Origin: an uncultured Cocleimonas sp.
GTDB lineage: Bacteria; Pseudomonadota; Gammaproteobacteria; Thiotrichales; Thiotrichaceae
DNA: 64,000 nucleotides
Direction: 5' to 3'
Assembly (NCBI RefSeq): GCF_947495625.1
Contig: NZ_CANLZW010000025.1
Span: 1-64,000 of the forward strand
In this document: positions 1 through 64,000 of the stretch, piece by piece
Position numbering within the stretch: the first letter of the stretch is position 1
Layout of the letters: every line of letters starts with the position of its first letter
Made by a program: the position numbers and the translations under genes
The notes under the pieces: model-generated
The model's database searches: none
The model's input: only the letters and a program-made list of their open reading frames with translations
What the model was told of the DNA's origin: nothing

Positions 1-61
1 TAATAAGAAAGGTAGTATACTATGTCTATCAATGGCTTATAGTCTTAATTCAACGGCATTG

Positions 62-90
62 GTCACCCCCCTACTTTTGAGGCTTTTTTA
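62..90 (+). repeat. C-run repeat, copy 1 (short form)
   Basis: The C-run core GTCACCCCCCTACTTTT is followed by GAGGC and a T-run. The T-run is part of a palindrome (80-98, AGGCTTTTTTAAAAAGCCT) that could terminate transcription in both directions. It lies beyond the 3' end of the minus-strand gene ending at 157. Confidence 0.85.
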
Positions 91-156
91 AAAAGCCTGT
101 TTAAAACAGCTTGAAAATCGTGATTTAGCAATCAAGAACGATAAATGAAGATAGCA

Positions 157-477
157 TTAATTCATATAGCTGCGTTTTGAAGATTCACTTTTGCTTTCGA
201 TCACATTCAACATGAGATTGGCTTGCCTTAACTGTTTCTCCAAATCTGATTTTAGCTTTTGAATGTATTCGGGATTATCTTGGTCCACTAATGATTGCTC
301 TATACGCGCTAAACTTTTTGTATCGTTTCTACCGTAACTCTCCGTTTTAGCGGTTAAGTCGTTTGCCACACCCTCAGCATAAATTACCACAAGCCCGATG
401 TAGGATAATGACAAGGTTAGTGTTGTAGCCATCACTATTGATTTGCTACTTATTTTTTTTATTGATTTAAAATTCAT
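157..477 (-). CDS. Small membrane-anchored protein of unknown function
   Basis: A 106-residue protein that I do not recognise. Residues 1-12 are basic (KSIKK, SSK). A hydrophobic stretch at about 15-33 looks like a signal anchor or an uncleaved signal peptide. The rest (about 35-106) is hydrophilic, Lys/Glu/Ser-rich and probably helical, with a coiled-coil-like part near LKSDLEKQLRQANLML. An in-frame ATG four codons upstream (489) is possible, but the ATG at 477 has a GGAA about nine bases upstream and starts directly at the basic N-terminus. The gene stands alone between two C-run repeats. Probably periplasmic or membrane-associated; no function assigned. Confidence 0.6.
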   Translation of the reverse strand: MNFKSIKKISSKSIVMATTLTLSLSYIGLVVIYAEGVANDLTAKTESYGRNDTKSLARIEQSLVDQDNPEYIQKLKSDLEKQLRQANLMLNVIESKSESSKRSYMN

Positions 478-489
478 TGTTAATTCCAT

Positions 490-858
490 TTTATTGTTGT
501 TTTTAATGTCGTTTTAATGAGCTTTGAAGCCCGCTTACAAAACGCTCGCATGAAACGAAACGCTTGTATGTAATAGAATCCTTTGCATAATACTTTGACG
601 GATAAATAACGAACTAGTTCCATACAAAGGCTTCTATTTAAAGTTATGTATTAGCCCTTAATACATAAACTCCTTATTACGCAATATAAATGCTAAATGT
701 GCACAAAAAATGGAGAAAATGTGACGAATTGTAAAGAAACATAAAATAGTCACTGATAAATGTTTATTTCTCGCTTTATCTTATGTCATCCTCATCTGAT
801 TTTAATTTACCCCCCCCTACTTTGGGGCCCTTTTTCTGATTAGCGATAACTATTGACG
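490..858. other. Intergenic region between divergent genes
   Basis: No coding sequence seen. It holds a perfect 10-bp inverted repeat (644-653 and 659-668, TTATGTATTA/TAATACATAA, 5-nt loop), a short palindrome GAACTAGTTC (611-620) and C-run repeat copy 2 close to the downstream start codon. Confidence 0.6.
808..836 (+). repeat. C-run repeat, copy 2 (short form)
   Basis: An eight-base C-run, then TACTTT, then GGGGCCC and a T-run: CCCC-loop-GGGG could fold as a compact hairpin followed by T residues. It ends only about 22 bp upstream of the MnmC-like start codon, on the same strand. Confidence 0.85.
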
Positions 859-2121
859 ATGTCTAAAAAAACACCTTCTTGGTTCAATGTTCCAGACTAT
901 GACTGGCAAAAGAAACAAGCGATAGTGATTGGCGCAGGGATCGCTGGCTGCCAAATGAGCTGGCATCTTTCTCAAGCCGGCTGGGACATCACTCTCATTG
1001 ATCGAAATAAAAAAATCGCCAATGAAGCTTCTGGAAATCCAGCGGGAGTTATTTCCCCTAAGATGACATCTAGACCCAGTTTGGGCGAAGATTTTTACAC
1101 GCATAGTTTTCAATACACCTTAGATCAAATAAGCCAGTTAAAAAAACAAGGACTTGAATGGCACGGCTGCGGATTGTTACAACTCTCTCACTATCAACGG
1201 GAAGAAAAGCGCTGGCAACAACTAAAAGAACGTGATTTCAAAGAAGATTTTTTACAGCTTTTAGATGAAGAGGAAACCAGCAAAGTAGCCAATATCCCGC
1301 TACCCTATAAATCCAGTTACTTCCCACAATCCGGATGGATTGACCCTACTCATTTTTGTAATGTTTTAAGTGGAGATAAGCACTGCAAAATACTATTAGA
1401 AACCAAAGCTATTCATTTAGAAAAGCAGGAAAACCTTTGGCACGTTTTGGATGAAAATGACGATTTAATTGCACAGGCAGAAGTCGTGATTATTACAAAT
1501 GGTAAAGATTTAACACAATTCAAACAAACGAAGAATCTACCTACAATGCCTGTAGCGGGTCAAACGACATTAGGCACAGCGAGTGAGTACTCCAGCAAAC
1601 TCAAAACCGTCATTGGTCATGAAGGTTATCTAACGCCCGCCGATACAAAATCAGATCAACATACATTCGGCGCGACGTTTGATAGAAATAACGATAAACC
1701 CAAAATCACACAACAGGCAGATAAAGATAACCTCGCTCAATTAACTCAGTATTTACCAGAGTTTGCAGAATCATTGATAAATACAGAAAGTGCTCACGCG
1801 GCTGTTCGCCTGACAACCCCTGATCGTTTTCCGTATACAGGCGCTATCCCTGACTGGGATTTTTATCGAAAACACTATGATGATTTACATCACGGTAAGA
1901 AGTGGAAGGAATACCCTAAGGCAGAATACCAAAAAGGTTTATTTGTACTGGGTGGGTTTGGCTCTCGCGGTTTAACCACCAGCGGTTACTGTGCAAAATT
2001 ACTAAGCAATATTATTACAAATCAGCCATTCTCGAATGAGGAGAAACCAATTTTACAAAACCTACACCTTGCTCGATATTTGATAAAGGCATTAAAAAAA
2101 GGCTTAAAAGTGGGGGGGTGA
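859..2121 (+). CDS. FAD-dependent oxidoreductase, stand-alone MnmC C-terminal (oxidase) domain
   Basis: A 420-residue protein matching the C-terminal half of MnmC. That half uses FAD to oxidise 5-carboxymethylaminomethyl-(2-thio)uridine at tRNA position 34 before methylation. Visible: Rossmann motif GAGIAG at 25-30 followed by LIDRN, the EASGNPAG segment near 60, LPTMPVAGQ and GYLTP in the middle, RLTTPDRFPYTGAIPD, and the C-terminal GGFGSRGL. The N-terminal methyltransferase half (about 250 residues in fused MnmC) is absent, so the partner must be encoded elsewhere or the role has changed. ATG 859 is preferred over TTG 853; no clear ribosome binding site. The last codons (KVGG and the TGA stop) lie inside C-run repeat copy 3. 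Confidence 0.8.
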   Translation: MSKKTPSWFNVPDYDWQKKQAIVIGAGIAGCQMSWHLSQAGWDITLIDRNKKIANEASGNPAGVISPKMTSRPSLGEDFYTHSFQYTLDQISQLKKQGLEWHGCGLLQLSHYQREEKRWQQLKERDFKEDFLQLLDEEETSKVANIPLPYKSSYFPQSGWIDPTHFCNVLSGDKHCKILLETKAIHLEKQENLWHVLDENDDLIAQAEVVIITNGKDLTQFKQTKNLPTMPVAGQTTLGTASEYSSKLKTVIGHEGYLTPADTKSDQHTFGATFDRNNDKPKITQQADKDNLAQLTQYLPEFAESLINTESAHAAVRLTTPDRFPYTGAIPDWDFYRKHYDDLHHGKKWKEYPKAEYQKGLFVLGGFGSRGLTTSGYCAKLLSNIITNQPFSNEEKPILQNLHLARYLIKALKKGLKVGG

Positions 2122-2122
2122 C
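2093..2122 (-). repeat. C-run repeat, copy 3 (short form), overlapping a gene end
   Basis: Read on the minus strand: TCACCCCCCCACTTTTAAGCC followed by a T-run. It overlaps the last codons and the stop codon of the MnmC-like gene. Copies 2 and 3 therefore bracket that gene as an inverted pair. Confidence 0.85.
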
Positions 2123-2222
2123 TTTCTTAGGCTCACCAAGAGCTAAGAAAGTCCATAGTAGATTCCATAAGGAATCGTCTATGCACAACGTTCAAGCTTG
2201 ATACATATTTATTCGGAATCCC

Positions 2223-2254
2223 AAAAAAGAAAAGGCACCCAAAATGGGTGCCCT
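2223..2254 (-). terminator. Intrinsic terminator of the HtrA gene
   Basis: Minus-strand hairpin GGCACCC / GGGTGCC (stem bases 2234-2240 and 2246-2252) followed by a T-rich run. It lies about 60 bp past the htrA-like stop codon. Confidence 0.85.
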
Positions 2255-2310
2255 TACTACGGTCGAACAACTTACTTACTAACAACATCTTAAAACATCA
2301 TAAGGAGAGA

Positions 2311-3888
2311 TTATGAATTCAAATGGACCGCTACAAATAAGGCTTGATCACCTCGCATCAATAAAACCGCTAATGGCTTATCACCATTGGCTTTCTGGAT
2401 CACTTGCTTAAGCTGCGAAGGCGATGCAATACTTTGTCCACCGACACTTAAGATAATATCTCCAGAACGTAAACCCGCATTTTCTGCCGCCGAATCAGGC
2501 ATCACTTTTGCAACTTTCACACCTTGATTTTTGGTAACCAGCTTTTCTTTCTCAGCGTCCGTTAAATCTGTAACGGCCACACCCAGCGAACCTTTTTCTA
2601 ATCCGGCAACTTCTTCAGGCTCATCATCTTTGGACTTAAGCTTGTCGATGGTCACATCAATCGTTTGTATCTTGCCTGCTCTAACAATTTCCACAGGGAC
2701 TTTTTTCCCGATTGGCGTACTTCCAACCAACAGTGGCAAATCGTTTACTTCTTCTACGGTTTTATTATCAAATTTCAGGATTAAATCACCTGCTTGTAGG
2801 CCCGCCTTGTCCGCAGGACTAGAAGGAGAAACACTGCTAATCAAAGAACCAATGGTGTCGTCTCTACCCAAAGATTCTGCAAGTGCTTCGTTGATGCCTT
2901 GAATACCTACACCCAACCAACCACGACTTACTTTTCCAGAAGTCTTAAGTTGATCCGTTACGTTTTTCACAATATTGATCGGGATTGCGAAAGATACGCC
3001 CATATAACCACCACTGCGGCTATATATTTGAGAATTTACACCAACCACCTGACCTTTAAGATCGAATAATGGACCACCAGAATTACCCGGATTAACCGCC
3101 GCATCTGTTTGAATAAACGGCACATAAGTATCCGCTGGCAAACTTCTGGATAAGGCACTTACAATCCCCTGGGTTGCGGTGTAATCCAGACCAAATGGTG
3201 CGCCTATCGCCACTACCCATTGCCCTACATCTAACTTATCTGAATCACCAAAAGATGCGACAGGAAGGTCTTTAGCTTCTATTTTTAATAGTGCGATATC
3301 ACTGAGCTTATCTATCCCAATCTTTTTTGCTTCAAGCTCGCGTTTATCATCGAGTTTAACGGTGATTGTGTCGGCATTATCAATGACGTGTGCATTGGTT
3401 ACGACATAACCATCTTCAGAAATGATGAAGCCCGATCCATATGCCTGGCCTCTACGAGTTCCATAATCATGTGGTTGTTTTGGTAGGTTTTTGAGTAAAT
3501 CCTGATACTGTTTTGGAAGTCTTTCCAGTTGCTTTTCGCTCAATTGACTTAAACGATTGCCAGCATTACTTTTCGCTGTTTTCACCGTAATACTAACAAC
3601 TGCGCTTCGACTCTTCTTAATCATAGTCGCAAGCTCTGGCAAACCGCCACCCACGGCAACTTGTGGAACCACTGCATTAGTTGTCGCAGTCGTATCAGCA
3701 AAAGCAGGCGCTGTTGTCAGAGCGTATGAACCTAAGGCTCCTATTAAGAAGCCCATTGTCAGGCTCAATTTATGTTTTTTAATTCGTTTGCTCTTTTCTG
3801 CATTGCTTAAATTACTAGAATTACTAGGGACCAAAGCCGTCCCTATCGTTTCAATCTGGGTTGAATCCTTTATATTCTTTTCATTCAT
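2311..3888 (-). CDS. HtrA/DegP-family periplasmic serine protease
   Basis: A 525-residue trypsin-fold protease and chaperone of the cell-envelope quality-control family (DegP, DegQ, MucD). The catalytic triad is visible: His167 in VTNAHVID, Asp197 in SDIALLKI, Ser270 in NPGNSGGP. Two PDZ domains follow (about 320-405 and 430-515). The N-terminus is unusual: some 40 polar residues precede the hydrophobic segment (about 42-62, ending PAFADT), so it may be a signal anchor. ATG 3888 is chosen because AAGGA lies 8 bases upstream; the longer reading to 3975 lacks a better site. It is divergent from a two-component system 191 bp away, which may control it. It ends at a strong terminator. Confidence 0.9.
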   Translation of the reverse strand: MNEKNIKDSTQIETIGTALVPSNSSNLSNAEKSKRIKKHKLSLTMGFLIGALGSYALTTAPAFADTTATTNAVVPQVAVGGGLPELATMIKKSRSAVVSITVKTAKSNAGNRLSQLSEKQLERLPKQYQDLLKNLPKQPHDYGTRRGQAYGSGFIISEDGYVVTNAHVIDNADTITVKLDDKRELEAKKIGIDKLSDIALLKIEAKDLPVASFGDSDKLDVGQWVVAIGAPFGLDYTATQGIVSALSRSLPADTYVPFIQTDAAVNPGNSGGPLFDLKGQVVGVNSQIYSRSGGYMGVSFAIPINIVKNVTDQLKTSGKVSRGWLGVGIQGINEALAESLGRDDTIGSLISSVSPSSPADKAGLQAGDLILKFDNKTVEEVNDLPLLVGSTPIGKKVPVEIVRAGKIQTIDVTIDKLKSKDDEPEEVAGLEKGSLGVAVTDLTDAEKEKLVTKNQGVKVAKVMPDSAAENAGLRSGDIILSVGGQSIASPSQLKQVIQKANGDKPLAVLLMRGDQALFVAVHLNS

Positions 3889-4079
3889 GTTGTTTCGTCC
3901 TTGCCCTTTAAATATGTTATTAATCACTGTAAGAAAGCTAATTCTGGATTTTTCAGTCATTAACCATGAACGCAAGATACAATAAACAACATTACCAATT
4001 GCTAGCTACCAGATTAATTATTGTTAATATTACTTTTAAAGAGTTGTTGTACGTTTAACACGCGACTAATATTCCACTC

Positions 4080-4781
4080 ATGCAAATATTGATTATCGAA
4101 GACGACACCCAAACGGCCAAGTTCATCCAAAATGGACTACAAGAGAGTGGCTTTGTGGTAGACCATGAATCAGACGGTGAAAAAGGCCTGGCTCAGGCAA
4201 TGACCAACCAATACGATGCTTTAGTTATAGATCGTATGCTTCCTAACCTGGATGGTTTAGCCATTATCGAGCAGCTAAGAGGCAGAGGTTATAATGTACC
4301 TATCCTCATCCTCAGCGCATTGGGCGATGTTGACCAACGCGTAGAAGGCTTGAAGGCCGGTGGTGATGATTATCTGGTTAAACCCTATGCCTTTAGTGAA
4401 TTGCTGGCTCGTCTGCAATCATTAGTAAGACGCACTCAACCGAATCAGGAAGTCAATCAGTTACAAGTCCATGACTTGAAGATGGATTTACTCAAGCGCA
4501 AAGTTACCCGTGGTAATGATGTGATTGATTTACAACCGAAAGAATTCATTTTGCTAGAAACACTGATGCGCAATTCTGGTGAAGTCATTACTCGAACCAT
4601 GCTTTTGGAAAAAGTCTGGGATTATAATTTTGACCCACAAACCAATGTAATTGATGTGCATATCAGCCGCATTCGCGCCAAAATTGATAAAGACTACGAT
4701 GTTGCATTATTGAAGACCATTCGTGGCTCAGGCTATATTCTGGCTGCGCCAGACTTTGATGTAAATAGCCAGCAAAAGTGA
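4080..4781 (+). CDS. OmpR-family two-component response regulator
   Basis: A 233-residue regulator with an N-terminal receiver domain (1-115) and a C-terminal winged-helix DNA-binding domain (about 130-227). Receiver residues: acidic pair Glu7/Asp8/Asp9, phosphoacceptor Asp51 in ALVIDRMLP, Lys101 in LVKPYAF. The output domain shows the typical NVIDVHISRIRAKI and IRGSGYIL segments. Its TGA stop overlaps the GTG start of the histidine kinase, so the two are translationally coupled. Divergence from the htrA-like gene suggests an envelope-stress or metal-stress role (inference). No clear Shine-Dalgarno sequence precedes the ATG. Confidence 0.92.
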   Translation: MQILIIEDDTQTAKFIQNGLQESGFVVDHESDGEKGLAQAMTNQYDALVIDRMLPNLDGLAIIEQLRGRGYNVPILILSALGDVDQRVEGLKAGGDDYLVKPYAFSELLARLQSLVRRTQPNQEVNQLQVHDLKMDLLKRKVTRGNDVIDLQPKEFILLETLMRNSGEVITRTMLLEKVWDYNFDPQTNVIDVHISRIRAKIDKDYDVALLKTIRGSGYILAAPDFDVNSQQK

Positions 4782-6187
4782 GTGTTTTTCGCCGAATACT
4801 GAATACCTCGGTATTTCGGGTATCCCTTGTCTATGCCGTTTTATTTAGCCTGATCGCTGCAGCCGCATTATTGTCGGTTTATAAAGTGGCTGAAACCCAA
4901 ATCCAGCAGCAAATCGATCGTCGTTTAACCTTAGAAACCAATATACTGTTAGAAAATTATAAAAAACGTGCAGTAAAAGGTCTGCTCGAAGACATCAATA
5001 TATACAATAAAAAAGAAGGTAGACCTTTTTATATCTACGCTTTAATACACGAAAGTAAGCTCGACCTTAAAACCTTTATACCGGTCAATCAATACACGGT
5101 TACCAAACGCAATAAGACGTTTTCCAGTATTCCGTTAAGCGACATTATTGATTACGTCAACGATCGCTCTGGCGATGAAACCATACGCGTATTACTGACA
5201 CTACTGCCCGGTGGTTACCAATTATTAGTCGGTGCCGAGCTAGAAGAAACTCAACACTTATTAGACCAATTATTCAAAGCGACCCTGATAGCGATCTCTA
5301 TTATTTTCGGTCTATCAATTATTATCGGTGCATTGATGGCACGAAAAGTAGTGAGAGGAATTAATGCCGTCACCGATACCGCGGATAATATTATCGAAGG
5401 CGATCTATCTCATCGCATTCCCGTGACATCACGCAATAATGAATTAGACCGCTTAAGTCTTTCATTAAATAGCATGTTAGACCGAAACGAAGATTTAATG
5501 CAAAGTATGCAACAGGTAACGAATAACCTTGCTCATGATCTGCGTAATCCACTCAATCGTATTCGTCATCGTCTTGAGTCGGCACGCAATAAAAGCATGA
5601 CTGATAGTGAATTCACAGATTTCAATGAAGACACTATTGGTGATATCGACAACGTCATCTCAACCTTTAATTCTCTGTTAAGTATTGCTCAGATTGAATC
5701 CGGTAATTCCCGTAAAAACTGGGAACAGTTTCAATTAAAAACCCTGCTGGATGATCTATCTGAGCTTTATGAAGTCGTGGCCAGTGAAAAAGGCTTAAAA
5801 TGGGAATACGAAGCAGAAGACTCACTGACGGTAATGGGGAGTAAACAACTGCTTGCGCAACTCTTTACCAATTTACTGGATAACGCCATCAAGTTTTCAC
5901 CTAAGAATGGCGTAGTAAGCTTTAAAGCCATTGCGATAAAAAGTAAGCAGGGAAACAAAATTGAAGTAACCGTTTCTGATAATGGCCCCGGAATTCCAGC
6001 CGAAGAACATGAAAAGGTATTGAAACGTTTTTATCGACTAGATAGCGCAAGAAGCACCGAAGGCAACGGACTTGGGCTCAGCCTGGTAAAAGCGGTGACT
6101 GATTTACATGGTGCAGAAATACACTTTAAAGACAATAAACCAGGTCTTCGTGTTTCTGTAATATTTAAGGGCACCTCTATTAATTAG
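4778..6187 (+). CDS. Sensor histidine kinase
   Basis: A 469-residue membrane kinase and partner of the upstream regulator (GTGA start/stop overlap). Order: TM1 about 13-33, periplasmic sensor region about 35-165, TM2 about 167-187, HAMP about 188-240, dimerisation/phosphoacceptor domain with His253 in NNLAHDLRNPLNR, then an ATPase domain with DNAIKFSP (N box), DNGPGIP (G1) and GNGLGLSLV (G2). The periplasmic part has no cysteine or histidine cluster that would name the signal. GTG start with no independent strong ribosome binding site, as expected for coupling. The ligand is unknown. Confidence 0.92.
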   Translation: MSVFRRILNTSVFRVSLVYAVLFSLIAAAALLSVYKVAETQIQQQIDRRLTLETNILLENYKKRAVKGLLEDINIYNKKEGRPFYIYALIHESKLDLKTFIPVNQYTVTKRNKTFSSIPLSDIIDYVNDRSGDETIRVLLTLLPGGYQLLVGAELEETQHLLDQLFKATLIAISIIFGLSIIIGALMARKVVRGINAVTDTADNIIEGDLSHRIPVTSRNNELDRLSLSLNSMLDRNEDLMQSMQQVTNNLAHDLRNPLNRIRHRLESARNKSMTDSEFTDFNEDTIGDIDNVISTFNSLLSIAQIESGNSRKNWEQFQLKTLLDDLSELYEVVASEKGLKWEYEAEDSLTVMGSKQLLAQLFTNLLDNAIKFSPKNGVVSFKAIAIKSKQGNKIEVTVSDNGPGIPAEEHEKVLKRFYRLDSARSTEGNGLGLSLVKAVTDLHGAEIHFKDNKPGLRVSVIFKGTSIN

Positions 6188-6204
6188 GTATTTCTTCTGT
6201 CAAC

Positions 6205-6288
6205 GCCAAAAAATCAGAATCAAGGCGTATTCACACAGAATGCTCATTGCCTTTCAAGTGAATACAACACAGAGTCTGGTTTTTTGGC
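6205..6288. repeat. Imperfect palindromic element
   Basis: Outer arms 6205-6218 (GCCAAAAAATCAGA) and 6275-6288 (TCTGGTTTTTTGGC) pair at 13 of 14 positions. Inner arms 6227-6234 and 6258-6265 (GTATTCAC/GTGAATAC) are perfect. The layout resembles the palindrome at 16511-16610, though the sequences differ. Confidence 0.6.
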
Positions 6289-6302
6289 TAAGACCCGCAG
6301 GG

Positions 6303-6399
6303 CAATGTTATAAGTCATCATCTCCTTTGTTGCACTTATTGGAAAGGGAATAACCATTCCCTGCAAAGTGCGCCTAGGATATGATGACTTATAACCTTG
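6303..6399. repeat. Nested stem-loop (cruciform-like)
   Basis: A perfect 15-bp inverted repeat (6307-6321 and 6381-6395, GTTATAAGTCATCAT) extends to 18 of 19 pairs. It encloses GCACTT/AAGTGC (6332-6337, 6366-6371) and GGGAAT/ATTCCC (6346-6351, 6356-6361). There is no T-run, so it is not a simple terminator. Confidence 0.7.
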
Positions 6400-6465
6400 C
6401 AGAAGGAACACCTAAATAGTAGAGGTACCCTTAATAGCAAGCAATGAGTTAAAAAAATAAGATTA

Positions 6466-6580
6466 GTCACCCCCCTACTTTGAGCGGTTTTTTTACTTTA
6501 AAATAATAAAACCATGCCTTTTGGTTCGTTGTCGCTAAACTCCAACATTGCCTCGGCTACGCCTCGGATTAAACACTTTT
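6466..6580 (+). repeat. C-run repeat, copy 4 (long form, type II filling)
   Basis: The core GTCACCCCCCTACTTT is followed by GAGCGG and a T-run, then filling with CCAACATTGCCTCGGCT, closing at AACACTTTT. The filling is shared with copies 7, 11 and 13. It lies between the kinase gene and the carbonic anhydrase gene. Confidence 0.85.
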
Positions 6581-6598
6581 GAAGGAATAATAAAAATT

Positions 6599-7150
6599 AT
6601 GACTATTAGAAAATTTGAAGCTCATCTACCCAATGTACATTCAACCGCCTACGTTGACGAAACAGCACTAGTGAGTGGTGAAGTAGAAATCGGTGAAGAT
6701 AGTTCTGTATGGCCGATGGCAGTGATTCGTGGCGATGTTAACTATATTAAAATTGGTAAACGCACAAACATTCAAGATGCATCTGTATTGCATGTTACGC
6801 ACGCTCCCAATGAGCATAGCGAAAAAATTGGCGCTGCCCAAACGGGTTATGCTTTGATCATTGGAGATGATGTAACCATCGGCCACAAAGCTCTTTTACA
6901 CGCCTGTGAAATCAAAGACCGAGTACTTGTTGGAATGGGCGCTATTGTTATGGATGGCACCGTGATTGAAGAAGACACCATGATCGCCGCAGGTAGCGTG
7001 GTACCACCAAGAAAAACACTAGAAAGTGGTTATCTCTGGGTCGGAAACCCTGCCAGAAAAGTGCGCGAACTCACTGATAAAGAGAAAAAGTATTTACCAT
7101 ATTCTGCAGAACATTATGTGCGTTTGAAAACACGTACTGAAAATGACTAA
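6599..7150 (+). CDS. Gamma-class carbonic anhydrase-like hexapeptide-repeat protein
   Basis: A 183-residue left-handed beta-helix protein of the gamma carbonic anhydrase / YrdA / CaiE group. Hexapeptide turns run from about 15 to 155 (VSGEVEIGEDSSVW, IIGDDVTIGHK). Expected zinc ligands are present: His65 (SVLHVTH), His96 and His101 (IGHKALLHAC). RGDVNYIKIG matches the Arg/Asp intersubunit motif. Members hydrate CO2 or have unproven activity; the true substrate is not shown by sequence. ATG 6599 is preceded by GAAGGA. A longer reading to 6548 would be translated from repeat DNA and is rejected. Monocistronic. Confidence 0.88.
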   Translation: MTIRKFEAHLPNVHSTAYVDETALVSGEVEIGEDSSVWPMAVIRGDVNYIKIGKRTNIQDASVLHVTHAPNEHSEKIGAAQTGYALIIGDDVTIGHKALLHACEIKDRVLVGMGAIVMDGTVIEEDTMIAAGSVVPPRKTLESGYLWVGNPARKVRELTDKEKKYLPYSAEHYVRLKTRTEND

Positions 7151-7192
7151 TTTCACTTCATAAATTGTTTATGAAAGAATTTTAAAATATCT

Positions 7193-8344
7193 TTAATTTT
7201 GCTTTCTCTCACTTAAGCCGGTGAGCACAGGAATAATTAACATGGTAATTGAAAGTAAAATCATCACATTCCAGCCGCCCTGCTTGTAAGCAAAGCCTGC
7301 CGCGGTAATTCCTAGACCACCACCGATATAATAGAACAAGACATAGAGCGCATTAGCTCTGCCATGACCGCTGGTTAATTTTTTATTCAATGCGCCAACA
7401 GCAGCTGCGTGTACCATAAAAAATCCCATGCATACGCCGATTAAACCTATGACTATCGCAACCACAGATTGCATTAAAATAACCAAAAGGGAAACCGCTA
7501 GAATCCCAGATCCTAACAACAGCGTGTTGCCGCTACCAAAACGATTACTCAGCCTACCTGCGGTAGGCCCCATGAATATCCCTGTGATATAAACCAAAAA
7601 CACCAACGTGATGGATTCGGTCGAGAAGTTAAAAGGGGCTCCCTCAAGTCTAAATGGCAAATAATTAAAGACCGATGAGAACACTGAAAAACTGCCGAGC
7701 GCGCATAAAAAGATCAGAAACAATTCTTTTCTTTTTAATAAAGAAACAAAGCTCACGGGTGTTTTATTAACACTCAAGTCTTTCGCAGGTTTTGGCAACC
7801 ATTTCACCGCCATAAATGTCGCGATCAAAATAAACACAGATGCGGTAATAAAGGCATAACGCCAATGCAATGGAGGATGTATCCAGCCACCTAATAAACG
7901 TCCTCCAAGGCCACCCAACACAGTTGCAGAGACGTAAGACCCCATCACCACACTGAGACTGGCGAGCGGTATGGTTTTGGCTAAATAAGCAGCCAGACAG
8001 GTGGTGAGCGCCGGTATGAATAAGCCTTGCACGAAACGCGCAGCAATCAACACCCAGAAATTATCGGTTAATGCACAAACCAACCCTGCGGCTGCCACCA
8101 TAGTGCCGCCAACCAATACAATCGGCTGAATATCATAACGATCAATCAGCATGCCAAACGGCAAATTAGACAAGGCAATGCCGAGTATTACTCCGGAGAT
8201 AGAAAAAGACACCATAACCAGATCTACCGCAAACTCGTCCTGCAAAACAGGTAATACAGGTTGCGTAATGTATACATTGGTAAAAGAGGCAGATACCAGA
8301 GCAAACACAATGAGTTTTATTCGAAAATATGCCGTGTCAGTCAT
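7193..8344 (-). CDS. MFS transporter (YnfM-like)
   Basis: A 383-residue major facilitator with 12 predicted membrane segments. The early motif NLPFGMLIDRYD (loop 2-3) corresponds to the MFS GxxxDRxGRR signature. The opening TNVYITQPVLPVLQDEF is characteristic of the YnfM / arabinose-efflux type. It is probably a drug or metabolite exporter; the substrate is not readable. ATG 8344 (MTDTAYF) is chosen; the extra 31 hydrophobic codons upstream would add an unlikely extra membrane segment. Flanked by the convergent carbonic anhydrase gene. Confidence 0.8.
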   Translation of the reverse strand: MTDTAYFRIKLIVFALVSASFTNVYITQPVLPVLQDEFAVDLVMVSFSISGVILGIALSNLPFGMLIDRYDIQPIVLVGGTMVAAAGLVCALTDNFWVLIAARFVQGLFIPALTTCLAAYLAKTIPLASLSVVMGSYVSATVLGGLGGRLLGGWIHPPLHWRYAFITASVFILIATFMAVKWLPKPAKDLSVNKTPVSFVSLLKRKELFLIFLCALGSFSVFSSVFNYLPFRLEGAPFNFSTESITLVFLVYITGIFMGPTAGRLSNRFGSGNTLLLGSGILAVSLLVILMQSVVAIVIGLIGVCMGFFMVHAAAVGALNKKLTSGHGRANALYVLFYYIGGGLGITAAGFAYKQGGWNVMILLSITMLIIPVLTGLSERKQN

Positions 8345-8518
8345 GATGAATTCTTTAAACAGATAAGAAAAAAAGATGAAATAAAAAGCGAAACATAAAA
8401 GTAGAGGACGAAAAGTATAGGAGAATATTGATAGCAATGTGAATGAAAAAAAATCACATCAACACCAAATAAAGCTCACCTAAAAGTAACAAGTAATAAA
8501 AACCTGAATACCAATGAC

Positions 8519-8875
8519 TTAAGGCTCTTCTTCCGCAGGTTTGGTCAGCGCCAATTCAATTGCCTCTATCAACTTGGTCGTTATTGCCTCAGCATGGAGC
8601 TCACAATGAAATTCACCATCGTTATACAAATACATACTGGGTAAATGGAATACACCAAATTCATTCACTAAAGCCGCGGCTTTATCTGCTTTTATCTCAA
8701 ATGCAGCAAAGTGGTGAAAATGATCTACAAATTTTTTAAATTCTGTATTTAACAACGACTTTAAATGATGGCACGACGCACAATGCGGACCTGAGAAAAA
8801 AACCAATGCTATTCCATCCAGATCGGATAAAACTTCGTGGATAGTAAACTCATCTAATTCAGCAACTTTATTCAT
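8519..8875 (-). CDS. Thioredoxin-fold protein
   Basis: A 118-residue single-domain protein with the redox motif Cys32-Ala-Ser-Cys35 in FFSGPHCASCHHL, and FHLPSMYLY supplying the cis-proline. No signal peptide, so it is cytoplasmic. CASC differs from the CGPC of housekeeping thioredoxin, and the His-rich surroundings (HHL, DHFHHF) are uncommon. Probably a disulfide reductase or a specialised redox partner. The C-terminus is acidic (AEEEP). It is 174 bp downstream of nothing obviously related; no operon partner. Confidence 0.82.
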   Translation of the reverse strand: MNKVAELDEFTIHEVLSDLDGIALVFFSGPHCASCHHLKSLLNTEFKKFVDHFHHFAAFEIKADKAAALVNEFGVFHLPSMYLYNDGEFHCELHAEAITTKLIEAIELALTKPAEEEP

Positions 8876-9249
8876 AGCTCGATTAAAACACGCTTTGATA
8901 AAACCTTAAATATCACCCCCCTACTTTAGAGCCTTTTTTGTAAAACATTATCCTTCTATCACATACACTCACATTTCTAAATCACCAGAGTTAAACATCA
9001 TTCCACTATTTATCTGTTTCAAACATGTAATTCATATACATATCAAAAAAGAAAAAGGTTCATAAATTATTGATAAATATATCAATTGTAAATTTTCGTA
9101 AAGATGCTTTAATTCAGTGGATCAACTGTTATGGTCGCAGAGTACGCTTTTAAATTAATGAGAACTATTCGAAAAATACTTTTCGTTTTTACTTAAATTT
9201 AGTTCGTTTAGGATTTCATTCAAACAAGGCATTCACCAAAGGAATTATC
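8876..9249. other. Intergenic region between divergent genes
   Basis: AT-rich region with C-run repeat copy 5 near the left end. No further gene or strong hairpin seen. It must hold the promoters of the thioredoxin-fold gene (left) and the glycine-zipper lipoprotein gene (right). Confidence 0.5.
8912..8940 (+). repeat. C-run repeat, copy 5 (short form)
   Basis: Core ATCACCCCCCTACTTTAGA followed by GCC and a T-run, lying between divergent genes. It therefore does not follow a gene on its own strand. Confidence 0.85.
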
Positions 9250-9744
9250 ATGAAAAAACAAACCATACTTCTATCTTGCATTACTGCAGGCGCTCTTCTA
9301 TTAACCGGCTGTTCCACAAATGCTCAGACGGGTGCATTAGTGGGTTCTCTTGTGGGTGCTGGTATCGGAAAATCAACCTCAAATCATCGCGACAAACGTG
9401 CTGTAATCGGTGGTGTACTCGGTGGTATCGTTGGGTCTGCAATCGGTGCAGAGCAAGATAGAGCTAACTACAACCGCTCTGTGAGTAACCAAAAAACTTA
9501 CACAACACCTTATTACCAAGATGGCACTGCGAGTAAAACTGTAACGCAGCAACAGGTTGTGGTTACTCAGCCTGAAGTAGTCTATGTAGAGAGACCTCCC
9601 GCTTATTACTACCCACCTGTAAGCACTTCTATTATTTTAGGTGCAGGCTATTATGGTGGATATAGCAATAGTCACAAAAGGCGTTATTACCGAAACAACC
9701 GATCTCGACATCACAATCGTGTGCGTCACCCAAGACGCCACTAA
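9250..9744 (+). CDS. Glycine-zipper outer-membrane lipoprotein (paralogue 1)
   Basis: A 164-residue lipoprotein with lipobox LLTGC (Cys21). A glycine-zipper segment at about 29-69 (GALVGSLVGAGIGK, then VIGGVLGGIVGSAIGAEQDR) is typical of the SlyB/YMGG 2TM family. The C-terminal half is Tyr/Pro-rich, then Arg/His-rich (about 140-164). Residues 22-70 are almost identical to the gene at 10025, so the two arose by duplication. Likely inserted in or under the outer membrane; glycine-zipper lipoproteins are often linked to envelope stress. ATG 9250 has AAGGA eight bases upstream. A strong terminator follows. Confidence 0.85.
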   Translation: MKKQTILLSCITAGALLLTGCSTNAQTGALVGSLVGAGIGKSTSNHRDKRAVIGGVLGGIVGSAIGAEQDRANYNRSVSNQKTYTTPYYQDGTASKTVTQQQVVVTQPEVVYVERPPAYYYPPVSTSIILGAGYYGGYSNSHKRRYYRNNRSRHHNRVRHPRRH

Positions 9745-9770
9745 AACTATTTATAGTTTCATCAACATTA

Positions 9771-9799
9771 AAAAAGAGCACATTATGTGCTCTTTTTTT
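9771..9799 (+). terminator. Intrinsic terminator
   Basis: Hairpin GAGCAC-attat-GTGCTC (9776-9792) flanked by A5 on the left and T7 on the right; it can work on both strands. It lies 27 bp after the first glycine-zipper gene. Confidence 0.9.
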
Positions 9800-10024
9800 G
9801 TTGAGCTTCTCAACTATTTTCACTAGACAAAAACCTATAAACTACTGAAATAACTTCCAATTGTAATATTAGGTAAATTTATTAGTGCTCCTGATTTCAG
9901 GTGCTATATTTATGTCGTAATTAGAAGAAAAAATTATCTAGTTGAATTCTTTTCTATTTAGCTAGTTTCTTTGAGGCTTTGTTGACGTTTTACGAACTGA
10001 GCTTCATACACTTAGGTATTTATT

Positions 10025-10450
10025 ATGAAAAAACAAACACTATATTTATCACTCGTTTTAGCAGGAACTGTATTTTTAAGTGCTTGTTCTACGAATGCCC
10101 AAACTGGCGCTTTAGTCGGTTCTTTAGTTGGTGCTGGCATTGGCAAATCAACCTCAAACCATCATGACAAACGCGCTGTAATTGGTGGTGTATTAGGTGG
10201 TATCGTTGGTTCCGCAGTGGGTGCTGAACAGGATCGTGTCAACGCTTATAATAATTCAACGCAAAATGGTGCGGTTTATTCGGCGCCCGTTCAACAACCA
10301 CGTCAGGTGATTGTAAATCGTCAACCTGAATATGTGTATGTGGATCCTTACTATCCTATCAGCCCAACCATTATTATTAGCGGTAGGTATTACCATAGAC
10401 CGATGCATGACAGACGTCACCACCGTGTGCGTTATACGCGTCGCTACTAA
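10025..10450 (+). CDS. Glycine-zipper outer-membrane lipoprotein (paralogue 2)
   Basis: A 141-residue lipoprotein: lipobox FLSAC (Cys21), then a glycine-zipper region that repeats that of the gene at 9250 nearly residue for residue (STNAQTGALVGSLVGAGIG, IGGVLGGIVGSA). The C-terminal part differs in sequence but keeps the Tyr/Pro-rich then His/Arg-rich style. The two genes have separate terminators and unrelated upstream sequences, so they are probably expressed independently. Function unknown beyond the family. Confidence 0.85.
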   Translation: MKKQTLYLSLVLAGTVFLSACSTNAQTGALVGSLVGAGIGKSTSNHHDKRAVIGGVLGGIVGSAVGAEQDRVNAYNNSTQNGAVYSAPVQQPRQVIVNRQPEYVYVDPYYPISPTIIISGRYYHRPMHDRRHHRVRYTRRY

Positions 10451-10518
10451 TAACTCAGTACGTGATTTGAAGATGTTGCTGATAAAGAACGAGCTTCGAA
10501 CTCATTAGCTGGATGTAC

Positions 10519-10572
10519 AAGCCAGACTTAATGCAAAGTGCTAATAGCACGCGTATTAGGTTTGGCTTTTTT
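10519..10572 (+). terminator. Probable terminator with inner hairpin
   Basis: The outer arms AAGCCA (10519-10524) and TGGCTT (near 10563-10568) run into a T-run and enclose the hairpin GTGCTAATAGCAC. It lies about 70 bp after the second glycine-zipper gene. Confidence 0.6.
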
Positions 10573-10619
10573 GTTTTAAAGTAGTATTTGAGGCATTGTT
10601 AACCATTAATAATAATTAA

Positions 10620-10756
10620 GTCACCCCCCTACTTTAAGTGACTTTTCATTTTGCTATTTAAAATGACCTAAGGAACTTATGCTTTGCGGAATGATATTAC
10701 GTTTTTGTTTTTTAAAAACGTAAATAGAATTTATGCAGAGCTAGGCGCTTTTTTTA
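10620..10756 (+). repeat. C-run repeat, copy 6 (long form, type I filling)
   Basis: The core GTCACCCCCCTACTTTAAG leads into an ACGTTTTT...AAAAACGT hairpin, then GAATTTATGCAGAGCTAGG, closing at CGC and a T-run. It matches copy 15 along its whole length. The stop codon of the BenE-like gene (10754-10756) lies in the last bases. Confidence 0.88.
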
Positions 10757-11920
10757 AGATCGAAATTGCAATACTTTCTGCACCAGTAAACCTGCAATCA
10801 ATCCCCAAAATGCCGCACCAATCCCAAAGAAAACAACACCAGATACAGTCACCAGAAAAGTAACGAGAGCAGCTTCTCTGTGTGTAGGCTTATCCAAAGC
10901 AATCGCAAGACTATTACCTAATGTCCCGATTAAGGCTAAACCCGCCAACGGTAAAATCAACGCTTTAGGACTCATCGAAAATAGCGCCACAACGGTTGCA
11001 CCAAACAAAGCTGCGATAAAATAAAATACACCCGCGCTCACCGCTGCCAAATAACGTGTCTCACGATTAGGGTCTGCGTCTTTTTCCATACAAATCGCTG
11101 CGGTTATAGCCGCCAGATTAAAGGCAAACCCACCAAAAGGTGCGAGTAGCATAGTGGTAATGCCCGTAGTGGTAATAATCGGAGACAGAGGGGGTCTATA
11201 TCCTGCCGTATGCATGGTCGCGATACCCGGCATATTTTGAGAAGACATGGTGACAATAAACAATGGGATGCCAATACTAATCAATGACGTCATTGAAAAT
11301 GTAGGCATGGTGAAAACAAAGGATGCTATCTCAAAATCCAGCTGTTTGGTTTCAAACAAACCCATGCTCCAGGCGGCAATCCCACCAACAACCAACACTA
11401 ATGGAATTGCATAAAGAGGAAATAGTCGTTTACCCAATAGATAAGTCACACACATCAACGCGACTAAAGCGAATTCCTGTTGTAGATATTTGAAGATTTC
11501 CAGACAGAATGGCATCAGCACACCTGCCAACATTGCCGCAGCAATGGGCGGAGGTATGAGTTTACTCAAACGATCTAAACTGCCTGTGATTCCACTTAAG
11601 GTTATCAATAACCCACTAAAAATAAAGGCACCTACCGCTTCATTCATAGGTACATCTACCAGCGCGGTAGCAAGCATGGCTGCGCCAGGGGTCGACCATG
11701 CAGTCAAAATAGGCGTCTTATAATAAAATGATAGGCCGATACACGTTGCCGCCATCCCCAAACCAAGCGCCAATAACCATGAATTGATTAACGCCTGATC
11801 AGCCCCCGCAGCATTCGCCGCTTGAAAAACAATCGCCACCGAACTGGTGTAGCCAACTAACACTGCAATAAAACCAGAACTAATATGGCTGAGTCTTAAC
11901 GAAGCTAAAAAATTAAACAT
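10754..11920 (-). CDS. Benzoate/H+ symporter family (BenE-like) membrane protein
   Basis: A 388-residue integral membrane protein with about 11-12 helices and the BenE family signatures: GFIAVLVGYTSS near the N-terminus, TAWSTPGAAML at about 75, and FAFNLAAITAAICM with the following acidic EKDADPNRE. BenE proteins carry aromatic acids such as benzoate by proton symport, but no aromatic-degradation gene lies nearby, so the substrate is open. ATG 11920 (MFNFLASL) is preferred to the upstream TTG. The stop codon lies inside C-run repeat copy 6. Confidence 0.85.
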   Translation of the reverse strand: MFNFLASLRLSHISSGFIAVLVGYTSSVAIVFQAANAAGADQALINSWLLALGLGMAATCIGLSFYYKTPILTAWSTPGAAMLATALVDVPMNEAVGAFIFSGLLITLSGITGSLDRLSKLIPPPIAAAMLAGVLMPFCLEIFKYLQQEFALVALMCVTYLLGKRLFPLYAIPLVLVVGGIAAWSMGLFETKQLDFEIASFVFTMPTFSMTSLISIGIPLFIVTMSSQNMPGIATMHTAGYRPPLSPIITTTGITTMLLAPFGGFAFNLAAITAAICMEKDADPNRETRYLAAVSAGVFYFIAALFGATVVALFSMSPKALILPLAGLALIGTLGNSLAIALDKPTHREAALVTFLVTVSGVVFFGIGAAFWGLIAGLLVQKVLQFRS

Positions 11921-12011
11921 GAGGGAGCCCAAAAATATTTAGCTTCAATTGTAGGACAAAGCGCGCTGGATTAATTAGAAAAAAGCTCACATATGCTGAA
12001 AGCTTTTGCAG

Positions 12012-13307
12012 TTATGCGGAAAACTGTTTGAATTTTCGACCGAGATATATTCCAGTAGCGGCCCATATCATTGCAATAACGGCTCCCACGCCAGCCACAG
12101 CTGCGAGACTTAATCCCAAGCCTTGAGTCAATGCGGTAAAGGCCCATGCATTGAGCATATCGCCACCGCGGTAGATAATTATATCAATCACAGGCTTAGT
12201 CTTAAATCGAACTTGTCTGCTTACTACCGTAAACAACATTTCCCGCGCTGGACGTGTCACTGCGTAATTACCTGCTCTGCGGATAACCTGCACCGCAATC
12301 ACCACGCCAACAATAGGCGCGAAAGCCAGTAATAACATACCGGCAGCAATCAATACCGGCACAGAAGCCAGGGTGAATGAAAGCCCAAATCGTTTTGCCA
12401 TGCGACCCGTTGCAAAAACGGCAACAAATACCGTCAAAGTATTAACCACTAAATCCATACTCGACCAGATTTGTGTACGTGTCTCACGATCATAGTCAGC
12501 GAGCAAATTCTTCAATTCAAAATACACGAACGAACTAATGGAAGTATATAACAGGATAAATACGGCTATCATGATTAAGTAAGGACTTTTCAGGAAGTCG
12601 TTAATACCCGAAAATAATTTACCTCCGATAATATCTACATCATTACTCGAACTATCATGGCTATCAATTTCAAGGTCACTGAGTTTGAGTTTTTGTAGCC
12701 AGATACTCAGTGGAATAGTCATTATCAGCAACGCGCTGGCAATCAGCAATAAATTATCTGTGCCAATATTAGTCGCGAGGAACGTAGGAATACTTGGGCC
12801 AACAATAGCTCCGACACTTGCCCCTGCCCCGATAAAACCAAATAAACGCGTTGCCTGAGGTCGCGTGAAAATATCTGACATCAAACTCCAAAATACAGAT
12901 ATATGAAATAAGCTGAAAACACTAATCCACACATAGAAGGATTTATCCAGCAATACGCTTTCAGTGGCTAATTGAGTGCCCAGATAAAACAGCAGAAAAC
13001 TGAAGGAAAAGAATGCATACACATAGGGAACGAGTTGTTTGTAGCGTACTCGACTAATCAAGCTACTGTATAAAGAGACCGTGATAATGCTGAAGAAAAA
13101 AGTCAGCGTCCATAAAAAGCTAACCTCTACATCAGTCCAGTCACTCGCCATCGCATCGCGCACGGGACGCAGAATGTAATATCCCGCCATCAAGATAAAA
13201 ACCAATAAAAATGAAGCTAAGGTAATCCGGATTTCATGCGGTTTAATGTCACTCGCGAAATTCAAAAGTCGCTGAATCGGATGTGACTCTTTTGCACCAT
13301 CACTCAT
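12012..13307 (-). CDS. MFS-type transporter resembling ATP/ADP-carrier (TLC) proteins
   Basis: A 431-residue membrane protein with 12 likely helices. The N-terminal FILMAGYYILRPVRDAMASDW resembles the YYxLRPxRD segment found in nucleotide (TLC-type) carriers and their free-living homologues. The RPAREMLFTVV segment at about 355 is also typical. Substrate unknown; free-living members are poorly characterised. It starts 5 bp after the aldo/keto reductase stop codon, so the two are co-transcribed with the reductase first. Confidence 0.75.
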   Translation of the reverse strand: MSDGAKESHPIQRLLNFASDIKPHEIRITLASFLLVFILMAGYYILRPVRDAMASDWTDVEVSFLWTLTFFFSIITVSLYSSLISRVRYKQLVPYVYAFFSFSFLLFYLGTQLATESVLLDKSFYVWISVFSLFHISVFWSLMSDIFTRPQATRLFGFIGAGASVGAIVGPSIPTFLATNIGTDNLLLIASALLIMTIPLSIWLQKLKLSDLEIDSHDSSSNDVDIIGGKLFSGINDFLKSPYLIMIAVFILLYTSISSFVYFELKNLLADYDRETRTQIWSSMDLVVNTLTVFVAVFATGRMAKRFGLSFTLASVPVLIAAGMLLLAFAPIVGVVIAVQVIRRAGNYAVTRPAREMLFTVVSRQVRFKTKPVIDIIIYRGGDMLNAWAFTALTQGLGLSLAAVAGVGAVIAMIWAATGIYLGRKFKQFSA

Positions 13308-13312
13308 AGCAG

Positions 13313-14233
13313 TTATAAGCTGTTAAAGTAATTGAGCATTTCTTTGCGTTGCGCAGGGTCAGGCAAGCGACCAAAATTAGCCTGCATATTATCCACCATG
13401 TGCTTGGCTTTTGAAGTCGCGGGAATCGCGCAGGTAATATCCGGATGCCCCAGTATAAATTTGAGATAAAACTGTCCCCAGCTGTTGCAATCAATGTCTT
13501 TTACCATTTCGGGCAATGCCTTACCTTTGCTTTGAAGGAACAAAGAACCGCGCTGATAGGGACGATTGATCATCGTGGCTATGCCTTTATCTCTCGCTAC
13601 TGGAAGGATTTCACGCTCCGCATCAAGATTGGCGATGTTATAACTAAACTGCACAAAATCGATCGGTTCATTTTTCATCACCTGAATAAACTCATCATGG
13701 TCGCGCCCGTGAGAAGTAGTAATCCCGATATACCTGACTTTGCCTTCTTTCTTCCAATTCTTAAGAGTATCGAGCTGGGTCTTCCAATCCACCAGATTAT
13801 GCACGCTGATAAGATCGAAATTCTTCACATTCATGCGTTGCGCTGATTCCAGCATATCTGAAATTCCCTGTTCACGGCCTCTGGTCCAGACTTTGGTCGC
13901 AGCAAATACTTTCGGATGATTCTTCATACTACGTAAAACATCACCTACGCGTGCCTCTGCACTGCCATACATGGGAGATGAATCAATGACCATACCTTTC
14001 GCTGCAAAGAACGCCTGAATAACAGCAGTCAGTTTAGCCATGCTTTCAGGATCATCATCTTTATTAAAGGTACGCGACGTACCCATGCCTACAACGGGTA
14101 ATAATTCACCTGAACTGGGAATTTTTTTCTGAATTAATGGGAGCTTCGATGTTGCACTCTCTGCGAATAACTCACTGGCTGGTAAGGCTAGCATCGCTGC
14201 TGCTAACTGTAGAATCTGACGTCGTGTAACCAT
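13313..14233 (-). CDS. Exported aldo/keto reductase with Tat signal
   Basis: A 306-residue aldo/keto reductase (TIM barrel, NADPH-dependent carbonyl reduction). Catalytic tetrad visible: Asp84 and Tyr89 (VIDSSPMYG), Lys114 (ATKVW), His145 (LISVHNL). The N-terminus MVTRRQILQLAAAMLALPAS is a twin-arginine type signal, so the enzyme is probably exported folded; that is less usual for this family, although the YajO/Tas branch has such members. First gene of a two-gene operon with the transporter at 12012. Confidence 0.85.
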   Translation of the reverse strand: MVTRRQILQLAAAMLALPASELFAESATSKLPLIQKKIPSSGELLPVVGMGTSRTFNKDDDPESMAKLTAVIQAFFAAKGMVIDSSPMYGSAEARVGDVLRSMKNHPKVFAATKVWTRGREQGISDMLESAQRMNVKNFDLISVHNLVDWKTQLDTLKNWKKEGKVRYIGITTSHGRDHDEFIQVMKNEPIDFVQFSYNIANLDAEREILPVARDKGIATMINRPYQRGSLFLQSKGKALPEMVKDIDCNSWGQFYLKFILGHPDITCAIPATSKAKHMVDNMQANFGRLPDPAQRKEMLNYFNSL

Positions 14234-14318
14234 GAAATACCCCTTTCAGAAATAATAGATGTGTTTAAATTCTAGACCAGAACTATCGATAATTGTTCAG
14301 CTAATTCTATATTAAATG

Positions 14319-14437
14319 CACACCCCCTACTTTTACGGGTTTTTTTAACATTAAACAAGGAAACCCCGCACTGTCGGGTTGCCGTCGTTTTGCTCCAGCA
14401 TTGTCACGGCTGCGCCTCGGCTGAGCACTTTTTTTAT
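14319..14437 (+). repeat. C-run repeat, copy 7 (long form, type II filling)
   Basis: Core CACACCCCCTACTTTTACGGG and a T-run, then hairpin CCCGCACTGTCGGG, then TGCTCCAGCATTGTCACGG, closing at GAGCAC and a T-run. It lies between divergent genes. Confidence 0.87.
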
Positions 14438-14508
14438 AATTTACATAAATTTAACAATTTATTTGATAGACTCAAGCATCCCTAAACCCACAGAAGGAAA
14501 AAAAACGT

Positions 14509-15153
14509 ATGAAAAAAAAATATCTGATTGGATTAATTATCGGCTTCAGTGCACTCACCAGCCTACCTACTATGGCTGAAGATAAGCCTATGGGTTTCTT
14601 TGTTACTAGTGTTGGTTCTGGTAAAGGCGGCGATCTTGGTGGACTCGAAGGCGCTGACGCACATTGTACAAAGCTTGCCAAAGCAGCAGGGGAAGATAAA
14701 CGAGAGTGGCGCGCATACTTGAGCACAGAAGCTGAAGGTAAGCGTGGAATCAGTGCAAGAGACAGAATCGGCAAAGGCCCCTGGTATAATGCAAAAGGAG
14801 AAATGATTGCTGCTAATCTGACTGATCTACACCTCTACAATAAAACTATTTTGAAAGAAAGTGCACTGGATGAGAATGGAGCGCTCGTCAACGGACGCGG
14901 TGACAAACCAAATCGCCATGACATTCTGACTGGCAGCATGGATGATGGCACAGCATTTTTCCCAGATGATAAGGACCATACCTGTAATAACTGGACGAGT
15001 AGCGATAAAGGTTCGGCAATGGTAGGACACCATGACCGTCATGGTGGTGGCAACACATCCTGGACTGCAGCTCACGGAACCCGTGGATGTAGCATGGATG
15101 ATTTAGCAAAAACTGGCGGTAGCGGACTTTTCTATTGTTTTGCGGCTGATTAG
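14509..15153 (+). CDS. Exported lectin-like (endostatin/DUF1554-type) protein
   Basis: A 214-residue protein with a signal peptide (1-23, cut after TMA). The mature part shows GGLEGADAHCTKLAKAAG followed by WRAYLST, and later CNNWTSS, the pattern of the C-type-lectin-like endostatin/DUF1554 group. Four cysteines (near 54, 164, 195 and 210) could form two disulfides. HHDRHGGG is a possible metal-binding stretch. Periplasmic or secreted; ligand unknown. AGAAGGA precedes ATG 14509. Alone, with a repeat copy upstream. Confidence 0.7.
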   Translation: MKKKYLIGLIIGFSALTSLPTMAEDKPMGFFVTSVGSGKGGDLGGLEGADAHCTKLAKAAGEDKREWRAYLSTEAEGKRGISARDRIGKGPWYNAKGEMIAANLTDLHLYNKTILKESALDENGALVNGRGDKPNRHDILTGSMDDGTAFFPDDKDHTCNNWTSSDKGSAMVGHHDRHGGGNTSWTAAHGTRGCSMDDLAKTGGSGLFYCFAAD

Positions 15154-15183
15154 TATTCTTTAAAAGTTTAAATTTCTGAATAT

Positions 15184-15208
15184 GGGCTCAAGTTTTATAG
15201 CTTGAGTT
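15184..15208. other. Small hairpin between convergent genes
   Basis: CTCAAG and CTTGAG arms around a short loop, between the convergent lectin-like and DUF2244 genes. There is no T-run, so any termination role is uncertain. Confidence 0.4.
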
Positions 15209-15253
15209 CATATCTAAAGCTCGATATTGTTTAATATTTCAAGATCACTCTTC

Positions 15254-15763
15254 TTAAGCTTCAGATAATGGCTTCCACCATTTAGCATTGATTTCTTTTA
15301 ATCCCGCTTGTTTAAATATAAGTCGTGCTTCAGCTTTGTCTGAATGATTAAGAAAGGAACCTAATTCAAAACGTGACTTCGAATCAGATAGGCTAAGCTC
15401 GATCGGTTCGGTGGGCTTTTCTGGCTCAGCAACCAGAATGAAGGCTTCTGGTCTATCCAGTTTGAAGGTTCGCTCGACACAGTGCTTTCCCGTTTCAATA
15501 AGCACATGATGATCATCAATCGTAATCACCTGCTTTTCATACGTTTGATTGCAAACCTTGTACATGAAATACGCAAATAGACCGACATCCAGCCCAGCAA
15601 AAGGCAAAACAAGGTAACCGCCGACAAAACTCCAACCCACACCAATCATCAACACAAATAAACTCACCGCAACGATCACGACTTGCGTCTGACGCATCGA
15701 TGCCGATCGATTAGGCGACAATATGATTTTGGTATCTGATTGATTTGACTGGGTAACTATCAT
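15254..15763 (-). CDS. DUF2244 family membrane protein
   Basis: A 169-residue protein with two close membrane helices (about 28-47 and 50-67) and a C-terminal cytoplasmic beta-rich domain. The opening IILSPNRSASMRQTQ is the DUF2244 signature (Pro-Asn-Arg-Ser). In proteobacteria such genes often accompany cytochrome oxidase genes, but none is next to it here. No biochemical role is known. Confidence 0.75.
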   Translation of the reverse strand: MIVTQSNQSDTKIILSPNRSASMRQTQVVIVAVSLFVLMIGVGWSFVGGYLVLPFAGLDVGLFAYFMYKVCNQTYEKQVITIDDHHVLIETGKHCVERTFKLDRPEAFILVAEPEKPTEPIELSLSDSKSRFELGSFLNHSDKAEARLIFKQAGLKEINAKWWKPLSEA

Positions 15764-15899
15764 TGCTCGACGAATAAGTGGTTAACCTTGTCGAGCATTC
15801 TATGTGGCTAAGGTCAAAAAGTACAATTAACACACTGTTTGCACATAGGAAGACATTTTCTTTTTAGAAAAAAAATGCAAAAGATGTGAAAAAGAACGA

Positions 15900-16088
15900 C
15901 TATTTCCAATCCACATTGATTGCACCATTAGAGTTACGCTCTATGGATTGATTAGAAAAATCTTTACTGGTTTTTGGAGGGCTGATTGTTGGTGATACTT
16001 TTTGCACAATTATCCACAGCACATAAAAAGTAATAAAGACTGTAACCAACAAAATCAGCAAGCGTTTAAATTTATGTATCACACTCAA
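15900..16088 (-). CDS. Small single-pass membrane protein, unknown
   Basis: A 62-residue protein: basic start (MSVIHKFKRL), one helix at about 10-28, then a polar tail rich in Ser/Asn. No family recognised. It is kept because the length, the N-in basic pattern and the position downstream of iscX in the same direction suit a real gene. No strong ribosome binding site. Confidence 0.4.
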   Translation of the reverse strand: MSVIHKFKRLLILLVTVFITFYVLWIIVQKVSPTISPPKTSKDFSNQSIERNSNGAINVDWK

Positions 16089-16174
16089 TTCCGATCTTAA
16101 AAATGGCTATTCTCTATTTTTTGATCAAACATTGCATTGATCTAAATTAAATCTCGATTAATTAACTTTGGTGT

Positions 16175-16375
16175 TTATTCTTTTTCTTCAATCCAGTTCA
16201 TTTGAATTGATTCAAGAATTTTCTCATTGGATTTTTCAGGATCATCGTCGAAGTTTTCCAACGCACAAACCCAGGCATGTAAATCAGTAAAACGAATGTA
16301 CTGAGGATCAACATCAGGATGAGCTTCATCAAGATCAATAGCGATATCGAGTGTGTCTGTCCATTTTAACTGCAT
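16175..16375 (-). CDS. iscX: IscX (YfhJ), Fe-S assembly regulator
   Basis: A 66-residue acidic protein, the usual IscX length. It matches the family in LKWTDTLDIAIDLDEAHPDVDPQYIRFTDLHAWV and the C-terminal ESIQMNWIEE. IscX binds IscS and iron and tunes cluster assembly on IscU. It is the last isc gene, but 248 bp separate it from fdx, and that gap holds a palindromic element and C-run repeat copy 8. Expression may therefore be reduced or need its own promoter. Confidence 0.92.
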   Translation of the reverse strand: MQLKWTDTLDIAIDLDEAHPDVDPQYIRFTDLHAWVCALENFDDDPEKSNEKILESIQMNWIEEKE

Positions 16376-16416
16376 TTTAAATACCTCTATTTGTTACTTA
16401 ATCGATTTCTAAATTA

Positions 16417-16447
16417 TTAAAAAAGTGCCCATAAGTAGGGGGGTGTC
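16417..16447 (-). repeat. C-run repeat, copy 8 (short form) inside the isc operon
   Basis: Minus-strand reading GACACCCCCCTACTTATGGG, then CAC and a T-run, between fdx and iscX on the sense strand. CCC...GGG arms followed by T residues could act as a partial terminator. Confidence 0.87.
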
Positions 16448-16510
16448 TTTTTATCTATTTAAATATTCTTTATTACTCAATATCTCTGTTCTGGATGTAT
16501 TAAGCAGGAT

Positions 16511-16610
16511 TTTTGCTCAAGTTCAAGGCGGGTTTTTAATCACAAGGCCGAAGCGTACATTAGTACGTAAGGATTTGTGATTAAATGCCCAACGCCGAAA
16601 TTGAGTAAAA
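16511..16610. repeat. 100-bp palindromic element between fdx and iscX
   Basis: Nested inverted repeats: 16511-16520/16601-16610 (TTTTGCTCAA/TTGAGTAAAA, 9 of 10), GGCG/CGCC, a perfect 11-bp pair 16535-16545/16575-16585 (TTTAATCACAA), and CGTAC/GTACG at the tip. It looks like a REP-type element separate from the C-run family. Confidence 0.75.
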
Positions 16611-16623
16611 AGACAATTAATAC

Positions 16624-16962
16624 TTAGTGGTTTTCTGAGACCATGTTTATGGTGTACTTTGGTATTTCTATTACCAAATCCTCTTCCGCCACTTTCGCCT
16701 GACAACTCAAACGCGAATCCGGGTCTACACCCCAGGCTTTATCCAGATAATCTTCTTCTAGATCTGTTGCTTCTTCTAAAGAATCAAAACCTTCACGCAC
16801 GTATACGTGGCAGGTTGTACATGCACAGGATTTCTCACAAGCATGTTCGATTTCGATATGATTTTGTAAGCCTACATCACACAGTGTTGTGCCTGGTTCT
16901 GCTTCTACTACGGCACCTTCAGGACAAAGTTCTTCGTGTGGTAGGAATATAATTTGTGGCAT
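16624..16962 (-). CDS. fdx: Isc-type [2Fe-2S] ferredoxin
   Basis: A 112-residue adrenodoxin-type ferredoxin that passes electrons to IscS/IscU during cluster assembly. The cluster ligands are Cys42, Cys48, Cys51 and Cys87 (EHACEKSCACTTCHVYV and RLSCQA), with the extra Cys46 also seen in known Isc ferredoxins. The C-terminus ends KYTINMVSENH, as in the family. It starts 22 bp after hscA and belongs to the isc operon. Confidence 0.95.
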   Translation of the reverse strand: MPQIIFLPHEELCPEGAVVEAEPGTTLCDVGLQNHIEIEHACEKSCACTTCHVYVREGFDSLEEATDLEEDYLDKAWGVDPDSRLSCQAKVAEEDLVIEIPKYTINMVSENH

Positions 16963-16983
16963 ATTTGTATTAACTCTCTAATT

Positions 16984-18879
16984 CTATTTGTTGAACTCGT
17001 CAACATTGTGACCAGCCATGGCCTTTTTTACATTGTCGTCCATACGACGAGCAACGTAAAATTCAGCTACTTTTTCCATGTTTTTAATCGCAGCTTTTAC
17101 ACTTTCAGCATCTTTACTTATGTACTTTGCTTCCATTAGTTCTGAACGTGCTGCTAACAGTGTTTTCTTTTCTTCGTCATTCAGCATTCTGTCTGCATCA
17201 GATGCCATCGCTGAATCTAGTGCTTCTAAAGTGCGATCTGCTTCGACTAATTGTTCGCGCAATTTACGCGCTTCCATATCTGCTTGGGCGTTATCCATTG
17301 AGTCACGAATCATGCCTTCGATTTCTGAATCTGTTAAACCATAAGATGGCTTCACTTCTACGCCAGCTTTTGCACCTGTTGTTTCTTCTTCTGCATGCAC
17401 ATTTAATAAACCATCTGCATCAACCTGAAAGGTCACTTTAATGCGTGCTGCACCCGCGACCATTGGAGGAATTCCTTTTAGAGCAAATTTCGCCAATGAA
17501 CGATTTTCTTCAACCGTTTCGCGTTCACCTTGCAAAATATGCACGGTCATTGCGGTTTGATTATCTTTAAAGGTGGTGAATTCCTGAGCACGAGTAATTG
17601 GAATCGTCGTGTTTCTAGTGATTACTTTTTCTACCAAACCACCGTAAGTTTCCAGACCTAGTGATAAAGGAATCACATCGAGTAACAGCATTTCAGCATC
17701 AGGCTTATTGCCAGCTAAAACATCTGCCTGTAATGCCGCACCAATTGCTACAACTTTATCTGGGTCGATATCAACCAGTGGTGGTTGTCCGAAGAACTCT
17801 CCGACTTTTTCACGCACGACTGGCATGCGTGTTGAACCACCAACCATTACCACATCGTGTACCTGGTCCTTATCTAAATTCGAATCGCGTAACGCTCTTC
17901 TGCAAGCCATCAAGGTCTTTTTAACCAATGGAGCAACCATCTCATCAAACTGACTACGGCTCAAAGAACCCTGCCAATCTTCCAGGTTAACGGTGACTTC
18001 ATCATTATCTGTCAGCGCTTCTTTGACTCGACGCGCTTCGATCATCGCTTTGCGATGAATCTTAGTGTTATGGGTATCTTCTAGTAATGCTTCTTCAAGA
18101 ATCCATTCTGCTATAGCGTGATCGAAATCATCACCACCCAGTGCAGAATCTCCGCCCGTAGCCATCACTTCGAATACGCCTTTATTGAGCTTTAAGATGG
18201 AAATATCAAAGGTACCACCGCCTAAATCGTAAACAGCGATAATTCGTTCTGATAGTTCTTCTTTTTGATCCAAACCATACGCAACAGCCGCAGCTGTTGG
18301 CTCATTCAATAATCGGAATACTTTTAAGTCTGCAAGACGTGCAGCATCTTTGGTCGCTTGACGTTGCGCATCATCAAAATACGCAGGTACTGTAATTACC
18401 GCACCTTTCAATTCTCCACCCAAAGATTCTTCTGCTCGTTGTTTCAGTGTTTTTAGAATTTCAGCAGAAACTTCAATCGCTGTTTTATTGCCCGCGACCG
18501 TTTTGATTTGCGGTACATTTGATTCAGTACCGTGCGAACTACTAGAAGCAGTAGCGAACTCATAAGGCAAGCTACCGCCAAGTGTTTTCAGATCTTTAAT
18601 TCCACGACCTAAAAGACGCTTCGCCGATGAAATAGTATTGGGTAAATCTTCTAATTGATTATCTTGAGCTTTCTTGCCGACTTCGGTTGCACCGTTTTCC
18701 AGATAGCGAACCACCGAAGGTAAAAGTGCATTCCCTTCCGAATCACAAAGGATTTCAGCAACGCCGCTGCGGACGCTTGCAACAAGCGAGTTGGTTGTGC
18801 CTAAATCAATACCCACTGCGAGACGATGCTCGTGTGGTGCAGTAGACATTCCTGGTTCTGATATTTGTAATAGTGCCAT
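16984..18879 (-). CDS. hscA: HscA, Hsp70-family Fe-S chaperone
   Basis: A 631-residue specialised Hsp70. With HscB it binds the LPPVK loop of IscU and uses ATP to drive cluster transfer. The start [19 protein letters not shown] is characteristic of HscA, followed by the nucleotide-binding signatures [24 protein letters not shown] and [10 protein letters not shown]. The C-terminal substrate-binding domain (about 390-631) lacks the long acidic DnaK tail. It lies 43 bp after hscB. Confidence 0.96.
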
Positions 18880-18922
18880 AGCGCGGGGATTCTAATCTAT
18901 TTTTGGGTTCTAGTTGAAATCA

Positions 18923-19462
18923 TTAGAACATTTCATCTTCAAGCTTTTCTGTCAAAGTCTTCACTTCTTGACATAAACGCTCAAAAAACTTCATTTTTAG
19001 TACATCTTCTTTGGCTTCAGCATATTTCTCTGCAGCAAAATGTTCGACAAAACTTTCTTTCAAAACATCCATTTGGGCTTCAACATCATGCGCAATATCA
19101 TCAACTCTAGCGATAGGGTCTTTGGCATTAGGGACATCCTCTAACGCTTCGCGCATTTCCATTTGATGCAGTAAAAACATGCCATCACTGGTGGTATCGA
19201 TTTCATCATCAAAATCAACGCCCTTCAGTTGCAACATATAACGCGCACGCAAACGGGATGATTTTAGTGTTTCATTCGCTTCATTGATGAAGCCGGTCGT
19301 TTGTACCGCAACTCGTCGTTCTTGCTCGTCACTATTTACAAAACGGTCAGGATGATATTTAGCCTGCAGTTCGCGAAAGCTATTCGCAAGCACTGAAGGG
19401 TCGATATTGTAATCTTCTGGCAAGCCGAATAGTTCAAAATAGCTTTGTTTAAAATCGAGCAT
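18923..19462 (-). CDS. hscB: HscB, J-domain co-chaperone
   Basis: A 179-residue co-chaperone: N-terminal J domain (1-75) with His37-Pro-Asp39 in AKYHPDRF, then a helical C-terminal domain (about 85-175) that binds IscU. It stimulates the HscA ATPase. The gap to iscA upstream is 126 bp, much wider than elsewhere in the operon, because C-run repeat copy 9 sits there. Confidence 0.95.
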   Translation of the reverse strand: MLDFKQSYFELFGLPEDYNIDPSVLANSFRELQAKYHPDRFVNSDEQERRVAVQTTGFINEANETLKSSRLRARYMLQLKGVDFDDEIDTTSDGMFLLHQMEMREALEDVPNAKDPIARVDDIAHDVEAQMDVLKESFVEHFAAEKYAEAKEDVLKMKFFERLCQEVKTLTEKLEDEMF

Positions 19463-19542
19463 AGTTCTACGAGAGGCCTAACGTGTGTTGTTTACTTTTG
19501 AAAATAGCCAGCCTTCTGTATCAAATGACATTCAAGTGATAC

Positions 19543-19571
19543 AAAAAACCGGCTATAAGTAGGGGGGTGAC
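19543..19571 (-). repeat. C-run repeat, copy 9 (short form) inside the isc operon
   Basis: Minus-strand reading GTCACCCCCCTACTTATAGCC, then GG and a T-run, between iscA and hscB on the sense strand, just after the iscA stop codon. CTA/TAG arms and the T-run give a weak terminator-like shape. Confidence 0.87.
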
Positions 19572-19588
19572 TAAATATTTTGTGGATG

Positions 19589-19912
19589 CTAAACAGTGAA
19601 GCTTTCGCCACAACCGCAGGCACCACTTTCATTTGGATTTTTGAATTGAAAGCCTTCGTTGAGGCCTTCTTTAGCAAAATCCATTTCAGTGCCGTCGAGG
19701 TAAACCAGACTTTTAGGATCAACGATAATCTTGATTCCGTGATCTTCAAAAACCTGATCAGTTTCTTCGATCTCGTCTGCAAATTCCATCACGTAAGCCA
19801 TACCAGAACACCCATGGGTTTTAATACCCAGACGCAAGCCAACACCTTTGCCCCTATTGGCTAAAAAGGTGTTCACTCGATCTGCTGCAACGTCGGTTAA
19901 TGTAATGGCCAT
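19589..19912 (-). CDS. iscA: IscA, A-type Fe-S carrier
   Basis: A 107-residue A-type carrier with the three conserved cysteines: Cys35 (THGCSGMAY), Cys99 and Cys101 (GACGCGESF). It accepts clusters from IscU and passes them to target proteins, mainly [4Fe-4S]. It follows iscU by 57 bp in the operon. Confidence 0.95.
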
Positions 19913-19969
19913 ATTCTAATCCTTACTATCTTTATAGTGCTTAAGCTTTAGTTATAACTAATCTAAAAA

Positions 19970-20347
19970 CTACTGCTTAGACTGATAGTCTGCTATCGCT
20001 GCTTTGATAGCATCTTCAGCTAATACAGAACAGTGTACTTTAACAGGTGGTAATTCTAATTCTTCTGCGATATCGGTATTTTTGATCGCCTGAACTTCAT
20101 CCAGTGACTTACCTTTTACCCATTCAGTCAAAAGACTAGATGAAGCAATAGCAGAACCACAACCGTAAGTTTTGAACTTAGCATCTTCTATAATGCCATT
20201 AGCACCTACTTTAATTTGTAGCTTCATTACGTCGCCACAAGCTGGAGCGCCAACCATGCCTGTTCCTACTTCTTGAGCATCTTTATCCATTGCGCCAACG
20301 TTGCGTGGATTTTCGTAATGATCTATAACTTTTTCACTGTACGCCAT
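19970..20347 (-). CDS. iscU: IscU, Fe-S scaffold
   Basis: A 125-residue scaffold on which IscS sulfur and iron form the cluster. Ligands: Cys37 with Asp39 (APACGDV), Cys63 (YGCGSA), His105-Cys106 (KVHCSVL). The HscA recognition loop LPPVK is at 99-103. The distance to iscS is 84 bp. Confidence 0.97.
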   Translation of the reverse strand: MAYSEKVIDHYENPRNVGAMDKDAQEVGTGMVGAPACGDVMKLQIKVGANGIIEDAKFKTYGCGSAIASSSLLTEWVKGKSLDEVQAIKNTDIAEELELPPVKVHCSVLAEDAIKAAIADYQSKQ

Positions 20348-20431
20348 GATTTTTTACCTTCTAACTTTCTATATTTATTGCAATGTAGTTAACTATTATT
20401 AACTACTCTTTTGTTTCTGTTGTCGTTCTTA

Positions 20432-21655
20432 TTAATGTGCGGCCCATTCAACAGTATTCAAGTCAATACCGTCTTTATACATATCCCAAAGTGGCGATAA
20501 GGCGCGTAATTTTTCTACTGCTGAACGTGTCTGAGCTATTGCGTAATCTACTTCTTCAACTGTTGTAAATCGTCCTATACTAAAGCGCAATGAGCTGTGT
20601 GCAAGTTCGTCGTTACGTCCGAGTGCTCGTAATACATAACTTGGCTCTAGTGAAGCACTGGTACAAGCAGAACCTGAAGATACCGCGATATCTTTTAGTG
20701 ACATCATTAAGCTTTCGCCTTCAACATAGTTGAAACTGATGTTTAAGTTACCTGCTACACGTTGTTCAAGATCACCGTTTACGTAAACTTCTTCCATATC
20801 TTTGAAGCCGTCATATAAACGATTACGTAGCATCAGCATACGGTCATTTTCAGTCGCCATTTCTTCTTTAGCGATGCGGAATGCTTCACCCATACCAACG
20901 ATCTGGTGAGTAGCTAAGGTACCTGAACGCATACCACGCTCATGTCCACCACCGTGCATTTGTGCTTCGATACGAACACGTGGCTTACGACGTACGTAGA
21001 GTGCGCCAATACCTTTTGGACCGTAAATTTTGTGTGCTGAGAAACTCATTAAATCAACTTTAAGTGTTTCCAGATCTAATGGAACTTTACCCGCGCTCTG
21101 TGCTGCATCAACGTGGAAAATGATTTTATTTTCACGACAGATCTCGCCAATTGCTGCGATATCCTGAATCACACCGATTTCATTGTTCACATGCATGATT
21201 GAAACAACTGTTGTGTCATCACGAAGTGCTGCTTTGAAAGCATCCATATCTAACAAGCCATTATCTTTAGGATCAAGATAAGTGACTTCAAAACCTTCGC
21301 GCTCTAACTGGCGACAGGTATCAAGAACCGCTTTGTGCTCGGTCTTCATTGTCACAATGTGCTTGCCTTTGCGAGTATTAAAGTGCGCTGCACCTTTAAT
21401 CGCCAGGTTATTTGATTCTGTTGCGCCACTGGTCCAAACGATTTCTCTTGGATCAGCGTTAATTAAGTCAGCAACATCTTTACGTGCAGCTTTAACTGCC
21501 TCATCCGCTTCCCAGCCAAATGAATGACTACTAGACGCAGGATTACCAAAAGCTGTATCAACAGTTAAATATTGAGCCATTTTTTCCGCAACACGCTTGT
21601 CTGTCGGCGTGGTGGCTGAATAGTCCATATAAATTGGGGTGATTAAATTACTCAT
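20432..21655 (-). CDS. iscS: IscS, cysteine desulfurase
   Basis: A 407-residue PLP enzyme that takes sulfur from cysteine for Fe-S clusters and tRNA thiolation. PLP lysine Lys209 ([12 protein letters not shown]). The sulfur-carrying Cys331 lies in [15 protein letters not shown] on the mobile loop. N-terminal [13 protein letters not shown] and the C-terminal RFSIGRFTT are as in the E. coli enzyme. First structural gene after iscR. Confidence 0.97.
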
Positions 21656-21739
21656 TGTTTATCCTATTAGTTCTCGCGCTGTTTTATAGTAGTTACTTTT
21701 ATGTATTTACTTAATTTGTATAATGCTTAAATACTTCGT

Positions 21740-22219
21740 TTACAAAGAGTCAGGTAAATTAATACGAGTCTCTTTGCGCTTTGAATTCTGTCTTGCCGCG
21801 ACTTCAATCACGTCGCTCTTATCCATCATGTCTTGCAATGAAATATCATCAAGAAATGACTGGATTCTGTTGCTTAGGTCCATCCATAAATTATGAGTTA
21901 AGCAACGCTTGTTATCTTCATTACAACCACCTGTGGCATTACCACAATTAGTTACATCAAGATTCTCATCGACTGCCATGATGATGCTAGAAATTGCTAT
22001 CTCATCCGGAGTTCTACTTAGGCTATACCCGCCTCCTGGTCCTCGCATACTTTTGACTAAACCCTGTCTGCGTAGTTTAGAAAAAAGCTGTTCAAGGTAA
22101 GACAATGAAATACTTTGACGATCTGAAATTTCTAGCAGTGATACTGGACCATTGTCACTGTTCAATGACAAATCCAACATTGCTGTAACCGCATACCGTC
22201 CTTTAGTCGTCAGTTTCAT
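21740..22219 (-). CDS. iscR: IscR, Rrf2-family Fe-S-sensing repressor
   Basis: A 159-residue regulator that represses the isc operon when it carries a [2Fe-2S] cluster. A winged helix occupies 1-80 (MKLTTKGRYAVTAMLDL is the family start). Cluster ligands are Cys92, Cys99 and Cys106 with His109 (CLTHNLW). The Cys spacing here is X6-X6 instead of the X5-X5 of E. coli, a small but real difference. ATG 22219 is chosen over the 14-codon longer reading because of the family start and the GAGAACAG upstream. An IscR-type operator overlaps its promoter. Confidence 0.95.
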   Translation of the reverse strand: MKLTTKGRYAVTAMLDLSLNSDNGPVSLLEISDRQSISLSYLEQLFSKLRRQGLVKSMRGPGGGYSLSRTPDEIAISSIIMAVDENLDVTNCGNATGGCNEDNKRCLTHNLWMDLSNRIQSFLDDISLQDMMDKSDVIEVAARQNSKRKETRINLPDSL

Positions 22220-22326
22220 ATCTGTTCTCGCGTTGCTAATCTCGAATTGAAGATCAAACAATCGACTCCAATAAAAAAGTTGGGGGTTTCAAACAAGAGT
22301 TAATTTGTACCCCTTATTCGAGCGAG

Positions 22327-22359
22327 ATAGTAGAATACCCTATTAATATAGTCAAGTAT
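22327..22359 (-). promoter_or_regulatory. iscR promoter with IscR type-1 operator
   Basis: On the minus strand, -35 TTGACT (22350-22355) and -10 TACTAT (22327-22332) are 17 bp apart. The 25-bp stretch 22335-22359 begins ATACTTGACT and ends AGGGTAT. This fits the known type-1 IscR pattern with the operator over the -35 element, so holo-IscR should repress its own operon. Confidence 0.8.
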
Positions 22360-22393
22360 TACTACGGTTTGTATTGTATTTATATATGGAGGT

Positions 22394-22418
22394 TAAAAAG
22401 CCCTATTTAAAGGGCTCT
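22394..22418 (-). terminator. Intrinsic terminator of cysE
   Basis: Minus-strand hairpin AGCCCT-TTAAAT-AGGGCT followed by TTTT, about 45 bp after the cysE stop. It separates cysE from the iscR promoter. Confidence 0.85.
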
Positions 22419-22461
22419 ACAAGGATTTATTAAGACAGATTGTAAAAAAATCAAATACTAT

Positions 22462-23298
22462 TTAACTACCAGTTTCTTCTTTTTCGGAAGATTCGTTTGC
22501 TACTTTTTCTTTTGCTTGGCTCTGCTTTTCGGATCTCTTTTTCTCTTCACCGCAACCATCCAGTTCCACATCTTTAAGACCCGGTAACGGCTCAAAGTCG
22601 AAGTCACTACCTAGATGCTGCAACTGGGTGCACATCTTATCCATACGATCATCCATTTTATGGATATGATCCAGCATTCTATTGACTGCATTAGCCACGG
22701 GATCTGGCATGTCTTGCGTTGCACCATAGGCATCAAAGCCCATTTTGCTCGCCACTTCAGCACGTTGTGCATCATCCTCGTCTACGCGTCGGATCACTTC
22801 ACGACCGGGAACTCCTATGACGGTTGCATTAGCTGGCACTTCTTTAACCACAACAGCATTCGAACCAATACGCGCACCATCGTTGATTTTGATCGGCCCC
22901 AGAATTTTAGCCCCTGCACCGACAACGATATTATTACCTAGGGTTGGATGACGTTTTCCGGGATTCCAGCTTGTTCCGCCTAAAGTCACACCATGATAAA
23001 TAGAACAATCATCGCCGATCTCTGCGGTTTCACCGATAACAATCCCCATGCCGTGATCGATAAAGAAGCGTCTACCAATTTTCGCACCCGGGTGGATTTC
23101 AATTCCGGTAAATAAACGAGCAACATTTGACAGAATTCTTGCCAGCCATTTAAAGCCCTTATTCGATAACGCATGGCTGATGCGATGAAAAATAATCGCG
23201 TGCACACCCGGAGAGGTGGTTAAAATTTCTAGCGTATGTCGTGCCGCTGGGTCGCGTTCAAATACGACGGCGATATCTTCTTTTATTCTTGCCAACAT
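22462..23298 (-). CDS. cysE: Serine O-acetyltransferase
   Basis: A 278-residue enzyme that acetylates serine as the first step of cysteine synthesis, supplying the substrate of IscS. Hexapeptide repeats fill the middle, with signatures [25 protein letters not shown] and [12 protein letters not shown] shortened N-terminal helical domain places it in the EpsC/CysE2 type. The C-terminal 90 residues are variable, highly charged and Lys/Glu-rich. cysE next to iscR is a known gammaproteobacterial arrangement, but a terminator and the iscR promoter lie between them here, so the genes are separate units. Confidence 0.93.
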
Positions 23299-23408
23299 GT
23301 TTCTACCAACTATTTAAGCATTAGGTCATTATAATATGTGGATTCTATAATACTTTGCTTTAAAGTATGTGATTACCTTGTGTCTAGTGCTGGAATAAAT
23401 ATACAAAA

Positions 23409-24656
23409 ATGAAAAAATTTGATGTGATCATAATCGGTGCAGGTGCAGCTGGCTTAATGTGCGCGATAGAAGCCGGAAAACGCGGACGCTCTGTTTTAGT
23501 GTTAGAAAAAGCAGACAAAATCGGCAAGAAAATTCTAATCTCGGGTGGTGGTCGTTGTAATTTCACCAATATGTATACCGACGCTGATAACTTTTTATCT
23601 GGCAATCCACACTTCTGCAAATCAGCCTTATCAAGATATACACCCTGGGATTTCGTTGCGCTATTGGAAAGCCACGGATTAAGCTGGACAGAAAAAACAC
23701 TCGGTCAACTTTTTTGTGATCAAAAATCAAAAGCCGTGGTTCAACTATTACACGATGAATGCGATAAAGCTGGCGTTACTATTCAACCTTCATCTGAAAT
23801 CATATCCATCAAAAAAGGGGATGAATTTCTGGTTGCCAGCGAAAAAGAAAATTACGCTTCGGATTCTTTAGTCATAGCAACCGGTGGACCTTCAATTCCC
23901 AAAATGGGCGCTACCGATTTTGCATTACAAGTGGCTGAAACGTTTGATATTGATACCGTAGCCTTCTCCCCAGCTTTAGTGCCCTTTGTTTTCACCATTG
24001 AAACACTAGATTCGTTTATTAAAGACCTTTCTGGCATTTCAACCTATGTAGAAATGAGCGCTGTTAAACACAATAAAAAAGACGCTATAAGTGGGGGGGT
24101 GATTAAAAACGGGGTGACATTAAGTCCACCCTTTAAAGAAAGTATTCTATTTACTCACCGAGGTATTAGCGGTCCGGCAGCATTGCAGGTTTCATCCTAC
24201 TGGAAACTGAGCGATGAGGTTTCTATCAACCTCTTCCCTGGTTTTGATCTATTGGAATGGTTAAAAGAACAGCAATCTGAACACCCGCAAGCAGAATTAA
24301 AAACCATTTTAAATTACAAACTACCTAAACGATTAGCGCAAAAACTCTGTGAACACATCATTACTAAAGAACTGAGTAGCAAAACAATGCGCCAGTTCAA
24401 TGAGTCTGAACTTGAAAGCATCGAACAACAACTTACACAATGGAAACTTTTACCGTCGGGCACTGAAGGCATGCGAACTGCCGAGGTTTCCTTAGGCGGT
24501 GTAGATACGGATGAACTATCTTCTAAAACCTTAGAAACCAAGAAAGTCAAAGGTCTCTATTTTATCGGCGAAGCAGTCGATGTAACCGGACATCTCGGTG
24601 GCCATAATTTCCAGTGGGCATGGGCGTCAGCTTGGTGCGCGGGGCAATTCGTCTGA
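23409..24656 (+). CDS. HI0933/BaiN-family flavoprotein with an in-frame repeat insertion
   Basis: A 415-residue NAD(P)/FAD-dependent oxidoreductase of the HI0933 family (YhiN, BaiN). N-terminal GAGAAGLMCAIEAGKRG with LVLEKADKIGKK, then SGGGRCNFTN, LFTHRGISGPAALQ, EVSLGGV and the C-terminal GEAVDVTGHLGGHNFQWAW. Cellular role unresolved. Residues 223-232 (KKDAISGGVI) are translated from C-run repeat copy 10. Compared with remembered relatives, which go almost directly from the preceding strand to the LLFTHRG motif, this protein has roughly 10-15 extra residues there. The frame stays open, so the protein is probably still made. ATG 23409 lacks a strong Shine-Dalgarno. Confidence 0.88.
   Translation: MKKFDVIIIGAGAAGLMCAIEAGKRGRSVLVLEKADKIGKKILISGGGRCNFTNMYTDADNFLSGNPHFCKSALSRYTPWDFVALLESHGLSWTEKTLGQLFCDQKSKAVVQLLHDECDKAGVTIQPSSEIISIKKGDEFLVASEKENYASDSLVIATGGPSIPKMGATDFALQVAETFDIDTVAFSPALVPFVFTIETLDSFIKDLSGISTYVEMSAVKHNKKDAISGGVIKNGVTLSPPFKESILFTHRGISGPAALQVSSYWKLSDEVSINLFPGFDLLEWLKEQQSEHPQAELKTILNYKLPKRLAQKLCEHIITKELSSKTMRQFNESELESIEQQLTQWKLLPSGTEGMRTAEVSLGGVDTDELSSKTLETKKVKGLYFIGEAVDVTGHLGGHNFQWAWASAWCAGQFV
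24075..24103 (-). repeat. C-run repeat, copy 10 (short form) inside a coding sequence
   Basis: Minus-strand reading ATCACCCCCCCACTTATAGC, then GTC and a T-run. This is a complete short form in antisense orientation to the flavoprotein gene. It adds codons KKDAISGGVI without a frameshift or stop. Confidence 0.88.
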
Positions 24657-24774
24657 TTATTGAATCGTCCTGTTAGCAATAAACACCACCTATCCCAAAA
24701 GCAGTTGTTAGTCGTAGAAAACAAGGTAGCATTGTTTTAGTTAACTCCATACCAAACCAGATTTAGGCTTTACT

Positions 24775-25893
24775 GTGTCGAATAGATTCGAAAACAATTC
24801 TAAAAAAACACTCCTAATCATTTCATTAATTATGATTTTGGTTGTGCTGTTTGGCTTTGAAAAACTTCTGGGCAATACACGATTTGGTGGTGAAGAAAAT
24901 CAGTCAGTTCGACATATTCGTTTAAAAGAAAACACCCCTAATATTAATAAAATGCTTTCACCAAGTGACGATATAGTAGCGCTTTCTGATAGCTTAGAAA
25001 ACAAGCCCTATTCTTTCAAAATTGATCAGAATGGTTTTATTTTTCCTTCCACTCCTCATCGAGACGCAGACAAGGTCATTGCCTTTATCGGCGGTTCAAC
25101 CACTGAATGCATGTACGTTGATGAAGACAAACGCTTTCCAGCGTTAACAGGGCAATTATTAGAAACCAGCAACAATAAAAAAATCAATGCACTCAATGCA
25201 GGTGTCAGCGGCAATAACAGCATGCATTCCATTAACACCTTGCTTAATAAAATCATACCGATGAATCCAGATATTGCCGTATTACTGCACAATATCAACG
25301 ATCTATCTGTGTTATTGCACGAGAAAACCTACTGGAATAACAACCAGCATCGATCACTCATCGTTGAAGAAGACCATTCGATAAAATCACAGATAAAACA
25401 GCTGTTTCCTAATACCTATACCTTCGCTTACGAAGTAAAACGTAAGCTAATGGGTGATGGCAACGAATTCGATAATTCGGACGATGGGCACAATAAACCT
25501 AAACTCAGCAATGAAAAAATGCTTTCGATGTTCAAAGCTAACCTGAATAGTTTTGTCGAGATTAACAAAGCAAATAGCATCACTCCCGTACTTATGACGC
25601 AAGCGAGTCGATTCACGGAAAAGCCCGACGATGTAATTATGAAAAACCTGCAAAATCTTGATGCAATGGATTTAACTTACAGTGAGTACCGCTCTCTTTT
25701 TCAAGCGATGAATCAAGTCATCCGCACAGTAGCATTGGAAAAGTCAGTATTATTGATTGATCTTGAAAAAGAAGTGCCACCAACCAATCAATATATGTCT
25801 GACCCTGTTCACTTTACTAATTCCGGTTCAGAACTTGTCGCCAAGATTATCTCAGCTAAGCTAGCTCCACTAGTCGAAGAGTTATTAGAATAA
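24775..25893 (+). CDS. Membrane-anchored SGNH/GDSL-type hydrolase
   Basis: A 372-residue protein with an N-terminal membrane anchor (about 11-29) and a periplasmic SGNH-hydrolase-like domain. Block I is GGSTTECMY (Ser near 104), block II has a Gly in NAGVSGNNS, block III the Asn in LLHNINDLS, and block V Asp-Pro-Val-His (DPVHFTNSG) near 350. Such enzymes remove acyl groups from lipids, sugars or cell-wall polymers; the substrate is unknown. GTG start (24775). C-run repeat copy 11 begins directly after the stop codon. Confidence 0.7.
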   Translation: MSNRFENNSKKTLLIISLIMILVVLFGFEKLLGNTRFGGEENQSVRHIRLKENTPNINKMLSPSDDIVALSDSLENKPYSFKIDQNGFIFPSTPHRDADKVIAFIGGSTTECMYVDEDKRFPALTGQLLETSNNKKINALNAGVSGNNSMHSINTLLNKIIPMNPDIAVLLHNINDLSVLLHEKTYWNNNQHRSLIVEEDHSIKSQIKQLFPNTYTFAYEVKRKLMGDGNEFDNSDDGHNKPKLSNEKMLSMFKANLNSFVEINKANSITPVLMTQASRFTEKPDDVIMKNLQNLDAMDLTYSEYRSLFQAMNQVIRTVALEKSVLLIDLEKEVPPTNQYMSDPVHFTNSGSELVAKIISAKLAPLVEELLE

Positions 25894-26010
25894 GGTCACC
25901 CCCCTACTTTTATGAGGTTTTTTCTTATTTAAAAGAAAATCTCACCCTTCGGGTCGTCGTCATTACATTCCAACGTTGTCTCGGCTGCGACTCAGCTTGG
26001 CACTTTTCTT
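25894..26010 (+). repeat. C-run repeat, copy 11 (long form, type II filling)
   Basis: GTCACCCCCCTACTTTTATGAGG plus a T-run, hairpin ACCCTTCGGGT, CATTCCAACGTTGTCTCGG, and the closing GGCACTTTT. Nearly identical in order and length to copy 13. It starts right after a stop codon on the same strand. Confidence 0.9.
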
Positions 26011-26020
26011 AAACAAGTTT

Positions 26021-26404
26021 CTAATACATCTTATTGCCATTTTTAGTTTCTTTCGGCACATCCTGAATAGAATCCCAGTGCTCTACGATCTTTCCATTAT
26101 CATCGAAGCGAAAGAAATCCATCGTTACGTACTGCGCGCCCTCAGGCCATGTTTGAATAGTATGTAAGGCTACAAAATCACCTTCTGCTATCGCCCTGAC
26201 AAACTCGATACTCTTATCAGGGTAATCTCTTTGCATCTTTTCAAAGTATTCGATGAAACCAGATTTACCATTTTTCACGACTGGGTTATGTTGAATGTAA
26301 TCATCTCCGACATAATCCTTGACTGCTTTAGCGGCCTCGCCTAAATAGGCCGTGCGATAAAATGCAATCGCATTTTCTTTGTTTTTCTCTAAATCGAGAT
26401 TCAT
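26021..26404 (-). CDS. SnoaL-like / NTF2-fold protein
   Basis: A 127-residue single-domain protein of the SnoaL-like polyketide-cyclase/NTF2 fold. Visible family pattern: YIQHNPVVKNGKSGFIEYF, FVALHTIQTWPEG, and the final VDFFRFD-like strand with GKIVEHWDSIQ. Many members are uncharacterised small-molecule binding proteins or cyclases. ATG 26404 has GGAG six bases upstream, better than the TTG four codons earlier. Probably in one unit with the efflux gene upstream (38 bp gap). Confidence 0.78.
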   Translation of the reverse strand: MNLDLEKNKENAIAFYRTAYLGEAAKAVKDYVGDDYIQHNPVVKNGKSGFIEYFEKMQRDYPDKSIEFVRAIAEGDFVALHTIQTWPEGAQYVTMDFFRFDDNGKIVEHWDSIQDVPKETKNGNKMY

Positions 26405-26441
26405 CAGGCTCTCCAAATCTTAGTTCTTAGTTAGCAGTTAT

Positions 26442-27629
26442 TTAATCTTTCCAGGTAATATAAATAATCGGAATCATTAATATTCCAAATCCTAGAACAA
26501 TAGGTGTGACAGAATCGTTATAAAAGCTGCCGATAAATGCCGCAATAATAACGGACATCAATGTACTGAAAGAACCAATCACAGAAGCAGCTGCACCAGC
26601 CACATGACCCACTTCCTCCATAGCCAGGCTATGCATATTGCCAAAAAGAATACCGAGGCAAAAGTAGGAAATACTGGCATAAATCAAGAAGCTCCAAAGT
26701 GGAACAGATGTATCGTTGAGCCAGATGTAAATCATATAAAAGCAGGACGCAAAAAACAGCAATATTGCGCCACGTAACACCATTTTATGCATCCCGATTT
26801 GTTCGACCAAACGTGAATTCACGAAGGAAGCGAACATCATCACCAAAGCTAAACTACCAAAATATAAAGCGAACCGATCGCCCAATTCAAAGTGTTCCTG
26901 AAATATCTGTTGAGCCGTACTCAAATAGGCCAATATCGCACCAAATGCGAGGCCTTCAGCAATCGTGAATTTCACCGCCTGCTTATTGCGCAATACTTCT
27001 TTTATAGATGCCCACGCCTGACTAAATGAGAATGGCACACGCTTTTCGATGGGCAATGTTTCTGGTAAACGGATCGAGAACCAGGCCCATGCGAATAACG
27101 CATAAACACCGAGCATGGCAAACACACCTTGCCAATTGGTCAGCATTAAAATGCCTTGCCCAATAAGTGGCGCGATTGCTGGTACCAACATAAACACCAT
27201 CATAATCAACGACATGATTTGCGCCATGCCACGGCCTTTGTATAAATCTCTGGTAATCGCTGTCGGTATAATTTGCGGCGCAGCAGCACCAAAGCCCTGT
27301 AACGCACGTCCAACGATTAACATACTAAAGCTACTCGCAAATATCGTGACTAAAGTACCAATCAGGAATATGGCAAACCCCACATAAACTGGTCGCTTGC
27401 GCCCAAAGCTATCGGATGCAATACCAAATACGAGAACACCGAAGCCATAACCCATTAAAATTGATGTAACGATAAACTGGCGATCATTTCCATCCTGAAC
27501 ACCAAATTCATTACTGATAAAAGATAAGGCAGGCAATATTGCATCAATCGCTAGCGCATCGACGGCAACGACGACGCTCATCAAAATGATGTATTCAATA
27601 CGCGAAAGCGCGTTAGCTGTCGTTTTCAT
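26442..27629 (-). CDS. Bcr/CflA-type multidrug efflux MFS transporter
   Basis: A 395-residue major facilitator with 12 helices. VVAVDALAIDAILPALSFI (helix 1) is the drug:H+ antiporter opening, GIASDSFGRKRPVYVG is the loop 2-3 signature, and GRALQGFGAAAPQIIPTAITRD resembles motif C/D of the Bcr family. A proton-driven exporter of small drugs or metabolites; the actual substrate is unknown. Followed by the SnoaL-like gene. Confidence 0.85.
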   Translation of the reverse strand: MKTTANALSRIEYIILMSVVVAVDALAIDAILPALSFISNEFGVQDGNDRQFIVTSILMGYGFGVLVFGIASDSFGRKRPVYVGFAIFLIGTLVTIFASSFSMLIVGRALQGFGAAAPQIIPTAITRDLYKGRGMAQIMSLIMMVFMLVPAIAPLIGQGILMLTNWQGVFAMLGVYALFAWAWFSIRLPETLPIEKRVPFSFSQAWASIKEVLRNKQAVKFTIAEGLAFGAILAYLSTAQQIFQEHFELGDRFALYFGSLALVMMFASFVNSRLVEQIGMHKMVLRGAILLFFASCFYMIYIWLNDTSVPLWSFLIYASISYFCLGILFGNMHSLAMEEVGHVAGAAASVIGSFSTLMSVIIAAFIGSFYNDSVTPIVLGFGILMIPIIYITWKD

Positions 27630-27759
27630 AAATGAGTAAAATCTCTGTTAACTTGAGTCGTTATCACTCAATAAATTCTTTGATAATAGGTGCGGAAAGT
27701 ATGGGGATGCCTTGCTCTTTTTACTACAAGGCTTAATGATTATTATCTAATGATATTGA

Positions 27760-28725
27760 CTACTTTTTAACGAGTGCACTATTTACTGAGTCCCAACACC
27801 AAAGTTTGTTAGAGGTTAAATGCACGCCACCAATCCAGCGATTGATTTCGGTTAATTCCAGCCAGTTTTTTTCTCCTGCCAAAACGGCTTCGCCCATGGA
27901 TGTGATGGTTAATTCATGAGCGGGAGATGGTGGTCTTTCCCAGTCCATTCCCTCGGGTAGCTTTAACAATGGTGGCGTAGACTCTAACAAATCCTGAATA
28001 ATCATCCAGAAGCTGGAATCTCCCATAAACATTCGATCTTCTAATGTTTGAGAAGCAGCAAACACTTTCCCCGGTTTGGTTTCACCTTCGGCGATGACTT
28101 TCAACGCTTGCTCAGCAGTGCGGGTCAAACCGTTTTTGATACTCGGATATTCTTCTAACTGCCTGATAATCGCTCCCTCTAAAAAAGGTAATACCGATGT
28201 ATCTGTTGAAAGTAGTCCCAACCAATTCGCGGGATTAGGCGATCGAAAAGCCGCCCAGGCCTTACTTGATAAGCTCAAATGCTCAGGTTTTATTGCCACT
28301 TCATACTGGAATAAATCAGCCATTTCTTCGGGCGAATGCATTCCCAGATATTGATCTACACAAATAATGGAAAGCTGGGTGCTATTAACAGGCTGGTTTT
28401 GCTCGAACCAATCCAGTATTTGAATAATCTGTAATTGATCATAAAGATCGTGTTCAAACCAGAGAATCACTTTGTCATAGCTTTCAAATGACTTAAGCGT
28501 GTCATCTCTTTCAATAAAAGAGGATCTGATATTTTCAAGTTTACCCCAACCACAATCAACGATGAATTGTGTGCGGACTTCTGAAAGCTCTTCCAAAGAA
28601 AGCCCCTCGGGCACAGGACCATCATGCAACACATCGCGCCACGGAAGAAAATCTCCAGCAATACCCGCCTGTTGCATAATGCTTACAGCGGAATCACCAT
28701 TAGTTATATTTAATATTTTTTTCAT
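27760..28725 (-). CDS. DUF1835-domain protein
   Basis: A 321-residue cytoplasmic protein. The N-terminal 120 residues (ILNITNGDSAVSIMQQAGIAGDFLPWRDVLHDGPVPEGL) are typical of DUF1835, with ILWFEHDLYDQLQ following; the C-terminal part resembles its usual DUF3658-like partner. No biochemical function is established. ATG 28725 is chosen because the family motif starts there; the longer reading adds 14 unlikely residues. Monocistronic. Confidence 0.75.
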   Translation of the reverse strand: MKKILNITNGDSAVSIMQQAGIAGDFLPWRDVLHDGPVPEGLSLEELSEVRTQFIVDCGWGKLENIRSSFIERDDTLKSFESYDKVILWFEHDLYDQLQIIQILDWFEQNQPVNSTQLSIICVDQYLGMHSPEEMADLFQYEVAIKPEHLSLSSKAWAAFRSPNPANWLGLLSTDTSVLPFLEGAIIRQLEEYPSIKNGLTRTAEQALKVIAEGETKPGKVFAASQTLEDRMFMGDSSFWMIIQDLLESTPPLLKLPEGMDWERPPSPAHELTITSMGEAVLAGEKNWLELTEINRWIGGVHLTSNKLWCWDSVNSALVKK

Positions 28726-28773
28726 TTGATAGCGGCATATAAAGTGAGTGATTTGATTATAGAACAATCAAAG

Positions 28774-28802
28774 AGTCACCCCCCTACTTTAAGCCTGTTT
28801 TT
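28774..28802 (+). repeat. C-run repeat, copy 12 (short form)
   Basis: GTCACCCCCCTACTTTAAGCC and T-run, upstream of the DUF1835 gene and antisense to both flanking genes. It is the last copy before the 12.7-kb repeat-free interval. Confidence 0.86.
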
Positions 28803-28840
28803 AGTATTAATGGTGAATAAATATAAGAATCACAGACACA

Positions 28841-28864
28841 AAAAAGCCCGAATTTTCGGGCTTA
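28841..28864 (-). terminator. Terminator of the catabolic operon
   Basis: Minus-strand AAGCCCG-AAAATT-CGGGCTT followed by T residues, about 80 bp after the thiolase stop codon. It marks the 3' end of the 13-gene operon. Confidence 0.88.
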
Positions 28865-28946
28865 AACAATTATGTTATTTATGAATTCACATATTCTCAT
28901 TTTAAGATTTCATAACTATGCTTTAACCTTCCAGGACATTAAGGAA

Positions 28947-30167
28947 TTACCTTTTTAGATTTACTTGTGTATTTTCTAAAAGCACTCCCACGCCTTGACC
29001 GCCACCAACACACAATACTGCAACACCATATTGCTTATCCATAGTCTTCAACATCTGTGCAAGTTGTCCAATTAGACGGGTACCACTAGCGCCAAGTGGA
29101 TGGCCAATCGCAATCGCCCCGCCATATATATTCACACAATTATCGTCCAAACCGAAATGCTTGATAGCCATTAATGGCACCACGGCAAACGCCTCATTAA
29201 TTTCCCACAGGTCAATACTCTCTGCATCCAATTTAGCAATAGTGAGGAGCTTCTCTATTGCAGGGACTACACCGTAGCCCATTCGCTCTGGGTCTACGCC
29301 AACACTACAGGCAGTGACAATTTTCATCACAGGATCAACTCCATGATCCTTACACGCCTGATCAGACATGAGCGTTAAAAGTGCGGCCCCCGACGTCAAT
29401 GGCGAACTATTCCCAGCAGTTACCCGGCCATTTTCACTAAATGCTGGACGCAGTGTCTGTAGTTTCTCAAAGGTAGATTCGGCTCGAATATTGACATCAT
29501 AATCCAATAAAGGAATACCATTATTATCATAGATTGGGACGATGGTATCCGTTAATAATCCATCACGTTGGTTTTTAGCAGCACGTTGATGAGATCGGTA
29601 AGCGTAGTGATCCATATCCTCTCTACTGATATCAAACTCTATCGCTACTGCCTCAGCCGTCAGTCCCATATTCATCGCGACATCCATCTGGGTATCGGGA
29701 TGGCCTTTATGGATTAAAGCACTGTCTGGCACGGTTAATACGCCTTCATTAAACAGTGTTGGCCCCATAGGAATGTGGCTCATGTGTTCATAGCCACCAC
29801 AAAATACCGTATCAGCACCACCGTTCAGAACTGCTTGCGTGCCTTCGATGACAGCGGCCATACCCGATGCACATTGTTGTTCTACTTGCTTTGATGCGCA
29901 GCTATAAGGCAATTGGCTCAACATAACCGGATAACGAGCACCAAAGCTCCACTGCTCTTTCACCGGAAACGCACAACCCACAAACAGCTCATTAATGGAG
30001 CTACTGGGGTAGGATGCCTTTTCTAAAGAATGATTGATAAGCTGAGCAAGGATGTCCTGCGCTGAAAGTTCAGCGTAGGCATCCACTTCTTCTTTATACG
30101 GATGCGCCTTTGAAAACGGACTTCGACAGTAATCCACTATCCAAACCGCTTCACTGGTTCTAATCAT
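28947..30167 (-). CDS. Thiolase (acetyl-CoA acyltransferase)
   Basis: A 406-residue thiolase that splits a 3-oxoacyl-CoA with CoA into acetyl-CoA and a shorter acyl-CoA, or runs the reverse reaction. Nucleophile Cys99 (EQQCASGMAAV), His356 (GGAIAIGHPLGASGTR) and Cys386 (VLCVGGGQG) are all in place. The ATG at 30167 overlaps the M20 gene stop by four bases (ATGA), which decides the start. Last gene of the operon. With the two CoA-transferase subunits it forms a standard 3-oxoacid breakdown set. Confidence 0.9.
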   Translation of the reverse strand: MIRTSEAVWIVDYCRSPFSKAHPYKEEVDAYAELSAQDILAQLINHSLEKASYPSSSINELFVGCAFPVKEQWSFGARYPVMLSQLPYSCASKQVEQQCASGMAAVIEGTQAVLNGGADTVFCGGYEHMSHIPMGPTLFNEGVLTVPDSALIHKGHPDTQMDVAMNMGLTAEAVAIEFDISREDMDHYAYRSHQRAAKNQRDGLLTDTIVPIYDNNGIPLLDYDVNIRAESTFEKLQTLRPAFSENGRVTAGNSSPLTSGAALLTLMSDQACKDHGVDPVMKIVTACSVGVDPERMGYGVVPAIEKLLTIAKLDAESIDLWEINEAFAVVPLMAIKHFGLDDNCVNIYGGAIAIGHPLGASGTRLIGQLAQMLKTMDKQYGVAVLCVGGGQGVGVLLENTQVNLKR

Positions 30168-31438
30168 GATTGACTCACGTTGCACCAGCTCATAATGAAC
30201 AGGGCATAGGTTTTTAGGGTATGACGAATTGACTCAATATTGACCCGCTCATCAATGCCGTGGATATTCTCAGCAACTGGTCCATAGCAGGTTCCAGCCG
30301 TGCTGTCATAACAATGGAATGCGCGAAGATCCGTGGTACAAGTGGCGAAGTAATATTCGGGTTCTTGTTGAAGTAAATCAAAGTGACAGGATGAAAGTGT
30401 CTGGATACCAGCATGCGCTAAATCAACCAAATGACCTTCTGAACGAAAGCCTTCAAAGCGTAATGTCATTTTACCTGCTTTGCTATTGCTGAGCTGTTGT
30501 TGTACTGGTGCTAAGGCATCACTGATAAGCTGCATAATAATATTACTCGGCATTTCTGGCGGGAAGCCAATTCTCCCTTCTAACTCAGCATAAGCTGGCA
30601 CACTGGAGGCCCAGTTTCCACCTTGTATTTTACCAATATTAAGATTGTAGGGATGATCCATCTCTGAATACGGTTTAATGTGGTTAAACTCAGTATTGAG
30701 TCTTTCTTCTAGAAGCTTCAATGCTTTAATAGCTGGATTTAAAGCCTCTATAGCGTTCACGCCTGCGGCAGTATTTAGCACATGCGCAGGTTTACCGTAC
30801 AACCTGACCTTAAACCAGATCACACCTATCTGACCGCTGTATATCTGTGCACCAAATGGTTCTGGAATCATCACAAAATCGCCTGTATGCCCCGCATGCA
30901 CACAAGCTAGTGCACCATTACCCGTACATTCTTCCTCAATAACGGTTTGAATGCTAAGAGGTGACTTAATGTTAAAACCGAGACGTTGAATAGCATGCAC
31001 CGCATAAATCATCGCTGCCACCCCCGACTGCATATCCCCAGCACCGCGCCCATATAGCCAACCGTCTTTTTGATAGCTTATACTCGGGGCTTGCGACCAC
31101 ATCTCAACTGGTTCGGCGGGCACTACATCAATGTGTCCATTGAACACCAACGATCGTCCTTCCTCGCCTTTGTTTAAGCTGGAGATCAGATTATACTTGT
31201 TCTCGTAATCCCAAGGGACTGGGGCAAAAAGTTCATGAGCATGCAAATCCGCATTATTCAGTGTTACACGTTCCGGTGACAAATTGAGAGACTGTAAACG
31301 CGCCTCAACTACGTTTAAGACACCTTGCTCATTATTCAGCACCGCATATTCGCCCACCATATCCTGAGTGAAATTAATGACGTCATCAAAGATCGCATCG
31401 CAGCTATTCAGAACCTTTTGCTTTGTCTCGACATCCAT
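30164..31438 (-). CDS. M20-family deacylase/peptidase (ArgE/DapE/ACY1 type)
   Basis: A 424-residue zinc hydrolase. Metal/catalytic residues: His102 and Asp104 (FNGHIDVVP), Asp135 (GRGAGDMQSG), Glu pair near 168-170 (VIEEECTGNG). The central dimerisation (lid) domain is at about 215-330. Family members remove acyl groups from N-acyl amino acids or cut dipeptides. It is the second deacylase of this operon besides the HDAC-fold enzyme, so the pathway substrate probably carries N-acyl groups (inference). No signal peptide. Three bases after the CoA-transferase B gene. Confidence 0.88.
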   Translation of the reverse strand: MDVETKQKVLNSCDAIFDDVINFTQDMVGEYAVLNNEQGVLNVVEARLQSLNLSPERVTLNNADLHAHELFAPVPWDYENKYNLISSLNKGEEGRSLVFNGHIDVVPAEPVEMWSQAPSISYQKDGWLYGRGAGDMQSGVAAMIYAVHAIQRLGFNIKSPLSIQTVIEEECTGNGALACVHAGHTGDFVMIPEPFGAQIYSGQIGVIWFKVRLYGKPAHVLNTAAGVNAIEALNPAIKALKLLEERLNTEFNHIKPYSEMDHPYNLNIGKIQGGNWASSVPAYAELEGRIGFPPEMPSNIIMQLISDALAPVQQQLSNSKAGKMTLRFEGFRSEGHLVDLAHAGIQTLSSCHFDLLQQEPEYYFATCTTDLRAFHCYDSTAGTCYGPVAENIHGIDERVNIESIRHTLKTYALFIMSWCNVSQS

Positions 31439-31441
31439 CTT

Positions 31442-32098
31442 CTAAAACTCCCGTATATCATCTGCGAAATGAAGCTCAGCATCTGTAATCTCAATCAGTT
31501 GTGCTTTGCTTAATCCCTCTGCGATTTCACGGACCAACAAGCCTTGCTCCGTCACATCAATCACTGCACAATCGGATATGATTCGATTAACGCAATGCTT
31601 GGCAGTCAAAGGCAGTGTGCAGGTTTTTTTAATCTTACTCACCCCGTATTTATCTTGATGGGTGGTTAAGACAATCAGCTTTTTAGTGGATTGAGCGAGT
31701 TCCATAGCACCACCGATACCGGGAATAAACTTTCCAGGAATTTTCCAGTTAGCTAAATCACCACTGGCATCGACTTCAAACGCACCCAACATACACAAAT
31801 CAAGACGTTGGCTTCTAATCATGCCAAACGATATGGCACTATCAAAAAAGCTCGCACCATTCACCGTTGACACATAAGCACCACCAGCATCAATCAACAT
31901 AGGATTCATCTGTTCACGTGGAGCTTGTTGTCCAATCCCTAGTACGCCATTTTCTGAATGAATAAAGGGGAAAATATTTGGGTCAACAAAGCCCAACACC
32001 TGACTGGGCAATCCTATTCCTAAATTCACATAACAGCCGTCCCATAGCTCTAATGCTGCCCTTTGCAAAAGGCGTGTTATTGGTTTATTTTCAGACAT
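31442..32098 (-). CDS. 3-oxoacid CoA-transferase, subunit B
   Basis: A 218-residue beta subunit of a family I CoA-transferase (AtoA, PcaJ, ScoB type). The catalytic glutamate is Glu49 in HSENGVLGIG, and GGAMELA follows near residue 130. It moves CoA from a donor such as succinyl-CoA or acetyl-CoA to a 3-oxo acid. Its start overlaps the end of the A subunit gene by 8 bases, indicating coupled translation of the two subunits. Sequence alone does not separate acetoacetate from 3-oxoadipate specificity. Confidence 0.9.
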   Translation of the reverse strand: MSENKPITRLLQRAALELWDGCYVNLGIGLPSQVLGFVDPNIFPFIHSENGVLGIGQQAPREQMNPMLIDAGGAYVSTVNGASFFDSAISFGMIRSQRLDLCMLGAFEVDASGDLANWKIPGKFIPGIGGAMELAQSTKKLIVLTTHQDKYGVSKIKKTCTLPLTAKHCVNRIISDCAVIDVTEQGLLVREIAEGLSKAQLIEITDAELHFADDIREF

Positions 32099-32786
32099 GG
32101 ATATGATGCTCCATAAGCTGATAGCTCTTACTTAAGTTATTCATAATGCAAAGTTGATCGACGAATATTCCGGGTGTATGAATAGCATCTGGAGCCAACG
32201 CGTCTTCTGAACAGTTAGCCGTCTCGACAATCACTTGTTTCGCAGCCATCGCCATCAGCGGGTTAAAATTCATTGCCGTGGCGTTATAACGCAGATTGCC
32301 ATAACGATCCGCCACCTCTGCGTGGATCAATGCAAAATCAGCTTGAATCGCTCTTTCAACCTTATAGACTTCTCCGTCAATGGTTGTCAGCGATTCGGAA
32401 GCAGTTATTTCCGTATCAAGACCTATTTTGCTTAAAAAAGCCGGTAGTCCAACGCCTTTACAACGGATGCGCTCAGCCAACATGCCTTGGGGGACGAATT
32501 CGACATCGATCTCCTCATTCTTCATTTTATCAATAGCATGACGATTTAAACCTAAATGAGAAGTGATCAAGCGGCTTACCTGTCCCGACTCAAGAAGCTT
32601 GCTAATGCCGATATGCGCTTCATTGGCATCATTTTTAATCAGTGTCAGATTTTTACTGCCATATTCCACTAAAGCATCGATAAGGGTAAAGGGCGTGCCA
32701 GGCGAGCCAAATCCACCCACCATAATTGTCGCACCATCTCCGATACCCGATATTGCCTGCCTTATATCTATCATTTTATTTTTCAT
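32091..32786 (-). CDS. 3-oxoacid CoA-transferase, subunit A
   Basis: A 231-residue alpha subunit with the CoA-binding glycine loop VGGFGSPGTP (23-32) and the family segment VEFVPQGMLAERIRCKGVGLPAFL (about 97-120). Partner of the B subunit downstream. Some residues near 75-95 (ITSHLGLNRHAIDKM) differ from the common GLNPE pattern, which may reflect another substrate. Start ATG 32786 is 35 bp after the aminotransferase gene. Confidence 0.9.
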   Translation of the reverse strand: MKNKMIDIRQAISGIGDGATIMVGGFGSPGTPFTLIDALVEYGSKNLTLIKNDANEAHIGISKLLESGQVSRLITSHLGLNRHAIDKMKNEEIDVEFVPQGMLAERIRCKGVGLPAFLSKIGLDTEITASESLTTIDGEVYKVERAIQADFALIHAEVADRYGNLRYNATAMNFNPLMAMAAKQVIVETANCSEDALAPDAIHTPGIFVDQLCIMNNLSKSYQLMEHHIHV

Positions 32787-32821
32787 ATAAATCCCGGTAA
32801 ATGGTATGTAAGAAACTTCTT

Positions 32822-34183
32822 TTAGTGCTTCTCTAAAAAATCTTGGGTATTACGAAGTGCAACATCCAGTTTTTGAACGATTTCATTGCGAATTTCGTCG
32901 TCTAAAATAAGCGGTGGTGTAATTAGAATGTGATCACCTTTTGTCCCATCTAAACAACGTCGTGGATACACTAAAAGCCCTTGGGCCTTTGCCTCGGTTG
33001 TGACTATGGAGAAAACATTAAGCTCTGCGGGGAAAGGTTCTTTCGTTGCCTGATCTTGTACGAACTCCATGGCCAGCAATAATCCTTCACCACGTACGTC
33101 ACCGATAATTGAATGGCGCTGCTGGAGTTCCAATAACTGTGCTTTAAGTTTGCCCCCTTGCCTGCGGACATTATCAAGGATGTTTTCATGCTCCATTGCA
33201 TTCAATACACCGATCGCGGTCGCACAAGCTAATGGATTACCTGCGTAAGTATGACCGTGCATAAAACCGCCGGAGTTCATCACTGCATCGGTAATTTTGC
33301 TTTTAGCCAGCATTGCACCGACAGGGTAATAACCCGCACCGAGCCCTTTCGCCAGCGCCATAATATCTGGAACAACGTCCACAGACTGCCAGCAATACCA
33401 GACACCCGTTCGACCAGCACCTGTCATTACTTCATCCATAATAAGTAACGCACCAATTTCGTCGCACAAGTTTCGAAGTCCGCTAAGGTAGCGTTTACTC
33501 AATACCCGTGCTCCGGTACTCGCACCACCAATCGGCTCTACTATGATGCCTGCAACGGTATCGCCACCCTCTTCAAATATCGCTTTACGAGCAAGGCGCA
33601 GCATTTCATCATCATGGGCGTCATCTGAATCTTCCTTCTTTCGGTAGTAACTAGGCCCCTCGATATGAATTGATTTTTGCGTGACAGCTTCAAAGGGTTT
33701 TTCGAGCGGTGTATAGGCTGTCACACTCAATGCACCAAGCGTACTGCCATGATACGAAGGGCGTAATGACACGAACCGACTCCGTTGTTTCTGGCCTGTG
33801 GCATAGTAGTACTGAATAGCCAGTTTTAACGCAGACTCAACCGCTTCAGACCCGCTACCGACAAAGTAGACCTTATCGAGTTTATTGTTCGCCAAACCGA
33901 CAAGCTTATACGCTAAGTCTATCGCTACCTGACTTTCAAACTGTGTTCGGTAGGTGAAACTGACCTTGTCCATTTGCTCCTGAATAGCGCGTTTAATACC
34001 GGCATGGTTATGCCCCATATTCACACTAATCGCACCACTACAGCCATCAATATAGACATTACCTTCGGTATCCCAAATTCTGCAACCCTCTGCTTTGGCA
34101 ACTAAAGGGAGCTCTACATCAGTTTGATAAAAGAGTGGCGAATACGAATCAGCCATCAAGTTTTCTGTTTTATCTTTTTCCAT
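32822..34183 (-). CDS. Class III (omega) aminotransferase
   Basis: A 453-residue PLP-dependent aminotransferase. PLP lysine Lys279 in MALAKGLGAGYYP, Asp250 in LLIMDEVMTGAGRTG, phosphate-binding GSGSEAVESALK (109-120), and YHGSTLGALS. Class III enzymes act on omega- or beta-amino groups or on amines. A beta-amino acid would give a 3-oxo acid, the substrate type of the CoA-transferase next to it (inference). ATG 34183 is chosen: GGGAG lies six bases upstream and it overlaps the GNAT stop as TAATG. Confidence 0.92.
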   Translation of the reverse strand: MEKDKTENLMADSYSPLFYQTDVELPLVAKAEGCRIWDTEGNVYIDGCSGAISVNMGHNHAGIKRAIQEQMDKVSFTYRTQFESQVAIDLAYKLVGLANNKLDKVYFVGSGSEAVESALKLAIQYYYATGQKQRSRFVSLRPSYHGSTLGALSVTAYTPLEKPFEAVTQKSIHIEGPSYYRKKEDSDDAHDDEMLRLARKAIFEEGGDTVAGIIVEPIGGASTGARVLSKRYLSGLRNLCDEIGALLIMDEVMTGAGRTGVWYCWQSVDVVPDIMALAKGLGAGYYPVGAMLAKSKITDAVMNSGGFMHGHTYAGNPLACATAIGVLNAMEHENILDNVRRQGGKLKAQLLELQQRHSIIGDVRGEGLLLAMEFVQDQATKEPFPAELNVFSIVTTEAKAQGLLVYPRRCLDGTKGDHILITPPLILDDEIRNEIVQKLDVALRNTQDFLEKH

Positions 34184-34668
34184 TAACATCTCCCGACAAG
34201 TCCCTGAAAAGATGCACCATCCAACGCGGCATATCTCTCGCGCTCACCTATTTTAAAGCCCATCGATTGATAGTATTTAACGGCTTTTATATTGTCGTTA
34301 TAAACACTGAGTGTCATATGTGTTGCGTTCCATTGCTCTGAACTGGCTCTTGAAACGTATTGTAATAGCTTATTGGCGACACCTTTTTCGCGGGCAGGCT
34401 TGTCGACCCAGAGATCTTGCAAGTAGACACCAGGCTCTCCCCTTGTCGTGGAAAAGGTAGGGAAGTAGATAGTAAATCCAACTGCCGTTTCGTCAGATTC
34501 TGCAATCGCGCAGTGAAAACGCTTTTCAGGACCAAAGCCATATTGAGCAATAGCCTCTTGACTCCCCCGATAAACATCTGTGTCCCCAATATCTATCACA
34601 AGCTTATAGAGCATGTCTGCAATCAGCTTCGAATCTCGAAGCTCTGTAATACGTAATGTAATCTCCAT
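34183..34668 (-). CDS. GNAT-family N-acetyltransferase
   Basis: A 161-residue acetyltransferase. The acetyl-CoA site is seen in LQDLWVDKPAREKGVANKLLQY (motif A, R/Q-x-x-G-x-G/A variant) and the later LSVYNDNIKAVKYYQSMGF (motif B). The N-terminus ITLRITELRDSKLIADML is typical. An acetyltransferase inside an operon that also holds deacetylases may detoxify or recycle an amine intermediate (inference). Coupled to the aminotransferase gene by TAATG. Confidence 0.85.
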   Translation of the reverse strand: MEITLRITELRDSKLIADMLYKLVIDIGDTDVYRGSQEAIAQYGFGPEKRFHCAIAESDETAVGFTIYFPTFSTTRGEPGVYLQDLWVDKPAREKGVANKLLQYVSRASSEQWNATHMTLSVYNDNIKAVKYYQSMGFKIGERERYAALDGASFQGLVGRC

Positions 34669-34700
34669 CGCCTCGTCTCCTCAACGGTAATAAGCGAGCT

Positions 34701-35045
34701 TTATTTCGCGGCAATAATAATAATTTCTACCTTATAGTCCGGTGTTGCTAGTTTTGCTTCACCACATGCTCTTCCGGGTGCGTGACCTTCGGGTACCCAA
34801 CTATCCCAAACTTCATTCATCTCTGCGAAATCATCCATACTCGCTAGCCAAATTGTAGCTTGTAAAATTTTGGTTTTGTCGCTACCTGCTTCGGCTAGAA
34901 GCTTATCAACATTCGCGAGCATCGTACGCGTTTGCTGAGCAATATCTTCCTCCGGACCACCGACTTGTCCGGCAAGATAAATAGTTTCGTTATGTATCAC
35001 CATTTGGCTCATACGAGTATTAGTGTTGAATCGTTGAATTGTCAT
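34701..35045 (-). CDS. RidA-family enamine/imine deaminase
   Basis: A 114-residue Rid/YjgF protein. The conserved Arg is in GRACGEAKLA (near residue 93), with the acidic residue in the C-terminal VEIIIIAAK strand and YLAGQVGG early. Rid proteins hydrolyse reactive enamines/imines made by PLP or FAD enzymes, which fits the aminotransferase and FAD oxidoreductase of this operon. GRAC differs from the canonical RxxP-E of archetypal RidA, so it may belong to another Rid subgroup. Confidence 0.87.
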   Translation of the reverse strand: MTIQRFNTNTRMSQMVIHNETIYLAGQVGGPEEDIAQQTRTMLANVDKLLAEAGSDKTKILQATIWLASMDDFAEMNEVWDSWVPEGHAPGRACGEAKLATPDYKVEIIIIAAK

Positions 35046-35124
35046 TTGTTTTCCAATTGTTGTTAAATTTTGTTGGCTGATGTTTTCGCAAACTTGATAA
35101 GTCTTTGATATCCCTCGCTGCCTT

Positions 35125-35919
35125 TTATTGTTGTTGTAAATGTTTCTTTAGAAATTCCCTGGTGCGTTCTTCCTTAGGGTTGGAGAACAACTGTTCCGGT
35201 GGACCTTGCTCGCATACGACCCCTTGATCCATAAATAATACATGGTCAGAAACCTCACTGGCGAAATTCATTTCGTGGGTAACAATTAACATCGTCATAT
35301 GTTCACTCGCCAATTGCTTCATCACCAAATTTACTTCTTCCACTAATTCAGGATCAAGTGCAGATGTTGCTTCATCGAAAAGCATCACCTTTGGCTGCAT
35401 TGCTAAGGCACGAGCAATTGCTACACGTTGTTTTTGTCCACCCGACAGATGTGAAGGGTAAGTATCTGCTTTGGCTTCTAAACCAACTTTTTCTAGAAGC
35501 TCCATGCAAAATTCTGTGGCTTCACTTTTCCCAATGCCTTTTAGTTTCATAGGCGCTAAACGTACATTATCCATAGTGGACAAATGAGGGAACAAGTTAA
35601 ATTGCTGAAACACCATACCCATATTTTGGCGTACTGAATTTATATGGTTTTCAAATGCCAAGCCTTTCATACCCGGTTGATTTACGCGTACTCCGTCGAG
35701 CCAGATTTCTCCATCATCAATGGTTTCAAGATGATTAATTGAGCGTAATAAGGTGCTTTTACCTGAACCAGATGAACCGATAATTGACACTATTTGTCCG
35801 CGTTGCACCTGCAAATCAATGCCTTTAAGAACTTTGAGTTCTCCAAAAGCCTTTTTAACATTAATAATGTCTAACATTAATCCCGTGTTTGCATGATCAT
35901 CTTTTGAATTGCTGTCCAT
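35125..35919 (-). CDS. Polar amino-acid ABC transporter, ATPase subunit
   Basis: A 264-residue ATPase of the GlnQ/HisP class. Walker [10 protein letters not shown] (48-56), Q-loop in [10 protein letters not shown] (about 102-111), signature LSGGQ (158-162), Walker [13 protein letters not shown] (180-191), switch His in IVTHEM. It powers the two permeases encoded just upstream. Its ATG overlaps the permease stop as TAATG; an internal ATG (35877) starts at the conserved domain and is the alternative. Confidence 0.93.
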
Positions 35920-36575
35920 TATCTTCTGCCCTCAAGTTTCTTCTCAAACCGGTTCAAGCTAGTCTCCATGATCAGGTTAAGAATGTAATAGATTACCGCC
36001 ACCGAGATATAAAACTCAAAAGGCCGGAAAGTGTTAGCAATTTCGAACTGGGCATTAAGTACCAGTTCGGCAACACCAATAACCGAAAGTACCGATGTAT
36101 CTTTCAGCATAATGATCATATTATTGCCCAATTGTGGCAATGCACGATTAACCGCTTGTGGCACAATAAAAAACCATAAGGTTTGCATACGGCCAAACCC
36201 TAAAGATCTCGCAGCTTCATTTTGCCCTTTCTCAATGGATTCTATAGTTGCACGAAAAATATCAGCGTTGTAAGCCATGTAGTGAATACCTAGCCCTAGG
36301 ATGCCTGTAAGCATTGCGGGTATCAAAATACCTATCTGCCCCAACCCAAAGAATAACAAATACAATTGCAGCAGTAGTGGCGTACCCATGAACAACCATA
36401 TAAAGAAACGCAACGGATAGCTGAAAGCCTTGTTACCATAAAGTGTAGTTAGTGCTACCGCTAGCCCTCCTACGAGAGAGAGGATGCCTGAGAGCACCGC
36501 AATTAAAATAGTATATCCAGCACCTGTAAGCAGGGTTTCGTAGTTTTCAAAAACTGGAGTAAAATCAAAATTCAT
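35919..36575 (-). CDS. Polar amino-acid ABC transporter, permease subunit 2
   Basis: A 218-residue HisM/GlnP-type permease with about five helices. The ATPase-contact loop [22 protein letters not shown] (about 130-151) carries the EAA-x3-G motif. The N-terminal part [19 protein letters not shown] is the usual PAAT opening. Fifteen bases after permease 1; together they form the heterodimeric channel. Confidence 0.92.
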
Positions 36576-36590
36576 AATAGGTTCCTCCAG

Positions 36591-37247
36591 TTAATGTGAC
36601 AGATATCGGGTGTAACGGTTATACAGCCAATCAACAAAACTGATTACCCCATATATTAGTATGAGATATAAACCTGCTGAGACGGCAAAAACTTCAAACG
36701 GTTTATAGGTTGAACTGATAATACGTTGAGATTGATATGTTAGTTCCACCACGGAAATGATTGAGACCAACGATGAGCCTTTTATTAGAATCACAGCAAG
36801 CACGCCCAAAGAACGAATCATAAGTCCTGCAGCTTGCGGCAAAATAATCGAAATCATGGTTTGCGTTCTAGAGAAACCCAGAGAGCGCGAGGCTTCATTT
36901 TGCCCGTTATCGACTGCCAGGAGGGAGCCACGAATAGCTTCGGACATATAGGCACCGATGTTTAAACCCAGGGCCAGAACACCTGCGGTGTATGCATCCA
37001 GATTTATACCAAACGCCGAACCACCGTAATAGAAAATGAGTAGTTGTACGAAAAATGGTGTTCCCCGAATCACACTGACGTAAATTCTGGCAGGCCACCT
37101 GATTAAACGAAAAGCCGAGGCGCGCATCATGACTAAAATAGTCGCCACTAATAGACCCAAAATAAATCCCAGCACCGAGATAGTGACGGTGATCCACGCT
37201 GCTTTTAGTAGCAGAGGTGTAATCTCCCACATTAAAGCAAAATCCAT
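36591..37247 (-). CDS. Polar amino-acid ABC transporter, permease subunit 1
   Basis: A 218-residue HisQ-type permease, five helices, with the EAA loop NEASRSLGFSRTQTMISIILPQAA. ATG 37247 is chosen because GGGAGGGG lies directly upstream; the longer reading to 37286 includes that ribosome binding site. Separated from the binding-protein gene by 113 bp holding a stem-loop, which would let the binding protein be made in excess. Confidence 0.92.
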   Translation of the reverse strand: MDFALMWEITPLLLKAAWITVTISVLGFILGLLVATILVMMRASAFRLIRWPARIYVSVIRGTPFFVQLLIFYYGGSAFGINLDAYTAGVLALGLNIGAYMSEAIRGSLLAVDNGQNEASRSLGFSRTQTMISIILPQAAGLMIRSLGVLAVILIKGSSLVSIISVVELTYQSQRIISSTYKPFEVFAVSAGLYLILIYGVISFVDWLYNRYTRYLSH

Positions 37248-37293
37248 AACCCCTCCCTGCCTTTTACTATTACATCCCAAAAACAAGACCAGC

Positions 37294-37323
37294 GGCCAAG
37301 AGCTCTTCTCTCAACCGTTGGCC
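37294..37323 (-). terminator. Intercistronic stem-loop after the binding-protein gene
   Basis: GGCCAA (37294-37299) and TTGGCC (37318-37323) pair around an 18-nt loop. On the minus strand it is followed by a moderately T-rich stretch. It probably protects or attenuates the message between the binding protein and the permeases. Confidence 0.6.
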
Positions 37324-37360
37324 TTAATCTGTATATGTTTATATTACTTGTTGTAAAAAC

Positions 37361-38158
37361 TTACTTTGAGATGTCAAAACCTATCCACTTATCCATAAGA
37401 GTGGCGTAAGTACCATCAGCTTTAATTTCATCTAAAGCTTTTTGAATGGCTGCTTTTAATTCCGTCTGATTACGCTGAACAGTAATTGCTGCAGGGTATT
37501 TTTTCAGACCGTCTGCTGCAATACGGCGGAACTTATAACCTTTTTCTTTCATCGCAATAGCTACAGGCACATCATCAACAGCAATGGCTTCCACACGACC
37601 AGTATCCAAAGCCAACAATAAATCTGGCAAACCCTGGAAAGTCTGGTTAGACCATGACCCCTTTCCTTCTTTTACCATGTTCACTGCCCAGGTGTTTGCG
37701 GTCTCACCCAAGGTTGTACCCATAGTTTTGCCATTCATATCAGCTACTGTTTTTACAGAAGAATCTTCTTTGGTGTACAAAGCAGATCCCGCCCAATAGT
37801 AGTCACTTGTAAAATCAACGGCTTTTCTACGCTCTTCAGTATCACTCATAGAGCAGATACAAGTATCATACTTTCCCGCGACCAAAGCGGCGATAATGCC
37901 ATTCCACGGAGTAGTGGTCACTTCTGCTTTCAAGCCCATTTTTTTGGCAATGGCGTTAGCAACATCCACATCAAAACCCTTTACATTGCCTTCTTTATCA
38001 ACAAAGCTAAATGGTGGATATGCGCCTGAATTGGACACCTTAAGCACTCCACTTTCTTTGATCTCAGCAAAGTCTCGCGCTTGGCTGACAGAGAACGGCA
38101 GCATAATCAATAGTGCTGCAGCTGTTAATGCAACTCGAGTTTTAGTCAAAAATTTCAT
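37361..38158 (-). CDS. Amino-acid ABC transporter periplasmic binding protein
   Basis: A 265-residue family 3 solute-binding protein (HisJ/FliY/ArgT fold). Signal peptide 1-27 (cleaved after VSQA). The mature protein starts RDFAEIKESGVLKVSNSGAYPPFSF, with GFDVDVANAIAKKMG, and the ligand loop shows TEERRKAVDFTSDYY. It captures an amino-acid-like compound; the binding pocket alone does not reveal which one. ATG 38158 has GGAG 11 bases upstream. Two Cys near residue 110 (TCICS) are unusual at that site. Confidence 0.92.
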   Translation of the reverse strand: MKFLTKTRVALTAAALLIMLPFSVSQARDFAEIKESGVLKVSNSGAYPPFSFVDKEGNVKGFDVDVANAIAKKMGLKAEVTTTPWNGIIAALVAGKYDTCICSMSDTEERRKAVDFTSDYYWAGSALYTKEDSSVKTVADMNGKTMGTTLGETANTWAVNMVKEGKGSWSNQTFQGLPDLLLALDTGRVEAIAVDDVPVAIAMKEKGYKFRRIAADGLKKYPAAITVQRNQTELKAAIQKALDEIKADGTYATLMDKWIGFDISK

Positions 38159-38239
38159 AGTTATTTCTCCAAAGTAAAAGTTAGTTTTTTGTATCATCGT
38201 AAGTCAATGCGCTGTTTTTCCCCTCCTATTTCAATTCAA

Positions 38240-39343
38240 TTAATTATCGACAAAACGTGCTGGTGAAAGAGCCGTTTCCAATTCTGGATGGGATGATTTT
38301 CCTTCTAACAAATCAGCAGCAATCTGACTTAGTGCTGGTGCAGTTTGAATCCCATAACCACCTTGTCCTGCTAACCAGAAAAAACCCTCACTTCTTGGGT
38401 CAAAACCAACTACCGGTGTATTATCTGGAGCGAAAGTGCGTAATCCCGCCCATTTATTTTCAATCCGTGTTACATCGAGATCAACCGCCGACTCGAAGCG
38501 GTGTATGCCTTCGGCTATCACCATATCATCAGGGTAAATATCACAAGCTGGCACAGGGTCAGCATCCGCTGGTGAAATAAGCAGCTTGCCACTCTCAGGT
38601 TTTGCATACCAGTTATCACCGGCATCGCAGAACAATGGCCAGTTTTCAGAGTCGCAATTGTCTGGTAGCGACGTAACAATAATACTTCGACGTTTAGGCG
38701 TCAGACCCACAGGCGTTATCGATGCTAGTTTTGCTACTGCGTCGGCCCACGCACCAGCAGAGTTAACGACTGTTTTTGTAAGGTACGTTTTAGAACCCGT
38801 ATCAACAACCCAGCCATCAGTTGTTTTTTCTAGAGACAGCACCTCGCTTTGACATTCCAAAACACACCCGTTTTTAGCAGCTTGTTTTAGCCAGCGTTGA
38901 TGCATCCCTGCCACATCGATATCATAGGCTTCGGGTTCGTAGACGGCGCGGTTAAAAGTCTCTGGTCGTAGTAGTGGTACAAGTTCGAGCGCTTGCTGAA
39001 CATTGATTTCCTTTAAAATCGGATTATCCTGTAAAAACGATTCAAACATCTCATCCTGTCCGTGTAAGCAAATACTGAGAAAGCCGCGTTGGCTTAACAC
39101 TGATTCGTCTTCTTTGCTATCAACCTGAGGATCGTTGAAAAAAGGAAGGCTCAGTTCGTTTAATGCACGAATGGTGACGTTTCCGTAACTGCGGATGTAA
39201 AGCGCCGCCGAACGACCTGTACTATGGAATCCAGGTTGCGGCTCCATTTCCAGCATTAAAATACGTTTACTATCCTGCAAATGAGCCGCAAGTCCGGCAC
39301 CGCAAATCCCGGAACCGATTATGATTATGTCAAAATCATGCAT
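38240..39343 (-). CDS. FAD-dependent amine/D-amino-acid oxidoreductase (DAO family)
   Basis: A 367-residue flavoenzyme of the DadA/glycine-oxidase (DAO) superfamily. The dinucleotide-binding motif is GSGICG (10-15) with Glu32 (LMLEMEPQPGFHSTGRSAA), and the C-terminal GFFWLAGQGGYGIQTAPALS completes the FAD site. Such enzymes oxidise secondary or D-amines to imines, the substrate type of RidA. No membrane segment is visible. It lies between the deacetylase and binding-protein genes of the operon. Confidence 0.88.
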   Translation of the reverse strand: MHDFDIIIIGSGICGAGLAAHLQDSKRILMLEMEPQPGFHSTGRSAALYIRSYGNVTIRALNELSLPFFNDPQVDSKEDESVLSQRGFLSICLHGQDEMFESFLQDNPILKEINVQQALELVPLLRPETFNRAVYEPEAYDIDVAGMHQRWLKQAAKNGCVLECQSEVLSLEKTTDGWVVDTGSKTYLTKTVVNSAGAWADAVAKLASITPVGLTPKRRSIIVTSLPDNCDSENWPLFCDAGDNWYAKPESGKLLISPADADPVPACDIYPDDMVIAEGIHRFESAVDLDVTRIENKWAGLRTFAPDNTPVVGFDPRSEGFFWLAGQGGYGIQTAPALSQIAADLLEGKSSHPELETALSPARFVDN

Positions 39344-39393
39344 TGTGATTTATTTCAATTCGTTGCATCAAAGTGTAATTCACTTATATATAT

Positions 39394-40431
39394 TCATATT
39401 GGCAAGCGATGATTCTTTTCGAATCCCTGCAAAAAAGAGTCGAGATTCTTACCAAGACTTTCACTAAGGTAACCACCTTCTTGCACCAGCACAGTGGGTT
39501 TCCCGAGTTGCGCGAGCCTCTCTCCAATTCGTTTAAATCCTTTAGTCGTTACATTAAGTCCACCAAAAGGATCATCGATAGAGGCATCCAGACCAAGTGC
39601 TACTACAATGGCATCTGGCGAAAACATCTCTACCGTTTCAAGTAGATGATCTAACCCAGCGATAAAGGCATCATCGTCAGATTGCCTCGGTAACGGCACA
39701 TTCAGATTATAACCAAAACCTTGGTCTCGACCTCGCTCATTCGCATACCCCCAGAAAAATGGATAAAAATTAATGGGGTCCGCATGGATGGAGACAGTAA
39801 ATACATCGTCCCGCTCGTAGAAAATATCCTGTGTCCCATTACCATGATGCAAATCAACATCGATGATCGCGACACGATTGTAAAAACTGCGTAAGTGTTG
39901 TGCCGCAACTGCTGAATTATTTAGAAAACAAAATCCACCTGCCATATCCCTGAATGCATGATGCCCTGGTGGACGACAAAGCGCGTATGCAGCGGGTTCA
40001 CCATCCAACACGAGCTGTGCTGCAGTGCCTGCGCTATGCGCGCTACTGACTACAGCTCCAAAAGTCTCAGCAGATATCGGGCAGGCAGTATCTGCCATGT
40101 GATAACCAGCTTGACCCACTGCTGAAGCAGGATAATTACCATCGTGACGATTCGGGTGGATATTTGGTATCACTTCTTCAGAAGCGTTATCGAGATTTTG
40201 CCAACGTTTGTAAATATTCTTAAGAAACAGAAGGTACTCAGGAGAATGGACTTCTGAGATCAACGTAAGTCCTGAGTTTTTTGATTCTACTTGTTCACAT
40301 CCTGCGGATATAGCCGCAGCCAACAGTGCATCAGCACGTTGCGGAACTTCTGGATTTTTGGACTGCTCTCCGCTAGATAAATAAAACGATGGGTCATGCC
40401 TAGCTTGAGATACTGAATAAATGACCTTCAT
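39394..40431 (-). CDS. HDAC-fold acetylpolyamine / acetyl-lysine-type deacetylase
   Basis: A 345-residue zinc deacetylase of the arginase/HDAC fold, close in length to bacterial acetylpolyamine amidohydrolases. Active-site residues: His157-His158 (RPPGHHA), zinc ligands Asp193 and His195 (IDVDLHHGNGTQD) and Asp282 (ALGLDASIDDP), and a Tyr in EGGYL (321). It removes acetyl groups from the terminal amine of long flexible substrates such as acetylputrescine or N-epsilon-acetyl-lysine. ATG 40431 has AGGT upstream; the longer reading is rejected. First gene of the operon, directly facing the LysR gene. Confidence 0.9.
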   Translation of the reverse strand: MKVIYSVSQARHDPSFYLSSGEQSKNPEVPQRADALLAAAISAGCEQVESKNSGLTLISEVHSPEYLLFLKNIYKRWQNLDNASEEVIPNIHPNRHDGNYPASAVGQAGYHMADTACPISAETFGAVVSSAHSAGTAAQLVLDGEPAAYALCRPPGHHAFRDMAGGFCFLNNSAVAAQHLRSFYNRVAIIDVDLHHGNGTQDIFYERDDVFTVSIHADPINFYPFFWGYANERGRDQGFGYNLNVPLPRQSDDDAFIAGLDHLLETVEMFSPDAIVVALGLDASIDDPFGGLNVTTKGFKRIGERLAQLGKPTVLVQEGGYLSESLGKNLDSFLQGFEKNHRLPI

Positions 40432-40537
40432 AAATATTACCTGATTCAACACCAACACATAAGCAGATATTGCAGTTTTGTTTATATAAAGGTATTTTAC
40501 AAATTACTAATAAATATATTCAATATAGCGTAAAACT
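40432..40537. promoter_or_regulatory. Divergent promoter region of the operon and its LysR gene
   Basis: A 106-bp AT-rich gap between the LysR gene and the first operon gene. Imperfect palindromic AT stretches (around ATTCAATATAGCG) could be LysR sites, but no clear -35/-10 set can be fixed by eye. By family habit the LysR protein binds here. Confidence 0.45.
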
Positions 40538-41479
40538 ATGAAAGAACCTGTTTGGAAACTCGACTGGAACCTGCTACGCACCTATATGGTCATAGTGCAG
40601 GAAGGAAGTATAACCTCCGCTGCGAACAGGCTTTCACAGACACAACCGAGTATATCTAATGCACTCAAGCGCCTTGAAGAACGGTTAGAAAGAAAGCTCA
40701 TTCAGCGTCGCCCTGGCCGTTTTGAATTAACCAAACCTGGACGCCTATTATTCGAAGAATCAGTGGAAATCTTTGGCACCATCTCACGTCTCACCGTATT
40801 AATGCGCGACGTTCAGGAAGAACTCAGTGGACATGTACGTATCAGCATGGCCAGCCACATAACCAGCCCAATTGTCGACAAAGCACTCGCAGACTTTCAC
40901 GCCAGTCACCCAAAAGTGACTTTCAATATACAAGTTCTCACGAGCCGCAATGTCCAGCGCTCCGTGTTACAAAAAGACGCAAGCTTCGGATTATCACTCT
41001 CGATGGAATCCAATTCACGCTTAAATTACACTCATCTCTATCGGGAACATTTCGGCTTTTTCTGCGGGCCTGAACATCATCTATTTGGCATCGAAGGCGT
41101 TGACATCTCACAATTGAGCAACGAGCCTTTGGTCTCCTTTCAGTCTGATCAGCTATCTGACGCATTACGTTCAGTCGCCCTGATGCGGATAACTGAAGAT
41201 ATGCGAGGTCCCGTAGTCGGTACGTCCGCAAATCTTGAAGAGGTAAAACGAATGATTATCAACGGATTAGGAATCGGGCCGCTTCCTGTGCATGTAGTTA
41301 GCAGAGATATCCGCGACGGATTGCTTTGGCGTTTGCCTCCTTATGATTCTAGACTTATCGTAGATGTAGACCTCGTTACCAATCCACGGACTCACCTTTC
41401 TCGCGCAGAATCAGGATTGATTGAACAGTTGATCAAAGCTACCAGCAATCTTTCACTGACTGAAAGAACTTATGGTTAA
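40538..41479 (+). CDS. LysR-family transcriptional regulator
   Basis: A 313-residue regulator: N-terminal winged helix (about 9-67, with GSITSAANRLSQTQPSISNALKRLEERL) and a C-terminal periplasmic-binding-protein-like effector domain (about 95-300). Divergent position next to the catabolic operon strongly suggests that it controls that operon, probably activating it when an intermediate or the substrate is present (family habit plus inference). Confidence 0.9.
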   Translation: MKEPVWKLDWNLLRTYMVIVQEGSITSAANRLSQTQPSISNALKRLEERLERKLIQRRPGRFELTKPGRLLFEESVEIFGTISRLTVLMRDVQEELSGHVRISMASHITSPIVDKALADFHASHPKVTFNIQVLTSRNVQRSVLQKDASFGLSLSMESNSRLNYTHLYREHFGFFCGPEHHLFGIEGVDISQLSNEPLVSFQSDQLSDALRSVALMRITEDMRGPVVGTSANLEEVKRMIINGLGIGPLPVHVVSRDIRDGLLWRLPPYDSRLIVDVDLVTNPRTHLSRAESGLIEQLIKATSNLSLTERTYG

Positions 41480-41527
41480 CAGGCTCATGAAAAACGAATT
41501 TTTAAATTCACGCGGTAAGTCAGATTA

Positions 41528-41618
41528 AGGACCACCACTCCTCACCTTTTGAATGACATCTCGCTTTTGTTCTATAAAAATGATATTGAAATTTATGCTT
41601 TGCGGAGACACTTTTTCT
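41528..41618 (+). repeat. Decayed C-run repeat (long form, type I filling)
   Basis: The order CTCACCTTTTGAATGACATC, then TTGTTCTATAAAAATG, then AATTTATGCTTTGCGG, then CACTTTTT follows the long type I copies, but the C-run has been interrupted (ACCACCACTCC). It looks like an old copy. Confidence 0.65.
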
Positions 41619-41648
41619 TTGTAAACAAATGAATTAAGAGTCATAGCT

Positions 41649-41692
41649 AGAGACGAATGAGAGACGAATGAGAGACGAACGAGAGACAAAGC
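41649..41692. repeat. Tandem 11-bp repeat, four units
   Basis: Units AGAGACGAATG, AGAGACGAATG, AGAGACGAACG and AGAGACAAAGC follow each other without gaps, about 110-150 bp upstream of the RhlE start codon. Confidence 0.85.
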
Positions 41693-41798
41693 AGAGGTAC
41701 AATAAATTGCCTCTACTTCTCGACCACTAACAGGCATCATAGTCAAAACTTAATCAAATACTAATCAATACTTTTATCAATCCAAGGAATGTGCATTT

Positions 41799-43097
41799 AT
41801 GTCATTTGGCTCTTTAGGCTTGTCTGATGAGCTGTTGAAAACCGTTGCAGAGCAAGGTTATACAACGCCATCATCGATACAAATTGAAGCTATTCCAGCA
41901 GTGCTTAGTCAGCGTGATGTTATGGCAGTGGCGCATACTGGTACGGGTAAGACGGCTGGCTTTACGCTACCTATGGTGCAGCTATTATCTGGCGGTCTAA
42001 GTCCTGAAAATAGCCCTGAAGCTAAAATTGTACGAGCATTAATCATTGCGCCCACCCGTGAGCTTGCGGCTCAGGTTGCAAACAGCGTTCAAACTTACGG
42101 CCATGACTTGAATATTCGCTCTGCGGCTGTGTTTGGTGGCATGAGGATTGAGCCGCAGATAGCCGAGCTAGCAGGTGGTTTGGATATACTTGTTGCTACA
42201 CCTGGTCGTTTGATTGATCTATATAATCAACAGGCGATTAACTTTGATCAGCTTGAAATTCTGGTCCTGGATGAGGCTGACCGTATGTTGGATTTGGGGT
42301 TTATCGACGATATCCGCCACATCCAAACGTTACTGCCTATGAAACGTCAAACGTTGATGTTTTCAGCGACATTTTCTAAAGGCATCAAGTCGTTTGCTCA
42401 AGGCTTGTTAAATGATCCACTGCTAATTGAAGTTGATATCGATAACAGCACAGTCGATACGATTAAACAGAAAATACATCCTGTAGATAAAGAGCGTAAG
42501 ACTGAGGTGTTGATTCACCTGATTAAACAGAATAAATGGCCGCAAGTATTGGTCTTTGTTCGCACCAAGAGAGAGGCAGATAGTTTGGTCGTCGAGCTGC
42601 AAAATGCAGATATTAATGCCGATTCTATTCACGCGAACAGAACCCAACACGCACGCACACGTGCCTTAGAAGGTTTTAAAAACGAAAGCATTGTTGTATT
42701 AGTAGCCACCGATATTGCCTCTCGCGGCATTGATGTTAACCAACTCCCTTGCGTCGTTAACGTTGACCTTCCCTTTGTGCCTGAAGACTATGTACATCGA
42801 ATTGGTCGTACTGGCCGTGCTGGCTCTTCCGGTGTCGCGATTTCACTATTCAGTGAGGATGAATATAAGCAATTACATTCTATTGAACGCATCATAGGTC
42901 GTAAGTTTGACCGTGAAGTTATCCCAGGATTTGAGCCAAGTGTGGCGGCACTAGCACACCCATCCGCCGATGATGCTGATGAGGAATATGGTAATTTCGA
43001 GCCAGACCCTGTGTCACCGCGTAAAGGTAAAGGCCGAGGAAAATCTAAAGGGCGTAGAAGTCGTGGCAGCAACTCATCTCCGCGAAAGCCTAGATAA
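41799..43097 (+). CDS. rhlE: DEAD-box RNA helicase, RhlE type
   Basis: A 432-residue helicase that unwinds short RNA duplexes using ATP, linked to ribosome assembly and RNA turnover. Q-motif region with FGSLGLSDELL, Walker A AHTGTGKT (45-52), PTRELA, DEAD (158-161), SAT (189-191), and motif VI HRIGRTGRAG. The C-terminus (about 405-432) is a Lys/Arg/Gly-rich tail for RNA binding. The N-terminus MSFGSLGLSDELLKTVAEQGY is close to E. coli RhlE. AAGGA lies upstream of ATG 41799. Confidence 0.88.
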   Translation: MSFGSLGLSDELLKTVAEQGYTTPSSIQIEAIPAVLSQRDVMAVAHTGTGKTAGFTLPMVQLLSGGLSPENSPEAKIVRALIIAPTRELAAQVANSVQTYGHDLNIRSAAVFGGMRIEPQIAELAGGLDILVATPGRLIDLYNQQAINFDQLEILVLDEADRMLDLGFIDDIRHIQTLLPMKRQTLMFSATFSKGIKSFAQGLLNDPLLIEVDIDNSTVDTIKQKIHPVDKERKTEVLIHLIKQNKWPQVLVFVRTKREADSLVVELQNADINADSIHANRTQHARTRALEGFKNESIVVLVATDIASRGIDVNQLPCVVNVDLPFVPEDYVHRIGRTGRAGSSGVAISLFSEDEYKQLHSIERIIGRKFDREVIPGFEPSVAALAHPSADDADEEYGNFEPDPVSPRKGKGRGKSKGRRSRGSNSSPRKPR

Positions 43098-43403
43098 TAA
43101 CCTAGGCAACGGAAAAGTATAATGCTAGTTGCACAGGCTTATAACCCGGATTGCGATTCCACAAGGTATGATGATACGCCCACTGGATTGATAGTGACTT
43201 TGTCATTTAAGCTGAAATATCATTCTTTAAACAAACACTATTATGCAAAGGTCACCCCCCTACTTTTATGAGGTTTTTTCTTATCCTTAAAAAAATCTCA
43301 CCCTTAGGACCGTCGTCATTACATTCCAACGTTGTCTCGACTCATTCTCGGCAAAACCTCGGCTGGGCACTTTTTTAAAACTAAATTTCCGTTTTAATTA
43401 GTT
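43098..43403. other. Intergenic region after rhlE
   Basis: Convergent gap holding C-run repeat copy 13 (43250-43378) and otherwise nothing recognisable. Confidence 0.5.
43250..43378 (+). repeat. C-run repeat, copy 13 (long form, type II filling)
   Basis: GTCACCCCCCTACTTTTATGAGG plus a T-run, then CATTCCAACGTTGTCTCG, and the closing GGGCACTTTTTT. Nearly the same as copy 11, 17 kb away. Confidence 0.9.
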
Positions 43404-43898
43404 CTAACTACGTTTTGAATTCATTTTGTCGATAATCGCCATCCCAATCGCGGATAGAACAAAGGTTAAATGCATAATCACATACCACATGATCTTTTCA
43501 TTATCTGTATCGACAAGGTTCATAAACACTTTGAGTAAGTGAATTGATGAAATAGCCACGATAGATGCCGCGACTTTTTGCTTTAAGCTTCCCGAATCAA
43601 GCTTTCCTAACCAGGCGAGCTTATCCGTTTTCTCATCTAAATCGATGCGCGAGATGAAATTTTCATAACCACTAAACATCACCATCACTAGCAAACCACC
43701 TACCAGCGCTAAGTCAATCAACGACAAAACCACTAATACCAAATCTGATTCAGTCGCACCCAGAATGATTGGGAAAATATGAATCAATTCCTGAAAAAAC
43801 TTAATGCCTAATAAAATCAACGCCAATGAAAGCCCCATGTAAATCGGTGCTAACAACCAACGGCTGGCATAAAAAATTGATTCGACTAACTTTTCCAT
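43404..43898 (-). CDS. YqhA/UPF0114-family membrane protein
   Basis: A 164-residue protein with four predicted helices. The family pattern is clear: [26 protein letters not shown] at the N-terminus, [12 protein letters not shown] in the loop, and [10 protein letters not shown] later. UPF0114 proteins have no proven function; a few sit near stress or transport genes. ATG 43898 is chosen because AAGGA lies upstream and the family starts at MEKLVES. Confidence 0.85.
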
Positions 43899-43995
43899 AC
43901 TATTCCTTAACATCTGTGACAAAACATACTGAACGCGCGGAAGTATCACTTATTTTTTTGGTTTATTCCAGTAGAGCATAGATGATGATTTCAAA

Positions 43996-44024
43996 GTCAC
44001 CCCCCACCTTTTAGCCGGTTTTTA
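43996..44024 (+). repeat. C-run repeat, copy 14 (short form)
   Basis: GTCACCCCCCACCTTTTAGCCGG and a T-run, between divergent genes. CCACC appears instead of CCTAC, a variant shared with copies 16 and 24. Confidence 0.86.
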
Positions 44025-44165
44025 TTCTTTAATCAAAACCTCAACTGTTGTAAGTTTAAGGCACTTAGTATTATCCTAGCTTCACACATGTAAACACTAT
44101 CAACACCCTGTCATCCTTGCTTGTCTAACAAGTTTTCTAAAACGCTGTTTTAAAAGAGAGACTCT

Positions 44166-45035
44166 ATGATGAACCATCTAAAACTGGCTTTAATCTTTAG
44201 CTTTTCAATAACTCTGATCGCTTCAAAGGTTGTAGCAGATGACTCTCATATTGGTGAAGGCGCACAATCGCTGCCAATTTTTGATGCTCACATTCATTAC
44301 AAAGAACCCGCCTGGGGGCCTTATCCACCCAAAACGATTATTGAAATGATGGATAAATCAGGTGTGGCGATGGGGCTGGTTTCTTCTACACCAGATGAAG
44401 GGACAATCATGCTGTGGAAATACGCACCCGATAGAATCGTGCCAGAGCTTCGTCCTTATCATGGCAATGCAGGTTCATCCAATTGGACCAAAGCACCGGG
44501 AATGGAAGCCTATCTGGAAAAGCGTTTAGATGAATACCCACACGAAGGTATTGGCGAATTTCATCTGCACAATGCAGATCCGGCGGATCGCCCGTTACTG
44601 GAAAAAGTCGCTGCAATGGCGATAAAGCGCGATCTTTATATTCACGTACATTCAGATGCAAAACCTGTCGCTTTTTTGTTTTCCATCGAGCCTAAATTAA
44701 AAATCATCTGGGCACATGCAGGCATGAACGAACCGGCAGACCTAGTCGCTAAAATGATGAGCAAATACAAAAACCTTTGGGCAGATACTTCTTTCAGAGA
44801 AAGCGACATACTCGCAGACGATAATTCAATAGACCCTGAGTGGCGCAAAGTACTGGAGACTTTTCCAGATCGTTTTATGGTGGGGTCGGATACCTGGATC
44901 AATGATCAGTGGGCAGACTATGACGGCATAATGATCCAGAATAGACGCTGGCTTGCACAGTTTAGCCGTGAACACGCAGAGATGTTTGCCTATAAAAATG
45001 CAGAGCGTTTGTTTAAGCGCAAGGTTAAAAAGTAG
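44166..45035 (+). CDS. Exported amidohydrolase-superfamily protein
   Basis: A 289-residue TIM-barrel metal hydrolase with a signal peptide (about 1-24, cut near VVA). Metal-site motifs: His42 and His44 (IFDAHIHY), HVHSD in the middle, WAHAGM, and the final Asp in GSDTW. The pattern resembles the amidohydrolase-2 family, including decarboxylases and lactonases. Periplasmic; the substrate is not readable. The start is either ATG at 44166 or 44169. Confidence 0.82.
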   Translation: MMNHLKLALIFSFSITLIASKVVADDSHIGEGAQSLPIFDAHIHYKEPAWGPYPPKTIIEMMDKSGVAMGLVSSTPDEGTIMLWKYAPDRIVPELRPYHGNAGSSNWTKAPGMEAYLEKRLDEYPHEGIGEFHLHNADPADRPLLEKVAAMAIKRDLYIHVHSDAKPVAFLFSIEPKLKIIWAHAGMNEPADLVAKMMSKYKNLWADTSFRESDILADDNSIDPEWRKVLETFPDRFMVGSDTWINDQWADYDGIMIQNRRWLAQFSREHAEMFAYKNAERLFKRKVKK

Positions 45036-45072
45036 ACAATATAACCCCGCTGAATTAATACAAGAAACTCTA

Positions 45073-45207
45073 AGTCACCCCCCTACTTTTAAGTGACTTT
45101 TCATTTCGTAGTTTGAAATGACAAAAGGAACTTATGCTATGCGGAATGATATTTACGTTTTTTTGCTTAAAAACGTAAATATCATTTATACAGAGCTAGC
45201 CCTTTTA
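45073..45207 (+). repeat. C-run repeat, copy 15 (long form, type I filling)
   Basis: GTCACCCCCCTACTTTTAAG, then GTGACTTTTCATT, hairpin TTTACGTTTT...AAAACGTAAA, then CAGAGCTAGCCC and a T-run. It lines up with copy 6 across about 135 bp. Confidence 0.9.
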
Positions 45208-45305
45208 AACAGTGCTCACCATCTTCTTCCTCCTATCTATTTAACAGCAAATAAAACACAATAGTGCTTTACCGCCCTTTCACTTAACCTGTCGACTTAG
45301 CCTTA

Positions 45306-46631
45306 ATGATCCAGCAAACAAAATCATCTCCCAGCCATAAACAAGTCTGGGCGCTCGCAGGTCCTATTATCATTTCCAACCTGTCGATTCCATTGGTAGG
45401 TGCAGTAGATACAGCGGTTGTCGGTCACCTACCGGGACCAGAAGCTATTGGCGCGGTGGCACTTGGCGCATTGATTTTCAGCTTTTTGTTCTGGGGATTC
45501 GGTTTCTTAAAAATGGGCACTACGGGCTTTATCGCTCAGGCTTATGGAGCGAATAATGAGCAATTACTGTTAGATACGCTTTCGCGCGTAATTTTGCTCG
45601 CGCTGGGGCTGGGTGTCGTCAGTATTCTGGTTAGCTATCCCATTATTCAATTTGCGCTATATCTGCTTAATGGCACACCAGCCGTCGAAGCCCTCACTGC
45701 CAATTACGCCCATATTCGTATCTGGAGTGCGCCAGCCACCTTATCTACGTATGTCTTCACTGGTGTCTTTATTGGCATGCACAACACCAAGCGGGTGCTG
45801 ATCATTTTACTGGTGCTCAATATAAGTAATATCCTGCTAGATCTGATATTCGTCATCGGCTTCAAAATGGGTGTCGAAGGCGTTGCATTTGCAACACTGA
45901 TTGCAGAATACCTCGCCGCTGCCTGTGGCTTTTTCATGTTGCGCGAGCCAATCAAAAAAGCGCTCGCACGTTTCAGTTGGAAAATCATACTCGAACGCCA
46001 GGCACTCACTCGATTACTCAGCGCCAACAGCGATATTTTTGTTCGCACACTATGCCTGGTTTTCTCACTCAGCTACTTTACCGCGCTCAGCACCGGCATG
46101 GGCGAAGTAGTATTAGCCGCGAATGCCATATTACTGCATTTACAAAGCATAATGGCTTACGCGCTGGATGGTTTCGCCCACGCCGCAGAAGCGTTAACCG
46201 GCAGTGCCTACGGTGCCCGCAAACGAAACGCATTTGTACGTTCGGTTAAAATGACCAGCCTCTGGGCATTTGGTTTTTCGGTATTAATTAGTGCAATCTA
46301 TCTGTTTTTTGGCGAAGCAATTCTAGGGCTATTTACCAATATCGATGACGTACTAGTCACCGCAAAAACCTATCTACCGTGGATGATAATCGCCCCCATC
46401 GTATCCATCTGGAGTTTTCAACTCGACGGCATATTCATCGGCGCCAGCTACACCAAAGAAATGCGTAACGCGATGCTGGTATCAATGCTGATCTACCTCG
46501 CCCTATTACAATGGCTAGTCCCGCAATGGGGTAATCATGGTTTGTTCTTAGGGCTGAGTTTGTTTATGTTGATCAGAGCATTGACGCTGGGTTTCTATTA
46601 TCCAAGAATAGTTAGGGCGATTGGAGATTAA
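45306..46631 (+). CDS. MATE-family efflux transporter (DinF-like)
   Basis: A 441-residue multidrug and toxin extrusion protein with 12 helices in two homologous halves. The opening WALAGPIIISNLSIPLVGAVDTAVVGHLPGPEAIGAVALG is the DinF-branch signature. It exchanges Na+ or H+ for organic cations. ATG 45306 lies after a repeat copy; no other start fits. Monocistronic. Confidence 0.9.
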   Translation: MIQQTKSSPSHKQVWALAGPIIISNLSIPLVGAVDTAVVGHLPGPEAIGAVALGALIFSFLFWGFGFLKMGTTGFIAQAYGANNEQLLLDTLSRVILLALGLGVVSILVSYPIIQFALYLLNGTPAVEALTANYAHIRIWSAPATLSTYVFTGVFIGMHNTKRVLIILLVLNISNILLDLIFVIGFKMGVEGVAFATLIAEYLAAACGFFMLREPIKKALARFSWKIILERQALTRLLSANSDIFVRTLCLVFSLSYFTALSTGMGEVVLAANAILLHLQSIMAYALDGFAHAAEALTGSAYGARKRNAFVRSVKMTSLWAFGFSVLISAIYLFFGEAILGLFTNIDDVLVTAKTYLPWMIIAPIVSIWSFQLDGIFIGASYTKEMRNAMLVSMLIYLALLQWLVPQWGNHGLFLGLSLFMLIRALTLGFYYPRIVRAIGD

Positions 46632-47076
46632 AGCCCCACTAGCTTTAGAACAACAACGCGTTTTATTTTCTAAAAACGAGTTTGGCATTTATGCTTTACG
46701 AGGCGCTTTTTCGTAAAAAGTGCCCCAAAGGTGGGGGGTGTCATTTTTACCGAAATTTAAAGTAACTAAGCTAACGTCAGTTGTACAATTCCCGGTTTCA
46801 CGCTAATTGCTAATTTGATTAATACGCCTTATGAGGCATGTATTTTGCGTATTCGATTTCACAATAATTCTAAGACAAAACAGCAAATAGTTATTAGCTA
46901 CTTCTCGCAAGTTCAAACGGCACATCGCACTGATGTAACTATCTCTCGTATTTAAGTCATTAATAATTCAGTTTTCATACAGATACATTATGTAAAAATA
47001 CGAATATAAAAAATCAATAACAAAAATAAGAATAATCTGACTGATGATTAGAACATCATTCAATGCGGAGATAAAA
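46632..47076. other. Intergenic region before the accessory strip
   Basis: Holds C-run repeat copy 16. The remaining AT-rich 300 bp show no gene or strong hairpin. Confidence 0.5.
46656..46743 (-). repeat. C-run repeat, copy 16 (long form, type I filling)
   Basis: Minus-strand reading GACACCCCCCACCTTTGGGG, then CACTTTTT, then a GCGCC segment, then AAATGCCAAACTCG with an AACGCG-side hairpin. CCCC/GGGG arms are present. Antisense to the gene before it. Confidence 0.82.
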
Positions 47077-47505
47077 ATGAAAAAACTAATTTTAGTGAGT
47101 TACCTAATATTCCTCATTGGATGTTCTGGAAAAGCGCCAATCATAAATGCCGATGAAGTCACAGATCTCCTGCACAATATTATTATAAAAACGGTTACTG
47201 CTGATAAAAAAGGGGCTCAAGAGTTTGAAAAGATCAACCATAAACTCATTGAAGATTTTGGCACTTCATATCACGATATGCTTTTAGCTTGTGTCAAAAA
47301 GAAGGAAATAAAAGATAAAGAACAGCGTCAATTGTTAAATTTTTTCTATGATATGGAAGCAGCTGTCGTAAAAGGAAAAAGACTTAATGTTAACGAGTTA
47401 TTAGCCTCAGAAACATACACTAAAGAAATGATAAATATTTCAAATGAATTAATATTAACTTGTGGAATGGAACCTATTAATAAATATATGAAATATATGA
47501 ATTGA
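47077..47505 (+). CDS. Small lipoprotein of unknown function
   Basis: A 142-residue protein with a lipobox (FLIGC, Cys near residue 16), hence lipid-anchored in the envelope. The mature part is predicted mostly helical and Lys/Glu-rich, with two more cysteines (near LLACVKKK and LTCGMEP). No family recognised. ATG 47077 follows GGAG by six bases; the longer reading to 47044 is rejected. First gene of the accessory strip. Very AT-rich. Confidence 0.65.
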   Translation: MKKLILVSYLIFLIGCSGKAPIINADEVTDLLHNIIIKTVTADKKGAQEFEKINHKLIEDFGTSYHDMLLACVKKKEIKDKEQRQLLNFFYDMEAAVVKGKRLNVNELLASETYTKEMINISNELILTCGMEPINKYMKYMN

Positions 47506-47709
47506 TTACGACCAATATTTGCATACTTATCAATAAGTTATTATTCAGCATTATGTAATCGAATAAAATTCTCAAACTTGAAACTAAGAAACTGTTTCTA
47601 ATACAACTAACTTTAAATTGGCATTTTGTCAGCCTGTCATTTGGTTAATTCATTATTTACTAATTGCTGCATGGGAAAAACCATATTGGGGCGCTTAAGT
47701 AGTTAATTT

Positions 47710-47740
47710 TGACACCCCCTACCTTTTAGGCACTTTTTTA
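47710..47740 (+). repeat. C-run repeat, copy 17 (short form)
   Basis: GACACCCCCTACCTTTTAGG, then CACTTTTTT. The best example of the short form: CCTA-cctt-TAGG arms and a T-run. Confidence 0.88.
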
Positions 47741-47856
47741 TTATTTCGTTTATTGTTTAGAGGTTAGTAGTGACAAAACAGCAAGAAATTAAGATAAGGC
47801 CGAAGTTTCTTGCATCAGTATTTTTGCTACTCCGTGTGTTATTACCATTCACCAAC

Positions 47857-47874
47857 ATATAACAAAACACTTAA
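47857..47874 (+). repeat. Motif ATATAACAAAACACTTAA (pair with 48473)
   Basis: Sixteen of 18 bases match 48473-48490, on the other side of the DUF3291 gene. The start recalls one end of integron attC sites (TAACAAA), but the matching far end is not convincing. Confidence 0.45.
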
Positions 47875-48013
47875 ATAGCAAATATAAGTAAGTCTTCTCA
47901 TTTACGTTTGCAGTTTCGGTTAAATTAATCTTATAGTTGCATGTTATTAAATTAAACATGTCGTTATTCAATACACAAAGCAACAATCACGAATAAAAGT
48001 TTAGGAAGCATAA

Positions 48014-48466
48014 ATGTCAAACTATCAGCTTGCACAAATTAATATAGCTAAAGCTAGAGATACGATGGACTCTGAAACAATGAAGGGATTTGTTGATCGA
48101 CTTGATGAAATTAACGAGTTAGCTGATTCTCAACCTGGCTTTATATGGCGACTTCAAACAGAAGAAGGTGATGCAACTTCAATTCAAGCTTTTGATGATC
48201 CTACGCTTATTGTAAATATGAGTGTATGGGCAGATATTGATTCACTTAAAAACTTCGTTTATAAATCAATCCATATAGAATTAGTGCGTGATAGAGATGC
48301 ATGGTTTAGTAAAATGCTTCAAGCACATCAGGCTCTTTGGTGGGTTCCAGCCAATCATATTCCTTCTGTTGAGGAAGGCAAAATTAGACTTCAACATCTG
48401 GAAGATAATGGCCCATCAGAATATGCATTTACGTTTGCCAAGCCATTTCCTGCATCCCAATCTTAA
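48014..48466 (+). CDS. DUF3291-family protein
   Basis: A 150-residue protein. The whole length matches DUF3291: YQLAQINIAKARDTMDSE at the start, FVDRLDEINELADSQPGFIWRLQTE, MSVWADIDSLKNFVYKSIH, and LWWVPANHIPSVEEGKIRL. The fold is dimeric alpha/beta-barrel (ABM/EthD-like); no reaction is established, though related folds include monooxygenases. ATG 48014 follows AGGAAGC. Often carried by accessory or cassette DNA in other bacteria (family recollection). Confidence 0.82.
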   Translation: MSNYQLAQINIAKARDTMDSETMKGFVDRLDEINELADSQPGFIWRLQTEEGDATSIQAFDDPTLIVNMSVWADIDSLKNFVYKSIHIELVRDRDAWFSKMLQAHQALWWVPANHIPSVEEGKIRLQHLEDNGPSEYAFTFAKPFPASQS

Positions 48467-48472
48467 GAAACG

Positions 48473-48490
48473 ATATAACAAACTACTTAA
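48473..48490 (+). repeat. Motif ATATAACAAACTACTTAA (pair with 47857)
   Basis: It begins 7 bp after the DUF3291 stop codon and matches 47857-47874. The pair encloses one gene, as cassette boundaries would. GGCGTTTTATAT follows at about 48532-48543. Confidence 0.45.
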
Positions 48491-48559
48491 GTGTAAATTA
48501 TCGCAAGCACTCCCATTTTACCGCTGAGACAGGCGTTTTATATTTACGATGCAATAACA

Positions 48560-48590
48560 AAAAAAAGTGCCTTAAAGTACGGGGGTGTCA
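48560..48590 (-). repeat. C-run repeat, copy 18 (short form)
   Basis: Minus-strand reading GACACCCCCGTACTTTAAGG, then CACTTTTTT. The C-run is shortened to five and TAC changed to GTAC, as in copy 19. Just upstream of the membrane protein gene. Confidence 0.87.
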
Positions 48591-48654
48591 CATTAATAAT
48601 CTAAAGAAAAAACTATTTGCTCATTTCATCGTAAGTACAATCGTTTTTATTCCT

Positions 48655-49038
48655 TTGCTGTTCTGGTTAATTTCAAACCATGATTCTAAACAATTAAATT
48701 CAATTATCATTGCAGTTGTCATTCAAAATTCTGTATTTGCCTTCATGTTTTATTTTTTAGAAGCATCATCAATTAATCGAGCCTTTGAAGAGTCTTTTGG
48801 TATCAAACAACTTACACCTGAAGAACATAAAAAACTTCCAACTCTAAAAGACATCCTATTAATCTTAATTGCAGTAGCATTGGGTTCTTTATTCACCTAT
48901 TTTTTAGTAAGTAACAATATAGAATCTGATACCCTGATCTATTATTTCGGTATTTTTGTGTTAATTTTTTTCTGGTTAACTCATGTGTGGGCTTCATATC
49001 GCAAATATGTAAAAGCTAAATCATTACAGGACAATTAA
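48655..49038 (+). CDS. Small membrane protein with unclear start
   Basis: A 127-residue reading with three or four hydrophobic segments (about 14-36, 60-80, 88-105). No family recognised. TTG 48655 is the only usual start, but the frame stays open to the left and encodes a better first helix (LKKKLFAHFIVSTIVFIPLL) between about 48601 and 48657 without ATG, GTG or TTG. Either translation starts at a rare codon such as ATT (48592) or the original start was lost when C-run repeat copy 18 came to lie there. The C-terminus is basic (YRKYVKAK). Confidence 0.5.
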   Translation: MLFWLISNHDSKQLNSIIIAVVIQNSVFAFMFYFLEASSINRAFEESFGIKQLTPEEHKKLPTLKDILLILIAVALGSLFTYFLVSNNIESDTLIYYFGIFVLIFFWLTHVWASYRKYVKAKSLQDN

Positions 49039-49110
49039 ACATCCACAAAACAATAACAAGTTTTACTGTATTCACTATTTCTCGGCGTTTCTTAGCATCA
49101 AGGTATTTCT

Positions 49111-49656
49111 ATGAAAGTAGTCTATGAAACCGAAAGATTGATTGTTAGGCGATTTAATCTTAATGATGCTGAGTTTATTGTTAGATTATTAAATGAAGAA
49201 TCCTTTATCCGCTATATTGCTGATAAGCAGGTTAAAACGAAAACAGATGCCGTGAACTATCTCAATGACGGCCCTATATCGAGCTATCGAACATATGGTT
49301 TTGGACTGAATTTGGTGATCCTGAAAGGAACCGATACACCCATAGGTATGTGTGGTTTGTTAAAAAGAGAAGAACTCGATTTCCCAGATTTGGGGTATGC
49401 TTTTTTACCTGAGTTTTGTGGTAAAGGCTATGCGAGTGAGGCGGCCATTTCTGTTTTAAATGTAGAAATGGCTACTCATCAAATAGATACGATTTTGGCA
49501 ATTACGTTACAAAATAATGTACCTTCAATAAAACTGTTAAAGAGAGCAGGCTTCAGTTTACACGGAACAATTGAACTCTATGGTTCGCTAAATGATGTGT
49601 ATGAGTATCGTATGCAAAAGGAAAAAACACCTAAAAGTACGGGGGTGTGCTTATAA
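49111..49656 (+). CDS. GNAT acetyltransferase, RimJ/RimL type
   Basis: A 181-residue acetyltransferase: ETERLIVRRFNLNDAEFIVRLLNEE at the N-terminus, LGYAFLPEFCGKGYASEAAISVL as the acetyl-CoA loop, and NVPSIKLLKRAGFSLHG as motif B. It acetylates an N-terminus, amino acid or small molecule; target unknown. The last residues (about 172-181) are encoded by C-run repeat copy 19, so the natural C-terminus has been replaced or extended. Confidence 0.86.
   Translation: MKVVYETERLIVRRFNLNDAEFIVRLLNEESFIRYIADKQVKTKTDAVNYLNDGPISSYRTYGFGLNLVILKGTDTPIGMCGLLKREELDFPDLGYAFLPEFCGKGYASEAAISVLNVEMATHQIDTILAITLQNNVPSIKLLKRAGFSLHGTIELYGSLNDVYEYRMQKEKTPKSTGVCL
49622..49650 (-). repeat. C-run repeat, copy 19 (short form) across a gene junction
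   Basis: Minus-strand reading GCACACCCCCGTACTTTTAGG, then TGTTTTTT. It encodes the end of the GNAT protein and, in another frame, the GTG that starts the next gene. Confidence 0.86.
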
Positions 49657-50045
49657 TTGATAAATATATTCCATTTATGATTCTTCTAGCCTTATTTGTC
49701 CTATTTAATGGTTATATTTTAACTAGAAAAATACTCTTTTTAAGAGTGGCTGTTTCTACAATAGGTATTGTAAAAAAGGTCGGTTCTGAAAGTTCAGACA
49801 GTGGTTCATCTGTTTATTATCAAAATGTAGAATTTGATAATGATCAGGGAAAAACATTTACAGTTTCGTCGGTTATGGGAAGTAGCAGTGTCAGGGATTC
49901 TGAAGGCAGCGCTGTGAAAGTTTTATATCTTTCTGATGATCCTGAAAATGCTGTTATCAATGACTTTAAAAATATTTGGGGTTTTGAAAGTATTGTTTTT
50001 GTCATTGCCTGTGTGGCGTTGTATGTTTACTTTGAGCAGATTTGA
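49647..50045 (+). CDS. DUF3592-family membrane protein
   Basis: A 132-residue protein with two membrane helices (about 8-30 and 110-128) around a beta-rich extracytoplasmic domain (VSTIGIVKKVGSE...YYQNVEFDNDQGKTFTV...VKVLYLSDDPENAVI), the DUF3592 layout. Function unknown. The GTG 49647 start lies in repeat copy 19 and overlaps the GNAT end by 10 bases; ATG 49677 is the alternative. Coupled translation is possible. Confidence 0.7.
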   Translation: MLIIDKYIPFMILLALFVLFNGYILTRKILFLRVAVSTIGIVKKVGSESSDSGSSVYYQNVEFDNDQGKTFTVSSVMGSSSVRDSEGSAVKVLYLSDDPENAVINDFKNIWGFESIVFVIACVALYVYFEQI

Positions 50046-50053
50046 AATAGTAG

Positions 50054-50088
50054 CCTTACTATATATCCTTACTATATATCCTTACTAT
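50054..50088. repeat. 13-bp tandem repeat, 2.7 units
   Basis: CCTTACTATATAT repeated twice and then partly, directly after the DUF3592 gene. A possible slippage site. Confidence 0.85.
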
Positions 50089-50215
50089 GAGTCGTACTCT
50101 TAACAGTTTATCAACAGACCCACTTCAATCAAACTGCTGAACTAGGTATTATGTATCTGCTACGTTTTTTGTACCTATCAATCGTACTCTTATCAAATTT
50201 AGAGAAGTTTCAAGA

Positions 50216-50728
50216 ATGGATATTATCGAAAAAGCATTAAAATTTGCGACAGATGCGCATGAGGGTCAAACCAGAAAATATACTGGAGATCCTTATATTG
50301 TTCATCCTATTGCCGTTTCAAAAATAGTGGAATCAGTTACTGATGATAAAGAAGTAATTGCATCTGCCCTTTTACATGACACTGTGGAAGATACTGATGT
50401 ATCGCTTGAGCAAATTGAGCAGGAGTTTGGTCCGAGAGTGGCGCTTTTAGTTGAGAATTTGACGGATGTTTCAACGCTGGATCAAGGTAATAGAAAAACC
50501 AGAAAAAGAATTGATCTTGAACATACCGCTAAAGCAATTCCTGAAGCGAAGACCGTAAAACTAGCTGATTTAATTCATAATTCTGGCTCAATTACTAAAT
50601 ACGATACTAAATTTTCTGTCACATATATGAGTGAAAAAAAGCAACTTTTAGCGGTGCTTAAAGAAGGTGATGAAACACTTTATAAAAAAGCAGAACACAT
50701 CGTGATGAGCTACTATAAAAACACATAA
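50216..50728 (+). CDS. HD-domain phosphohydrolase (RelA/SpoT hydrolase-like)
   Basis: A 170-residue single-domain protein resembling the (p)ppGpp hydrolase half of SpoT (MESH1/HD type). Metal residues: His30 (YIVHPIAV), His54-Asp55 (ALLHDTVEDT) and Asp118 (KLADLIHN). No synthetase, TGS or ACT domain, so it may be a small alarmone hydrolase. In an accessory context it could also be an antitoxin-like partner, but no synthetase gene is next to it. ATG 50216 has a weak ribosome binding site. Confidence 0.85.
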   Translation: MDIIEKALKFATDAHEGQTRKYTGDPYIVHPIAVSKIVESVTDDKEVIASALLHDTVEDTDVSLEQIEQEFGPRVALLVENLTDVSTLDQGNRKTRKRIDLEHTAKAIPEAKTVKLADLIHNSGSITKYDTKFSVTYMSEKKQLLAVLKEGDETLYKKAEHIVMSYYKNT

Positions 50729-50813
50729 TTTGTGAGCATCATACTCACACAATTAAAACTGATTGTGCTACAAACTCCATATACTACATCACTAATTTTC
50801 ACGAGTAATCGTT

Positions 50814-51437
50814 ATGAACATTGAAGTTTGGTTAGCTTTCGTAGCTGCATCAGTCATTCTGCTTATCATTCCCGGACCAACGATTCTGACTGTAATTAGC
50901 TACTCTATATCACATGGGTATAAAGCAAAAATCCCGCTAGTTTTGGGTGTAACGCTTGGCGATTCCACCGCACTTGCTTTTTCCTTGCTTGGCTTGGGCG
51001 TACTGTTAGCAGAATCTGCTGTTTGGTTTCAGGTGGTTAAATGGCTGGGTGGACTCTATCTAATTTATTTAGGTGTGAAATTATTTATGGCTGGCGTTAA
51101 TCCGCCACATTTATCTAAACCTGATGCCCGTGTTTCAAGCTGGAATTTGTTTGTAAATACGTATCTGGTTACTGCGTTAAACCCGAAAGGTATTATTTTC
51201 TTTGTTGCCTTCTTTCCTCAGTTTATAAATTCAACGACTAATCCGGGTACTCAAATCTGGATACTTTCATCGACATTTGTAGCTCTAGCTACTTTAAATG
51301 CCACACTGTATTCTGTTTTTGCGGGCAAAGCTCGTCAAATACTGTCATCTACAAAAGCTCAAAAACGTTTTAATATAGGTGGCGGATCTATACTAACTGC
51401 CGCAGGAATATGGGCATTATCGGCTAAACAACCATGA
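50814..51437 (+). CDS. LysE/RhtB-family amino-acid exporter
   Basis: A 207-residue exporter with six helices. The family opening WLAFVAASVILLIIPGPTILTVISYSISHG, the middle NLFVNTYLVTALNPKGIIFFVAFFPQF, and the C-terminal helix are all present. It exports amino acids such as homoserine, threonine or lysine; substrate unknown. ATG 50814. Confidence 0.9.
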   Translation: MNIEVWLAFVAASVILLIIPGPTILTVISYSISHGYKAKIPLVLGVTLGDSTALAFSLLGLGVLLAESAVWFQVVKWLGGLYLIYLGVKLFMAGVNPPHLSKPDARVSSWNLFVNTYLVTALNPKGIIFFVAFFPQFINSTTNPGTQIWILSSTFVALATLNATLYSVFAGKARQILSSTKAQKRFNIGGGSILTAAGIWALSAKQP

Positions 51438-51453
51438 CATCTCAGGTCATTAC

Positions 51454-51654
51454 ATGAAGAAAAAACCTATAAAAAGATTAAGTATTCACAAGAATATATT
51501 ACTAATTCTTGGGATTTTTTTCGCTTTTACAGGGCTGGGTAAAATCTGGCTTTGGACTAAAGATGAGGGTAATGATGTTGGTTTATATCTGGGTATAGTT
51601 TTTTGTATTCTTTCGCTTGCTAACTTTATCTTTTTCAAACTACTTAAAAAATGA
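51454..51654 (+). CDS. Small two-helix membrane protein
   Basis: A 66-residue protein: basic start (MKKKPIKRLSIHK), helix about 14-33, short loop (WTKDEGNDVG), helix about 43-63, basic end. No family recognised. ATG 51454 lies 17 bp after the LysE stop, so the two may be one unit. The stop codon TGA is at the first bases of C-run repeat copy 20. Confidence 0.55.
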   Translation: MKKKPIKRLSIHKNILLILGIFFAFTGLGKIWLWTKDEGNDVGLYLGIVFCILSLANFIFFKLLKK

Positions 51655-51732
51655 CACCCCCAGTCTTTGAATGATTTTACGTTTTTTTTTAAAAAACGTA
51701 AAAAGAATTTATGCAGGGCTGAGCACTTTTTT
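51653..51732 (+). repeat. C-run repeat, copy 20 (long form, type I filling)
   Basis: GACACCCCCAGTCTTTGAATG, then hairpin TTTTACGTTTT...AAAACGTAAAA, then GAATTTATGCAGGGCTGA and the closing GCACTTTTTT. It overlaps the stop codon of the gene before it. Confidence 0.88.
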
Positions 51733-51786
51733 ATACATTCTCCCATAAAGAAATGTGCGCGAGTTTATATTCAACTTTCTAGCAAC

Positions 51787-52425
51787 TTAATGTTCGCCCT
51801 TGGTCCGCAACAATCCTGCCAATCGATTCCCCTGCTTTTGTGGCCCACCTTTGGGGAATAATTTATGCATATAGTGATTACAGCCTCTATCGCATCCCCA
51901 AAGTTTTCTAAAATGTTTAATCATATCTCTGACAGACGCCTGATGGCCGTGATCTGCGTACCAGTCGCGTATAAAACGAATTACTTCCCAGTGTTCTGAG
52001 TTTAATTCCAGACCTTCTTGTGCGGCAAGTTGACGCACAAATTCTTCACTCCATTCGCCGGGGTTGACCATATAGCCTTCGCCATCGGTAAGTATTTCAT
52101 TTCCGTTGACGATTATCTGGCGCGTAGTCATATTGTGGTAGGCATTACTGCCGGAGAGCGCATCAGAGGAAGCACCTTCTGAATTATTGCCGCTTTCTGT
52201 GAGATTCCATAACTCGATATCGACCTCCCCATCGAGCCTTCCCTGATAGCGTTCGACACCTGCGACAATTACCTTGCCACTGCTCACAGGGATATCAAAA
52301 CAGACTTTACCGGTTCTATCCGTTGGGGTTGGGCCGAGCACCTGTTTATCATCGAGTATTATTTCTACGGGTGTACGTTTTAATGGTACTCCACTGAATT
52401 TCATTGCTACGTTTATACAAATCAT
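51787..52425 (-). CDS. DsrC/TusE-like domain fused to an N-terminal beta domain
   Basis: A 212-residue protein. Residues about 100-208 follow the DsrC/TusE fold (NPGEWSEEFVRQLAAQEGLELNSEHWEVIRFIRDWY, then YMHKLFPKGGPQKQGNRLAGL). Residues 1-80 form a separate beta-rich part (VEIILDDKQVLGPTPTDRTGKVCFDIP). The conserved C-terminal cysteine of true sulfur carriers (end LPKPxGCV) is missing: this one ends LLRTKGEH. It cannot act as a standard sulfur-relay protein, and a regulatory or structural role is likelier. Cys178 and Cys182 are new positions. AAGGTG precedes ATG 52425. In one unit with the CBS gene upstream. Confidence 0.8.
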   Translation of the reverse strand: MICINVAMKFSGVPLKRTPVEIILDDKQVLGPTPTDRTGKVCFDIPVSSGKVIVAGVERYQGRLDGEVDIELWNLTESGNNSEGASSDALSGSNAYHNMTTRQIIVNGNEILTDGEGYMVNPGEWSEEFVRQLAAQEGLELNSEHWEVIRFIRDWYADHGHQASVRDMIKHFRKLWGCDRGCNHYMHKLFPKGGPQKQGNRLAGLLRTKGEH

Positions 52426-52462
52426 AGTGTTTTCACCTTCTCAAAAATTTTCTTAAACATTG

Positions 52463-53203
52463 TTAAACGGGAGTGAAATGATCAAAAAACAGTCTGACCA
52501 GATCAGAACGAGTCACCATACCGATAACATGCCTGGATTCATCACAGACGACGAGTCGTTTTATCTGGTGTTCCTTCATGGAATCCAACACTTCATGAAG
52601 TGTTTGTTTTCGCGTTGCGGTGACCACTTTTTTTACCATTAAATCAGACGCTAAATCTCCAGATTCACGCACTCGCGGTGGATTTGCAAACATGTTTTCG
52701 AGTGTTTCCCACACGCTGTGACTTTCTCTTTGAGATGGCACACCCAGTGCATGTAAAAAATCTGCTTCAGTAATGATACCGATAATTTTTTTGTCATTAT
52801 CAACAACCGGCAAACCACTGATCCGTTTGGTAATTAGAAGATGGGCAGCTTCAGAAAGTTTGGCATCATGCTGTATGGTTATCACGGGTGAAGTCATCAA
52901 TGTTTCTACCAGGATGTTTTCTCTTTCACGCATGCGCTCATACTTCTCTGACTTTTGTTCAATACTTACTAGATCGTTTATGGTGATATCTACGAAGGTG
53001 CCCATTTCCTGAATAGCCTTTAAATAGTCATTCTTTAACTCTTCGGCGCTAAAGCCTTCCTGATTGCGCATCCCGGAATATTTCTCTGTTATTTTATGTA
53101 ATTGCATCAGATCATCCACAGTGACATCTATAAAGGTCCCTATTTCTTGAAGTGCCATAAAAAAGTCATCTGTTTTTAGCTTTTGTACCGCTGTACTATT
53201 CAT
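52463..53203 (-). CDS. CBS-domain-pair protein with duplicated N-terminal segment
   Basis: A 246-residue cytoplasmic protein. Two CBS motifs lie at about 101-155 (LMTSPVITI...GLPVVDNDKKIIGIITEADFL) and about 188-240 (LMVKKVVTA...RLVVCDESRHVIGMVTRSDL). They form an adenosine-ligand sensing pair. The N-terminal 14-46 and 60-92 are internal copies (16 of 30 aligned positions identical, e.g. ALQEIGTFIDVT and AIQEMGTFVDIT). No enzyme domain is attached, so it probably regulates a partner according to energy state. Ends 37 bp before the DsrC-like gene. Confidence 0.85.
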   Translation of the reverse strand: MNSTAVQKLKTDDFFMALQEIGTFIDVTVDDLMQLHKITEKYSGMRNQEGFSAEELKNDYLKAIQEMGTFVDITINDLVSIEQKSEKYERMRERENILVETLMTSPVITIQHDAKLSEAAHLLITKRISGLPVVDNDKKIIGIITEADFLHALGVPSQRESHSVWETLENMFANPPRVRESGDLASDLMVKKVVTATRKQTLHEVLDSMKEHQIKRLVVCDESRHVIGMVTRSDLVRLFFDHFTPV

Positions 53204-53549
53204 TTTGATCCCAAAATTTTCTGCAGATGAGTCTGCTTAAGTTAGCTTAGGGTTAACTTTCATTTGACTATATAAGGATTAGATAATATAAAACAAACGA
53301 TTATTATCGAAGTTTAGTATCGAATATTTCGATATTAAAAACAGCCTATAAGTAGGGGGGTGTATTTACTTAAAAAATATCGCTTTTCTTTCTATTTATT
53401 TACAAGCTCGTACGATTAATTCTTTGAAAACTATCTATGATTGGGAGTGTTTTTACGCATAAGAAAATTGCACAATAGCCCTCTTCTATTTGTAGTTAAA
53501 CACTAATGTAGCTAAGCAATAATGTAGCCAAAAAGTAATCAGGTCTTTT
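53204..53549. other. Intergenic region between divergent genes
   Basis: AT-rich, with C-run repeat copy 21 in the middle. No gene or clear promoter can be fixed. Confidence 0.5.
53337..53363 (-). repeat. C-run repeat, copy 21 (short form)
   Basis: Minus-strand reading ACACCCCCCTACTTATAGG, then CTG and a T-run. CCTA/TAGG arms. Confidence 0.86.
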
Positions 53550-54323
53550 ATGAATGTCATTTTAATGGGTTTTATCGGAAGTCTGGTTGCAGGCATGTTG
53601 ACGGGCGTTGGCGCACTCGGTGTTTTCTTCTTTAAAGAATTATCAGCAAAGCTGGAAAATAGCTTACTCAGCTTTGCCGCTGGAATCATGCTCGCGGCTT
53701 CATTCTTTTCACTAATCCTTCCATCGATTGAGTATGGCGAGGAGATCTTCAGCAGCAAAAACATGGCAGTAATCATTACGATTATTGGCATCATGTCTGG
53801 TGCCGTCGGTTTATATTTGATGCATCGCTATTTGCCACACGAACATTTTGTATCCGGACACGAAGGCCCAGATACTAAAAAAATCAATCGTATCTGGCTG
53901 TTTGTGTTTGCCATTACCTTACATAACTTTCCAGAAGGTATGGCGGTTGGCGTTGGTTTTGCTGGCGGTGATGTGAGTAACGGCATGAGCCTGGCTACCG
54001 GCATTGGCTTACAGAATATTCCTGAAGGATTGGCAGTAGCAGTGTCATTACTCTCTATCGGTTATTCAAAGATGAAATCATTTTTCATCGCCTTTTTAAC
54101 CGGGCTTGCCGAACCTATTGGCGGCTTGTTTGGCAGTATTGCCGTATCTTACGCAGGGCCAATTATGCCATGGGCTTTGGCGTTTGCAGCGGGTGCGATG
54201 TTATTTATTATCAGCGATGAGATCATTCCAGAAACCCATAGAAGCGGGTTTCAGAATCTGGCAACATTCAGTCTGCTTATTGGTTTTGTCAGCATGATGT
54301 ATCTGGATGCGACGCTAGGCTGA
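53550..54323 (+). CDS. ZIP-family divalent metal transporter
   Basis: A 257-residue ZIP (ZupT/GufA-like) transporter with eight helices. The metal-path motifs are HNFPEG (His125, Asn126, Glu129) and QNIPEG (Asn156, Glu159). The loop between helices 3 and 4 (about 95-112) has His residues (HRYLPHEHFVSGHEG) that may bind metal. Imports zinc, iron, manganese or other divalent metal; specificity unknown. The next gene (MFS) starts 51 bp downstream, so the two may be co-transcribed. Confidence 0.88.
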   Translation: MNVILMGFIGSLVAGMLTGVGALGVFFFKELSAKLENSLLSFAAGIMLAASFFSLILPSIEYGEEIFSSKNMAVIITIIGIMSGAVGLYLMHRYLPHEHFVSGHEGPDTKKINRIWLFVFAITLHNFPEGMAVGVGFAGGDVSNGMSLATGIGLQNIPEGLAVAVSLLSIGYSKMKSFFIAFLTGLAEPIGGLFGSIAVSYAGPIMPWALAFAAGAMLFIISDEIIPETHRSGFQNLATFSLLIGFVSMMYLDATLG

Positions 54324-54374
54324 TAGTCACTCAATTCTTCATTATCTTCAAATTCAACCGGGCAAGAACTACGC

Positions 54375-55688
54375 ATGAAATTTACCACAGAACAACTCTA
54401 CAATCGTATTACTGGCGATGAAGATGCGCGTGTCTGTAAGGATATTCCAGACGCCGCCTGTAATGATCAACCGCATAATTTCTTCGCTTATTTATGGGCT
54501 AATCTATTAGGCAAAATTGCCGATGAAATCACCAGTGCTAAACTGGTAATTCCATGGTTATTCGGCTTACTCGGCGTGCCTGCTGCATTCACAGGTTTTA
54601 TCGTACCAATTCGTGAAGCGGGAGTGTTACTGCCCCAATTAGCGGTCGCTGCCGCAGTGCGTAATCTAAAAATACGTAAATTTGTCTGGGTCATTGGTGC
54701 AGTGCTTTCTGCCTTGAGTTTATTAGGGATGGCATGGGCCGCGGTAACCCTTGAAGGTAACAACGCGGGCTGGATTTTCATTCTGATGCTGGTGATTTTC
54801 AGTTTATCTCGCGGCATCTGTTCGGTCTCTGCAAAAGACGTGCTGGGCAAAACCGTGTCCAAAAGTCGACGTGGTGCATTAATGGGTTGGAGCGCGAGCT
54901 TATCCGGCATTGCCATTTTAATGGTAGGCATCTGGATGAGTAGTTTCGATCTTGGTGATTCAAGCCTTACAGTGTTTGCAGGCTTGTTAATCTCGGGTGC
55001 TGTTCTATGGATAATTGCAGCAGTGATATTTGCTCGAATAGAGGAACAACCCGGTGCTACTGAAGGTGGCGGTAATGCCCTTGAAGTTGCCATAAAGCAA
55101 TTACGATTACTCGTGGATGATGCCGAATTTCGGCGTTATGTTCTGGCGCGAACCTTGTTGTTATCAGTTGCATTAGCGCCACCATTTTACGTATTGGTGG
55201 CACAAAAAAATACCGAGTCTGGGCTAATGGGTTTGGGCGCATTGATCATAGCTAACGGTATTGCATCGAGTATTTCAGCACCAATCTGGGGTTATATGAG
55301 CGACACATCGAGTAAACGCGTGATGGCTATCGCAGCTGTTGGTGCTGGGATTTTAGCCCTTTTTACTTGCTCGGCTATCTGGCTAGAATGGGATTTAGTC
55401 ACCCACGAAATCGGCTTTGCCATCATCTTTTTGTTACTCAACATCATGCACGGTGGCGTTCGTTTGGGGCGTAAAGTGTATCTAATGGATATGGCAACCG
55501 GAGAAAACCGCGCATCCTATGTCGCGGTATCTAACACCATCATTGGTGTAATGATGCTGGCTGGTGGCCTTATCGGGCTTGTGGGGGATAAATTTGGTGC
55601 GGTTGCTACCTTATTGGTATTAGGGATTCTGTCGTTACTAGCCGCCTTTTACATTATGACATTAAAGGATGTGAGTGACCCTGAATAA
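54375..55688 (+). CDS. MFS-type membrane transporter
   Basis: A 437-residue protein with 11-12 helices and an unusual 40-residue soluble N-terminus (CKDIPDAACNDQPHNFFAYL). Typical MFS loops include VSKSRRGALMGWSA and GYMSDTSSKRVMAIA. Family members of this layout are uncharacterised. Follows the metal transporter gene. ATG 54375. Confidence 0.75.
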   Translation: MKFTTEQLYNRITGDEDARVCKDIPDAACNDQPHNFFAYLWANLLGKIADEITSAKLVIPWLFGLLGVPAAFTGFIVPIREAGVLLPQLAVAAAVRNLKIRKFVWVIGAVLSALSLLGMAWAAVTLEGNNAGWIFILMLVIFSLSRGICSVSAKDVLGKTVSKSRRGALMGWSASLSGIAILMVGIWMSSFDLGDSSLTVFAGLLISGAVLWIIAAVIFARIEEQPGATEGGGNALEVAIKQLRLLVDDAEFRRYVLARTLLLSVALAPPFYVLVAQKNTESGLMGLGALIIANGIASSISAPIWGYMSDTSSKRVMAIAAVGAGILALFTCSAIWLEWDLVTHEIGFAIIFLLLNIMHGGVRLGRKVYLMDMATGENRASYVAVSNTIIGVMMLAGGLIGLVGDKFGAVATLLVLGILSLLAAFYIMTLKDVSDPE

Positions 55689-55819
55689 CGAAACGCTGCC
55701 TAACTATCCGACTCCTGAGATGACACAAAATTGTTAACTAAAATTCACTTATTTTTCATCTACGATGATTTAAAATACACTAAAATAAATCAACAAGAAC
55801 AGATAATAGGAATAAAAAA

Positions 55820-56188
55820 ATGTTTTCAATAGAACTGGATAGAGAATCCGCAATCGCGGTTTTACAGCTACAAGGCGAACTCAGAGAGAAGGATTTTGAA
55901 TCGATAGCTGAGGTGATAGACCCTTATATTCTCGAAAAGGGAAAACTCAATGGCCTAATAATCAATACCAAGGATTTTCCTGGCTGGGAATCATTTGGCG
56001 CGATGGTTGAACACTTTAAGTTCGTCAAAGATCACGAGAAAAAGCTCACTCACGTTGCGCTTGTAACGGACTCTGCGATTGGAGACTTAGTGGAGATATT
56101 TGCCAAGTATTTTGTGTCTGCAAAAGTAAAACACTTCGACTACGATGAATTCACAAAAGCAGAAGCGTGGATAGAGGAAACTAAGTAA
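55820..56188 (+). CDS. STAS/SpoIIAA-like protein
   Basis: A 122-residue single-domain protein of the SpoIIAA-like (DUF3478) group: beta strand AIAVLQLQGELREKDF, NGLIINTKDFPGWESFGAMVEHFKFVKDHEKK, VALVTDSAIGDLVEIFAKYFV, VKHFDYDEFTKAEAWIEE. The fold relates to STAS and Sec14 domains, which bind small hydrophobic ligands or partners. Function unknown. GGAAT lies upstream of ATG 55820. Confidence 0.83.
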   Translation: MFSIELDRESAIAVLQLQGELREKDFESIAEVIDPYILEKGKLNGLIINTKDFPGWESFGAMVEHFKFVKDHEKKLTHVALVTDSAIGDLVEIFAKYFVSAKVKHFDYDEFTKAEAWIEETK

Positions 56189-56233
56189 AGCCAAATGAAT
56201 GACAAATAAAAACCAAATAGAGATTAGATATCA

Positions 56234-56263
56234 GGTCACCCCCCTACTTTTAGCGGTTTTTTT
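56234..56263 (+). repeat. C-run repeat, copy 22 (short form)
   Basis: GTCACCCCCCTACTTTTAGCGG and T-run, 45 bp after the STAS-like gene on the same strand; it could terminate that gene. Confidence 0.88.
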
Positions 56264-56308
56264 GTTTTATACATGCAAATAGAATATGTGGAGACCCAGC
56301 CGGTTTAG

Positions 56309-57259
56309 TTAAAAACTGGCTGCTTCTACTTGTAAATAAACTTTAGAGATATCACGCTGCACTTTCTCTTCAAGTCCTGGGTAATGACTTTTAAATTCTG
56401 ACATTGCCACTATTACCTCAGGGGCCATTTCATATGCAGATTTATCTTCTTCATACCCTGCTTCCACCGCAGACCAGAAAGTCTGCAATAGATTTTTTAA
56501 ACGCGTCACACCTTGTTTATCAGTCACCACGCCATGACCTGGCACGACAACATTTGGCTTCATCCCTTCTAATTCACCCAGTAGTTTGATCCACTGCGGA
56601 ATATTAGAATCAAACGTAGAAGGCATTCGATCAGAATAAATAACGTCTCCGGTGACCAGCACTTTTTCATTCGCTAACCACATTAGAATATCTCCGGGCG
56701 AATGACTATCGCCGGATAAAAACAGCGTGATTTCCTTATCACCCAGCTTAATTTTGGTGCGCTCTGTGATGAAAGTTTTTGGAGCTAATATCTCTGACTC
56801 GCCAGTCGCCCCTTTGGTTAGCGTATTGAAATTGTCGACCCAGTTTTTACCTTCGCTTTTAATATTTTTTGCTACCTGCTCCGTTGCATAAATATCTTTT
56901 ACCGAATCTTTAAACGCCGCATTGCCTAACCAATGATCGCCATGTGCATGAGAATTGATAATCCAGCGCACCGGCTGATCAGTCACTTGAGCAATCGCTT
57001 TTTTCATTGCGAACCCTATGAAAAAGGAACTTCCCGTATCAAATAATATGACGCCAGAATCTGTTACGACAAAGGCCGCATTGGAATTCCACCCCTGGTT
57101 TTCAGGATTCGGTAATGCGCGTGACGGTGTTTCAATCGCATAAACATCTGGTGCGACTTGTTTAGCTTTCATTGCCAGGGTGAAGTCAGCTAATGCACTG
57201 GAGGCATTAATCAGAAACAAAAGAGAACAAAGAGTTATTAGAATTGAAAACTTACGCAT
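56309..57259 (-). CDS. Exported metallo-beta-lactamase-fold hydrolase
   Basis: A 316-residue protein with a signal peptide (1-24, cut after ALA). Zinc motif His104-x-His106-x-Asp108-His109 in INSHAHGDHWLGN, later LSGDSHSPGDILMW and VVPGHG. This matches the periplasmic MBL-fold proteins associated with quinoprotein or sulfur-oxidation (SoxH-like) clusters. The reaction is unknown. Monocistronic; C-run repeat copy 22 lies beyond its 3' end on the opposite strand. Confidence 0.85.
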   Translation of the reverse strand: MRKFSILITLCSLLFLINASSALADFTLAMKAKQVAPDVYAIETPSRALPNPENQGWNSNAAFVVTDSGVILFDTGSSFFIGFAMKKAIAQVTDQPVRWIINSHAHGDHWLGNAAFKDSVKDIYATEQVAKNIKSEGKNWVDNFNTLTKGATGESEILAPKTFITERTKIKLGDKEITLFLSGDSHSPGDILMWLANEKVLVTGDVIYSDRMPSTFDSNIPQWIKLLGELEGMKPNVVVPGHGVVTDKQGVTRLKNLLQTFWSAVEAGYEEDKSAYEMAPEVIVAMSEFKSHYPGLEEKVQRDISKVYLQVEAASF

Positions 57260-57387
57260 AGACTTAGACCTTTGACTTATCGTGTTCTTTATTAGATTAC
57301 ATTAGTGTTTAATACATGATTAGTCACGAAAAATTATCTGATCTTTAAATACTCTAGATCTAGATCTTTATATTTACTCATCATTTA

Positions 57388-57470
57388 GACACCCCCCTAC
57401 TTTGAATGACAATTCGTTTTTGTTTTTAAAAAACGATTTTGGAATTTATGCAGAGCTAGGGCTTTTTTTA
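57388..57470 (+). repeat. C-run repeat, copy 23 (long form, type I filling)
   Basis: GACACCCCCCTACTTTGAATG, hairpin ATTCGTTTTT...AAAAACGATT, then GAATTTATGCAGAGCTAGG and a closing GC plus T-run. A decayed short relic (AAGTAGGGCGATGA) follows at about 57480-57493. Confidence 0.9.
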
Positions 57471-57513
57471 ACCATTATAAGTAGGGCGATGAATGAGTCT
57501 TATCTACAAGTGA

Positions 57514-58116
57514 TTACAGCGTACCTGTCAAGAAGCCGAGACCGACAAGTGCAATGACCGCACCACCTGAACGCACAACGTATTTACCCCAAGACCAACG
57601 AGTCAGTTCGCCAAAAGCGATACCAGCAAGATGCAGTAAACCAGTGCCGATAACAAAGCCAATGCTGTAAATGAGTGGATTAGCCGCGTTCGGTAATTCA
57701 GTACCATGCGCATGTCCGTGGAATATCGCAAATGCTCCAACTAGTACCGCTGCAACCCAGATAGGAGGGCGAACAGCGAAAGCCACCGCAAGACCTAACA
57801 CCAAACCAGACAATGCAATCCCTGTTTCTATATAAGGAATTGGAACACCCATAACACCTAACGCCCCACCGAATGCCATTACCAGCGGAAACACAACCGG
57901 TAGAATCCAGATAGCAGGACGTCCTAAAAACACTCCCCATAAGCCTACAGCCACCATCGCCACAACATGATCTAGCCCCAACATTGGGTGTAAAAAGCCA
58001 CTCATGAACCCACCGCCGATGCTTCCCGCATCGCTATGAGCAAATACTAGGGATGATGAAAAAATGCCGGCAAATAACAACAAACATTTAACGAACACAG
58101 AGGTTTTCGGACTCAT
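57514..58116 (-). CDS. HupE/UreJ-family metal permease
   Basis: A 200-residue protein with a signal-like N-terminus (cut after VFA) and six helices. The family motif is HSDAGSIGGGFMSGFLHPMLGLDHVVAMVAVGLWG with the His/Asp pair that binds metal, and FAIFHGHAHGTELP later. HupE/UreJ proteins import nickel or cobalt for hydrogenase, urease or cobalamin. No such enzyme genes lie in the window. Divergent from another HupE-like gene across a region with a long-spaced inverted repeat. Confidence 0.9.
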   Translation of the reverse strand: MSPKTSVFVKCLLLFAGIFSSSLVFAHSDAGSIGGGFMSGFLHPMLGLDHVVAMVAVGLWGVFLGRPAIWILPVVFPLVMAFGGALGVMGVPIPYIETGIALSGLVLGLAVAFAVRPPIWVAAVLVGAFAIFHGHAHGTELPNAANPLIYSIGFVIGTGLLHLAGIAFGELTRWSWGKYVVRSGGAVIALVGLGFLTGTL

Positions 58117-58152
58117 TTTAGGTGACCATATTTATATAAAACGTTAATATTA

Positions 58153-58185
58153 ACTGATTACTTCTAATTGCGAATGATAATCAGT
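58153..58185. promoter_or_regulatory. Inverted-repeat operator candidate between the HupE-like genes
   Basis: ACTGATTA (58153-58160) and TAATCAGT (58178-58185) are perfect inverted arms 17 bp apart, a NikR-like layout. The right half also reads GCGAATGATAATCAG, similar to a Fur box. Metal-dependent control of the flanking HupE gene is a reasonable inference; which repressor binds is not known. Confidence 0.55.
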
Positions 58186-58257
58186 AAAAAAATAAAGAGT
58201 AATAATTTTGTTCACATCAGTCAAGCATCTCTTACCATTTTCTAATACAATTTATAG

Positions 58258-58824
58258 ATGATATTAATGAATATACCACTATTATTTTCCTTTTCGCCCA
58301 GCTGGCTTATACAAGGTTTACAACATCCTTTTTTAACACCTTCGCACGCCATTCTGATTTGCAGCCTGGCTTTTTTGATAGGACAACAAAGTAAGCTAGC
58401 CATTCATATTATTTTACTGTTTATATCATCGATAGTGGGGATGTTGCTCAATTATTACCTATTTCCCGGTGCAAGATTGGAACTACTGCTATTGGGTATG
58501 GCTTTAATCATTGGTTTGCTGGTTGTGATTAGAATAAAACACTTTCCCTCACTGATGTTAACAATTAGTCTGTTACTAGCCACACTCACCGGATTGTTTA
58601 TCGGCGTAGATTCACAACCCATCAGTATTCCCGGTTTACGCACCAATAGTGTTATTAACTGGCACTTAGGGGCCGTGATAACGCTTACCTTGAGCGCATT
58701 AATACTATCTCTGATTGCAAAAGTCTTGCTCCGTTTTGGGGATGGTATTGTTTTACGCGTATTAGGATCCTGGGTCGCCACCAGTGCGTTGATAACACTG
58801 GCTTTACAATATGCAAAAATTTAG
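58258..58824 (+). CDS. HupE/UreJ_2-like membrane protein
   Basis: A 188-residue membrane protein with six or seven helices. LIQGLQHPFLTPSHAILICSLAFLIGQQ resembles the HupE/UreJ_2 opening (G-x-x-H-P/x-x-x-x-x-D/S-H), but the usual Asp is replaced by Ser, so metal binding may be altered. Its location divergent from a bona fide HupE gene supports a related role. ATG 58258 or 58267. Confidence 0.65.
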   Translation: MILMNIPLLFSFSPSWLIQGLQHPFLTPSHAILICSLAFLIGQQSKLAIHIILLFISSIVGMLLNYYLFPGARLELLLLGMALIIGLLVVIRIKHFPSLMLTISLLLATLTGLFIGVDSQPISIPGLRTNSVINWHLGAVITLTLSALILSLIAKVLLRFGDGIVLRVLGSWVATSALITLALQYAKI

Positions 58825-59004
58825 TATTCGCTAGTACATAGCAGTTAAAAAAGTCGTTATAAAAAATCGTTAAAAATAGCCCATAAAGCCTTATCTAATA
58901 AGGTTTACAGTTAATCCTGTGTTTAGCTTGTTTGTTATAAACTGAGTGAATTACATTAAACATTCCTGTGCTCTACTTATGCTTTATGTTCCTCACTTAA
59001 ATTT

Positions 59005-60834
59005 ATGATACGAATTTTCCTGTTTATTACCTTACTGCTAGTTATGGGGGTTGCTCAAGCAGCACCGCAAACCTCTTGGTATCTGGATGAATTAGGCAAT
59101 ACTAGCGCGTCATACACTCTGGATGATAATTTAGGCAGTAATGATGGCACAGCTAATTTAACTCCCAGTACCGGAAACGCTTCAGGTAAAGTCTGTAGTG
59201 CGCTCGATTTCACTAACAGCTCAACGCAGGATTATGCGGTGTTAGGTCCAAACGCCTTAGACGGAGCCACTGATTTAACCGTATCTTTTTGGCATAAAGG
59301 CTCATCAACGGCAGAACGCTCTTTTCTGTCTGGGTCTCGAACAGGTCAGCTGAATGAATTAATCATGTGGTTTACCAACGGCACTCGTTTCAATAGTTAT
59401 ATCAACGGCAGTATTGGTCCCAATATAAATTTTCCGACCATAGCTGATAACCAATGGCATCATATCGTATGGCGCAGGTCTGGCACGCAGAGCTGTTTGT
59501 TTACTGACTCTGTGCAGCGTGGTTGCGTAACCGTATCGAACAAAGCACTGGAAATTGAATCTCTGATTTTAGGTCAAGAGCAAGACAGTATGGGCGCAGG
59601 TTTTGATGCTACGCAAGATTGGGAAAGCCTCGTCGATGAGTTATTAGTATTTAGAAGCGCATTATCCAATGCTGAAATTTATTCGGTTTATGCCAACCAG
59701 AATGCCGGTAATGCATGGGATGGTGGGCCCAGAAGTTGCCAGACTACACCACCAAATCCACCGACTATAGATTACAGTTATTCCGATTGGCATTTTGATG
59801 AAGATAGCTGGAATGGTACCGCTAATGAAGTCATAGATTCGCAAGGCGTCCATCATGGCTTTGCCAACAATGTTACCGCAGTACCGGGAAAACTGTGTAA
59901 TGGTATGGACCTAACGGCGAGTACAAGCAGTGATTACGCCAACTTAAATGCCGCGTCTATCAATGGTGCTACCGATTTCACTGTATCTATTTGGCACAAA
60001 GGAACCTCAGCAAACAGTAAGGGCTTATTGTCAGGTGCTGCGTCAACATCCCTCAATAACGAATTTTTGTACTGGTTCCCGAATGCCACGAGTTTTAATG
60101 GTTTCCTTAAAAATTCTTCACAAGGTGCCGTTGGGATAGGAGCTATACACAATAACAACTGGAATCATCTTGTCTGGCGCAGAGAAAGTGCCCAGTCCTG
60201 TTTCTTTTTAAACAGCGTATTACAAGGCTGTCAGGCAAACCAGAATTCATTGGCATTAAATGTGGTTTCTCTGGTATTGGGACAAGATCAGGATAATGTC
60301 GGAGGAGGATTTTCATCTGCACAAGACTGGGAAGGTATTGTCGATGAATTACTGATATTCCGCCGTCCACTTAGCACCACCGAAATTAGCAGTGTCTATA
60401 ACAATCAAAACAATGGTAAAAACTGGGATGGTGGCAATAGAGCCTGCCCACAAATGCCAAATATGTCATTGAAGAAAACCTCTGTGGTGGTTTCTGATCC
60501 CGTGAATAATGGCAGCAACCCGAAACGCATTCCCGGAGCAACCATTCGTTACACAATTACCGCAGAGAATGCACACAGCAGAGCTGCCGAAGGCGTTGTA
60601 ATAAGAGATGATCTAGCCAATGAAATTAGCAATGGCAACCTGGAATGGTTAGGAAATATCCTGGTGACATCGCCCAATATCAATGGTGGTACAACCTCAT
60701 CCTTAACCGATGCGACAGGTGATGATCAGGGACAGTTTGATAACAATAATCTACTCATCGTAAACTGTGGTGATATAACCAACGCTGCCCCCTGTATCGT
60801 CAGTTATGAAGTTATTGTGAATGACAGCCCTTAG
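59005..60834 (+). CDS. Exported protein with two LamG domains and a DUF11-like C-terminus
   Basis: A 609-residue secreted or surface protein. Signal peptide 1-19 (VAQA). Two tandem concanavalin/LamG domains (about 22-245 and 255-490) share the same pattern: ATDLTVSFWHKGSS / ATDFTVSIWHKGTS, WHHIVWRR / WNHLVWRR, DWESLVDELLVFR / DWEGIVDELLIFR, and each ends with a WDGG...C. A DUF11-type beta domain follows (about 495-609) and ends without a sorting signal. Such proteins bind glycans or proteins at the cell surface. The two domains arose by internal duplication. Confidence 0.82.
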   Translation: MIRIFLFITLLLVMGVAQAAPQTSWYLDELGNTSASYTLDDNLGSNDGTANLTPSTGNASGKVCSALDFTNSSTQDYAVLGPNALDGATDLTVSFWHKGSSTAERSFLSGSRTGQLNELIMWFTNGTRFNSYINGSIGPNINFPTIADNQWHHIVWRRSGTQSCLFTDSVQRGCVTVSNKALEIESLILGQEQDSMGAGFDATQDWESLVDELLVFRSALSNAEIYSVYANQNAGNAWDGGPRSCQTTPPNPPTIDYSYSDWHFDEDSWNGTANEVIDSQGVHHGFANNVTAVPGKLCNGMDLTASTSSDYANLNAASINGATDFTVSIWHKGTSANSKGLLSGAASTSLNNEFLYWFPNATSFNGFLKNSSQGAVGIGAIHNNNWNHLVWRRESAQSCFFLNSVLQGCQANQNSLALNVVSLVLGQDQDNVGGGFSSAQDWEGIVDELLIFRRPLSTTEISSVYNNQNNGKNWDGGNRACPQMPNMSLKKTSVVVSDPVNNGSNPKRIPGATIRYTITAENAHSRAAEGVVIRDDLANEISNGNLEWLGNILVTSPNINGGTTSSLTDATGDDQGQFDNNNLLIVNCGDITNAAPCIVSYEVIVNDSP

Positions 60835-60856
60835 TAACAACTAATTGATTACGATA

Positions 60857-60914
60857 CACACCCCCCACCTTTAAGACCATTTTTAAAAAATATGCCTAAA
60901 AGGTGGGGGGTGTC
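60857..60914. repeat. C-run repeat, copies 24a and 24b, facing each other
   Basis: A plus-sense copy (60857-60887) and a minus-sense copy (60884-60914) form a head-on pair. The arms ACACCCCCCACCTTT and AAAGGTGGGGGGTGT are fully complementary, giving a 15-bp GC-rich stem. It lies between the convergent LamG and mqo genes, with T-rich sequence beyond the C-run on each strand, and could terminate both. Confidence 0.9.
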
Positions 60915-60928
60915 AGTGAAAGCGTTTT

Positions 60929-62410
60929 TTAAGCTAATTTAAGTGTTTTTAGCGTTCTACTTCGAACTGTTTTCAACAGCGCAGGATCATCAATTAAGGA
61001 CTTCTTATATGAAGGAATCATTTCCTGTATTTTTGCCTGCCACTCTTCTGTTGCCATGCGCTCACTGTAACAACTTTCCAACACTTCCAACATCGCTTTA
61101 ACCGTTACCGATGCACCTGGAGATGCCCCCAATAGCGCGGATATACTGCCATCAGCTGAGCTAACCACTTCAGTACCAAACTCCAGCTTACCACCTGAGT
61201 CTTTGTCTTTTTTGATAATCTGAACACGTTGCCCTGCTTCTGCAAACACCCAGTCATCGGCATCGGCATCAGGAAAGTAATGACGTAATGATTCCATTCT
61301 TTCTTCATGCGATTTTCGTGATTCTTTAACCAGATACTTGGTTAGGTCAAAGTTTCGAAAACCGGCAATTGTTAATGGCAAAATATTGTCAAACTTGGTG
61401 GATTTGATCAGATCAAACTTTGAGCCGTGCACCAAAAATTTAGTGGTAAATCCGGCAAAAGGCCCAAACAACAAGGCATTGCCGTCTTCTAAAACGCGTT
61501 TATCCAAATGCGGTACAGACATCGGAGGAGAACCCACCGCGGCTTTACCGTAAACCTTGGCATTATGCTTAGCGACGATATCTGGTTTGCGACAGATCAA
61601 CCACTGACCACTAACAGGAAATCCTCCATAGCCATCGGCTTCAGGGATGTCTGCTTTTTGTAATAACGGCAGTGCTCCACCACCCAGACCAAGGAATACA
61701 AATTTGGTGTAAATAGGCTCCCTTTGCTCCAGATTCAAGTCTTCAATCATCACTTTCCAGCGACCATCATCCTGCTTTTCAAGATCGGTTACATTGATAT
61801 TTAATCTTAAATCAAAGTTATCCTGCTCGCGGAGATATCGTGCAAAAGCGCGTGCAATACGACCAAAGTTAACATCTGAACCATGTGCAATTCTTGTTGC
61901 TGCTACTTTTTCATTCGGATCGCGATTTTGCATCACGAGTGGTAACCATTCGGCGATTACAGCCGGATCATCACTAAACTCCATTTCTTCAAACATCGGA
62001 TGCTCGCGCATGACTTCATAGCGTTTACGCAAATACGCTACATTGTCTTCGCCCCAAACAAAGCTTTGGTGCGGCACAGAATTGATAAATCTAGTTGGGT
62101 CGGGTAACGAACCGTTTTCAACACAGTAAGACCAGAATTGTAAGCTCAACTCGAAAGATTCGTTGATGCTCAACGCTTTAGTAATATCGATAGAGCCATC
62201 TTCTTGCAGTGGCGTATAGTTTAATTCGCAATACGCTGCGTGTCCGGTACCTGCATTATTATGGCTAGCCGTACTCTCCTTGCCTACACCATCCAGTCTC
62301 TCAACCATAATGATCTTTAAGGCAGGATCGAGTTGCTTCAACAACATGCCCAAACAGGTACTCATCGCACCTGCGCCAATTAAAACAACATCAATATCTT
62401 TCTTGTCCAT
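60929..62410 (-). CDS. mqo: Malate:quinone oxidoreductase
   Basis: A 493-residue peripheral membrane flavoenzyme that oxidises malate to oxaloacetate and passes electrons to quinone, part of the citric acid cycle. FAD motif VVLIGAGAMSTCLGMLL (8-24), then STASHNNAGTGHAAYCELNYTP, GSDVNFGRIARAFARYL, FLGLGGGALPLLQKADIPE, and C-terminal LLGASPGASVTVKAMLEVLE, all typical of Mqo. Full length. Monocistronic, with its 3' end at the facing repeat pair. Confidence 0.95.
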   Translation of the reverse strand: MDKKDIDVVLIGAGAMSTCLGMLLKQLDPALKIIMVERLDGVGKESTASHNNAGTGHAAYCELNYTPLQEDGSIDITKALSINESFELSLQFWSYCVENGSLPDPTRFINSVPHQSFVWGEDNVAYLRKRYEVMREHPMFEEMEFSDDPAVIAEWLPLVMQNRDPNEKVAATRIAHGSDVNFGRIARAFARYLREQDNFDLRLNINVTDLEKQDDGRWKVMIEDLNLEQREPIYTKFVFLGLGGGALPLLQKADIPEADGYGGFPVSGQWLICRKPDIVAKHNAKVYGKAAVGSPPMSVPHLDKRVLEDGNALLFGPFAGFTTKFLVHGSKFDLIKSTKFDNILPLTIAGFRNFDLTKYLVKESRKSHEERMESLRHYFPDADADDWVFAEAGQRVQIIKKDKDSGGKLEFGTEVVSSADGSISALLGASPGASVTVKAMLEVLESCYSERMATEEWQAKIQEMIPSYKKSLIDDPALLKTVRSRTLKTLKLA

Positions 62411-62767
62411 AATAATTCCCGCTTAAAAAATTATAATGGCGATAGTATATATTGTATATTTTGACTTTGTTATTTCTAACTAGATACTAAGGTTAATTCT
62501 CATATTGATTATTAGAGTTGGGTGTTATTAGAATAACGAGCAATTAAAGCTGCGAGCCCCACCAGTCGGTTAAAATATGAAAGCTAATTGTTCATTTTTT
62601 GTAAAAAAGTGAAAACCATAAAACGTTCCTTATAAAAAATAGGCTATAAGTAGGGGGGTGTCATTCTTAATTGAAAAAAGGCAATCGTCCCTTTTACTAT
62701 GGTTATTTGAATGGCGAATTGCTAAAGCATAGACTCATCTTAATCTAATCAAACAGAGGTCACTTGC
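62411..62767. other. Intergenic region between mqo and the MBL gene
   Basis: 357 bp between divergent genes. Holds C-run repeat copy 25. AT-rich stretches near both genes may be promoters, but none can be fixed. Confidence 0.5.
62633..62662 (-). repeat. C-run repeat, copy 25 (short form)
   Basis: Minus-strand reading GACACCCCCCTACTTATAGCC, then a short run ending in T residues. Between divergent genes. Confidence 0.87.
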
Positions 62768-63757
62768 ATGAAACTAAACTTACGTCCGCTATTTTCAGCT
62801 CTATCATTTACGACTGCCACATTAGTTGTCAGCTTATCAGCGCAATCAGCAATCGCTGCTGATGTGAAAATTACGCCCTTGGGCAGTATGGAAGGCGAAT
62901 TCTGCCAACTTGACCGAGCCATGATTCTGCAAGACCCAGACGGCACCCGCTTACTTTATGATCCCGGTAGAACGGTAGCAGGAGCGGACGATAAGCGTTT
63001 AGGTAAGATCGACGCGGTACTTGTCAGCCATATGCACGGCGATCATGTTGGTGACAAACATATTAGCGATATCGGCAAAGGTGAATGTAAGGATACGAAG
63101 TTTCCTGTGAATGCACTACCTAACACCAGTGCTGCCAGTATTGCTCATGCAAAAGGCGCAAAGATAATTACGGGTAGTGAAATGCCTAAGTTCTTCGCGA
63201 CTAAACTTAAAGCACTCGGTGGTGATCCCAAAAACTCACAGCTGGTTCGCTTTGGCGCATCGACAAAGGTGGGCGGCATTACTATTACTACGGTTCCTGC
63301 GGCCCATTCTAATGGCATATCAGGGCACATGATTGGTGGTGAACTGGGTAAAATGTTAGATGCTTCGGGTCTTACTGCCTATGCAGGTCCTCCGACAGGT
63401 TACGTAATTACGTTCTCTAATGGTTTAGTGACTTATCTGTCGGGTGATACCGGCATCACTGCAGAACAAGAGACTGTGGTAGGCGATCACTACAAGGCAA
63501 AACTAGTTGTGATCAATATTGGTGATACCTTTACTACTGGCCCTAAAGAAGCGGCATGGGTAGTCAATAAACTCATCAAGCCGGAATCAATCATCCCTTC
63601 GCACGCCAACCAGCCTTCAACAGCCGGTGGAAAAATCATCGAAGGTACGCGTCTAGCGTTATTTAAAGAGCAGTCTGAGGCAGCAGTTCATGTGCCCTTG
63701 AGCGGACGCACCATGTCTTTCGATGGCAGTGGCAAATGTACGGAGGGTTGTTCGTAG
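62768..63757 (+). CDS. Exported metallo-beta-lactamase-fold hydrolase
   Basis: A 329-residue protein with a signal peptide (1-30, cut after AIA). Zinc motif His88-x-His90-x-Asp92-His93 (VLVSHMHGDHVGD), later PAAHSNG and YLSGDTG, and IPSHANQPS near the end. It resembles the UlaG-like / MBL exported enzymes; reaction unknown. Two Cys near the C-terminus (GKCTEGCS) could form a disulfide. ATG 62768 follows GAGGTCAC. Not related closely to the MBL gene at 56309 beyond the fold. Confidence 0.85.
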   Translation: MKLNLRPLFSALSFTTATLVVSLSAQSAIAADVKITPLGSMEGEFCQLDRAMILQDPDGTRLLYDPGRTVAGADDKRLGKIDAVLVSHMHGDHVGDKHISDIGKGECKDTKFPVNALPNTSAASIAHAKGAKIITGSEMPKFFATKLKALGGDPKNSQLVRFGASTKVGGITITTVPAAHSNGISGHMIGGELGKMLDASGLTAYAGPPTGYVITFSNGLVTYLSGDTGITAEQETVVGDHYKAKLVVINIGDTFTTGPKEAAWVVNKLIKPESIIPSHANQPSTAGGKIIEGTRLALFKEQSEAAVHVPLSGRTMSFDGSGKCTEGCS

Positions 63758-63799
63758 TACATTTCTTTTTATGTAAATTGATTGTTGTATATTGATCTT

Positions 63800-63841
63800 A
63801 ACCACCATTATTTTCTTCCCATAAAGAAAATAATGGTGGTT
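63800..63841. other. Perfect 18-bp hairpin between convergent genes
   Basis: AACCACCATTATTTTCTT (63800-63817) is fully complementary to 63824-63841 around the 6-nt loop CCCATA. No T-run lies on either side, so it may be a Rho-type 3' stabiliser or a repeat rather than a classical terminator. Confidence 0.7.
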
Positions 63842-63843
63842 AT

Positions 63844-64000
63844 CTATGGCAACAAATCAATATCTATACGTCGGCTCTTGAATAAATCCATCTTAGTTGT
63901 TTTGATGTCTGTAACAATATCCCATCGTATATTGCTAGCGCGTCTTCGCAAGGCGATCTTTTTGGTGAATTCCATAGACTTGTTAAATGCCTCTGGTGCG
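63844..64000 (-). CDS. 3' end of a gene running off the window
   Basis: Minus-strand frame open to the window edge, ending at TAG (63844-63846). The last 51 residues read APEAFNKSMEFTKKIALRR, then WDIVTDIKTTKMDLFKS, ending DIDLLP. Basic and partly helical; no family recognised from so short a piece. Convergent with the MBL gene, with an 18-bp hairpin between them. Confidence 0.6.
   Translation of the reverse strand, partial: APEAFNKSMEFTKKIALRRRASNIRWDIVTDIKTTKMDLFKSRRIDIDLLP

Follow-up and report, generated by a model that had tools for sequence, protein, structure and literature searches.

Inside a flavoprotein gene in the window analysed here (the window being the whole 64-kb stretch of DNA) lies a copy of a short repeat that leaves the reading frame unbroken. 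The locus raises the question of what kind of element this is, and of how it came to be carried and preserved within a protein. The gene, the loop and the repeat copy are located as follows.

23409..24656, + strand: HI0933/TIGR00275-family flavoprotein gene, encoding an aminoacetone oxidase family FAD-binding enzyme (ORF, TIGR00275, PDB 9x7q, 3v76, 2gqf)
24063..24122 (ends approximate), + strand: expanded loop between two beta strands, from alignments and as the lowest-confidence segment of the model
24075..24103, + strand: G6 element within the flavoprotein gene, with its A-tract at 24075-24080 and its core AAGTGGGGGGGTG at 24089-24101

An in-frame repeat copy in a flavoprotein loop

The open reading frame at 23409-24656 (+) encodes 415 aa and scores 394 bits against TIGR00275 in a profile search. 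The element, AAAAAAGACGCTATAAGTGGGGGGGTGAT at 24075-24103, is read as KKDAISGGVI by codons 223-232 (24075-24104: AAA AAA GAC GCT ATA AGT GGG GGG GTG ATT), and the frame remains intact. The claim of an earlier, sequence-only reading, that a complete short element lies within this HI0933-family gene, is confirmed from the sequence, and the element proves to be a member of a genome-wide repeat family.

The homologues compared came from 12 genomes of the genus (our own included), nine of which gave a match, one of them too short and left unused, and from 80 named loci, the nearest being Thiotrichaceae MAGs at 64-65% identity. Two of the 80 named loci repeat loops of genus genomes, and 87 of the 88 sequences could be parsed, L096 being unparsable. 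The shorter loop that had been suggested for relatives, just before the LLFTHRG motif, is indeed present: measured from SGI to LFTH, 71 of the 87 homologues have a loop of 24 aa, 12 have one of 25 aa and a single one reaches 28 aa (24-28 aa in 84 of 87), compared with 43 aa here, 30 aa in the sister species G001 and 50 aa in G010. Relative to the 25 aa typical of core-less congeners, the extra length here is 18 aa (54 nt), which exceeds the element itself.

Among these 87 homologues, the core (≤2 mismatches) occurs in the gene only in our genome (G000), G001 and G010, as AGT GGG GGG GTG in the identical place and frame, and the three flavoproteins form one gene-tree group (support 84/94). The other 84 have no core and a loop of at most 28 aa, so the residues seen here do not recur in homologues from repeat-free genomes, and the insertion is confined to one lineage, as had been suspected. 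VE and SGGV are separated by equally many residues in G000 and G010, while G001 lacks eight of these codons and keeps the core; a short GCTRT repeat adjoins this 24-nt gap in the G001 loop. The simplest history suggested by these sequences would be an old expansion that included the element, followed in G001 by a 24-nt deletion that spared the core. Given that G001 retained the core despite losing eight codons, the core appears to have been preserved in the three species whereas most other loop codons were not.

An AlphaFold2 model built from 26 sequences has a mean pLDDT of 91.5 and the fold of 3v76 and 2gqf. Only residues 225-232 fall below 50, and the model places them between strands 211-219 and 242-248. 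This predicted position between two strands, at the sole segment of such low confidence, supports in part the idea of an exposed loop.

A G6 repeat family and its dialects

The G6 element extends over ~32 bp and consists of an A-tract, ~5 bp, a second A-tract, a run of six or seven G (G6-7) and TG. The pattern TAAAAGTRGGGGGGTGWC, allowing ≤2 mismatches, has 532 + 421 matches (953) in the 4.60-Mb genome, compared with 4 + 1 (5) for the same pattern read backwards; ~950 copies of one strong consensus are far above chance. At ≤1 mismatch the density is one copy per 3.4 kb. The consensus, built on 153 copies from G000 (464 kb) and 135 from G001 (400 kb) with ≤2 mismatches in the core, reads A-tract, two unconstrained positions, GCCT, a variable position, W, AAGTRGGGGGGTG, another variable position, C and TTT, with positions 0-12 fixed at 88-100%, R excepted. 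It is non-palindromic in its short form and has no terminal inverted repeats. The two A-tracts are centred ~10.5 bp apart, clearly in G000, G001, G007 and G008 and more weakly in 15 copies of G009 and G010. The A-tract is in its usual position in 124 of the 138 cores of the G000 sample, a hairpin module separates core from arm in 8, and 6 are of other kinds (several coding); the corresponding numbers for 143 cores in the G001 sample are 130, 3 and 10. A search of viral contigs with one 17-mer of the motif gave no match.

The hairpin module of these long forms is ~53 bp in length (..ACGTTTTTG..AAAAACGT..GAATTTATGCAGAGC) and is situated between the G6 core and the A/T-tract arm. With nhmmer we found four module matches in the window (10606-10754, 45144-45209, 51667-51732 and 57374-57469), once apparently two in tandem, nine in 400 kb of G000, two in 200 kb of G001 and none in the G005-G008 samples. 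Long forms account for ~6% of copies (8/138) in the G000 sample, and the module may be a mobile palindrome nested in the element, its target.

To place the family taxonomically, we used the 12 genomes of the genus and 51 from seven other genera of the family; an order-level search gave the same 63. Exact copies of AAAGTRGGGGGGTG number 628 in G000, 479 in G001, 232 in G008, 607 in G009, 645 in G010 and 287 in G011, with 0-4 in the other six genomes of the genus; outside the genus there are none in 48 of 51 genomes and 1-4 in the remaining three. The GTAG6 form is thus confined, among these 63 genomes, to one genus of the family. Dialects with this layout occur in related species (GTAGGGGGGTGAC, GGTGGGGGGTGTAC and ACAGGGGGGATGGGT). 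Aligned on the G-run, the forms of G000 (aAAAAAnngcCtaAAAGTAGGGGGGTGaC), G008 (AGAAAAggsnwAAAAAGgtGGGGGGTGTAC) and G007 (AAAATATaTAAAAAAcaGGGGGGATGGGT) have in common two A-tracts and a G6-7 core. The form AAACAGGGGGGATGG, found via over-represented words, occurs in exact form 363 times in G007, 69 times in G004 and at most once in each of the other 61 genomes, and the G008 form AAAGGTGGGGGGTGTAC (≤1 mismatch) has 241 copies in G008 and at most nine elsewhere.

An abundant dialect is present in 8 of the 12 genus genomes, the members other than our own being drafts of which small stretches were read. G003 and G005 have few variant copies; no abundant version was found in the 98 kb of G006 that were sampled, nor in G002 with the known patterns. 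A candidate dialect of G003, ACAAATCATCGAAAAA..GGGGGG(G)..TGG, is represented by ~6 distinct copies in <47 kb (L142, L143, L157, L005), where the overlap of L142 and L005 inflates the raw counts; the G003 and G004 samples hold some sequence twice.

We compared this distribution with a tree of ComEC, the inner-membrane DNA import channel, from 11 of the 12 genomes (G010 is missing). The GTAG6 group of G000, G001, G009 and G011 forms one branch (100/99), as does the ACAG6 group of G007 and G004 (100/100). Genomes that are poor in copies or lack them fall into no single group. The dialects match the gene-tree phylogeny.

Placement and persistence of the copies

In 864 kb of sequence, 244 of 289 element matches (84%) lie outside ORFs, although ORFs make up ~84% of the sequence, a share slightly understated because the sample includes 16 kb of N. 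ORFs were taken from a greedy longest-ORF script rather than a gene finder, and counts at two mismatches include some chance matches within ORFs, where we found 27 sense and 18 antisense matches. Genes flanking the 244 non-ORF copies are directed, relative to the element, ++ in 58 cases, -- in 59, +- in 76 and -+ in 40, with 11 at edges. Given these mixed directions, the element is bound to neither gene starts nor gene ends.

Close pairs of elements are more frequent than expected. Of 275 successive intervals in the G000 and G001 stretches, 15 are shorter than 80 bp, against 6.5 expected; this total pools partly orthologous stretches of the two genomes, so that some pairs represent the same loci. 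Thirteen of the 15 are -/+ inverted pairs, 11 of them spaced by 40-42 bp. Taken separately, G000 has 7 short intervals among 135, every one of them -/+ at 41-42 bp, and G001 has 8 among 140 (six -/+, two +/-).

Element orientation follows GC skew at 216:91 (2.4 to 1) across 0.94 Mb of segments from draft genomes. Control runs of five or more G are oriented 152:108 with the skew, and 30:31 in intergenic DNA; the element is above the control (Fisher p 0.004). A naive expectation from composition, 1.13 to the 8th power or 2.7, would be enough by itself to account for the bias, but actual G-runs are less biased than this or, intergenically, unbiased.

The window contains 24 copies of the element. 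Those outside the flavoprotein gene are listed here, with their state in G001 where noted.

62..76, - strand: G6 core, intergenic
808..822, - strand: G6 core, intergenic; retained in G001
2108..2122, + strand: G6 element that closes ORF 853-2121 at its 3' end and provides the stop TGA; in G001 the core is absent here and the A-tract arm is kept
6466..6480, - strand: G6 core, intergenic; retained in G001
8912..8926, - strand: G6 core, intergenic; retained in G001
10606..10754, - strand: long form with G6 core at 10620-10634, hairpin module(s) and second arm; core stretch retained in G001
16433..16447, + strand: G6 core, intergenic; retained in G001, with its 3' flank drifting
19557..19571, + strand: G6 core, intergenic; retained in G001
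25895..25909, - strand: G6 core directly beyond the stop of ORF 24775-25893
28775..28789, - strand: G6 core, intergenic; retained in G001
43251..43265, - strand: G6 core, intergenic
43996..44010, - strand: G6 core AAGGTGGGGGGTGAC, intergenic
45074..45088, - strand: G6 core, followed by the module copy at 45144-45209
46728..46742, + strand: G6 core AAGGTGGGGGGTGTC, inside the 46633-51445 segment
47711..47725, - strand: variant G6 core AAGGTAGGGGGTGTC, inside the 46633-51445 segment
48575..48589, + strand: variant G6 core AAGTACGGGGGTGTC, inside the 46633-51445 segment
49635..49649, + strand: variant G6 core in frame with ORF 49111-49656, at its 3' end; inside the 46633-51445 segment
53350..53364, + strand: G6 core, intergenic
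56235..56249, - strand: G6 core, intergenic
57374..57469, - strand: long form with G6 core at 57388-57402, hairpin module and second arm
60857..60914, - strand at 60857 and + strand at 60900: inverted pair of G6 elements between convergent genes
62648..62662, + strand: G6 core, intergenic; retained in G001

Two further features of the window may be recorded. The 4.8-kb segment 46633-51445 is shrunk to ~0.2 kb in G001, and three of its four elements have variant cores (AAGGTAGGGGG, AAGTACGGGGG); it is perhaps an import from a relative of slightly different dialect. Direct copies of 239 nt at 9230-9468 and 10005-10243, 74% alike and belonging to the neighbouring ORFs 9250-9744 and 10025-10450, are probably a local gene duplication.

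Persistence was assessed by comparing 151 G000 copies with the matching sequence of G001, of which 84 were anchored on both sides and 67 were not (59 without an anchor, 8 with anchors too far apart). The core is kept at the same place in 72 of the 84 anchored copies and missing in 12. Of these 12 core-less loci, three resemble chance matches in ORFs and two are one-base changes in the core run; among the 11 that were examined, there was no empty site with a target duplication. The closest approach to an empty site is locus C1_55689, where G001 has a 25-nt gap across core and arm. In 71 G000/G001 pairs, core identity is 95.8%, compared with 70-83% for the flanks and 84% for the A-tract; the core value is partly a selection effect, as pairs were picked for having the core, and the retention of 72/84 is the safer figure. 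At position 13, directly past the core, an A of G000 is matched by G or C of G001 in 14 orthologous pairs, and the opposite combination does not occur. Existing copies therefore shift together toward a species-specific form, which would not be expected of transposition relics.

For the coding copies, we hand-picked eight cases from 51 matches, some genes being counted in both species, and aligned them to solved relatives. The alignment of an ABC transporter missed its motif site and is uninformative. In this small hand-picked sample, the motif coincides with no insertion in five of the seven informative cases: an isochorismatase-like protein (LKSRGVTEV), QueA (IRANKSPKVGGCLLL, compared with 1vky), a hybrid histidine kinase (NAIKYTQSGGVTF), dimethylglycine dehydrogenase and the FadB-like enzyme of G001, where the relative is longer. 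PDB relatives were used for the isochorismatase because its close orthologues are confined to G000 and G001, with remoter relatives in G009 and G011. The two true insertions are one of 10 aa in DNA polymerase II and that in the HI0933 flavoprotein.

These results bear on the resemblance to Rickettsia palindromic elements (RPEs) that the flavoprotein copy had suggested. RPEs are palindromic, hairpin-forming repeats whose in-frame insertions add peptide to protein genes, and the copy studied here is likewise in frame and in the loop of a protein. For the family as a whole the resemblance is not supported: the short form is non-palindromic and ~32 bp long, anchored copies are mostly kept in place and the coding cases sampled are usually free of insertion. 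The share of insertion-free cases points the same way as a result for uptake signal sequences (USSs): finding gaps in 24% of alignments, Redfield and colleagues argued by the same logic against an insertional origin of USSs (PMC1626085).

An uptake-signal reading and its rivals

Because it combines a strong consensus, a core with two AT tracts, inverted pairs, a preference for non-coding DNA, coding copies that in a small sample are mostly not insertions and dialects that follow phylogeny, the repeat is, by analogy with known systems, probably an uptake-signal-like tag of the USS/DUS kind, carried by a Thiotrichaceae genus and built on an unrelated G6 core. Such an element would act as double-stranded DNA, presenting two A-tracts ~10.5 bp apart beside the G6-7 core, and would most likely be read by the type IV pilus/ComEC import machinery, leading to preferential import of own-kind DNA. 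Tagged alleles would be re-imported and recombined, so that copies accumulate and stay uniform, and drift of each lineage's receptor would give rise to dialects. Copies would settle where their cost is lowest, namely in intergenic DNA, in codons that spell the motif harmlessly and in permissive loops. The flavoprotein copy would then be an old in-frame loop expansion common to three species, in which the core was preserved and the rest of the loop drifted. We infer uptake, receptor and recombination as the preserving force. ComEC itself is found in 11 of 12 genus genomes, the exception being G010, a motif-rich, 89%-complete draft; since it also occurs in motif-free genomes and among the controls (10 of 14 genomes), its presence is required by the uptake reading but is not diagnostic of it.

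In the USSs of Haemophilus influenzae and other Pasteurellaceae (Hin and Apl types), two AT-rich tracts lie to one side of the core and the whole reaches 32 nt; copies run into the hundreds or thousands, types are clade-specific, inverted pairs are closely spaced, non-coding DNA is preferred and coding copies are mostly not insertions (PMC1626085, PMC12616744, PMC7811141). The G6 element is alike in its one-sided two-tract layout within ~32 nt, in copy number and clade types, in its inverted pairs and non-coding preference and, as far as the small sample goes, in its mostly insertion-free coding copies. Unlike these USSs, it has an unrelated G6-7 core, nested hairpin modules, a larger share outside ORFs (84% of matches, versus 35% for USS in H. 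influenzae), a lower density and an orientation with GC skew, and its uptake is a proposal; known USS/DUS are described as having a density of about one per kb and no significant orientation bias (PMC1626085). Neisseriaceae DUSs form dialects along phylogeny with a conserved inner CTG and occur in inverted pairs (PMC3630211), and the G6 element resembles them in its phylogeny-following dialects, its constant inner part (G6) and its inverted pairs. It differs from them in sequence and in the A-tracts beside its core, the DUS being a 10-mer without flanking motifs (PMC1626085). Counting against the uptake reading are the GC-skew orientation, the lower density, the hairpin-containing forms (~6%), the 12 of 84 cores missing in G001 (with the gap at C1_55689), the 67 of 151 copies that could not be anchored, the failure to find ComEC in the draft of G010 and the lack of an abundant version in 98 kb of G006 and, for the known patterns, in G002.

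A contrasting explanation is a non-autonomous mobile repeat, MITE- or REP-like, whose copies are relics spread by a transposase and whose in-gene copy is one RPE-like insertion. The very strong consensus fits this, as do the long forms, an internal hairpin module being a mobile-element trait, the true insertions in the flavoprotein and DNA polymerase II, the gap over core and arm at C1_55689 and the strand preference. The short consensus, however, has no terminal inverted repeats, anchored copies are mostly in place with cores better conserved than flanks, old copies change dialect in place (14:0 at position 13), most informative coding copies are free of insertion and the differing loci examined show no target-duplication empty site. 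With REP/RAYT systems and interspersed palindromes, the repeat shares short abundant intergenic copies, some hairpin-containing forms and a GTRG tetranucleotide, which is a REP trait; unlike them, its short form has no evident hairpin. The RAYT-type Y1 transposase (PF01797) is absent in G001 and G008-G011, five of the eight genomes with an abundant dialect, and we rejected a REP/RAYT identity on this ground. PF01797 is present in G000, G004 and G007, and also in G002, G003, G005 and G006, which have no abundant dialect. A Rickettsia- or MITE-like mobile insertion is weakened by the persistence of copies in place, the absence of target-duplication empty sites among the loci examined and the coding copies free of insertion.

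The element could instead be a polar chromosome-maintenance motif of the KOPS, Chi or SRS kind, oriented with replication and recognised by a motor such as FtsK or RecBCD, for which its G-richness, its ~1000 copies and its orientation with GC skew beyond that of other G-runs would speak. Motors of the FtsK/RecBCD type are conserved, though, whereas the dialects vary within one genus and GTAG6 is absent from 48 of 51 other-genus genomes; moreover, a ~32-bp consensus with two A-tracts goes far beyond an octamer, most matches (244/289) lie outside ORFs and inverted pairs cancel the polarity. Because of the strand bias, the low density and the nested hairpin module, we continue to give some weight both to a mobile origin, which we consider unlikely, and to a polar chromosome motif, which we consider distinctly unlikely. 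An RNA-level role, as a bidirectional terminator or 3'-UTR signal, is highly improbable: inverted pairs could give hairpins with A/T tracts, and convergent neighbours are the commonest single arrangement (76/244 non-ORF copies), but single copies have no evident hairpin and matches within ORFs occur in both senses. A terminator, promoter or RNA signal was rejected as gene direction shows no fixed relation to the element.

Our literature search, with most subscription papers outside its reach, found among the best-matching papers listed no report of uptake signals in Thiotrichaceae. A term search of a paper on transformation genes of Piscirickettsia, formally still of the Thiotrichales, gave no mention of uptake sequence, uptake signal, USS or DUS (PMC12955456). 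Within the literature covered, uptake signals are described for Pasteurellaceae and Neisseriaceae only, and their origin is therefore argued from two cases. We put at about even the chance that self-DNA uptake signals arose independently in a third bacterial family, with a G6 core and clade-specific dialects in this Thiotrichaceae genus, and that the force maintaining them holds the core in a protein loop across species despite codon change. If the uptake-signal reading is true, the genus would add an independent third example, in which an unrelated core is set in a USS-like layout and several dialects are live, and it would allow one to test directly whether import machineries in general require AT tracts next to the core. 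In the flavoprotein gene, a repeat of this sort is seen to reshape a loop of the protein. Should the motif not serve uptake, ~1000 preserved 32-bp sites with fast-changing dialects would still want explanation.

Preference for a replication strand would, if the element is an uptake signal, set it apart from the known signals, for which no such property is reported. As a separate observation on strand, in the G000 and G001 samples position 13 is A in 105 of 194 leading copies and 19 of 95 lagging copies (p 2e-8), and position -1 is T in 45 of 194 leading and 43 of 95 lagging copies.
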